A DNA stretch of 35,120 bases, from assembly GCA_025057135.1 (NCBI GenBank), contig JANWXY010000072.1, forward strand, positions 1-35,120. The letters are read 5' to 3'. Below the pieces are notes generated by a model. That model was not told the DNA's origin. It worked only from the letters and a program-made list of their open reading frames with translations, and ran no database searches. The translations under genes and the position numbers were made by a program. This DNA is from Bacteroidia bacterium (lineage in GTDB: Bacteria > Bacteroidota > Bacteroidia > SpSt-205). Position 1 is the stretch's first letter. The number at the start of each line of letters is the position of its first letter. Shown here piece after piece: positions 1 to 35,120 of the stretch.

Positions 1-100
1 GCCGTTTGTGGGGGGGGGGGTGTTTTGTTTTTGTTGTGTGGGGGGGGGGGGGGGGGGGGGGGGCGGGGGCCCCCCCCCCCCCCCCCCTCCGTTTCCCCCT
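1..100. repeat. Homopolymer G/T then G then C tract at contig end
   Basis: The first ~90 bases are almost only G and T, then a G run (about 40-63, interrupted by one C at 64), then a C run (about 70-87). The G-run/C-run pair is a trivial inverted repeat. Nothing here looks coding; the frame through it gives only poly-Gly and poly-Pro. Together with a similar tract at the other end, it is best read as a sequencing or assembly artefact at a contig end rather than biology. Confidence 0.8.
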
Positions 101-146
101 CTATCAGTAGACACAGCCATTATAGTTTCCGTATTCCAAAATTTTG

Positions 147-154
147 TATATTTA
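147..154 (+). promoter_or_regulatory. -7 promoter box (TATATTTA), leaderless start
   Basis: TATATTTA differs from the Bacteroidota -7 consensus TAnnTTTG only at the last base. It ends 4 nt before the ATG at 159, the same spacing seen at many other genes in this window. No clear -33 TTTG is seen. Confidence 0.5.
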
Positions 155-158
155 GCAT

Positions 159-809
159 ATGAGAACAAGCGGAAGCTGGCTACTCTTCGGGCTCGCTGTA
201 GTACAAGCTCAAAATGTAGGCATAGGCACAGTGGCCCCTTCAGAAAAGCTCCATGTAGCTGGGAATCTAAGATTTGACGGCGCCCTCATGCCTAATGGCG
301 TCCATGGAAATCCCGGGCAATTCTTAGTTAGTCAGGGGGCCAATCTACCGCCCGTATGGCAATCTATACGCATGGAAGCTGCCTACACTTCGACTACAGT
401 AGAGCTCCTATCTTCTGGGACGGTTGCAGATGTAGTTATCTTGCCTACCCTCACCCTTTTGCAGGGGCAGCGAGTACTTCTCTGGGCTTCAGGTCATGCG
501 CGAAACTGGCCCTCCGACTGTTATACCCATGCTGAGCTGCGCATACGAGTAAATGGCCTTAACCTCCCCCAAGGTGGAGCCACCCGACTCATGACAGATT
601 TTCGATCTTCACCTTCACAATACACATGGGTCCATGCATGGGCTATCAGTGCTACCTACGTCGTACCTGTAACTGGTAACTACACATTCTCACTCGTGGG
701 ACAGCGCCTAAGTACATTCAGTGGATCAGGGTGTGGAATGTATGTAGGAGGGGATGGGACAGGACAGCCTCAAGCTTCCCTCATAGCCCTTATTTTACCA
801 CCTGAGTAA
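159..809 (+). CDS. Secreted protein with tail-fibre-like N-terminal motif
   Basis: This 216-residue protein starts with a signal peptide (MRTSGSWLLFGLAVVQA, then Q). The mature N-terminus NVGIGTVAPSEKLHVAGNLR is a motif common in Bacteroidota secreted proteins, usually followed by a 'GQFLVSQG...PPVWQ' segment as here (about residues 50-69). The rest (about 75-216) is predicted beta-rich, with two Cys residues and a terminal ASLIALILPP strand, which could be a C1q/TNF-like jelly roll; that fold is inference. No T9SS sorting domain is visible. The ATG is supported by a promoter box 4 nt upstream. The gene is convergent with the M1 peptidase at 978-3251. The exact function is not recognisable. 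Confidence 0.75.
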   Translation: MRTSGSWLLFGLAVVQAQNVGIGTVAPSEKLHVAGNLRFDGALMPNGVHGNPGQFLVSQGANLPPVWQSIRMEAAYTSTTVELLSSGTVADVVILPTLTLLQGQRVLLWASGHARNWPSDCYTHAELRIRVNGLNLPQGGATRLMTDFRSSPSQYTWVHAWAISATYVVPVTGNYTFSLVGQRLSTFSGSGCGMYVGGDGTGQPQASLIALILPPE

Positions 810-860
810 AAGAAAACCCATCTCCATATTCCTAAAGCAAAGCTCATAGCCGCAGACGAG

Positions 861-898
861 CTCCGTCGTCATAAGACGTGGGAGTTAACTCTTTTTTT
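861..898 (+). terminator. Possible weak terminator after 159-809
   Basis: A short stem (CGTC 864-867 with GACG 875-878, extendable by CTC/GAG) and the palindrome GAGTTAACTC are followed by seven Ts (892-898). The stems are weak and the T run lies 13 nt after the first one, so this is only a suggestion. The rest of 810-977 holds nothing recognisable. Confidence 0.3.
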
Positions 899-977
899 GA
901 ATCCCTCTGGCTACCTGAGGCTCATTTGCAACTCGTGGGAAACGCCCCTGCTATTTTCACTTGTTGCTACCTATCGC

Positions 978-3251
978 TTAGAAAAGCAGTACCTTCTTGA
1001 CGCCCTCAGGGGTTTGAATGAGGTAAAGGTTAGAAGGCATGTGTAGCTGGATAGACTCCCCAGGCTGGAGATAGCCCCTATGATACACACGGCCAAGGAT
1101 ATCATACACAGCATATTCCCCTCTATGGAGAGAAGCGTTCTCTACATAAATGACACCATCCAGTGCCTTCACTGACCAGAGATATACCCTACTTGCGTTA
1201 GCGATGGGCGTCGTAAAGTGGCCCTTCTTCCCTATGACATATTCGCCGGGAAGGAGGGAGTCGGCTACAATGCGCCCTCTCCTATCGGTAAGGCTATTGC
1301 CAGTTTCTACGGTATAAGGCTTCCATTCACGCCAGGGTTCTTTGGGATTTGGACGCCAATACAGCGCCAAGGAATCTTCCTGAAAGTTCAGCCATGTAGT
1401 GTCTAAGTATGCCCCGGTCCCGATACCAGTTCCATTATATTGGAAAAAGCCACGCATAGCTACCGTTTGGCTCCACACACCGTCAAGTTGATGATACCTT
1501 CGGGTAGAGAGGGGCAACCCCGCGGCATCATAAGCCCCCACCCAGTTCAAGGCCGCATGTACCCAGACAGAGTCATTTGCTGGTAATCCCACAGGACGCA
1601 AAGTGAGATACACCTGAGGCAACGAAACATTCGCCGTATTTTTCAGCATACGCACACCGTGAGTAGAAGCATCTGACACTTCGCCTCTGGGATTGAGTAC
1701 CGCTACTTGAGGAGTAAATCCACAGGCTATCACAGCTCTGCCCGACATATTTCCATCTGTGAAAAACTGTGCATACAGAGTATCTCCGGGATTTGTCCCT
1801 CTCAGATACACTGTAAGGCGCGTAGGCGTATGATAGGAGGGTTTGTCTCGCAGACCGATACGCCATGCGATCCATACGCTATCATTTCCTTGCCGCCCAA
1901 AAGAGTCTATCCGAAAATGCACCTCCCCCGCCTTACGAAGCCAATCATCAAAGAAGTGATTGAGAATGACCCCCAAACTGTCTTCTAAGACCTTCTGCAG
2001 GCTATCCAGGGTGACCAACTTGTGTTTATACTTGGTGGTGTAAGCACGCATGCCTCGGAAATATAGACTGTCTCCAAGCTGATGACGAAGCGTATTGAGG
2101 ACGGTAGCGCCTTTCTGATAAGTAGCTATGCCGTAGGTATGTTCAGGGGGTATTGCTGAAAGCGGAAAGAGCCCCTCTTCCCAGCGAAGCTCTCGGAGAG
2201 TCGTTTCCAGAAAGTCGCGTATGTAGTCGTAGTATCGTTGTTTATTGAAGAATCGCTCGTAATAGAGCGCCTCTCCCAGAGTAGCGAAGCCTTCTTTCAG
2301 AAAAATTTGAGCTTCGGAGCTGCCTGTTACTGAGTTGCCGAACCATTCATGGCACAGCTCATGTGCCCACAGCCAATCGTAGGAGGTGTTGTTGGAAATG
2401 ATGATTTCAGGATATACGATGTGGGTAGAATGTTCCATGGCGAGGGAGGTTACTGCCGTGGCGACATATCCTATTCGTTCATGAGGATATGGTCCGAATT
2501 TTGTCTCCCAATCGCGCAGGAGCGTTTTGAGCCGCTGAAAGGTCACAAATACCCCCGCACTATCTGAGCGACGCACCCAGTATTGAATGGGAATAGTGTC
2601 GCCTGGCGCCCGAATAAATGTATCCGTAGCGGCGACATAGTTTCCAATAGCCACACCTGCCAAGTAGGCAGGAAGCGGATGAGTTACATGCCAGTGCCAT
2701 CGTTTCCAACCTGCACCTGCGGGAGTGACACTGTCTAATAATCCATTTGCGGTACCAGCCAGTGGCTCTGGCACACGAAGGTGAAAGCGATAAAAGGCTT
2801 TATGTCCGAAAGTATCTATACAGGGATGCCAAGCTCTACCAAAGCTATGCGGTACATAGGCAAAAGATACCCCCACATTAGACACCGCATTGCTCCCCCA
2901 ATAAACCCCGCCTCGTCCTGTAGGATCCAAAGCACCACCCCCACGATAGAATACCATCACCGTTTCCTGAGCCCCCAGCCCTGAGGGAAGGAAGATTTGT
3001 AGCAGAGTATCTATATACGTGAATGAAAGGGCAGTCGTGCCGACTTTGACTGAGTCAACTACATACCCTTTGAGAAGAAGGCGTAAAGTAGACGCTCCCA
3101 AAGGTTGTATAACAACTCCTGCTCTCCACTGCCACCACTGCGCGGCAAAGCTTATGGAGTCTAACCACATATCATATCCGACCACAGTAGGCGCCTGGGC
3201 ATACAGAATTCCGCAAAGCAGTAATCCAACTTTATGCTTGTACTGCTTCAT
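978..3251 (-). CDS. Secreted M1-family (aminopeptidase N-like) metallopeptidase with T9SS sorting domain
   Basis: This 757-residue protein would release N-terminal amino acids from peptides outside the cell. It has a signal peptide (about 1-18, ending YAQ), an N-terminal beta domain, and a gluzincin catalytic domain. The zinc motif is H297-E-L-C-H301, with the third ligand E320 after exactly 18 residues, as M1 requires. The substrate-binding GxMEN loop appears as LAMEH (about 270-274), so the final Asn is His. A beta-rich region follows, and the C-terminal ~75 residues (AVYDILGRVYHRGYL...VKKVLLF) form a type A T9SS sorting domain, so surface attachment or release through T9SS is expected. The start is fixed by a TACATTTG box 4 nt upstream. 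It is divergent from recQ. Confidence 0.9.
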   Translation of the reverse strand: MKQYKHKVGLLLCGILYAQAPTVVGYDMWLDSISFAAQWWQWRAGVVIQPLGASTLRLLLKGYVVDSVKVGTTALSFTYIDTLLQIFLPSGLGAQETVMVFYRGGGALDPTGRGGVYWGSNAVSNVGVSFAYVPHSFGRAWHPCIDTFGHKAFYRFHLRVPEPLAGTANGLLDSVTPAGAGWKRWHWHVTHPLPAYLAGVAIGNYVAATDTFIRAPGDTIPIQYWVRRSDSAGVFVTFQRLKTLLRDWETKFGPYPHERIGYVATAVTSLAMEHSTHIVYPEIIISNNTSYDWLWAHELCHEWFGNSVTGSSEAQIFLKEGFATLGEALYYERFFNKQRYYDYIRDFLETTLRELRWEEGLFPLSAIPPEHTYGIATYQKGATVLNTLRHQLGDSLYFRGMRAYTTKYKHKLVTLDSLQKVLEDSLGVILNHFFDDWLRKAGEVHFRIDSFGRQGNDSVWIAWRIGLRDKPSYHTPTRLTVYLRGTNPGDTLYAQFFTDGNMSGRAVIACGFTPQVAVLNPRGEVSDASTHGVRMLKNTANVSLPQVYLTLRPVGLPANDSVWVHAALNWVGAYDAAGLPLSTRRYHQLDGVWSQTVAMRGFFQYNGTGIGTGAYLDTTWLNFQEDSLALYWRPNPKEPWREWKPYTVETGNSLTDRRGRIVADSLLPGEYVIGKKGHFTTPIANASRVYLWSVKALDGVIYVENASLHRGEYAVYDILGRVYHRGYLQPGESIQLHMPSNLYLIQTPEGVKKVLLF

Positions 3252-3255
3252 CCCA

Positions 3256-3263
3256 CAAATGTA
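3256..3263 (-). promoter_or_regulatory. -7 promoter box TACATTTG for M1 peptidase gene
   Basis: A perfect TAnnTTTG match on the minus strand ends 4 nt (TGGG) before the ATG at 3251. The transcript is predicted to begin at or next to the start codon. Confidence 0.65.
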
Positions 3264-3307
3264 AGAATAAAGCTCTCAGCGAGTCCTCTCTGCCATAGAT
3301 AGATATG

Positions 3308-3315
3308 TATTTTTG
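3308..3315 (+). promoter_or_regulatory. -7 promoter box TATTTTTG for recQ
   Basis: A perfect TAnnTTTG match ends 4 nt (CAGA) before the ATG at 3320. It overlaps the upstream in-frame ATG at 3305, which argues that 3320 and not 3305 is the true start. Confidence 0.65.
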
Positions 3316-3319
3316 CAGA

Positions 3320-5185
3320 ATGGAGCGGGCAAGGGCTGTTCTTCGGCAGTATTGGGGATATTCTGAGTTTCGCCCATTTCAGGGCGCTGCAATAGAAGCG
3401 CTTCTCTCTGGGAGAGAAGTTTTAGCCCTCTTGCCTACCGGTGGAGGTAAATCCATTTGTTATCAAGTACCCGGACTTGTTTTAGGCGGAGTAACCCTCG
3501 TGATTTCGCCTCTAATAGCGCTCATGCGCGACCAGGTAGAGGGTCTAAGGCGGCGAGGTATATCAGCAGCCGCTATAGACAGTACTATGCCCTTTTCCCT
3601 GAGAGAAAAGCTACTGACCCAAGCTGAAAATGGGCAGTTGAGCTTTCTCTACGCTGCTCCCGAACGATTGATTGCTTCCTCATTCTTAGAGAGGCTTGTA
3701 CATCTGCCTATCCGATTGGTCGCAGTAGATGAAGCTCACTGCGTGAGCCAGTGGGGACATGATTTCAGGGCCTCCTATTTACGCATACGAGAGCTGCGCC
3801 CCCATCTACCCGACGCCTCATGGATAGCCTTGACCGCAACAGCTACTCCGAGAGTTCGTCAGGACATCATCCAATACGTGGGGATGAAGAATCCCGTCAT
3901 CATTCAGCAATCGTTTTACCGAGAAAACTTTTACTACGCCGTCGTTCATGATATAGATAAAGACAAACGCCTCCTCCAGAGCCTCAAAAAACTGGAAGGT
4001 TCAGGCATAGTATATGTAGGGTCTAGGCGAGCAAGCGTGCAAGTGGCTGAAAAGCTTAAGCAACATGGATTTTCAGCCGCTGCCTATCATGCAGGTATGC
4101 CCAGTAGTCACCGAGCTCAGGTCCAGGAGTCGTGGATACAAGAGAAACTCAGAATCATCGTAGCTACGACAGCTTTTGGAATGGGGATAGATAAGCCCAA
4201 TACACGCTTTGTGATTCACTATGACCTCTCTGCCGAACCCGAATCTTACCTGCAGGAAGTGGGAAGGGCGGGACGAGATGGAAAGTTAGCTTACGCTATT
4301 ACTCTCTTTGCACCGAGAGATGCGGAGATGCTCTGGCATCGGCTCCAAGAGAAGTACCCTTCCTATGAGCTTCTCCTTCGGCTATATGAAGCCTTGCGCC
4401 AGCTTGGCTCGCCTGTGCGCCTGAGCCTATCGGACTTAGCCCAGAAAACCCAGCTAAGTCCATACGCTCTGCGTCGAGCTCTACACCTCCTCAGTCAAGA
4501 AGAGTTTTTGAGTTGGCGAGAAAGCAGTACCACACGCAGTTATTTACACAGTAGCGTTTCACCTGAAAAATGGCAAATCACCCCCTCAGAATTGGAACGC
4601 TGGATAGCCCGATTAGGTGGCGCCGCTCTTTTCTCCGAAGGCGTATATGTAGATATTGCTGACTGGGCTTTTCAGCTTAGGGTTCCCTATGCTAAACTTT
4701 ACGATGCGCTTGAAGGCCTGCGGCAGCGCGGCTGGTTATCTCACGATGCGCTCATGGAAGAGGCTGGTGAGATCAGCTTACACCTTCCGCCCCCTTCCCC
4801 GACCCAGTGGCAAGCCCTCCGTCATAAGTATCAAATGCTTCAACGACAAGCCCAAGCGCGGGCCCGCTTCATGTTAGGCTACTATCAGCAGAAAGAAGTA
4901 TGCCGAGCGCAGTACCTTATGCGCTACTTTGACGAAGAGATAACTCCTTGTGGGCAGTGTGATGTATGCAAAGGCTACTATGCCTCTCAGAAGCCCTCGT
5001 CTGATGAGACTGCGGCTGCGGCGGCATGGCTTTCGGAAGCGGCTCGTCTACCCCGATTTCCCCATGAAATCAAAGCCGCTCTTCAGAAGCTCTTTCCCCA
5101 CAAAGGCGAAGCCCTCATAGAAAACTTCCTCGCAGAAGGCAAACTTGAAGTGCTACCAGACTGGCGTTTGCGGTGGAAAGGATAA
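3320..5185 (+). CDS. recQ: ATP-dependent DNA helicase RecQ
   Basis: This 621-residue 3'-5' helicase acts in recombinational repair and replication-fork processing. Helicase lobe 1 carries the RecQ motif 0 (FRPFQ, 17-21), Walker A PTGGGKS (39-45) and the DEAH box (137-140) followed by the RecQ-specific CVSQWGHDFR. Lobe 2 has TTAFGMGIDKPNTRFVIHYD and QEVGRAGRDG (motif VI). The RQC zinc site is intact: Cys528, 544, 547 and 550 (CGQCDVC). The winged-helix part follows; no clear HRDC domain is visible in the short C-terminus. An in-frame ATG lies at 3305, but it overlaps the promoter box, so 3320 is preferred. Confidence 0.95.
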   Translation: MERARAVLRQYWGYSEFRPFQGAAIEALLSGREVLALLPTGGGKSICYQVPGLVLGGVTLVISPLIALMRDQVEGLRRRGISAAAIDSTMPFSLREKLLTQAENGQLSFLYAAPERLIASSFLERLVHLPIRLVAVDEAHCVSQWGHDFRASYLRIRELRPHLPDASWIALTATATPRVRQDIIQYVGMKNPVIIQQSFYRENFYYAVVHDIDKDKRLLQSLKKLEGSGIVYVGSRRASVQVAEKLKQHGFSAAAYHAGMPSSHRAQVQESWIQEKLRIIVATTAFGMGIDKPNTRFVIHYDLSAEPESYLQEVGRAGRDGKLAYAITLFAPRDAEMLWHRLQEKYPSYELLLRLYEALRQLGSPVRLSLSDLAQKTQLSPYALRRALHLLSQEEFLSWRESSTTRSYLHSSVSPEKWQITPSELERWIARLGGAALFSEGVYVDIADWAFQLRVPYAKLYDALEGLRQRGWLSHDALMEEAGEISLHLPPPSPTQWQALRHKYQMLQRQAQARARFMLGYYQQKEVCRAQYLMRYFDEEITPCGQCDVCKGYYASQKPSSDETAAAAAWLSEAARLPRFPHEIKAALQKLFPHKGEALIENFLAEGKLEVLPDWRLRWKG

Positions 5186-5290
5186 GTGGATTGCACTCAG
5201 TCCGAGATAGGGATGAGGGCGATGCTCGCGAGGTATGAGCGCTGCAGATTTTGGGTTGGGTTTTAGTGAGGAGAGTACAAGCGCAGCCTC

Positions 5291-5307
5291 GGGCTGTGCA
5301 GCAGCCC
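5291..5307 (+). other. Perfect 6-bp hairpin GGGCTG/CAGCCC between recQ and rpmG
   Basis: GGGCTG (5291-5296), a 5-nt loop and CAGCCC (5302-5307) form a compact GC-rich hairpin in the 168-nt gap after recQ. No T-tract follows, so it is not a standard intrinsic terminator. I found no match to a riboswitch, RNase P or SRP RNA core in this gap. Confidence 0.35.
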
Positions 5308-5341
5308 TCATGACGGCTTATCTGATTTCTATCCCACTCCG

Positions 5342-5349
5342 TACCTTTG
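5342..5349 (+). promoter_or_regulatory. -7 promoter box TACCTTTG for rpmG operon
   Basis: A perfect TAnnTTTG match ends 4 nt (TTCT) before the rpmG ATG. It is identical in sequence and spacing to the box in front of the TPR gene at 19791. Confidence 0.7.
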
Positions 5350-5353
5350 TTCT

Positions 5354-5539
5354 ATGGCAAAGAAGAAAGGCAACCGCATACAGGTTGTTCTGGAATGTAC
5401 CGAACACGCAGCCAGCGGCTTACCTGGAATATCGCGCTATTATACATGGAAAAACCGCAAGAATACCACAGGACGATTAGAGCTGCGAAAGTATAATCCT
5501 ATTTTGCGTCGTCATACCATTCACAAAGAAGTCAAATAG
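5354..5539 (+). CDS. rpmG: 50S ribosomal protein L33
   Basis: This 61-residue protein matches L33 along its whole length ([48 protein letters not shown]). It is a small protein of the large ribosomal subunit. No Cys pair is present, so it is the zinc-free form. It heads an operon with DUF4295 (9-nt gap). In many Bacteroidota rpmB (L28) precedes rpmG, but no L28 reading frame is visible upstream here. Confidence 0.95.
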
Positions 5540-5548
5540 CTTAGTCAT

Positions 5549-5710
5549 ATGGCAAAGAAAACTGTTGCTACCTTCCGTTCGGGAGACAAAAAGTCGGGTT
5601 TGACCCGTGTGATTTATCCTGTAAAAGATGCCAGTGGCCGGACTCGTTTCCATAAAAAGCTGATATCCTCTGACCAGCTCCAGAGCTTTTTAGCTCAGCG
5701 ACAGAAGTAG
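5549..5710 (+). CDS. DUF4295 family small basic protein
   Basis: This 53-residue frame begins MAKKTVATFRSGDKKSGLTR and is rich in Lys and Arg. It matches the DUF4295 family, found in Bacteroidota immediately after rpmG, as here (9-nt gap). The neighbourhood suggests a ribosome-associated role, but its function is not established. It ends 6 nt before the MBL-fold gene, so cotranscription is likely. Confidence 0.9.
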   Translation: MAKKTVATFRSGDKKSGLTRVIYPVKDASGRTRFHKKLISSDQLQSFLAQRQK

Positions 5711-5716
5711 AAAGGC

Positions 5717-6556
5717 ATGCAGCTCTATGCTGTAGAAACTGGGCGCTTCGCCTTAGACGGCGGAGCGATGTTTGGTGTCGTGCCAAAGACCATATGGGAA
5801 AAGCTCATCCCCCCTGACGAACGAAATCGCATTCCCATGTCCATGCGTGCTCTCCTTATTGAAGAAGGGGACAGGCTCATTTTGGTGGATGTGGGCGTAG
5901 GGCATAAATACACCGCCAAATTCGCTGACCTGTACGCAATCGACCACCAGACCTACACCCTTTCAGACGAACTCAAAAAGCTGGGATTCTCCCCAGCGGA
6001 TGTGACAGATGTGATTCTTACACACCTGCACTTTGACCATGCAGGCGGAAGCACAGAACGCTCGGGGGAAAAAATCATCCCCACTTTCCCCAACGCTCGG
6101 TATTACGTCCAGCGTAGCCACTGGGAATGGGCGCACAACCCTAATCCACGCGAACGCGCCAGCTTTTTCCCCGAGAACTATGACCCCTTAGTGGAACATG
6201 GACAACTCGTGCTGCTTGAAGGGGAACAAGAGCTTCTCCCCGGGGTATTCATCCGAGTGGTAAATGGCCATACAGAGGGGCAGCAGCTCGTGGAAGTCTC
6301 TTACAAAGGCAAAATAGTTTTGTACGCAGCGGACCTTTTCCCCACAAGTGCCCACCTCCCTCTACCCTACGTGATGGCATATGATGTGCGACCGCTCCTG
6401 ACATTTCAGGAGCGAGAAGCCTATCTCCCTCGTTTGGTTCAAGAGAATATCGTGGTCTTCTACGAGCACGACCCATATGTAGAATGCACAACGGTAACTG
6501 AAAAATCCCCCGGAAAGTACGAGCGGGGCGAAGTTTTACGAATAGCCGATTTATGA
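5717..6556 (+). CDS. MBL-fold metallo-hydrolase
   Basis: This 279-residue metallo-beta-lactamase-fold hydrolase shows the binuclear metal motif H103-L-H105-F-D107-H108 (THLHFDHAGG). A further ligand candidate is H185 in NGHTEGQ, with an Asp in YAADLFP and a late His in FYEHD. The overall plan (N-terminal '...MRALLIEEGDRLILVDVG', Trp-rich middle loop) resembles the quorum-quenching-lactonase-like branch, but the substrate cannot be told from sequence. There is no signal peptide, so it is cytoplasmic. It is third in the rpmG operon, 6 nt after DUF4295, and its stop overlaps the next start by ATGA. Confidence 0.88.
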   Translation: MQLYAVETGRFALDGGAMFGVVPKTIWEKLIPPDERNRIPMSMRALLIEEGDRLILVDVGVGHKYTAKFADLYAIDHQTYTLSDELKKLGFSPADVTDVILTHLHFDHAGGSTERSGEKIIPTFPNARYYVQRSHWEWAHNPNPRERASFFPENYDPLVEHGQLVLLEGEQELLPGVFIRVVNGHTEGQQLVEVSYKGKIVLYAADLFPTSAHLPLPYVMAYDVRPLLTFQEREAYLPRLVQENIVVFYEHDPYVECTTVTEKSPGKYERGEVLRIADL

Positions 6557-7005
6557 GTAAAACCGACGCTATCTGGGCAGTAGAGGTTAGCCCAAGCGTT
6601 CTAAACCAGCTTGCCCAGAATACTATGGCGGAGACGCTCGGAATCGTTTTCACGGAGATTGGGAAAGACTTTATCCGAGCCCGCATGCCAGTAGATCAGC
6701 GCACACGTCAATACCTGGGTATTTTACATGGGGGGGCATCCGTCGCACTCGCTGAAACTGTGGCCAGCACCGCCTCCAACCTCGTCGTCAATCCTCAGAC
6801 CCATTACTGCTTAGGCTTAGAAATCAACGCTAACCATCTGCGGTCGGTGAAAGAGGGGTACGTGTGGGCTGAGGCTCGCCCGATTCATTTGGGGCGCACC
6901 ACTCATGTATGGGATATTCGCATATACGATGAAGCTACGGATAAGCTCGTGGCTATCGTGCGCCACACGGTGATAGTTCTAAATCGTCTGACAAATCCGT
7001 CGTAG
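6553..7005 (+). CDS. Hotdog-fold acyl-CoA thioesterase (YdiI/MenI-like)
   Basis: This 150-residue hotdog thioesterase carries the signature MPVDQRTRQYLGILHGGASV, the catalytic-Glu helix (H59-G-G-ASVALAE68) and GLEINANHLRSVKEG. These blocks closely follow E. coli YdiI (MenI), which hydrolyses 1,4-dihydroxy-2-naphthoyl-CoA in menaquinone synthesis. That specific substrate is inferred; the related PaaI family shares the fold. The start overlaps the stop of the MBL gene (ATGA), so translation is probably coupled. It closes the rpmG operon. Confidence 0.85.
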   Translation: MSKTDAIWAVEVSPSVLNQLAQNTMAETLGIVFTEIGKDFIRARMPVDQRTRQYLGILHGGASVALAETVASTASNLVVNPQTHYCLGLEINANHLRSVKEGYVWAEARPIHLGRTTHVWDIRIYDEATDKLVAIVRHTVIVLNRLTNPS

Positions 7006-7056
7006 AGAACACATCTTGCGCTGCACGGATTAGCCGATTTTTGTTTTGTTCATTGT

Positions 7057-7818
7057 ATGCACAAGGTTGCCTTTATATGGGCAGCAGTTTTTGCCCTATC
7101 TCTGGTAGCGTTCAAAGAAGCTAACTCCAGTCAGCCCCCCGTTGCACACACTGGCGCTCCTGGCGAAGGAAGCTGCGCGGATTGCCATAGTGGTGCATCG
7201 CCTGCACCTACCATTACCCTTACTCAAGCGGGACAGACGCCCTCCACTTATACGCCAGGGGGACCTCCGATTACGCTGACGGTGAGCGTTTCCCATCCCA
7301 CTCTCTCCCGATATGGATTTCAACTGACTGTGCTTAGCAACCAATCAGGTCAGCAGAACGTGCCCAGTCAAGGCCTCTCTACTGGCGGAGCAAACAACAT
7401 AACCCTCCAAAGCAGCGGCGGACGCAAATACATCGCTCATGCTGGCGTATCCTCAAGCGGGGTATGGACATTTGAATGGACCCCGCCTGCCACTAACATC
7501 GGGGACATCACATGGTATATCGCCGCTAATGCTGTAAATCGCAATGGCACGACCAGCGGAGATGCCACGGGCACATTTAGTCTGACGCTGTCCCCTCAGC
7601 AAAGTACGAGCTTATCAGCCCTCGGTTATATTGAGGGAAGGCGGATTATTCTGCCCCAGGAGGTGAAAGAGGCGACGCTATATTCCTTAGATGGGCGAGA
7701 AATACGGCGCTTCTCTTCCGGGGGAGTTCATGAAGGAAACTGGCGACCCGGTATTTACATTTTGCGCTGGCACACAGGCGACCATGAGATAGTGCAGAAG
7801 ATTTATATCTCTGAATAA
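7057..7818 (+). CDS. Secreted choice-anchor V/Reeler-like protein with CxxCH haem motif and T9SS domain
   Basis: This 253-residue protein has an N-terminal signal segment (about 1-25), then HTGAPGEGSCADCHSG, which contains a c-type haem attachment motif C40-A-D-C43-H44. The arrangement 'TGAPGE..CADCHSG' followed by an ~130-residue beta-sandwich is typical of Bacteroidota choice-anchor V proteins. The C-terminal ~60 residues (ATLYSLDGREIRRF...GIYILRW...VQKIYIS) form a T9SS type A sorting domain. A haem protein exported through T9SS would be unusual, so haem loading is not assured. Upstream, a T-rich stretch with TTGTTTTG (7041-7048) is a weak promoter candidate. Confidence 0.82.
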   Translation: MHKVAFIWAAVFALSLVAFKEANSSQPPVAHTGAPGEGSCADCHSGASPAPTITLTQAGQTPSTYTPGGPPITLTVSVSHPTLSRYGFQLTVLSNQSGQQNVPSQGLSTGGANNITLQSSGGRKYIAHAGVSSSGVWTFEWTPPATNIGDITWYIAANAVNRNGTTSGDATGTFSLTLSPQQSTSLSALGYIEGRRIILPQEVKEATLYSLDGREIRRFSSGGVHEGNWRPGIYILRWHTGDHEIVQKIYISE

Positions 7819-8018
7819 ACAGCTGCCAGACTCTCAGACAGAAAGACAACCTGATAGGGCTATACCCGCATGACCAGAAAAATAACTTGCGGAGGATTCT
7901 GCGCCTGACCAGTATGCGCATACAATCCAGGATAAATACGACGCCAGGGGGAGCGCCCATCTCTCCTTTACATCTTTGACGTACGACATTCCGCCTCGTA
8001 GAATCAGCCGGCGGATAG

Positions 8019-8026
8019 TATATTTG
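8019..8026 (+). promoter_or_regulatory. -7 promoter box TATATTTG for M43 protease operon
   Basis: A perfect TAnnTTTG match ends 4 nt (CTAA) before the ATG at 8031. A second near-match, CATCTTTG, lies at 7971-7978. The rest of 7819-8018 shows nothing recognisable. Confidence 0.65.
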
Positions 8027-8030
8027 CTAA

Positions 8031-10202
8031 ATGTACCTCATCCTGTCAGGTATCATTTGGGCACAATCCGCCATATGCGGAACTGACGAATACTTCCGAG
8101 AGATTTATCCTGAAAGCGAACTAAGACGCTCTCTATTGGAGTCAGTTATGCCCGTGATTGAGGCTCAGAAAAAACATAGTCAGCCAGACTGTACGCCGTC
8201 TGAATATGTGATCCCTGTGGTTTTTCATGTGATTTATTCAGGTCCGCAGGATAGCATCAGCTATTCAAGGATATGGAATCAGCTACTACGCGTGAATGAA
8301 GATTTTCGCCGCATCCCAGAAACTATGGGATTCGCCTCAGCGGGAGCGGATATGCAAATAGAGTTTTCACTCGCCACGAAAGACCCAAATGGAAATCCTA
8401 CCAACGGCGTAGTTTATTGGAAGTATAACGCCCCTCCCCTAAACTGGCCTTCCCCTAACTTCTGCCGTACCACGCAGGACTTTTCCATGAAGCAGGCGAC
8501 GGGCTGGCCAAGGTCTAGATACCTAAATGTGTGGATAGTTCCCAATCTATGCGTAAATGATGGAAATGGAAACTGCAGTGAATGCGGTCTCGTGGCAGGA
8601 TATGCATTTTTCCCATATGTGGCAAACTCAGCTGATACGATTCGGTATGGTACCGTGATAGGTGCGCGCTATTTCTGGGGCTCTGGAAACTCGCGCAGCA
8701 TTCGTACGCTTGTACATGAGTTGGGACATAATCTCAATCTATACCACCCCTTTGAAGCAGGCTGTGGTACCAGTAATTGCCAAGTCTCGGGAGATAGAGT
8801 ATGCGATACACCACCTACCGCTGTATCCGAGGGGAACTTCACCGTCAGACGTCAAAACACCTGCATGAACGACAATCCCGACCTCCCGGATAATACACGC
8901 AACTACATGGACTATGTAGATGACGCAAGCATGAGCCATTTTTCCGAAGGACAGAGGGTCCGCTCGTGGAATGCTATAATGAATAACTCTTCTCTCGCTG
9001 CCCGCCTTGTCCGACCAAATGTTCCCCAACTCACTGGCACTGGCCCGTACGGCCACGTTAAAGCATATTTTACGGCTTCTCACCGAGTAGGCTGTGTGGG
9101 GCAGCCCATAAGGTTTTTCAGCTATAGTACAGGGATGCCTCATATTTATCAGTGGGACTTCGGAGGAGGAGTGGCCGATGATCCCACCTCATCATGTCCT
9201 ACGGTTACTTTTCCCTCACCTGGTACTTACACAGTCATGCTGATTGTGGAAAACCTCAGCGGCCGTCGGGATACCCTCCGAAAACTCAACTATATCCAGA
9301 TACAAGACACGGTTTATTCCCTCCCCTACGCAGAAGGATTTGAAGCGACCACTTTCCCTCCTAAGGATAGCTATGTCCAGAATCCAGACCAAAATCGTAC
9401 TTGGGAACGCATGTACGGTAACTCTCCGCCCCGAGGGGCATATGGAAACTCTCGTACAAGTATGAGACTGCTCTTTTTCCAGTATGGATACTACTGGGAG
9501 CGCGATAGCTGGATATCGCCGCTGATAGACCTGCGGCCATATGCAAATACTAGCGATACCATTCGTATGAAGTTTTCTTGGGCTTATGCCTGCCTGACCT
9601 ATTCTGGAAGTGTGGGTAGCTATACCTCTCACCTTTTGGACTATACTGACTCTCTGCGGGTGTATATCTCCACAGACTGCGGTTATACATGGACACTATT
9701 ATGGGAGAGGGGAGGCGGGGATTTAGCCACGCATCCAGATAAATGCATCACCGCAATAGGAACGCCTAATCTCAGTCATCAGTTCCTCCCTACGGCGGGT
9801 GTTTGGAGCACGGATAGTTTATCTTTAGATGCTTACAGAGGACAACTCATACGAGTGCGCTTTGAAGGAGTCAGCGGCTGGGGTAATAATCTCTTTGTTG
9901 ATGATATTGAGATAGACACCATTCATTCAATTGTACCCACGACCCTCCCCTTGAAGCATAACGAAATAAGAGCTCATATTGCAGAAGGCGCGTTGTATCT
10001 AAGGGCTGAGACCCCTATGGATAGAATCTCCATATCCCTATATGACCTCCATGGCAGAAGGCTATGGCAAACTGAAATTTTGCCAGTTACGACAGAAACG
10101 TATAGGATTCCTCTGCCTGCCGAGCTAAGTGAAGGCGCTTATCTGCTCCGTCTGGCTACTCCTCGTAGCCTTCACACGTTACGCTTTGCTCATATCCCCT
10201 GA
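8031..10202 (+). CDS. Secreted M43-family (pappalysin-like) zinc metalloprotease with PKD and T9SS domains
   Basis: This 723-residue metzincin has the zinc motif H229-E-L-G-H233-NLNLY-H239 and the Met-turn (RNYMDYVDDASMSHFSEGQ). Disulphide candidates surround the catalytic site. A PKD domain follows (about 345-425: YQWDFGGG, FPSPGTYTVMLIVEN), then a MAM/jelly-roll-like region (about 440-620, ending VDDIEID), and a C-terminal T9SS sorting domain (ISLYDLHGRRLW...EGAYLLRLATP). The signal peptide is extremely short, MYLILSGIIWA before Q, and lacks a basic n-region. A TAA codon sits in frame directly before the ATG and a promoter box lies 4 nt upstream, so the start cannot be moved upstream. A histidine kinase gene follows after 15 nt. 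Confidence 0.92.
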   Translation: MYLILSGIIWAQSAICGTDEYFREIYPESELRRSLLESVMPVIEAQKKHSQPDCTPSEYVIPVVFHVIYSGPQDSISYSRIWNQLLRVNEDFRRIPETMGFASAGADMQIEFSLATKDPNGNPTNGVVYWKYNAPPLNWPSPNFCRTTQDFSMKQATGWPRSRYLNVWIVPNLCVNDGNGNCSECGLVAGYAFFPYVANSADTIRYGTVIGARYFWGSGNSRSIRTLVHELGHNLNLYHPFEAGCGTSNCQVSGDRVCDTPPTAVSEGNFTVRRQNTCMNDNPDLPDNTRNYMDYVDDASMSHFSEGQRVRSWNAIMNNSSLAARLVRPNVPQLTGTGPYGHVKAYFTASHRVGCVGQPIRFFSYSTGMPHIYQWDFGGGVADDPTSSCPTVTFPSPGTYTVMLIVENLSGRRDTLRKLNYIQIQDTVYSLPYAEGFEATTFPPKDSYVQNPDQNRTWERMYGNSPPRGAYGNSRTSMRLLFFQYGYYWERDSWISPLIDLRPYANTSDTIRMKFSWAYACLTYSGSVGSYTSHLLDYTDSLRVYISTDCGYTWTLLWERGGGDLATHPDKCITAIGTPNLSHQFLPTAGVWSTDSLSLDAYRGQLIRVRFEGVSGWGNNLFVDDIEIDTIHSIVPTTLPLKHNEIRAHIAEGALYLRAETPMDRISISLYDLHGRRLWQTEILPVTTETYRIPLPAELSEGAYLLRLATPRSLHTLRFAHIP

Positions 10203-10217
10203 GAGCAGCCTGATCCG

Positions 10218-12137
10218 ATGATATCTGCTGTTTATGTAGCAGACGCCCCAGGAGAAGGCCCCAGAATATCCAAACTACCTGAGAAGCCTGCCACCCGTAC
10301 GGTTTATCTCCTCCCATCCAATCATCCTAAGCCGACACGACTCTTCCCGTTTTTATTATATGACCCTGAAAAGTCAAAGGAGCGTCCTGATCGGTATTAT
10401 GCCCCTGAGACTTTGAGCTTATGTCAGCTTCTACTGGCGTGGCGCAGCTATAAGCTCAGGCGTCTCAAACATAAGCGCTGGCGTATTACTCTACTTCAAA
10501 AAGCTCCCTCTGTGTACTACTTCGCATTTGATAAGCATAGGCGGATTATAGATTACAATCCAGCCTTAGCTATTGCGCTAAAAACCCTTGGATTACCAAA
10601 GCCCAAGCTCGGTAGGCCTGTTTTGGATATCGTTTTGCCTGAAAATAAGCAGGCTTTTTTAGAGGAGATAGAGATGGTACTTGAGGGACAAGCCATACAG
10701 CTTCAACGGGTCATAGGTTCGCGTTATGGAGAGATTCATATGCTGCCCCTATCGCAGAAGCGCCAGGTATTCGCATACTACGCATTAGACACGACAGTAT
10801 ATAGACGACTTTTAGAATCCTCTGTGGCCCAGCAGATGCTCCAAGAAGCCATCTTAGGAAACTTACGAGATGGCATACTTTTATTAGACTCTGATCATCA
10901 CATTCTGTATGCAAACTCTGCTGCGGAACGCATCCTGAGAGAGGATGCCAAAAAGCTTCTCGGTTCTCTTTGCCCTCTATGGAATAGAGAAGGGGTATGT
11001 TTTTACAAAGATACCCCGCTCAGCATCACGAATATCCCCCTACGAGATGAAAGGCTGCTCCTCATTTTACGAGACCTCTCCGAGCTATGGGAAGCTGAAA
11101 AGGGACAAGCCTTATTCAGAAAAGTGATTGATGAGGCGCCTTTAGCCATCTTTCTCTTAGCTATCAAAGGCGCAAATGCGGTAACGATCTACCATAATCA
11201 CACCCTGAGAAAGTATTTCCCTCATGAAGACTTGGAATATCCCCTTGACATACTCAAGACTTATGCCCGCCGAAAAAGTGATATAAACTATCAGAGGCTC
11301 AAAGACAGTGATGAACCATTTCAAACAACGCTATATGGAAGCCTCAAAAAAAATGGCTGGACACATCTATTAGCGATATTTTTCCCCATACGGCTTCTTC
11401 TACCCAGCGGGGAGACAGAAACTTACTGGGCTGCTGTGCTCCAAGACCAAACTGCCGTATATCAAGCCACAGAAGGCCAAAGGCGCATGGAAAGACAGCA
11501 GCATCAACTCATCTTAGAAGCTCAGGAAAAGGAGCGACAATACCTTGCTGAGGAGCTTCACGATAATCTCGGAATGTTACTCAGCGTACTCAAGATGGAA
11601 CTTTCTACCATACTCCATGATACCCCTACCTCCTCCCCTCTAAAATCTAAGCTTCAAGCTCTCAGCGTACGCTTAGATGAAGTCATACAGAATGTACGGC
11701 TCACAAGTCATCAGCTTATGCCCCCCTTAGTAGAACATTTCGGGTTAGTTCCCTCCTTAGAAGGGCTGATTCGACGCATAAAAGCTACATCTAAGCTTCA
11801 AATCCACTTAGAGGTCAATGGAACAGAAACTGCGCTTCCCTTTTTGAAGGTTCTCCAAGTATATCGGATTATTCAAGAGCTTATCAATAACGCTATCCGT
11901 CACGCACAAGCTCAAAACTTATACATACAATTTACCTATAAAAAAAATCGTCTGCATATTGAAGTCAAAGACGACGGGAAAGGCTATGACCCTACCGCAG
12001 TTCAACGAGAGGGTATAGGTCTGAGAAATATAGTTGGACGCCTACAAGTCTTAGGAGCCACGTGGGAAAACTTATCCGCAATCGGGAAGGGGGCCTATTA
12101 CCGAATAGAAGTGCCCTTACCGCGACAAAAGTCTTAA
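10218..12137 (+). CDS. PAS-domain sensor histidine kinase (HisKA_3/NarX type)
   Basis: This 639-residue kinase shows no membrane segment, so it should be cytoplasmic. About 90 basic, poorly conserved residues come first, followed by PAS-like regions at about 95-190, 205-290 (DGILLLDSDHHILYANSAAE) and 300-420. The dimerisation/phosphoacceptor motif is KERQYLAEELHDNLG, with H448. The HATPase has the N box (IIQELINNAIRHA), G1 (VKDDGKGYDP) and G2 (GIGLRNIVGR). It starts 15 nt after the M43 protease and stops 12 nt before the response regulator, which is its probable partner. The start codon is uncertain; no promoter box lies in front. Confidence 0.9.
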   Translation: MISAVYVADAPGEGPRISKLPEKPATRTVYLLPSNHPKPTRLFPFLLYDPEKSKERPDRYYAPETLSLCQLLLAWRSYKLRRLKHKRWRITLLQKAPSVYYFAFDKHRRIIDYNPALAIALKTLGLPKPKLGRPVLDIVLPENKQAFLEEIEMVLEGQAIQLQRVIGSRYGEIHMLPLSQKRQVFAYYALDTTVYRRLLESSVAQQMLQEAILGNLRDGILLLDSDHHILYANSAAERILREDAKKLLGSLCPLWNREGVCFYKDTPLSITNIPLRDERLLLILRDLSELWEAEKGQALFRKVIDEAPLAIFLLAIKGANAVTIYHNHTLRKYFPHEDLEYPLDILKTYARRKSDINYQRLKDSDEPFQTTLYGSLKKNGWTHLLAIFFPIRLLLPSGETETYWAAVLQDQTAVYQATEGQRRMERQQHQLILEAQEKERQYLAEELHDNLGMLLSVLKMELSTILHDTPTSSPLKSKLQALSVRLDEVIQNVRLTSHQLMPPLVEHFGLVPSLEGLIRRIKATSKLQIHLEVNGTETALPFLKVLQVYRIIQELINNAIRHAQAQNLYIQFTYKKNRLHIEVKDDGKGYDPTAVQREGIGLRNIVGRLQVLGATWENLSAIGKGAYYRIEVPLPRQKS

Positions 12138-12149
12138 GTTTGTCGTGCC

Positions 12150-12845
12150 ATGAGTTCAATACCAATTCACATTCTAGTAGTAGATGACCACCCTCTAATC
12201 ACCCAGGGGATTGTAGGGCTCTTTACAGGAGTTTCAGAAGTTACCGTAAAGGCGACGGCACACAGTATCTCAGAAGCTTTGGAAGTCCTCAAAGCTCAGC
12301 ATGCAGATATCCATGTGGCTCTGGTTGATATTCGCATGCAGGATGGTATGGGAATGGAGCTCGTGCGATACATGGCTCGCCATTACCCTCATATCAAGGC
12401 TATCGCACTGACGATGTATGATACCGAGGAATATCTCAAAGCGATGATCCAAGCAGGAGCCCTGGGTTATGTTCTTAAGAATACTTCACGAGAAGAGCTG
12501 ATAGAAGCTATAAAGACAGTGATGGAAGGTCACTATTATTTCTCTCGAGCGACCCAGGATGTAATAGGTCAGTATATTTTACGTCAGCAAGAGAAAACTT
12601 CGCCCCGTGCTCGCTCTACTCCGGCGACGGATAGCGTTCATCTCACACCAAGAGAACGGGAAATACTTGAGCTGATTGCCCAGGAAATGACGAATACCCA
12701 AATCGCCGAAAAACTAGGCCTTTCTCCTCGGACCGTCCATACACATCGCCGCAGTCTGATGCAGAAACTTGGCGTCAAGAACTCGGCTGGCTTAGTACGC
12801 TATGCCATAGAAGTGGGGATTGTATCCCCCCGACCCCAACAATAA
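12150..12845 (+). CDS. NarL/FixJ-family response regulator
   Basis: This 231-residue regulator has a receiver domain (about 5-125) with acidic residues DD near the N-terminus, phosphoacceptor D60 (ALVDIRM), the switch Thr (ALTMYD) and Lys (VLKNTS). A LuxR-type HTH follows (about 165-225: LTPREREILELIAQ, IAEKLGLSPRTVHTHRRSLMQKL). It would be phosphorylated by the kinase encoded 12 nt upstream and then bind DNA. Its targets are unknown; the metalloprotease gene at the head of the same cluster is one possibility. Confidence 0.93.
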   Translation: MSSIPIHILVVDDHPLITQGIVGLFTGVSEVTVKATAHSISEALEVLKAQHADIHVALVDIRMQDGMGMELVRYMARHYPHIKAIALTMYDTEEYLKAMIQAGALGYVLKNTSREELIEAIKTVMEGHYYFSRATQDVIGQYILRQQEKTSPRARSTPATDSVHLTPREREILELIAQEMTNTQIAEKLGLSPRTVHTHRRSLMQKLGVKNSAGLVRYAIEVGIVSPRPQQ

Positions 12846-12918
12846 TATACCTGCACAAGCCGCATAAGGTCCGTCAGAGAGATTAGTTTTTTTGCTCCCA
12901 ACATAACATATATTTTGT

Positions 12919-12926
12919 TATTTTCG
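12919..12926 (+). promoter_or_regulatory. Candidate -7 box TATTTTCG for trmD
   Basis: It is a one-mismatch match to TAnnTTTG, 7 nt before the ATG, in an AT-rich stretch. A TTTG lies at 12891-12894, 24 nt upstream, a little further than the usual -33 spacing. Confidence 0.4.
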
Positions 12927-12933
12927 GGCCTCT

Positions 12934-13689
12934 ATGCATATTGATGTGCTGACGGCAGTACCAGAGGTTTTCACTTCTCCTTTGGAAAGTTCTATTTTAC
13001 GCAGGGCAAGGGAAAAACAGCTACTCAGTGTCGCCGTCCATAACCTACACCACTTCTCCCCTAATGGCCGCATAGATGATTACCCCTATGGGGGGGGCGC
13101 TGGAATGGTTATACGCGTAGATGTGGTAGTTAGAGCTTTACGGTATTTACAATCAAAGCGCAAGTATGATGAGGTTATTTATCTCACAGCGGATGGGATG
13201 CTTCTCTCCCAGAGCCTTCTCAATCAGCTTTCAATGCATCGTTCCCTTCTACTCATAGCAGGGCACTATAAAGGAATAGATGATAGGATTCGTCATTATA
13301 TCAGCCGAGAAATCTCTATTGGAAACTACGTGCTCACCGGCGGAGAATTACCAGCTCTGGTGCTGATAGACGGGATTGCACGGCTCCTCCCTGGCGTTCT
13401 GTCTGACGGCATTTCTGCCTTAGAGGACTCATATCAAGATGGCCTATTAGCCCCGCCCTTATATACTCGGCCGCCTGAGTTTGAGGGACATAAAGTACCT
13501 GAGGTGCTCCTGAGTGGAGACCACAAAGCCATCTGTAAATGGCGACACCAGATGAGTTGGCAGCGAACCCTGGAGCGCAGACCCGAGCTCATTCGCGAGG
13601 ATGAAGCTCCTCCCCCAGAATACGACGGAGAAAACGCAGCTCAGCGAGATAAAAGCGTGCCAGCTTCTGAGGAGGAAGGGCCTTCTTGA
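12934..13689 (+). CDS. trmD: tRNA (guanine-N1-)-methyltransferase TrmD
   Basis: TrmD methylates G37 of tRNAs with G at position 36, preventing frameshifts. The 251-residue protein shows the N-terminus MHIDVLTAVPEVF, the DDYPYGGGAGMV loop and the trefoil-knot SAM site (GNYVLTGGELPALVLIDGIARLLPGVL). The family core is complete up to WQRTLERRPELI. The last ~30 residues are acidic and Pro-rich, look non-conserved, and are encoded antisense to the end of the LTXXQ gene (overlap 13589-13689). No other gene is cotranscribed with it in this window. Confidence 0.95.
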   Translation: MHIDVLTAVPEVFTSPLESSILRRAREKQLLSVAVHNLHHFSPNGRIDDYPYGGGAGMVIRVDVVVRALRYLQSKRKYDEVIYLTADGMLLSQSLLNQLSMHRSLLLIAGHYKGIDDRIRHYISREISIGNYVLTGGELPALVLIDGIARLLPGVLSDGISALEDSYQDGLLAPPLYTRPPEFEGHKVPEVLLSGDHKAICKWRHQMSWQRTLERRPELIREDEAPPPEYDGENAAQRDKSVPASEEEGPS

Positions 13690-14023
13690 AACGCTCATGA
13701 AAACTGCGGCGTATGTCTAACTCTTTCTGCCAAAGACCAAGATAAACCACACTCACACTGTCCGCGTAAGCTTCAGCGGAAAGGGGGGGAATCCGATTTT
13801 GTAAGCTGTGAAGCTGATTACGCATATTCTGTCTATGTTTCTGCAGTTCTGCCTCTCGGGCATTATAGAGCGGCCAGAATACCTGAGCTTCCTCGGGCAT
13901 CAGCTGCATTTCCTCAGACAAATAGGCGATACGCATGCTTTGCAAACGCTCTCGCATACGATGGGGCTGCGCAAGCAGAACTCCTAAAAGAAGTACCACT
14001 TTCCCCATACCCTTCCCCTTCAT
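13589..14023 (-). CDS. LTXXQ/Spy-like periplasmic protein
   Basis: This 144-residue protein has a signal peptide (MGKVVLLLGVLLA, then Q; the first five residues may not be translated if M6 is used) and a helical, charged mature part. The segment RIAYLSEEMQLMPEEAQVFWPLYN matches the Bacteroidota LTXXQ pattern, and the end PPQKLARFYLAELRFLRRIL is also typical of it. Relatives include the CpxP/Spy periplasmic chaperone and sensor group. In many Bacteroidota it follows an ECF sigma factor and a small membrane protein; here the small membrane protein is present (ATGA overlap) but no sigma factor is seen. Its 3' end overlaps trmD antisense by 101 bp. Confidence 0.78.
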   Translation of the reverse strand: MKGKGMGKVVLLLGVLLAQPHRMRERLQSMRIAYLSEEMQLMPEEAQVFWPLYNAREAELQKHRQNMRNQLHSLQNRIPPLSAEAYADSVSVVYLGLWQKELDIRRSFHERFKKALPPQKLARFYLAELRFLRRILGEELHPRE

Positions 14024-14223
14024 AAGTCTATCGGATAAAAATAGGCCTCCTGCATCAGAACCTCAGCTTCCGAAAACATCTCCTCCGAAGCAGATTTAGA
14101 CTTCAAAAGAGAAAGTACCATCACCCATAGCCCAACCCATAGCAAACTAATAAGAACCGTCCATCTCAGACTCCGCCTGTGTTCATAATGAAATAGGCGA
14201 GCTAAAACGACATCTACACTCAT
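14020..14223 (-). CDS. Small single-pass membrane protein upstream of LTXXQ gene
   Basis: This 67-residue protein has a basic N-terminal tail (about 1-21), one strong transmembrane helix (about 22-40, WTVLISLLWVGLWVMVLSLL) and an acidic C-terminal tail (SEEMFSEAEVLMQEAYF). The basic side suggests a cytoplasmic N-terminus. The stop overlaps the start of the LTXXQ gene (ATGA), so the two are likely translated together. The layout resembles the small membrane protein placed between ECF sigma factor and LTXXQ genes in Bacteroidota, where an anti-sigma role is suspected; that role is only inference here. Confidence 0.65.
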   Translation of the reverse strand: MSVDVVLARLFHYEHRRSLRWTVLISLLWVGLWVMVLSLLKSKSASEEMFSEAEVLMQEAYFYPIDL

Positions 14224-14283
14224 TCACTACAATAAGAGCAGGAAGAGAAACGGATGGTTTAAGGATGTGGCTTTCTAATGACC

Positions 14284-15204
14284 CTATGCCAAGTGTTTCT
14301 GTATAGCTTCCTCTATGAGCTGTCGGCGAAAAGCAAAACTACCTTCCTCTATCCATAAGTCTGGACGATGGGAACGCCACCAGGTAAGCTGGCGGCGAGC
14401 ATACTGACGATTAGCGGCAATGATCCGCTCTAATAGGTCCTGCAAAGACAGCTGCCCGCGAATCACTTGGAGACATTCCGTATAGCCAAGCGTCTGCAAG
14501 CCCGGCGCTTCTGGCGAATATCCCTTGTCTAAAATAAAAATAGTCTCCTCTAACCAGCCTTCAGCCAGTTGGCGACGAGTGCGGCTAGCGATAACCCTAT
14601 GCAGTTCTGCCCTTGGTAGGCTCATAACCACCTGTATAGCCCGATAACGAGGTGTGGTATTGGCTGTCCAAAAGCTGCTCCATGGCCTACCCGTAGCCCA
14701 GAGTACCTCCACAGCACGCATGACACGCCGTGGATTGGCAAGGTCTATTTTTTCGGCTGTGGAAGGATCATTCGCTCGTAGCCAACGAGCAGCTTCTGAC
14801 AAGCCTACCATGCTAAACCACGCCTGAACCCCTTCCCTAATCTCGCTTGACACCTTAGGGATAGGAGCTAAACCGTACAATAGCGCTTTCATGTAAAAGC
14901 CAGTCCCCCCTACTACTTGAACGACGGGGACATTCCACTGAGATAGGAGACCTTCCACCGCCTGTACAAAACGCCCGGCGCTGTAGAGTTCATTGGGCTC
15001 ACAGATATCTATGAGAAAATGAGGAACCTCTGCTTGAAGGGCTTGCGGCACTTTGTTGGTACCGATGTCCATGTACCGGTATATCTGCCGAGAGTCTGCA
15101 CTTATAATCGGCCAACCGTGTCGCTTGTAAATCTCTATGGAGATAGCTGTTTTACCAGCCCCAGTGGGACCGCTGATGAGGAGGAGAAGAGGCTTTCTCG
15201 TCAC
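14284..15204 (-). CDS. miaA: tRNA dimethylallyltransferase MiaA
   Basis: MiaA adds the dimethylallyl group to N6 of A37 in tRNAs reading UNN codons. The 306-residue protein shows the P-loop GPTGAGKT (12-19), ISADSRQIYRYMDIGTNK, the VGGTGFYMKALLYG block and the C-terminal YARRQLTWWR motif, all typical. It starts with GTG, overlapping the pyrB stop by GTGA, so it is translationally coupled to pyrB. A 60-nt gap separates it from the downstream small membrane protein gene. Confidence 0.95.
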   Translation of the reverse strand: MTRKPLLLLISGPTGAGKTAISIEIYKRHGWPIISADSRQIYRYMDIGTNKVPQALQAEVPHFLIDICEPNELYSAGRFVQAVEGLLSQWNVPVVQVVGGTGFYMKALLYGLAPIPKVSSEIREGVQAWFSMVGLSEAARWLRANDPSTAEKIDLANPRRVMRAVEVLWATGRPWSSFWTANTTPRYRAIQVVMSLPRAELHRVIASRTRRQLAEGWLEETIFILDKGYSPEAPGLQTLGYTECLQVIRGQLSLQDLLERIIAANRQYARRQLTWWRSHRPDLWIEEGSFAFRRQLIEEAIQKHLA

Positions 15205-16100
15205 TGCAGCAAAAGCGCGTATAATATAGCCATTCGGATAGCTACGCCATGAGTAACCTGATCTAAAATTCGACTGGCACCACTGCGTATGAGGTCTGGA
15301 TGCAGTTCTACGCCCCAGTTGATAGGCCCTGGATGCATGAGCACCTGTCCCTCAGAGAGATGTTCAGGTCTGACTTGATAAAAACGAGCATACTCTTCCC
15401 AAGAGGCTATGGGAGGGTGGGCTTGCCGTTCCTTCTGCATACGCAGTACGAGGAGGGCATTTGCGCCTTTTATGGCATCTTCCACTCGGTGATAGACAGG
15501 GAAGCCCAAGTTATACCACAATGGCGGTACTAAGGTCGGCGGCGCACACAGCCGCACTACAAGACCAAGTTTAGGGGCTATGTGCAAATGAGATAGCGCC
15601 ACTCTACTGTGAAATAGGTCACCGATGATGGTCAGGGTCAGCCCTTCTAAGTATCCAAAGTGTTTCCGTAAAGTGTAGGTATCCAATAGGGCTTGAGTGG
15701 GATGCTCATGGGTCCCATCCCCGGCGTTGATTACGGGAGTAGGCAGATGAGCGGCGAGAAAGTGGGCCGTCCCTACCCCATGATGCCTAACAACGAAAGC
15801 ATCCACCCCCATAGCAAGGATGTTTAGGGCGGTGTCTAATAAGGTTTCCCCCTTGGAAAGGCTAGAACCTGAGGCGGAAAAATTGAGCACATCGGCTCCG
15901 AGCCTTTTGGCAGCAAGCTCAAAAGAGAGCTTCGTGCGCGTGGAACTCTCAAAAAATAGCAAAGCCACAGTCTTCCCCGACAGGGCAGGAGCTTTACGAG
16001 TGGGCTGTTGTAACACTTCATAAAAGCGATCCGCCAGTTCGTATAGCTGTAGGATATCCGCAGTTGTTAGGTCCCTAATCCCTAAAAGATGTTTCATCAT
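15201..16100 (-). CDS. pyrB: Aspartate carbamoyltransferase catalytic subunit
   Basis: PyrB condenses carbamoyl phosphate with aspartate, the first committed step of pyrimidine synthesis. The 299-residue protein contains the carbamoyl-phosphate loop FFESSTRTKLSFELA, SASGSSLSKGETLLDT, the HPTQALLD motif and DLFHSRVALSHL, and ends with HPGPINWGVEL...QVTHGVAIRMAIL. It has the normal catalytic-chain length; no pyrI gene is adjacent. The start overlaps the end of pyrR by 26 bp, and an ATG three bases further in is an equally possible start. It is in the pyrR-pyrB-miaA operon. Confidence 0.95.
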   Translation of the reverse strand: MMKHLLGIRDLTTADILQLYELADRFYEVLQQPTRKAPALSGKTVALLFFESSTRTKLSFELAAKRLGADVLNFSASGSSLSKGETLLDTALNILAMGVDAFVVRHHGVGTAHFLAAHLPTPVINAGDGTHEHPTQALLDTYTLRKHFGYLEGLTLTIIGDLFHSRVALSHLHIAPKLGLVVRLCAPPTLVPPLWYNLGFPVYHRVEDAIKGANALLVLRMQKERQAHPPIASWEEYARFYQVRPEHLSEGQVLMHPGPINWGVELHPDLIRSGASRILDQVTHGVAIRMAILYALLLQ

Positions 16101-16614
16101 GTCTCTGCTCTATTCGGATAAGGGGATTTGGTTCTAAGCGAACAATCACTTTTTCCGCCGAGTGGGTATCCAGCACAAACCCCACACAATCGGGCGCTAA
16201 AGGCAGCTCTCGCATGCCGCGCCGCTCAACTAAGACGGCAAGGCGCACAGCACTCGGTCGCCCAATCTCTCGTAATGCATCCAGTGCAGCTCGCACAGTG
16301 CGTCCCGTATAGAGCACATCATCTATGAGCCATATAGATTTTCCTTCTATGGGAAATGGAAGGTGTGCCGGGTGTGGTATTCGGAGTTTCTTTGACTGAT
16401 GTAAATCATCTCGCCATAAAGTGATGTCTAAGGTGCCTAAAAGAACCGCTTCACTGGTAGAGGCTTGAATATAGTTGTGAATAGCTTTGGCTACGATACT
16501 TCCTCGGGGTTCTATGCCTATCAGGGCAAAAGGCATGTGGCGTTCTATGATCTGCCGAGCCATGCGTCGTAAAGAAAGTTGAATACGCTCGCCTTCTGCG
16601 ATAATCCTCTGCAC
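16075..16614 (-). CDS. pyrR: Bifunctional pyrimidine regulatory protein PyrR / uracil phosphoribosyltransferase
   Basis: This 179-residue type I PRTase has the PRPP-binding motif SIWLIDDVLYTGRTVRAAL, the PyrR-typical IGIEPRGSIVAKAI and LGTLDITLWRDDL, and LVERRGMRELP. In Gram-positives PyrR binds the pyr mRNA leader to cause attenuation and has uracil PRTase activity. Here the start codon is GTG, with a TACCTTCG box only 4 nt upstream, so the transcript would have almost no leader for attenuation. The gene heads an operon with pyrB, whose start lies inside its 3' end. Confidence 0.93.
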   Translation of the reverse strand: MQRIIAEGERIQLSLRRMARQIIERHMPFALIGIEPRGSIVAKAIHNYIQASTSEAVLLGTLDITLWRDDLHQSKKLRIPHPAHLPFPIEGKSIWLIDDVLYTGRTVRAALDALREIGRPSAVRLAVLVERRGMRELPLAPDCVGFVLDTHSAEKVIVRLEPNPLIRIEQRHDETSFRD

Positions 16615-16618
16615 TCAG

Positions 16619-16626
16619 CGAAGGTA
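16619..16626 (-). promoter_or_regulatory. -7 promoter box TACCTTCG for pyrR operon
   Basis: A one-mismatch TAnnTTTG box on the minus strand ends 4 nt (CTGA) before the GTG at 16614. The gap up to 16756 holds no clear hairpin or T-tract. Confidence 0.5.
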
Positions 16627-16756
16627 GCATATGTTAGAGCTCTACCGCTCGTTCCAACCCGTATAAGCTCAAGCTGATGAGAGCTCAGCCCCCGCCTCTT
16701 CGGATAAAATCATGCCAAATGTAGCATGTAAAAATATGTGCCCAAATGGACCTGCC

Positions 16757-19700
16757 TCAGAAGTTTCGTCTAAGGCCTGCGATAAATGTCGCTTTGGTAA
16801 TGCGCCCTTCCTCAATAGGCCATGCTACCTCTACCGATATGGGCAGACCCATCACCTGAAACACGATACCTGTACCAAAGCTGGCAATAAATGGACTCTT
16901 CAGCGCTTGAACTGAAATAACCAGAGGAGGACGAAAGATGAACTCGGCATCTATGGGATTTTTCTGGGAGAAAGGATTACCTGTGGTCCAAGTGGTGCCG
17001 ATATAATAGCTGAGATACCAATCAAATCCATACACTTGACGAGAAGGGAGACGCATCTCCCGGCGCCATGCAAGCATAGGCATATGGACCTTCGCAGAAC
17101 CGAGAATAAGATTCCGACCCCGCCGAGCATGATATGGAAACCCAGGCACGAACGCATATTCTGTCAGAAAGTAGCCCACGGGCTCCGTAAGCAGAGGAAT
17201 CTGAGCACGGTTTTCAAATACATAGTTTATCCATTCAGGTACGCCGCCTAAGAGAAAATAACGCCCCCTTTGCCCACCAGCCACGGCTGTACCACCGAGG
17301 TGCAGGACCATGCGATTCAGAAGGGGCTGATACCGCTGGATATTGAGGTATGCCATAGGATAGCTCCACTGTCCCCGAGAGAAATAACCCTCCAAACGCA
17401 AAGCATTCTGCCAGCCTATCCAAGGAAAGCCTTCCCGTAAAGAGAGTTTGTCTTGGACTATCTGAATACCTCCCCCTAACCGCTGGGTTTGCGCAGAGAG
17501 ATTTTGCTCAGTCGTACGGCTGACATGATAACGGTTAGCGTACAAACCGACAACATAACCTTCTATCGTCCAGGCAGGGCTAATCGGATAGCGTATGCCT
17601 AATTTTCCCTGCCATGTCGTGATACGGAGGGTATGATTGTATCGCCGGGCGGGGAAATAGTGGCTCTGTTTATAGAGTTGGGCAAATGGCTGGAGGCGAC
17701 TCCTGTAGCGAGTATATGAGAGTACGAGTTCTGAGCTACGCAGGTCTATGTAGGGCGTCCATCTCACGCTCCATTCATGATCTCCCTGCCAATCTCTGGC
17801 GACCGCTGTGGTTTGCCATCCTAATCGCATCATAGGATGAAGCACAGGCTCCAAACGCAGTTCCCATAATCCCCAATGATAGGGAACTTTACTTATGAAG
17901 CGTGCGGTGGGGATGGGCTGAATCCGGTCTGCAGAAGGAAGCTCAAAAGTACGAGAACGCGACCTACGACGACGAGGACGAGATACCTCTTCATCAAACA
18001 GATAGAAGGGTTGGCGCCGCTGCCTGGGCGTATCAGAAGCCACCGTATCCTCAGGGAACCGGGGGATAGGCGGTGCATAAAATGCTACATACGTACCCTT
18101 GCGCTGTAATCGTAGCTGAATAACCTCCGCCGCACTTATAGGTGGAAAAATCGCACTCTGATTGAGAACATTTGAACGAGGAGCGCTGGCCAGGCGCATT
18201 TTTCCTCCCCTATATCGTAGAAAAAACACTCTCTCAGGAGAACTGCCCACCCACTGCTGGACACCTCCATAAGCCCATTCGCCTGCATAGGAGGTATCTT
18301 TGAGAAATGTCCAGGGATGGCCTCCATACATTATATCAGATACAGACGTGAGAGCGGAGTCATGTACAATCCATCCTCCATCTGTGGCGTAAAAAGAAGG
18401 GTACGACAGCGCCCTCCACTCGTTCTTTTCCAAACGAACGGGGCGTAACGGTTCCCAGAGGACCGATAGGGGAGATACCTTAGCGGTATCTGGCTGCCAC
18501 ATGGCATATAAGTCACTTTGCCAAATCTCAGGATACAAAAGGTCTCCTTTGGCCTGTGCGACTATGCGCAGGTTTCCCTGCGGCAAAGTGAGTGCATAGA
18601 CCTTGACGCTGCCATCAGGAGATAACCCCGAGAATAAAAGAGTACTTTCCCCCTGCCAAGCTATTCCCTGTACGGCCAATAAGGGCAGAGGGAATTGCTC
18701 GTATTTGCGGGTGAGAGGACTCCATCGCCTGAGGACCACCCTATCTTTTTCGTAGGTGGTCCAAACCAGAGACTTTTGGTTAGAAAAGCTCATGCTGAGA
18801 GCAGGGTCATAATACCCACTTCGCCACTGCCAGCTCCCTGGCAGCTCATATAAATTCCCATTTAGTCGCAGATAATACTGAACTCGCTGGTCCCTGAGAG
18901 TTGCGAAGGCTCGGGTCTCCCCATCAGAAGCCACCGCAGCGGCTATAATCCCACGCCGCTCCAGTTCCTCTTCTGAACGAAGCTCTGGCCCCTTCAAAGT
19001 ACCCAGAAAACTCTGCCACTTTTCCCATAGCTCCGTTTCCGACAAGTTGAGTGTGAGGTAAAGGGCTTCGCCGATACTGCGGGTTAAGCGGGTCATGTAC
19101 AATAGGTCCATCGTCTTTCGCTGCCCGTATGTACGGTATATCCAGAACCATATAGACTTATAGAGGCTCTTGTAGAAAGGTGAGGGCGAGGCCCGCCGTT
19201 CAACTATTTCTACAAAAGCCTCTTCCGGAATATCCTGCAGTCGGACAAGGTCCTCCCTAGTCCAGCCCTCTCCCCAGAAATAGCCGAAGCCCCGAAGGAA
19301 CCAGTCTGGCATATAAAGCAGCGCTCTATTTTGCATGCGTACCCCCTCAGAAAAGTATAACTGCTGAAGCAGTAGAACTGCTACTTCACTGCGTGTCAAG
19401 GCGGCGATTTGCGCTCTGGAGGGAAAGGGATATATAGACGCTATGGTCGGCGGTGGCATCAAGGCACCTCTATAGTCAGGCACGGGCGCCTGCGCCCAAC
19501 TCTGTGGTGAAGGGTACAAACGGATTATAATTTTAGCCTGCGGCTCAAACTCCAATAAACCCACCAACTCTCTATATGCATCGGCTCCCCACTGCCCGAC
19601 TTGCTCAGCCAGCCCCTCCGAGCCTTCTACATACCAAACTACTACTGGACCAACTTCTAACGCCTGCCAACTGCGCAGAGCAGGCTCATACCAGCTCTGC

Positions 19701-19765
19701 GCCCACAGCATTGCCAGAAAAATACCCGTTAGCCTCACCACTACCAAAATAAATCTAAAATCCAT
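16757..19765 (-). CDS. TolB-like outer-membrane protein (N-terminal peptidase-MA-like, beta-propeller, beta-barrel)
   Basis: This ~1000-residue protein has a signal peptide ending LWAQ. An N-terminal region (about 25-255) contains the MPDWFLRGFGYFWGEGW and SIWFWIYRTYGQRKTMDLLYMTR segments, typical of Bacteroidota proteins often labelled 'TolB-like'. Propeller-like repeats follow (about 265-560), then a basic linker (RPRRRRSRSR), then a beta-barrel-like C-terminus rich in aromatic strands, ending in Phe (FIAGLRRNF) as outer-membrane proteins do. The HExxH of active gluzincins is absent (the equivalent stretch reads TRSEVAVLLLQQ), so no peptidase activity is expected. A GTG at 19738 gives a compact signal peptide, MRLTGIFLAMLWAQ, and may be the real start. 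Function unknown. Confidence 0.8.
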   Translation of the reverse strand: MDFRFILVVVRLTGIFLAMLWAQSWYEPALRSWQALEVGPVVVWYVEGSEGLAEQVGQWGADAYRELVGLLEFEPQAKIIIRLYPSPQSWAQAPVPDYRGALMPPPTIASIYPFPSRAQIAALTRSEVAVLLLQQLYFSEGVRMQNRALLYMPDWFLRGFGYFWGEGWTREDLVRLQDIPEEAFVEIVERRASPSPFYKSLYKSIWFWIYRTYGQRKTMDLLYMTRLTRSIGEALYLTLNLSETELWEKWQSFLGTLKGPELRSEEELERRGIIAAAVASDGETRAFATLRDQRVQYYLRLNGNLYELPGSWQWRSGYYDPALSMSFSNQKSLVWTTYEKDRVVLRRWSPLTRKYEQFPLPLLAVQGIAWQGESTLLFSGLSPDGSVKVYALTLPQGNLRIVAQAKGDLLYPEIWQSDLYAMWQPDTAKVSPLSVLWEPLRPVRLEKNEWRALSYPSFYATDGGWIVHDSALTSVSDIMYGGHPWTFLKDTSYAGEWAYGGVQQWVGSSPERVFFLRYRGGKMRLASAPRSNVLNQSAIFPPISAAEVIQLRLQRKGTYVAFYAPPIPRFPEDTVASDTPRQRRQPFYLFDEEVSRPRRRRSRSRTFELPSADRIQPIPTARFISKVPYHWGLWELRLEPVLHPMMRLGWQTTAVARDWQGDHEWSVRWTPYIDLRSSELVLSYTRYRSRLQPFAQLYKQSHYFPARRYNHTLRITTWQGKLGIRYPISPAWTIEGYVVGLYANRYHVSRTTEQNLSAQTQRLGGGIQIVQDKLSLREGFPWIGWQNALRLEGYFSRGQWSYPMAYLNIQRYQPLLNRMVLHLGGTAVAGGQRGRYFLLGGVPEWINYVFENRAQIPLLTEPVGYFLTEYAFVPGFPYHARRGRNLILGSAKVHMPMLAWRREMRLPSRQVYGFDWYLSYYIGTTWTTGNPFSQKNPIDAEFIFRPPLVISVQALKSPFIASFGTGIVFQVMGLPISVEVAWPIEEGRITKATFIAGLRRNF
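19745..19752 (-). promoter_or_regulatory. Candidate -7 box TTATTTTG for the TolB-like gene
   Basis: TTATTTTG on the minus strand ends 6 nt before the GTG at 19738, the same sequence and spacing as in front of the GH1 gene at 33654. If used, translation would start at 19738, not at the ATG at 19765. Confidence 0.35.
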
Positions 19766-19778
19766 AAACAGAAGTTTC

Positions 19779-19786
19779 TACCTTTG
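19779..19786 (+). promoter_or_regulatory. -7 promoter box TACCTTTG for TPR gene
   Basis: A perfect TAnnTTTG match ends 4 nt (CGAC) before the ATG at 19791. Confidence 0.65.
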
Positions 19787-19790
19787 CGAC

Positions 19791-20522
19791 ATGCGCCTCA
19801 CTCTCGTGATGCTCCTATGCATAGGCGGGGCTTTTTCCCAGAAAAAATCCTCAAAATCTACCTCCACAACACCGACTGCCATCCCTCAGAAGATTCACGC
19901 TCAGGCAGTTCAGTATAATGATCCCATGACGCAAATTTTCGCCTTACATTGGCGGATAGCTTCGGAAGGGGATAGGTTTGGATTGCGAGATACTCTGGCT
20001 CAAGCATACTTTCAAGCTGGCATGTATCGCCAAGCTCTCGCAGTAGCCGAAGAGCTGCTTAAGGAACAGCCAAGAAATGCTGACTTAGCTGAGTTGCGGG
20101 CAGTTTCATATTTTTACTTGCAGGATGCTCGCGGCGCCCTGGATGCTTACGAAAAGCTCTACGAAATCACTCAGTCTCCCCTCCACCTATACCAGGTCAT
20201 CACGCTTCAGTTCAATTTGCAGCGTTATGGAGAATGCCAGGCAAATATAGACCGTATTTTGAATATACCTGAGTCCGAAAGGCTCTCTGTACGCATCTCT
20301 ACACCCGATGGTCAGACGCAAGAGGTGCCTCTCAGAGCCGCAGCGCTGAATGTTAGAGGTGTCCTCTTTCGCATCCAGAAAGAAGAGGCCCAAGCCCGAA
20401 AAGCATTTGAGGAAGCTCTCAAAATTTTCCCTAACTTTCTCTTAGCCAAAGGAAACTTAGAAGATATGTCGCGGGGAGAGCAGCAGCCTCAACCCTCCTC
20501 AAAACCGCAGGAGAAAAAATAA
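19791..20522 (+). CDS. Secreted/periplasmic tetratricopeptide-repeat protein
   Basis: This 243-residue protein has a signal peptide (MRLTLVMLLCIGGAFS, then Q), a Ser/Thr/Lys-rich linker, and TPR-like helical pairs: about 65-130 (LRDTLAQAYFQAGMYRQALA, LAELRAVSYFYLQDARGALD) and about 188-222 (LNVRGVLFRIQKEEAQARKA, FEEALKIFPNF). The tail is Gln/Pro/Lys-rich. TPRs serve as protein-docking scaffolds; no enzyme domain is present. A Cys in the signal region (about 10) does not form a clear lipobox. It is divergent from the TolB-like gene, and hldD with its own promoter follows, so it is probably a single-gene unit. Confidence 0.85.
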   Translation: MRLTLVMLLCIGGAFSQKKSSKSTSTTPTAIPQKIHAQAVQYNDPMTQIFALHWRIASEGDRFGLRDTLAQAYFQAGMYRQALAVAEELLKEQPRNADLAELRAVSYFYLQDARGALDAYEKLYEITQSPLHLYQVITLQFNLQRYGECQANIDRILNIPESERLSVRISTPDGQTQEVPLRAAALNVRGVLFRIQKEEAQARKAFEEALKIFPNFLLAKGNLEDMSRGEQQPQPSSKPQEKK

Positions 20523-20639
20523 AGACTCGCTCATATAGCTTCTCATGACCGCATAGCAGCGGAGGTAGAATGGACTCACGGGAGCTTTGGACGTTTAGGC
20601 GTCTCCTTTTCACTTGCTCTTTCCTCTATCTGCCCCCTT

Positions 20640-20647
20640 TACCTTTG
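20640..20647 (+). promoter_or_regulatory. -7 promoter box TACCTTTG for hldD
   Basis: A perfect TAnnTTTG match ends 5 nt (CAGCT) before the GTG at 20653. It lies inside the longer open frame beginning at 20614, so that upstream ATG is unlikely to be used. A weak stem (GACG/CGTC near 20590-20603) followed by TTTT may end the TPR transcript just upstream. Confidence 0.65.
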
Positions 20648-20652
20648 CAGCT

Positions 20653-21621
20653 GTGATAGTTATTACGGGTGCTGCAGGTTTCATAGGAAGCGCCTTAGTC
20701 GCCCACCTAAATGAACTCGGCATTACGGAGCTGACACTGGTAGATGACTTTTCCCGTCCGGAAAAGCGTCCAAATTGGCAAACAAAATCATACCGATTCC
20801 TCGTAGAACGCTCAGACTTATTTGATTGGCTATACGCATACCGTAGGGATGTACAGACTATTTTTCACCTTGGGGCACGCACTGACACAGCCCTGACGGA
20901 TGAAAAAGTCTTCCACGAACTAAATCTCACCTACTCCCAAAACTTATGGCGACTCGCCTGTGAATGGGACATCAGCTTTTTCTACGCTTCCAGTGCGGCG
21001 ACCTATGGTGATGGGGCATTAGGCTTTTCAGATGATGAAGAGATACTCCCCGCTCTCAAGCCCCTGAATCCATACGCTCAATCTAAGCATGCCTTTGACT
21101 TATGGGTCCGAAGTCAATCTTCTCGTCCAAGTCGCTGGGCAGGATTCAAGTTTTTCAATGTCTACGGACCTAACGAATACCACAAAGGCCGAATGGCAAG
21201 CGTCGTATGGCACGGATACAATCAAATACGCCATGAAGGGCGACTGCGACTATTTCGCTCCCATAGACCTGATTATCGGGATGGAGAACAGAAGCGGGAT
21301 TTTATCTATGTGAAAGACGCCGTAAAGGTACTCGCATACGCGCATCAAGCGTCCCTGCCGTCGGGAATATACAACTTAGGTACTGGTCAAGCGCGTTCAT
21401 TTTTAGACCTTGCCATGGCGCTTTTTTCAGCTATGGGGTACGAACCCAAAATAGATTTCATAGAAACGCCGGAGGCGATTCGAGCGAGCTATCAGTACTT
21501 CACTCAGGCGGAAATGTCCAAGCTGAGAGCGGCCGGTTACACGATGCCCTTTTACTCTCTGGAGGAGGGAGTAAAGGAATACGTGCAAGAATATCTCCTC
21601 CCTGAACCGCGAGTTTGGTAA
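20653..21621 (+). CDS. hldD: ADP-L-glycero-D-manno-heptose 6-epimerase
   Basis: HldD makes ADP-L-glycero-D-manno-heptose for the LPS inner core. The 322-residue extended SDR has the NADP-binding GAAGFIG (6-12), the family's YGD and catalytic Y141xxxK145 (NPYAQSKHAFD), and the diagnostic blocks FKFFNVYGPNEYHKGRMASV and LFRSHRPDYRDGEQKRDFIYVKD. The GTG start places the Rossmann strand (IVITGAAGFIG) at the N-terminus, as in the family, and the promoter box 5 nt upstream agrees. The tRNA cluster begins 24 nt after the stop. No other LPS genes are adjacent. Confidence 0.95.
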   Translation: MIVITGAAGFIGSALVAHLNELGITELTLVDDFSRPEKRPNWQTKSYRFLVERSDLFDWLYAYRRDVQTIFHLGARTDTALTDEKVFHELNLTYSQNLWRLACEWDISFFYASSAATYGDGALGFSDDEEILPALKPLNPYAQSKHAFDLWVRSQSSRPSRWAGFKFFNVYGPNEYHKGRMASVVWHGYNQIRHEGRLRLFRSHRPDYRDGEQKRDFIYVKDAVKVLAYAHQASLPSGIYNLGTGQARSFLDLAMALFSAMGYEPKIDFIETPEAIRASYQYFTQAEMSKLRAAGYTMPFYSLEEGVKEYVQEYLLPEPRVW

Positions 21622-21629
21622 TATCGCTG

Positions 21630-21637
21630 TATATTTG
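21630..21637 (+). promoter_or_regulatory. -7 promoter box TATATTTG for the tRNA cluster
   Basis: A perfect TAnnTTTG match lies 8 nt before the first base of tRNA-Ala(GGC), between the hldD stop and the tRNA. Confidence 0.6.
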
Positions 21638-21645
21638 CGCTCACT

Positions 21646-21718
21646 GGGGGGTTAGCTCAGTTGGTAGAGCGCCAGCATGGCATGCTGGAGGCCAGCGGTT
21701 CGACTCCGCTACCCTCCA
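21646..21718 (+). tRNA. tRNA-Ala (GGC)
   Basis: The 73-nt cloverleaf has acceptor GGGGGGT paired with ACCCTCC including the Ala identity pair G3:U70, D arm GCTC/GAGC, anticodon stem CCAGC/GCTGG with loop ATGGCAT (anticodon GGC), T arm AGCGG/CCGCT with TTCGACT, and discriminator A. CCA is not encoded. Confidence 0.96.
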
Positions 21719-21725
21719 CGCCCGC

Positions 21726-21798
21726 GGGGAGTTAGCTCAGATGGTAGAGCGCCAGAATCGCACTCTGGAGGTCAGCGGTTCGAATCCGCTACTCTCCA
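21726..21798 (+). tRNA. tRNA-Ala (CGC)
   Basis: The 73-nt cloverleaf has acceptor GGGGAGT paired with ACTCTCC, again with G3:U70, anticodon stem CCAGA/TCTGG with loop ATCGCAC (anticodon CGC), and T arm AGCGG/CCGCT. It is very similar to the tRNA 7 nt upstream and probably arose by duplication. CCA is not encoded. Confidence 0.95.
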
Positions 21799-21803
21799 CT
21801 GAC

Positions 21804-21893
21804 GGAGAGGTGCCGGAGTGGTCGAACGGGCACGACTGGAAATCGTGTACTCCGACAAAATCGGAGTCGGGGGTTCGAATCCCCCCCTCTCCG
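21804..21893 (+). tRNA. tRNA-Ser (GGA)
   Basis: The 90-nt class II tRNA has acceptor GGAGAGG/CCTCTCC, anticodon stem CACGA/TCGTG with loop CTGGAAA (anticodon GGA), a long variable arm (ACTCCGA...TCGGAGT), T arm GGGGG/CCCCC, and discriminator G. CCA is not encoded. Confidence 0.96.
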
Positions 21894-21911
21894 CTCCCCT
21901 TAAGTAAGCTC

Positions 21912-23696
21912 TCAAGGTCTTTTTCCTTCTATCCAGCTGCCGTATCCAGCTATATACGCCACCCAGTCATTCAGCCAGGGAGGCACTGTACTATCTCGCC
22001 GAGTATGCCAGGGGGCTTTTTCCCAGCGATATACTATAAGCTCCCCAGTAGAATTGCTCTGAACGACATGCTCTGGACCTACCGCCTGAAAAACCAGAGG
22101 AAATGGCTTCTGAGGTACCCATCTATTTGGGATCGGCGTCCATACGCTACGCCCCCACACGAGCACACTCTCAGGATAACCCACCGCCTCCAAAACGCTC
22201 GGTAAAATATCCATCTGACTCGCCAAAGTATCGGGCATCGGAAGGGTATCGCTCATCACATAGAAGCCTATCGGTATATGAAAAATTTGCGTAGAGCTAT
22301 AGGATTGCTGGGAAGGTCCTGTATGGTCCGCAGTAATGACAAATAAAGTTTTCCTTGCCCAAGCGGTAGTTTCTATACGAGCAAAAAACCGTTCCAGCGC
22401 CCAATCCGTATATCTAACAGCCCGGTGGATAGGATGTGTGCCAACCGGGAAACTATCCCGAAGGTGTGGAGGAATTGCATAGGGATGGTGTGAGCTTAGA
22501 GTAAATATCGTCGCAAAAAATGGTTGCGGTAGCTGCCCTATCTTATCTGCACAGAAGTATAAAAAGGGTTCATCCCAAATTCCCCACGTGCCATCATAGT
22601 CGCGATCTGGCTCAGGATACTCGTTCCGCCCGAAATAGTACGAGAATCCCGCCTGCTTTGCATAACTGTCCAAAGCCATGGTACCATTATTTCCCCCATG
22701 GAAAAAGGCTGTTTTATATCCCCAATTTCTCAGCATCTCGGGCAGACTATGACTTATTTGGCTGACATAGGGGGTAAAAATCAAGGGTTCCTCCCCCCAG
22801 GAGGGCATAGACGATAAGATAGCGGGAATACCCTCGGCTGAACGGCTATTCGTAGCAAAGCCCCATTTGACTGAACGACCTTTTCGCAAAAGGGAGGCTA
22901 AAAATGGAGCATATCCAGCATCTATGTATTCCTGAGAGAAACTCTCTAACACTAAAATAACCACATTATAGCGAGGAGCAAAGGCTCGGTTGGGGTCTGG
23001 AAGCCAGCGTCTGGGATAAGGAGGAGTTTGAGCGGGTCGATCGGGCCATACCGGCAAAGGGGGCTGTTCTAATGCGCGGACAAAAAAGAAGGTTGTATTC
23101 AGGACGAAAGGTGTGCAAGAAGGACAGCCCTCTATGGCGGCATCTACGACCAAAAGCGGCTTTAGACGCACTCCCCCACGCGCACTCACTGCCAAAATTG
23201 CGATTGTAGGCAGCCAGCCTATCCAGCGCAAACTTCCATTAGGTAGATTTGTAAAATGAAACACCCTGATAAGCCTGTATGCCCCTCCCACCAAAGCTGC
23301 CCAGAATACAAAGCCAAGTAAAAAGTCCCGAACATACTTTCCGAGCGCTGGGAGGGTATCTCGCCAAAAAGTGAGCATCTGAAGAAGCTCTGGACCAGAG
23401 CGGCGGTGTGTATAAGGGAAAAAACCTACATCTATTACCTCTAATGCAAAGGCAGGCAATAGGGCAGCTACCCAGACCCAATGGGCAGCTTTCGGGCGGC
23501 CGATGAGCAAGCACAGCCACATAGGCAAAGACAGCCATGTAGCCGCTACCCAATCTATACCCATCCCCCTCAGCCAAATCAGAAGATAATCAGCATCTTG
23601 AGCGAGAAATTCTTTATTCCACCATAAAAATGCCCCGCGTACTATCAGCAATCCAGCAAAGATTACTCCGTGATACGCCCAGCCTTGCAGCCACAC
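21912..23696 (-). CDS. LTA-synthase/sulfatase-family membrane phosphotransferase
   Basis: This 594-residue protein has about five N-terminal membrane helices (between residues 8 and 180) and an extracytoplasmic alkaline-phosphatase-superfamily domain (about 240-530). Motifs: NVVILVLESFSQEYI (metal ligand E251), ATNSRSAEGIPAILSSMPSW (nucleophile region, S284 or S286), FHGGNNGTM, and VITADHTGPS. Bacteroidota members of this family are thought to transfer phosphoglycerol- or phosphoethanolamine-like groups to envelope glycans; the substrate is unknown here. It starts with GTG, fixed by a TAGATTTG box 4 nt upstream, and is convergent with the tRNA cluster. Confidence 0.88.
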   Translation of the reverse strand: MWLQGWAYHGVIFAGLLIVRGAFLWWNKEFLAQDADYLLIWLRGMGIDWVAATWLSLPMWLCLLIGRPKAAHWVWVAALLPAFALEVIDVGFFPYTHRRSGPELLQMLTFWRDTLPALGKYVRDFLLGFVFWAALVGGAYRLIRVFHFTNLPNGSLRWIGWLPTIAILAVSARGGVRLKPLLVVDAAIEGCPSCTPFVLNTTFFFVRALEQPPLPVWPDRPAQTPPYPRRWLPDPNRAFAPRYNVVILVLESFSQEYIDAGYAPFLASLLRKGRSVKWGFATNSRSAEGIPAILSSMPSWGEEPLIFTPYVSQISHSLPEMLRNWGYKTAFFHGGNNGTMALDSYAKQAGFSYYFGRNEYPEPDRDYDGTWGIWDEPFLYFCADKIGQLPQPFFATIFTLSSHHPYAIPPHLRDSFPVGTHPIHRAVRYTDWALERFFARIETTAWARKTLFVITADHTGPSQQSYSSTQIFHIPIGFYVMSDTLPMPDTLASQMDILPSVLEAVGYPESVLVWGRSVWTPIPNRWVPQKPFPLVFQAVGPEHVVQSNSTGELIVYRWEKAPWHTRRDSTVPPWLNDWVAYIAGYGSWIEGKRP

Positions 23697-23700
23697 AGGG

Positions 23701-23708
23701 CAAATCTA
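23701..23708 (-). promoter_or_regulatory. -7 promoter box TAGATTTG for LTA-synthase-family gene
   Basis: A perfect TAnnTTTG match on the minus strand ends 4 nt (CCCT) before the GTG at 23696. Confidence 0.65.
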
Positions 23709-23739
23709 TATCCACCTCAATAAAACTGAGAGGGGTCCC

Positions 23740-23774
23740 AAAAAAGAAGCGAGGGGGTGAAACATCCCCCTCGC
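23740..23774 (-). terminator. Intrinsic terminator of the PKD adhesin gene
   Basis: Read on the minus strand, a perfect 9-bp GC-rich stem (GCGAGGGGG / CCCCCTCGC, arms 23766-23774 and 23749-23757, 8-nt loop) is followed by TTCTTTTTT. It sits 23 nt after the stop at 23798 and separates the adhesin from the next gene's promoter. Confidence 0.88.
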
Positions 23775-23797
23775 ATAGATAAGACCTTGGTAGTGGC

Positions 23798-26593
23798 TTA
23801 CTCCACTGCGAGACGCAGTGTCTTTACACCATACTCAGAGATTACTTGGACCTGATACAATCCAGCAGGTACATTTAGCTCTATCCGAGCAGGTAAGCTT
23901 GGAACGGCGTATGACCGAACGAGCCTTCCTTGCACATCATAAAGGCGTATTTGGGCCGCACCAGTGTAGTTAGAATTCACAAGGAATGCCTCATGGCGAG
24001 TAGGATTGGGATAGAGCACCCATTCTCCTGCTTGACTAATGCTTGCAACCGAGGTGGTAGTGATAGTGACCGTTTGTGTAAGGGTATCTGTACCACAAGG
24101 GTTGTAAGCAATCGCAGCCACGGTGTAAGTCCCTGCACTGCTGTAAGTATATGTCCCAGAAGTACCTAAGGCCGAGGGTGTAGTATTCGGATGATTGAAA
24201 AGCCACTTTACTGAGTCGGCGTTAGTGGCGATCACAGTATAGCTGATTTGGCTTCCAGAAGCTGTTACAGATAGCCCAGAAAGCGAGGGCGGAGCTGAAT
24301 AAACCTTTATGGTTTTAGTGGCGGAGGTATATCCACACGCGCTACTTACTCCTAAACTTACCGTATAAACCCCAGGCTGGGTGTAGACATGAGTGACATT
24401 AGCGGAGGTATCATAAACAACAGCAGTATTGTCGCCAAAGTACCATGTCACCCCATATACATTAGCATTAGTACCAGTGCGCTGGAAAGTCACCGGTTGT
24501 CCTACACACGCACTTATGGGAGCGTTGAAGCCTGCTACAGCCCCATTAGGTTGAGCGGAAATAGTATAATAGGCGGTATCATTTCCTCCGCACCCGGTGA
24601 CAATAATCATTAGATTAGTGGTGCCTGCGGGAGCTGCTATATTCAGGTTCACAAAGAAGTTATTCGAAAAGCCGCTTACATTGACAGGCTTTTGACCGAT
24701 CAGGGTGCTACCGTGATAAACTTTTAGATTTTGGCCATTAAAACCAGAAACAAATATACTCACAACTCCACCAGGACATGTAGTAGATGGAGATACATTT
24801 ATAGACTGGATCACCGCTTGAGCATTTGAAGGCCGGAGATTCAGCGGAACATATGATTTTACACATCCAAAGTTATATTCAACGGTTAGAGTTGTTCCTG
24901 TGCTGGGCACACTTACAGAAATAGTATCCCCAGGAAGCACATTGTTGAATAGCACTGTACCATTCGGTCCGATGTAGTCGGCACTTATCATGCCAGGTAT
25001 CGGCGGCGTAACCACCTGGACAGTACCACCACCACTACATACAGCCCCCAGAATAGTAGGCGAAGGGGGAAAAATAATGCCTCCTCCAACGGTAAAGCTG
25101 ATACTACCTGTGGAGTTACCACAGCTGTTTTTCAGAATAAAGTTGAGAGTGGCAGGGCCCGAAACATTAGGCGCAGGTAATACTGTATCTAAACTATACC
25201 CTCGGAATGGATTACCTGAATTCAACCACGAAGCCTGCCACATAAGGGTATCTCCCGGACCGCTCAGGCCAAAGTTATTAGGAAATATTGTGAAGGTCAC
25301 ATTCTGTCCAGGGCAAACGTTTGATGGGAAAGCAGAACCCAATCCCGTAGGAGAAGCTGACCCACTTCGGTTCCATGTCAGCACATCCTCTCTACTATCA
25401 CATCCAATATCCTGCTTTATCTTTATAGAAATACCGCCAGAAGGTACGGTGGAGAATACATGTTGAATACTTGTAGTCCCTATGTAATCCCATGAGCTAT
25501 CATTCCCAATATCCCAGCTTACCAGTCCTCTGGTCCCTGCCACATTGAGATATATAGGAGTTCCTTCGCAATATGGCTGATTATTCGGGAATATGCCCAA
25601 AGGAGCAGTCAGGCTACCAGGCCCATCAACTGTGAAAGCACCACTCGCAGTAGAGTTTCCGCAAGGATAGGTCACTGTAAGATCTACATTATAAGTTCCA
25701 GCCTGAGCGGTAGTAGGTAGCTGGAATGAGTATGGCAGGGACGATGCAGTTTGAGAAAAGCCACCGGGACCTGTTATACTCAGACTCAGGGAAGTAGAGC
25801 CTGTGATGTTCGAGAATGGGAATAGGGATACGGTGACATTACCGCCGGGACAGAAAGACGTTGAGGGACCTATCTGTATACTCAGGGGAGCTGTTGAGGG
25901 GGAGAGATTAACAGTAGTAGAAGTTGACGTTTGAGATCCACAGTAATAAGCGATAGCCTGAATAGTCCACGATGGACCGGAAGGCGCTGTGGCGGTAAAT
26001 GTGAGCTGATTTCTCACAGTATCACTCGGATTAGGGCCGTACCCTACCTTGAAGCTATCAGCCCCTGTGACATTTAGAGAAAACGTCAGTGGTGTGCCAG
26101 GACATACAGTTTGTCCCATAGTTGGCGAGTTGAAAACGATGGACGGCGTAGGCCTTAGCGGCAAAGGTTTGAACAAGCCGATAGAGTCTCCGGAACTGAA
26201 ATATACTTTCAAGAGCACAGCTCCGTTGAGCGCACCAGATATAAATTGTACACCTAACTTACGTACGTTCAGAATCCCATTTATTGGGAAAGAGCCGGTA
26301 TGAGCGCTTGGAAACACCACATTCGCCGAGAAAATGTTCTTTAGCTCCCATCGGTAGCCGACGATGTTGGCAGCTCCCATACCAGTTGTATCTACAATCA
26401 GCCAGAATGTATCAGGGCACAAGGGTGTGAGTCCAGTGACAGGAGTCTGTCCGTTTCCTGTGGAGTCCTGATACACATTCCAGTTTATCCAGGGCGATTG
26501 GGCCCTTAGTAGGGCAAAAAGTACCCCTACTACAAGCCATGTGTGTTTGAGTGTGTTCATACTGGTAGAAGGAATGTGCAATAACCGTACCAT
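23798..26593 (-). CDS. Large secreted Ig-like/PKD-repeat adhesin with T9SS domain
   Basis: This 931-residue protein has a signal segment ending LLRAQ; the start may be at 26593 or at the ATG at 26560 (MNTLKHTWLVVG). The mature part is a string of ~90-130-residue Ig-like modules, most beginning with a Cys-Gly motif (VCPGTPLTF, FCPGGNVTV, YCEGTPIYL, VCPGQNVTF, TCPGGVVSI, ACVGQPVTF). A clear PKD domain (about 705-770: YFGDN, THVYTQPGVYTVSLGVS) is followed by a second. The last ~80 residues (LYPNPTRHEAFLV, IRLYDVQGRLVRSY, GLYQVQVIS) are a T9SS type A domain. Such proteins act as surface adhesins or matrix components. It has its own promoter and terminator. Confidence 0.88.
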   Translation of the reverse strand: MVRLLHIPSTSMNTLKHTWLVVGVLFALLRAQSPWINWNVYQDSTGNGQTPVTGLTPLCPDTFWLIVDTTGMGAANIVGYRWELKNIFSANVVFPSAHTGSFPINGILNVRKLGVQFISGALNGAVLLKVYFSSGDSIGLFKPLPLRPTPSIVFNSPTMGQTVCPGTPLTFSLNVTGADSFKVGYGPNPSDTVRNQLTFTATAPSGPSWTIQAIAYYCGSQTSTSTTVNLSPSTAPLSIQIGPSTSFCPGGNVTVSLFPFSNITGSTSLSLSITGPGGFSQTASSLPYSFQLPTTAQAGTYNVDLTVTYPCGNSTASGAFTVDGPGSLTAPLGIFPNNQPYCEGTPIYLNVAGTRGLVSWDIGNDSSWDYIGTTSIQHVFSTVPSGGISIKIKQDIGCDSREDVLTWNRSGSASPTGLGSAFPSNVCPGQNVTFTIFPNNFGLSGPGDTLMWQASWLNSGNPFRGYSLDTVLPAPNVSGPATLNFILKNSCGNSTGSISFTVGGGIIFPPSPTILGAVCSGGGTVQVVTPPIPGMISADYIGPNGTVLFNNVLPGDTISVSVPSTGTTLTVEYNFGCVKSYVPLNLRPSNAQAVIQSINVSPSTTCPGGVVSIFVSGFNGQNLKVYHGSTLIGQKPVNVSGFSNNFFVNLNIAAPAGTTNLMIIVTGCGGNDTAYYTISAQPNGAVAGFNAPISACVGQPVTFQRTGTNANVYGVTWYFGDNTAVVYDTSANVTHVYTQPGVYTVSLGVSSACGYTSATKTIKVYSAPPSLSGLSVTASGSQISYTVIATNADSVKWLFNHPNTTPSALGTSGTYTYSSAGTYTVAAIAYNPCGTDTLTQTVTITTTSVASISQAGEWVLYPNPTRHEAFLVNSNYTGAAQIRLYDVQGRLVRSYAVPSLPARIELNVPAGLYQVQVISEYGVKTLRLAVE

Positions 26594-26670
26594 CCTGAGT
26601 TCTCCTATGGATGAACGGAGAGATAGACAGGATATAATAGCTGTGATTACCAGCTGATTAGTTCAAATAG

Positions 26671-26678
26671 CAAAGATA
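26671..26678 (-). promoter_or_regulatory. -7 promoter box TATCTTTG for PKD adhesin gene
   Basis: A perfect TAnnTTTG match on the minus strand lies 77 nt upstream of the ATG at 26593, so this gene would have a real 5' leader. The leader contains GGAG about 9 nt before that ATG, a possible Shine-Dalgarno site otherwise rare in this window. Confidence 0.5.
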
Positions 26679-26967
26679 GTACTATTTTATTTTTGGGCAC
26701 AGAGAGAGACATAAGTGTAAAAACTGATATACACTTTTGAAAACTTACGACAAATACGCAGATGAGGATGAAGTAAGCTACCAGTGGAGAGCCTTTATTA
26801 GCGGAGATGCATTTTTACGATTTTGGGAGAGTAAGTGACAGTACTGATTATACTATACTACGTCTCTGACAAATCTGGCATAAAAGGTAGCTGAGCTGAA
26901 TGTACTCAGCAGTATGAGACTATACTATCACCGCATAACTGCATGCATAATCTGCTCTATTATACCA

Positions 26968-26975
26968 CATCTTTG
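26968..26975 (+). promoter_or_regulatory. Candidate -7 box CATCTTTG for SUMF1-like operon
   Basis: It is a one-mismatch TAnnTTTG box that ends 7 nt before the ATG at 26983. Confidence 0.4.
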
Positions 26976-26982
26976 ACTTGGT

Positions 26983-28410
26983 ATGAAACCGAAAATCGTC
27001 ACATTCAGTGTAGCCCTCCTGATAGGAGTGGCCATGGGAAATGGCCTTACCATTTCCAACCTTTCCGTCAACCAGACAGCTGGTACAGTTACTTTTGATG
27101 TACAGTGGCACAATAGTTTCCGAGACGCTGAAAACTGGGATGCAGTCTGGATATTTGTCAAGTTCAGAGATTGTAGTGTGCCTAAAACAGTCCCCTTCAC
27201 ACATGGACTTATAAGTACGACTCTATCAGATCACACTTTTCCAGCGACCCTTCAGCCGACCTGTGCAAACGGAACGCCTAACTGTATAGACCCTGCACCA
27301 GACAATACAGGCGTGATGCTTAGGAGAACCTCCAACGGATTTGGTACTATTGGAGGTACAGTGACTCTGCGTGTCACTAACCTTCCCGCCGCGGGTAGCT
27401 ATGATGTGCGAGTAATTGGAATAGAGATGGTTTTCATACCGCAGGGTAGCTTTTATGCTGGGGACGCTACGAGTAATAATAGCATCCGCACCAGCAATAC
27501 GGATAATAGTCCTATTCAAATTACCAGCGAAGCCGCTCTTACTACAATCAGTTACTTGGGAGCGGGTAATTTCTCTCTAACAGCTAACTTTAGAAAAGGT
27601 TTTGCCGCATTTTACATCATGAAGTATGAAATAAGCCACGGCCAGTATGTAGATTTTCTAAATACCATCGGACAAAGCCAAGCCTCTAATCGCTTCCCCA
27701 ATACAACTGTTAACCGCCACCGAGTGATGTATAATACGCTGACGACAGAGTACTATACTGATCGTCCAGACCGGGCAGTAAACTACATTAGTTGGGAAGA
27801 CCTTGTAGCTTATCTGGACTGGGCAGCCCTTCGCCCTCTTACAGAGTTAGAGTATGAAAAAGCCTGCCGAGGTCCATTAGCGCCTGTACCAAATGAGTTC
27901 GCATGGGGTACAACTGCTCATACCTATGGCGTCACCCTCTCAGGCGCTGAGGATGGCACGGAAACTTTCATTACTCCGGGAGCCAACGCTCGAGCTATCG
28001 ACCAGACGATCACAGGAGGGGACGGTGGCGCAGGACCATGCAGAGTAGGAATATTTGCTACGCCTTCTACAAATACTCGGGCTGCTTCGGGTGCAAGTTA
28101 TTGGGGCGTAATGAATTTATCGGATAATGTTCTTGAATATTACTACGATCTAAGGGCAGGGCAGTCAGGTCGTTCACCTTCTAATGGAATTCCTTGGGGA
28201 GATGGGAACCTCAGCGCGGCTGGTGATGCCAATCAACTCAACTGGGTAACAACCTGTAATACCACAGATATTATTATGCGGGGAGTCATGCAAGCAGGCA
28301 ATCCTAATTTAGGCAGGGTGAGTCACCGAGGATTTGTTGGTTATACTTGTGGGTGGTCAGACTATTATCCAGGCAGGTTCTTCACCAACGGAGGTCGCGG
28401 AGGACGCTAA
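26983..28410 (+). CDS. Secreted SUMF1/formylglycine-generating-enzyme-like protein
   Basis: This 475-residue protein has an N-terminal signal segment (MKPKIVTFSVALLIGVAMG). A beta-rich domain follows (about 22-147: VTFDVQWHNSFRDAENWDAVWIFVKFRDC), then a SUMF1/FGE-sulfatase fold from about 148 (IEMVFIPQGSFYAGDA, FYIMKYEISHGQYVDFLN, LRPLTELEYEKACRG, YWGVMNLSDNVLEYYYD). The C-terminal active-site Cys pair of true formylglycine-generating enzymes is not seen; only one Cys (GYTCGWSDYYPGRF) is near that place, so catalysis of that type is doubtful. No T9SS domain is visible. It lies 13 nt upstream of the Cys-repeat protein gene and is probably cotranscribed. Confidence 0.85.
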   Translation: MKPKIVTFSVALLIGVAMGNGLTISNLSVNQTAGTVTFDVQWHNSFRDAENWDAVWIFVKFRDCSVPKTVPFTHGLISTTLSDHTFPATLQPTCANGTPNCIDPAPDNTGVMLRRTSNGFGTIGGTVTLRVTNLPAAGSYDVRVIGIEMVFIPQGSFYAGDATSNNSIRTSNTDNSPIQITSEAALTTISYLGAGNFSLTANFRKGFAAFYIMKYEISHGQYVDFLNTIGQSQASNRFPNTTVNRHRVMYNTLTTEYYTDRPDRAVNYISWEDLVAYLDWAALRPLTELEYEKACRGPLAPVPNEFAWGTTAHTYGVTLSGAEDGTETFITPGANARAIDQTITGGDGGAGPCRVGIFATPSTNTRAASGASYWGVMNLSDNVLEYYYDLRAGQSGRSPSNGIPWGDGNLSAAGDANQLNWVTTCNTTDIIMRGVMQAGNPNLGRVSHRGFVGYTCGWSDYYPGRFFTNGGRGGR

Positions 28411-28423
28411 AATTCGCTGGAAT

Positions 28424-30388
28424 ATGCTACGTTGGATGCTACTGGCGGGATTGCTATGGGCCCAAACAAAGTTCAAAGGAGGAGCCAATGGTGGCACGGC
28501 TTCCATTCGCATAGCTTGTACCCCAGTAGCATCAAGCTCTCAAAAGTTTCAAGGGGGAGACTACGACGGTACAGCCTTAGTCAGTACCTTTCTTACGATA
28601 TGTAGTCCTCCCCCCCCTTCTACCAATAGTAAGTACACTGGCGGTTCTTATGATGGAGCGAGCATGCGTATCCTTTCATGCCCATCCAGCTCCATCACTT
28701 CACTCAAATATCAAGGCGGCATATGGGATGGAGGAGGTATAGCAACCACTTCTTGTCCTCCATCCCTTCTATTTAGTAATAAGTTCTCTGGTGACTCGGC
28801 GGATGGGGCTGGAATGGCTATAACTTACTGTATCACATCCACTATCACATCTGATAAGTTCAAAGGTGGAAGCCAAGATGGTTCTAATCTTGGTATTACT
28901 CAGTGTATTTTTGTGAGCCTTACTTCTCAAAAATTTACGGGTGGAGAATATGATGGAGCAGGTATGATAGGGACGAGTTGTGTGCCTTCTCCTGTAGCGT
29001 CACCTAAGTTTTCTGGGGGAGATTTTGACGGAGCCCATCAAGCAACTTTCAACTGCGTAGTCTCTTCGTTTGTCTCTGTAAAATTCGCTGGCGGCCCATA
29101 TGACGGAGCTTCGCTTGTTTCTTTTGCCTGCCCGATTAGCAATCTGACTTCTAGTAAATTCTCAGGAGGGGTATATGACGGTAGTGTCATGGGGATTGAT
29201 GCCTGTCCGACCCCATCTTTGACCTCTGGAAAATTTTCAGGTGGAAGCTATGATGGGGCTTCTCTTTTCTATCTTTCCTGTACACCGCCACTGCCACCGG
29301 CTAATAGCAAATATGCAGGTGGTCCTTTTGACGGAAATAGTCTCATTCAGTATGCCTGTCCTTCAACTTTGATTACTACCGACAAGTATCGAGGTGGTAG
29401 CTACGATGGAGAAGGCTTTGTGCAACAAGCATGCGCTATCATCACCTTCACATCCGACAAGTTTAGCGGCGGCAGCTACGACGGAGAAAGCATGGTAGCA
29501 TCTTTTTGTTCTATTTCCCCTCTGACTTCTAGTAAATATGCTGGTGGAATTTACGATGGCGAAGCGATGAGTATTGTAGCATGCGCAGTGTCTCCACTTG
29601 TTTCTAATAAATATACTGGCGGCTCCTATGACGGAGAAGCTATTATTCAGATAGCATGCCCAATCACACCGCCCCTCTCCGACAAATACACAGGCGGACC
29701 ATATGATGGTGAAAGTATGATAGCTCAGACATGCCCTCCTTTCGTCATAGCGGCTCTCAAATATCAAGGGGGACCTCGAGATGGCGCCGCTTTAGGACCG
29801 AATAACTACAATTGCCTTCCCCCTCTCTCCATCAGCACTCTACTTAGCTTAGACGGTGAATGGTTCACAGAAAAAACCGCCAGACTCCGTTGGGAAAGCT
29901 CCACTGAGATCGGCATAGTAGCTTACACTCTCTATCGCCTCCCCGAAGATATAAACAAAAGCCCCACAGAGGTAGCAACTATCCCAGCTCTCTATCGCGA
30001 TAATGCCCCCCATTCATATGAAGTTTTAGATAAAGTTCCCTCGGCTGGCAGCTATCACTACTGGGTTGAAAGCATTGCAGACCATGGTGGCAGGCAAAGC
30101 CGATCGAATACTGTAACTCTCACCCTCCCAGAAAGTTGGAAAGCTTTAGTCTATCCTAATCCTACCGCTCATTCAATATGGGTCAAAATAGAGTCACCTC
30201 ACAAAACAGAGGTAACCTTCAGCCTTTGGAACCTAGCTGGACAAGTAGTCTATCTGCATAACCATGTCGTCCCTCAGGGAGCATCCACCCATCATATCCC
30301 ACTGGAACTCTTCCCGTCTGGTCTCTACCTCTTGCAAATTAGCGCCTCGCATAGCATGATCCAAACTTTCAGAATAGTCAAAATCTGA
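28424..30388 (+). CDS. T9SS-secreted protein with 18 tandem Cys-containing 25-residue repeats
   Basis: This 654-residue protein has a short signal peptide (MLRWMLLAGLLWA, then Q). Residues 16-464 are 18 tandem repeats of about 25 residues with consensus K-[FY]-x-G-G-x-Y-D-G-(8 mostly variable)-C-(8 variable), each with exactly one Cys. An FN3-like domain follows (about 475-565: ARLRWESSTEIGIVAYTLYR, YHYWVESI), then a T9SS type A sorting domain (LVYPNPTAHSIWVKIES, FSLWNLAGQVVYL, SGLYLLQISAS). An ATG at 28334 would add 30 residues overlapping the upstream gene, but the signal peptide indicates 28424. The repeat function is unknown; the protein should be at the cell surface or secreted. Confidence 0.9.
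   Translation: MLRWMLLAGLLWAQTKFKGGANGGTASIRIACTPVASSSQKFQGGDYDGTALVSTFLTICSPPPPSTNSKYTGGSYDGASMRILSCPSSSITSLKYQGGIWDGGGIATTSCPPSLLFSNKFSGDSADGAGMAITYCITSTITSDKFKGGSQDGSNLGITQCIFVSLTSQKFTGGEYDGAGMIGTSCVPSPVASPKFSGGDFDGAHQATFNCVVSSFVSVKFAGGPYDGASLVSFACPISNLTSSKFSGGVYDGSVMGIDACPTPSLTSGKFSGGSYDGASLFYLSCTPPLPPANSKYAGGPFDGNSLIQYACPSTLITTDKYRGGSYDGEGFVQQACAIITFTSDKFSGGSYDGESMVASFCSISPLTSSKYAGGIYDGEAMSIVACAVSPLVSNKYTGGSYDGEAIIQIACPITPPLSDKYTGGPYDGESMIAQTCPPFVIAALKYQGGPRDGAALGPNNYNCLPPLSISTLLSLDGEWFTEKTARLRWESSTEIGIVAYTLYRLPEDINKSPTEVATIPALYRDNAPHSYEVLDKVPSAGSYHYWVESIADHGGRQSRSNTVTLTLPESWKALVYPNPTAHSIWVKIESPHKTEVTFSLWNLAGQVVYLHNHVVPQGASTHHIPLELFPSGLYLLQISASHSMIQTFRIVKI
28469..29815 (+). repeat. 18 tandem ~75-bp coding repeats (GGxYDG...C)
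   Basis: Period is ~75 nt (25 codons, occasionally 26 or 29). The protein motif is conserved, while the DNA and codons differ between units, so the array is old and held by selection on the protein. Unit 5 (KFSGDSADG) and unit 1 (KFKGGANGG) are the most degenerate; units 11-17 are the most alike. Confidence 0.9.
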
Positions 30389-30458
30389 CCCCCTATTCCG
30401 CCTGGGTTCATTTTATCCACCCAAATAAGGCATGATTCACTCACCATCAGGTCATCTG

Positions 30459-32285
30459 CTACACGCGGCGTTGAAAGAAAGTTTTATCACCTATCTGGGC
30501 AAGCAGCCATAAGCGCGTCGCTAAGAAGTTCTCTCCCTGCTCAAACCGCCGCCAGAGATTATCCACAGCAGAGGCAGAGATGCCGTAGAGCTCACTCAGG
30601 ACTCGTGGAGAGGCAGCACTACGCGCCCATTCGTGTAGAGGTCCTCTAAGCCATGCCGCCAGAGGAACAGTAAAGCCCCACTTCTTTCGCTCCACGAGCG
30701 AAGAAGGTAAGTGACGTCGCAAAATACGCCTAAGCAAGGGCTTATATTGTACCACAGAGCCTTTTTCGGGAAACTTGAGTCGGTTAGGAATACACCAAGC
30801 CAGAGCTACCCATGACTTATCCAGTAAAGGTACCCGAACCTCCAAACTATGCTGCATAGAGGCGCGATCCACTTTCGTAAGTAAATCGTCAGGCAGATAA
30901 TGTAAAAAGTCCCAAGCGGCTTGGGCTTCCACCGGGTCTAAGGGCAGGGAGTGTGGGGTTTTCCAGAGCGTTTGCAAGTCTGGTAAGAGTTTTTTGAGTT
31001 CCCTATGACTGAAGGCATACTGCTCCTGAGAGAAAATATGCTCTACTGCGGCTGTGGAGGGGAGTCGGACAAGTTCTCCGACTCGCTTCATCCGAGAAGT
31101 ACCTACCATTTGAAAGAAGGGCGCGCTGATGCGCCAGATGGCTCGCATGCGTTTGAGACGGCGGGCCCACCGATAACGCCCATACCCCCAGAAAAGTTCA
31201 TCCCCCCCATCGCCCGCCAATACCACCTTCACGGAGCGGGCCGCAAGCTGAGAAACTAAATAAGTAGGGAGCGCCGATACATCACCGAATGGCTCATCAT
31301 ACCATTGAGATAGCTGAGGTATAAGCCGAAGGGCATCCGAGGCAGTAAGTACTTGATATTCCAGGGGCAGGCCTAAGTGCTGAGCTACGGCTTGCGCATA
31401 AGGTAGCTCGTCGTGCGTACTTTCTGAAAAGCTAATAGTGAAAGCCTTGAGTTTATACCCTTCTACGGCAGCGGCTGCAGCTACAAGCGAGGAGTCGGTC
31501 CCACCACTCAGAAAAAGCCCCACAGGCACATCGCTCACGAGGTGGGTGCGCACAGCTCTACGTAGCTCTCCCGCTAATCGCTCTTCCGCTTCTTGTACAG
31601 AGACATTCAACTTAGGGATAGACCAGAGCCGCTCTCTGTCGTAATATACATGAGCCGTATAGCCTTTGGGCGAAACTTCCCAGACTTCGCCCGGGAGGAC
31701 TTTGTAAATCTGGCTGTACCAGCTCATCGGAGCAGGGACAAAACCCAAGTGCAAAAAAGCTCCTACCGCTGCTGGCTCTGGGTTTTGGTTAGGTAACCAT
31801 GCTGTCAAAACCTTAAGTTCTGAGGCAAAATATATCCCCTCAGACCGCACAGCTACCCATAAAGGCTTTATGCCGAAAGGGTCCCGAGCTAAAAGCAAAG
31901 TATCTTTATCCTCATCATATAGAGCAAAGGCAAACATTCCCTCCAACTTCTCCACGAAAGATATTCCCCATTTACGATAAGCCCAGAGGAGGACTTCTGT
32001 ATCGCTGCGGGTGCGAGTTTTAAAGTTTCCAAGGCTGCGCAGCTCCTGAAAGTTATACACCTCTCCATTATAGACTATCCAGGTTCGGTCCAGCTGGAAG
32101 GGCTGATGGGCTTCCTCTGACAGGTCTAATATGCTCAGGCGAGTATGAGCAAGCCCCACATGAGAGTCGTGACTTTGCCAAATTCGTGCAGCATCCGGGC
32201 CCCGATGTCTCAGGAGCCGAAGTGCCTCATGTAGGGATGGAGGATGGGCTTTTCGCCAGAAATAGTACCCAGCTAAACCGCACAC
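30459..32285 (-). CDS. asnB: Asparagine synthetase B (glutamine-hydrolysing)
   Basis: This 608-residue enzyme makes asparagine from aspartate, glutamine and ATP, or amidates a related substrate. The N-terminal glutaminase has the nucleophile Cys2 (start GTG-TGC, MCGLAGYY), LRHRGPD, HTRLSILDLS and YNGEVYNF. The synthetase domain has the PP-loop S260-G-G-T-D-S, LAGDGGDELFWGYGRY and LEVRVPLLDK. The GTG is certain because Cys2 must follow the initiator. It begins 6 nt after the nuoD stop, so it is cotranscribed with nuoD. Many asnB homologues of this size sit in polysaccharide clusters, but none is seen here. Confidence 0.93.
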   Translation of the reverse strand: MCGLAGYYFWRKAHPPSLHEALRLLRHRGPDAARIWQSHDSHVGLAHTRLSILDLSEEAHQPFQLDRTWIVYNGEVYNFQELRSLGNFKTRTRSDTEVLLWAYRKWGISFVEKLEGMFAFALYDEDKDTLLLARDPFGIKPLWVAVRSEGIYFASELKVLTAWLPNQNPEPAAVGAFLHLGFVPAPMSWYSQIYKVLPGEVWEVSPKGYTAHVYYDRERLWSIPKLNVSVQEAEERLAGELRRAVRTHLVSDVPVGLFLSGGTDSSLVAAAAAVEGYKLKAFTISFSESTHDELPYAQAVAQHLGLPLEYQVLTASDALRLIPQLSQWYDEPFGDVSALPTYLVSQLAARSVKVVLAGDGGDELFWGYGRYRWARRLKRMRAIWRISAPFFQMVGTSRMKRVGELVRLPSTAAVEHIFSQEQYAFSHRELKKLLPDLQTLWKTPHSLPLDPVEAQAAWDFLHYLPDDLLTKVDRASMQHSLEVRVPLLDKSWVALAWCIPNRLKFPEKGSVVQYKPLLRRILRRHLPSSLVERKKWGFTVPLAAWLRGPLHEWARSAASPRVLSELYGISASAVDNLWRRFEQGENFLATRLWLLAQIGDKTFFQRRV

Positions 32286-32291
32286 AAAAAT

Positions 32292-33581
32292 TTATTTATC
32301 TGCCTCCCCTAACACTGGATCCACTGAGCCAATCAATAAGACCGCATCGGATACCATCGCCCCCTCCAATAGCTTTTCCAAGACCTGTATATTCGCAAAG
32401 GAAGGGGACTTGATTTTGACCCGCCACGGAATGCCCGTACCATCAGAGTATATGTAGAAACCGAGCTCACCTTTAGGCGCTTCTATAGCATGATATACTT
32501 CTGTGTCAGGTGGAGCAAGCGGACCTACATCCGTCATCATGAAATCATGAATCATACCCTCCATGGAAAAATAGACTTCATTTTTGGAAGGGTAAGCCAC
32601 CTTGGCATTATCCAGACGAATCTCTCCGTTAGGCAGCTTGGCCAGACACTGCTCAACAATCCGCGCACTTTGCTCCATCTCGTCCATACGCACATGATAC
32701 CGAGCGAGCATGTCCCCCTCCGACCGGATAGGTATCTCAAAGTCTATCTCCTCATATACCAGATAAGGCTCAAAGTAGCGAATATCATAGGGAACGCCGC
32801 AGGCGCGCAGATTAGGTCCTGTAAAGCCGTAGGCTATGGCGTCCTCTTTTGAGATAGCACCGATTCCCTCCACCCGCCTCAGAAATATGGGATTTTTGTC
32901 CAGTAGCTTGCGCCAACTCCTCAGCTCGGGATAAAAATCCTTGATAAAGCGGCGAATCAAATCAATGGTCTCGTCTGTGATATCATACTGAACCCCTCCG
33001 ATACGGCAATGACTGACAGTAAAGCGAACGCCCGCCAGCTTATCAAAAATGGAGTATATCTTTTCCCGCTCCCGAAAGGTCCACAGAAACATAGACACCG
33101 CTCCAGCATCCATAATCATTGTACCCAGCCAGAGGAGATGTGAGGAGATACGCGCTAACTCGCAGGCGATTGTTCGGATATACTGGGCTCGGGGCGGTGC
33201 TTGAACGCCTAAGAGCTTCTCAATAGCAAGGCAAAAGGCGACATTATTAGAGTAGGGTGAAAGGTAGTCCATGCGATCAGTATAAGGCATGAACTCTTGA
33301 GGGGTTTTATACTCAGCGATTTTTTCTATGCCCCTGTGAAGGTAGCCAATATCAATGACCGCTTTGATAATCCTTTCTCCATCTAACATGAGTACCGCAC
33401 GGAGCACCCCATGAGTCGCTGGATGTTGCGGTCCCATATTTAGGATGACCTTACTGGTCAGGGGGTCTGAGTCGTCTATTTCCACCAGCGTGTGCTTATC
33501 CTCTAAGCGTTTGTAAAGAGCCAGCTGATGCTTAGGGAAAAAAGTAGGCTGTACTTGCTGACTTAGGGAGGCATTTCCCAT
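32292..33581 (-). CDS. nuoD: NADH-quinone oxidoreductase subunit D
   Basis: NuoD is the 49-kDa-type subunit of complex I and lines the quinone site. The 429-residue protein shows NMGPQHPATHGVLR, DIGYLHRGIEKIAE, YTDRMDYLSPYSNN, RVEGIGAISKEDAIAYGFTG, APKGELGFYIYSDGTG and the usual C-terminus SVDPVLGEADK. A TAGCTTTG box lies 4 nt before the ATG, so it starts its own transcript. No other nuo gene is visible here; asnB follows directly, which suggests the nuo genes are scattered or split in this genome. Confidence 0.96.
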   Translation of the reverse strand: MGNASLSQQVQPTFFPKHQLALYKRLEDKHTLVEIDDSDPLTSKVILNMGPQHPATHGVLRAVLMLDGERIIKAVIDIGYLHRGIEKIAEYKTPQEFMPYTDRMDYLSPYSNNVAFCLAIEKLLGVQAPPRAQYIRTIACELARISSHLLWLGTMIMDAGAVSMFLWTFREREKIYSIFDKLAGVRFTVSHCRIGGVQYDITDETIDLIRRFIKDFYPELRSWRKLLDKNPIFLRRVEGIGAISKEDAIAYGFTGPNLRACGVPYDIRYFEPYLVYEEIDFEIPIRSEGDMLARYHVRMDEMEQSARIVEQCLAKLPNGEIRLDNAKVAYPSKNEVYFSMEGMIHDFMMTDVGPLAPPDTEVYHAIEAPKGELGFYIYSDGTGIPWRVKIKSPSFANIQVLEKLLEGAMVSDAVLLIGSVDPVLGEADK

Positions 33582-33585
33582 ACAG

Positions 33586-33593
33586 CAAAGCTA
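33586..33593 (-). promoter_or_regulatory. -7 promoter box TAGCTTTG for nuoD-asnB
   Basis: A perfect TAnnTTTG match on the minus strand ends 4 nt (CTGT) before the nuoD ATG. Confidence 0.65.
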
Positions 33594-33639
33594 AACAAAA
33601 AGGCGCCTCCATAGAGGAGATTTGGAGGAGACAATATAG

Positions 33640-33647
33640 TTATTTTG
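33640..33647 (+). promoter_or_regulatory. Candidate -7 box TTATTTTG for GH1 gene
   Basis: It is a one-mismatch match to TAnnTTTG that ends 6 nt before the ATG at 33654. It contains the TTG at 33645, which is therefore unlikely to be the start codon. Confidence 0.4.
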
Positions 33648-33653
33648 CCTCGT

Positions 33654-35009
33654 ATGCAGCTTTTTCCTATTCGGCGGCGTGACTTTGGAGAGGATTTCCA
33701 CTGGGGGGTGGCTGTCTCTGCTTATCAGATAGAAGGGGGATGGAATGCTGATGGTAAAGGCCCTTCCATTTGGGATGCTTTCGTCCGCAGATCAGGCAAA
33801 ATAGATCGCCGAGAGACAGGCGACGTAGCGTGCGACTTTTATCACCGCTATTTGGAGGATATACAGCTTTTGAGGCAGCTATCCGTGCCTTGTTTCAGAT
33901 TTTCCATTTCTTGGCCGAGACTATTGCCAGAAGGGCGGGGAAAAATCAATCCTGCAGGCATAGCGTTTTATCACCAAGTCATAGATGCTTGCCTGGCTGC
34001 GGGTATAGAGCCATGGGTGACGCTGTATCACTGGGATTTGCCATTGGCCTTAGAAGAAGCGTATGGTGGATGGACCAATCGGAAAATCATAGAGGATTTC
34101 CTCGCTTATGTAGAACTCTGTGCGAAAGAATACGGCGGAAAGGTGAAATACTGGATGGTACTGAACGAACCGATGGCTTTCACTGCGGTCGGCTACCTTT
34201 TAGGAATTCATGCGCCTGGACGCCGCGGATTGAAAAACTTTTTCCCCGCCGTACATCATGCAGCCCTGGCACAAGCGGAGGGCATCCGCCATCTCAAAGC
34301 TCTGCTTCCCAAAGCTGTAATAGGTACTACCTTTTCTACTTCGCCTACTTTTCCCTACAGGCAAAGCCACTCTAAGGATGCAGCCGCCAGCCGACGATAT
34401 GATGCCGTCCTAAATAGACTCTTTGTAGAACCGCTACTGGGACGGGGTTATCCCATAGATGTTTTTCCTGAGCTGGCAGAAATAACTCGCCGCTATGCTC
34501 AACCGGGCGATGAAGAGCGTATCGTTGCCCGCCCAGATTTCATCGGCATCCAGAATTACACCCGAGAGCTTATCAAGCACCATCCTCTTGTTCCATGGAT
34601 AAAAGGGCGTCCCGTCCCTCCAAAAAGGAGAGGGGCTCCTTATCAGGCTATGGGTTGGGAAATCTACCCTGAAAGTCTCTATTTGGCGCTGCGGCAGTTT
34701 TCCCAGTATGACTCTACATTACCTATCATCATCACAGAAAATGGCTTCGCTGCTGAAAATGAAACTACAGACGACCCAGCCCGTATGGAATACCTGAAAG
34801 CAGCTCTGAGACAAGTTTATCGTGCGCAACAAGAGGGAATTCTTGTGAAAGGCTACTTCATCTGGACATTTATGGACAACTTTGAGTGGGCGGAAGGGTA
34901 TCGCCCGCAATTTGGCATAGTATATGTGGATAGGGCTACTCTGGAAAGACGGCCCAAAAAGTCTGCCTTATGGTATAGGGATTTTCTGCGGGGGGTAGCC
35001 GAATTGTGA
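33654..35009 (+). CDS. GH1 family beta-glucosidase
   Basis: This 451-residue glycoside hydrolase family 1 enzyme would cleave beta-linked glucose or galactose from the non-reducing end of oligosaccharides. The fold marks are complete: FHWGVAVSAYQIEGGWNADG, the acid/base E172 in LNEPMAF, the nucleophile E362 in IITENGF, and the WTFMDNFEWAEGY sugar-binding block. It has no signal peptide, so it is cytoplasmic and would act on imported disaccharides. The ATG at 33654 is preferred over TTG at 33645, which lies in the promoter box. The gene is divergent from nuoD; no sugar transporter is in the window. Confidence 0.94.
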   Translation: MQLFPIRRRDFGEDFHWGVAVSAYQIEGGWNADGKGPSIWDAFVRRSGKIDRRETGDVACDFYHRYLEDIQLLRQLSVPCFRFSISWPRLLPEGRGKINPAGIAFYHQVIDACLAAGIEPWVTLYHWDLPLALEEAYGGWTNRKIIEDFLAYVELCAKEYGGKVKYWMVLNEPMAFTAVGYLLGIHAPGRRGLKNFFPAVHHAALAQAEGIRHLKALLPKAVIGTTFSTSPTFPYRQSHSKDAAASRRYDAVLNRLFVEPLLGRGYPIDVFPELAEITRRYAQPGDEERIVARPDFIGIQNYTRELIKHHPLVPWIKGRPVPPKRRGAPYQAMGWEIYPESLYLALRQFSQYDSTLPIIITENGFAAENETTDDPARMEYLKAALRQVYRAQQEGILVKGYFIWTFMDNFEWAEGYRPQFGIVYVDRATLERRPKKSALWYRDFLRGVAEL

Positions 35010-35011
35010 TT

Positions 35012-35037
35012 GAGATAGTGCCGGAGTGGCTAAATGC
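35012..35037 (+). tRNA. Possible 5' fragment of a class II tRNA (Ser or Leu), cut by contig end
   Basis: GTGCCGGAGTGG is identical to the acceptor/D-arm junction of the tRNA-Ser at 21804. GAGATAG would be the acceptor strand of a tRNA-Ser; a tRNA-Leu beginning GCCGGAG at 35020 is also possible. The rest is replaced by the T/G/C tract, so neither can be completed. Confidence 0.35.
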
Positions 35038-35120
35038 TTTTTTTGGGGGCGCCAGCGGCTTTGGCGCTGGCGCCCCCCCCCGCGCCCCGTACCACACTAA
35101 CCCCACGCGCCTAAAAATGT
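35038..35120. repeat. Low-complexity contig end with 13-bp inverted repeat
   Basis: A T run, a G run, a perfect 13-bp inverted repeat (GGGGGCGCCAGCG 35045-35057 / CGCTGGCGCCCCC 35065-35077, 7-nt loop) and a C run end the window. The T run lies before the stem on the plus strand, so it is not a plus-strand terminator. It resembles the homopolymer tract at position 1 and is probably an assembly artefact. Confidence 0.65.

Follow-up and report, generated by a model that had tools for sequence, protein, structure and literature searches.

A Cys-bearing tandem repeat in a T9SS cargo protein of Bacteroidia is paired with an upstream gene for a secreted FGE-fold protein, its putative docking partner

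In cellulosomes, the scaffoldin-dockerin system provides many docking sites on an anchored scaffold for a partner encoded by another gene. A similar way of working, with an anchored multi-site scaffold and a partner from a separate gene, is proposed here for a locus in a 35,120-nucleotide stretch of a Bacteroidia genome (contig JANWXY010000072.1; the whole stretch is called the window), but the docking site would be a unit of only about 25 aa, possibly disulphide-sealed, and we know of no sequence relation between this unit and scaffoldin or dockerin. The partner resembles FGE/SUMF1 enzymes (PF03781) in fold (Z 18.1) and family match, whereas it lacks the catalytic Cys pair and carries an extra N-terminal domain. 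The DGR variable proteins TvpA and TaqVP share with it the FGE/C-type-lectin fold and a variable C-terminal stretch; unlike in those systems, no PF00078 reverse transcriptase was found in five genomes of the window's genus (G000, G004, G005, G007 and G010). For the FGE-fold protein GldK of Flavobacterium johnsoniae, intermolecular disulphides to SprF and to PorG have been described, by authors who note that hardly any other permanent disulphides between periplasmic proteins are known (PMC12635249). PorK, which has the same fold, serves as a non-catalytic docking hub and has likewise lost the FGE C-x4-C pair (PMC12421860). The locus resembles the GldK/PorK case in a non-catalytic FGE fold that would act as a docking hub in Bacteroidota, and may resemble it in an intermolecular disulphide to an envelope protein, which covariation suggests here. 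However, GldK and PorK are T9SS motor lipoproteins (track and ring proteins), whereas the partner described here has its own N-terminal domain bearing the Cys and pairs with a repeat in a T9SS cargo.

The locus consists of the following features, all on the forward strand of the window.

26983..28410, +, partner gene, encoding a 475 aa secreted FGE/SUMF1-fold protein without T9SS tail
27040..27414, +, N-terminal beta domain of the partner (aa 20-144), pLDDT above 90, bearing the covarying Cys
27172..27174, +, codon of partner Cys64 ('WDAVWIFVKFRDC'), the covarying Cys
27415..28407, +, FGE-fold domain of the partner (aa 145-475), without C-x4-C pair
28411..28423, +, 13-base gap between partner gene and repeat gene
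28424..30388, +, repeat protein gene, 654 aa, with signal peptide-like N-terminus, 18 units, linker region and T9SS tail
28469..29842, +, array of 18 units K-[FY]-x-G-G-x-[YF]-D-G-x7-C-x8 (aa 16-473), one Cys per unit
29843..30148, +, region between array and sorting tail (aa 474-575), without family match
30149..30382, +, T9SS type A sorting domain (aa 576-653)

The repeat gene starts with the ATG at 28424 and its reading frame ends at 30388. The original prediction, made from the letters of this DNA, had described the product as a T9SS surface protein with an array of 18 units, one Cys in each and nearly constant spacing, and all of this is confirmed. Fifteen of the 18 units are exactly 25 aa long, the others being units 2 (29), 11 (26) and 18 (28). 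K1, G4 and G9 are invariant, [FY]2 is present in 18/18 units, and G5 and D8 in 17 of 18 each. The protein contains 18 Cys residues in total, one per unit and none outside, and 13 of the 17 Cys-to-Cys distances are exactly 25, while 18 Cys placed at random never gave more than three such gaps. The strict motif K[FY]xGGxxDG occurs 16 times, against at most one copy in 20,000 shuffles, and many of the units have C-P or C-x-P after the Cys. As the prediction had noted, the DNA of the units has diverged, with a mean pairwise identity of 47% (32-61%) against 39% for the protein, and the array goes undetected by Tandem Repeats Finder on the window DNA. All four Gly codons and both codons of Lys, Asp and Cys are used at conserved sites. 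Judged from these sequences, the unit pattern is maintained by selection and not by recent duplication, since the conserved residues are kept at low DNA identity while their synonymous codons vary freely.

The protein has both features of a T9SS type A cargo, an N-terminal signal (the peptide being judged by eye) and a C-terminal Por_Secre_tail matched by PF18962 (E 1e-8, aa 576-645) and TIGR04183 (E 2.5e-10). The claim that the unit belongs to no established family holds in Pfam, NCBIfam and the PDB. No curated model of Pfam or NCBIfam matched the array at E up to 1, with the single exception of a pentapeptide-repeat match at 12 bits against a cutoff of 460, and a PDB sequence search with the repeat returned zero matches. 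As to the calcium binding that the original prediction considered possible for the Asp/Gly-rich loops, the GGxxDG of the unit is spaced unlike the RTX nonapeptide. The motif strings of the unit were not found in the open-access literature searched.

A gene absent from the original prediction lies 13 bases upstream and likely forms one operon with the repeat gene. Its product, the partner, has a signal peptide-like N-terminus and matches PF03781 (E 1.9e-14). Structure comparison of its FGE-fold domain gave Z 18.1 to FGE (2q17), 17.7 to PvdO and 16.5 to PorK, and Z 16.8 and 11.5 to the DGR variable proteins TvpA and TaqVP. The catalytic, copper-binding C-x4-C pair of FGE is present in 0/160 partners, and a role as FGE enzyme was rejected on this ground. 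No T9SS tail (Por_Secre_tail) was found in the 20 partners tested. The NCBIfam GldK model gave the window partner 13.7 bits, below its cutoff of 350, and matched weakly only one of 20 family members. Among the Foldseek matches, faint ones to pilins at ranks 41, 49 and 50 could hint at donor-strand docking of the N-terminal domain, a hint far too weak to use. Homologues of the partner are present in 73 of 395 Bacteroidia genomes and in 51 of the 197 genera sampled, and also in records labelled Omnitrophota, Verrucomicrobia and Ignavibacteriae. In two loci (L155 4276-6984 and L169 9001-12068) the partner gene also encodes an Lcl_C domain and a Hint-type domain as fusions, the Hint-type domain being PT-HINT in the former and a weak Hint match in the latter. 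Near the C-terminus of the partner (28313-28407 in the window), a stretch of about 30 residues that precedes the conserved GGRG[VAG]R end varies strongly among homologues, close relatives included; N, S, Y, D, G and R abound in it, as in DGR targets. A DGR origin of this stretch was rejected because of the missing reverse transcriptase in the five genomes named above.

The two genes are found together well beyond the window. A search with the repeat only gave 26 loci, three of which are cut by contig ends on the upstream side; in all of the remaining 23 the repeat gene has a partner homologue upstream of it in the same orientation, in most cases as its direct neighbour. L020, L090 and L099 have a split partner or a longer gap. 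Conversely, of 171 loci found with the partner, at least 124 have the unit in the following gene, several of the misses being truncated next genes or units that escape the pattern. Cultured, non-pathogenic carriers include Flavobacterium dankookense DSM 25687 (L145) and Taishania pollutisoli CZZ-1 (L134). One lineage (L213, L215, L221 and L222) has the partner without an adjacent repeat gene. The repeat seems to be one component of a common system of two genes. No description of the pair was found in the open-access papers searched on SUMF1, PvdO or nonheme iron enzymes together with T9SS, and one may exist among subscription papers. Some of the loci found with the repeat have two or three partner genes in tandem, and at L080, L110, L087 and L112 these are diverged from each other and precede one repeat gene, where the scaffold may carry mixed subunits. 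In the closest relative (L018 7786-11280; G005, KatS3mg025) both genes are frameshifted, with the partner split about 75 aa from its start and a surplus base within a near-identical unit of the repeat gene; they could be pseudogenes, or the cause could be phase variation or a sequencing error. A record titled Glaciecola amylolytica chromosome (CP034120.1, L130) contains a partner and repeat nested among Saprospira/Taishania types, by either lateral transfer or a mislabelled record.

At strict E-values, the window protein as query detected the unit in 5 of 60 genomes, and a relative belonging to another family detected it in 17 of 295. A scan of genome contigs with patterns taken from the window repeat protein gave zero matches, these patterns being too specific. 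The core of the unit is [FYW]xGGx[YAS]DG followed by the Cys, usually 13-17 residues past the first G, and the unit length ranges from 19 to about 33 aa among relatives, many of which have no Cys in their units. Two architectures recur: small proteins with units from the mature N-terminus followed by a T9SS tail, and much larger ones (roughly 900-2,900 aa) that also contain PKD and Ig-like domains. The smallest proteins, of 137-142 aa (L133, L137, L152, L163 and L209), are composed of a signal peptide, one unit (e.g. QYSGGNGRGDVMLELL), a short linker and the T9SS tail. Because such single-unit proteins occur, the unit must be independent of neighbouring units, and they leave little room for anything beyond joining something to the T9SS tail, which favours a docking motif over a solenoid. 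Since these proteins amount to a unit plus a T9SS tail, and the partner has no such tail, the layout suggests that the partner is what they carry or anchor. The window genome encodes a second unit protein on contig C45. Its gene at the end of C45 and a second partner gene at the end of contig C3 both run off the contig ends, and probably belong to a single locus that was broken up in the assembly.

The Cys residues of partner and unit were compared in 132 partner-repeat pairs, with the position of the unit Cys counted from GG. The residue at the position of C64 ('WDAVWIFVKFRDC') is Cys in 81 partners and another residue in 60. No second Cys column of the partner tracks the presence or absence of C64, which therefore has no obvious intramolecular mate. 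A Cys in the partner loop is matched by one in the unit at +12 to +19 in 65 pairs (64 late and one at +12). All six partners with the Cys in the last strand of the N-terminal domain ('VCVFAIEM') are paired with units whose Cys is early (+9 to +11), as in L288; the cut between early and late was chosen after the data were seen. In 54 of the 132 pairs, such as L133, the Cys is missing from both proteins. The unit has a Cys and the partner none in four pairs (L150, L172, L244 and L277), and only one of three units has a Cys in L131. The set also includes L251, a false unit call in a truncated protein, and L271, which was misparsed and has the true state loop/late. Several apparent exceptions in the enlarged set turned out to have the partner Cys displaced within the loop or sited in another strand; in L228, L278 and L283 it is displaced within a longer loop and the unit Cys is still present.

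On a tree built from the FGE domain alone, the Cys state of the partner changes eight times. The supported independent pairs on this tree agree in 3.8 of 4 cases for any Cys and in 4 of 4 for strand or none, with 0 opposite, and the best p value of a sign test is 0.125, the changes being too few for significance. An earlier test on 88 pairs had only two supported independent pairs. The joint shift in position is hard to explain unless the two Cys meet. This covariation points to a unit Cys that is bonded to another protein, the product of the upstream gene, and not along the array. The suggestion that the Cys residues form disulphides could hold, while the ladder of Cys along the array is not supported.

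We propose, as the probable reading, that each unit is a docking site for one FGE-fold partner, sealed by a disulphide in the Cys-bearing forms, and that the repeat protein is a scaffold carried by the T9SS. The unit would be beta-hairpin-like, with [FY]xGG, a turn at xxDG and a second strand ending near the Cys, and would bind the N-terminal beta domain of one secreted partner. In Cys-bearing forms, one disulphide between the unit Cys and partner Cys64 would lock the contact. Because the T9SS tail is on the repeat protein and none is on the partner, the repeat protein would act in trans as carrier and surface anchor of the partner, and with its 18 units it could present as many as 18 partner molecules. 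As in PorK/GldK, the FGE domain would be a non-catalytic binding fold, and this domain, with the variable stretch near its end, would be the face that binds ligands. Counterpoints to this docking model are the low confidence of the units in a co-fold with the partner, the small number of independent Cys changes, the pairs with a Cys in the unit alone, the partners without an adjacent repeat gene, and T9SS export of many bulky subunits, which is unproven.

Alternatively, the partner may remain within the cell and assist export in the periplasm, as a chaperone or carrier bound to the units, whether or not a transient disulphide is involved. Its signal peptide and missing T9SS tail would fit this explanation, and the same gene pairing and Cys covariation would be expected from it. 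However, a single-unit protein that is little but a unit and a T9SS tail makes the partner likelier to be cargo, and it would be unusual for a chaperone to have as many as 18 sites on a single cargo; we regard this role as unlikely.

The original prediction had considered a solenoid or beta-helix possible, and in its self-contained form the array would be a beta-solenoid or hairpin stack with a Cys ladder, the upstream gene being a mere operon neighbour. AlphaFold2 was run on units 7-17 alone with a 30-row repeat alignment. The model shows two regular strands per unit with an exact 25-residue period, and its central blocks reach pLDDT 78; beta-helix-like matches are only faint, with probability up to 0.03. 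Nevertheless, the overall confidence is low (mean pLDDT 64, pTM 0.59) and the best match in a PDB structure search with the unit model had an E of 3.7, none being significant. The variable unit length, the single-unit proteins, the partner association in 23 of 23 loci and the shift of the unit Cys along with that of the partner also stand against this fold, which appears improbable. A co-fold of the window partner and four units as one chain (model m54c8ac5135d8) was made with the partner stop TAAA read as one step and an alignment of nine natural same-frame pairs from other genomes. The partner reached pLDDT above 90 and the units 34-64, and confident docking was not seen.

It is very improbable that the partner is an enzyme that modifies the unit Cys by formylglycine or C-S chemistry with the array as its substrate: an FGE fold (Z 18) does lie beside a Cys-rich array with frequent C-P or C-x-P, but the catalytic C-x4-C is missing in the 160 partners (PvdO-like chemistry could still occur), the covarying partner Cys sits outside the FGE domain, and Cys-less unit/partner pairs persist, so that the Cys is not a conserved substrate and its oxidation cannot be the shared function.

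Returning to the docking scaffold, we suggest more tentatively that the locus represents a widespread, undescribed Bacteroidota system, in which a tandem-motif T9SS cargo carries and covalently displays many copies of a tail-less FGE-fold binding protein, with one disulphide per motif, and acts as a trans-acting T9SS adaptor and disulphide-locked surface scaffold. If this is true, a role would be given to a large group of proteins found in 51 of the 197 Bacteroidia genera sampled. These proteins presumably carry only the names 'formylglycine-generating enzyme family' or 'SUMF1/EgtB/PvdO family' at present. The system would also join GldK, with its bonds to SprF and PorG, as a second example of stable disulphides between envelope proteins of Bacteroidota, and would provide a route for T9SS export of proteins without a sorting tail. 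The model predicts a DTT-sensitive ladder of adducts, and a loss of the partner's surface exposure when the repeat gene is removed.

Two other features of the window were observed. A run of about 30 G at the contig start (40-69) is probably an assembly or sequencing artefact. Two adjacent and closely similar tRNA-Ala genes (ggc and cgc), followed by a tRNA-Ser gene, are located at 21646-21894.
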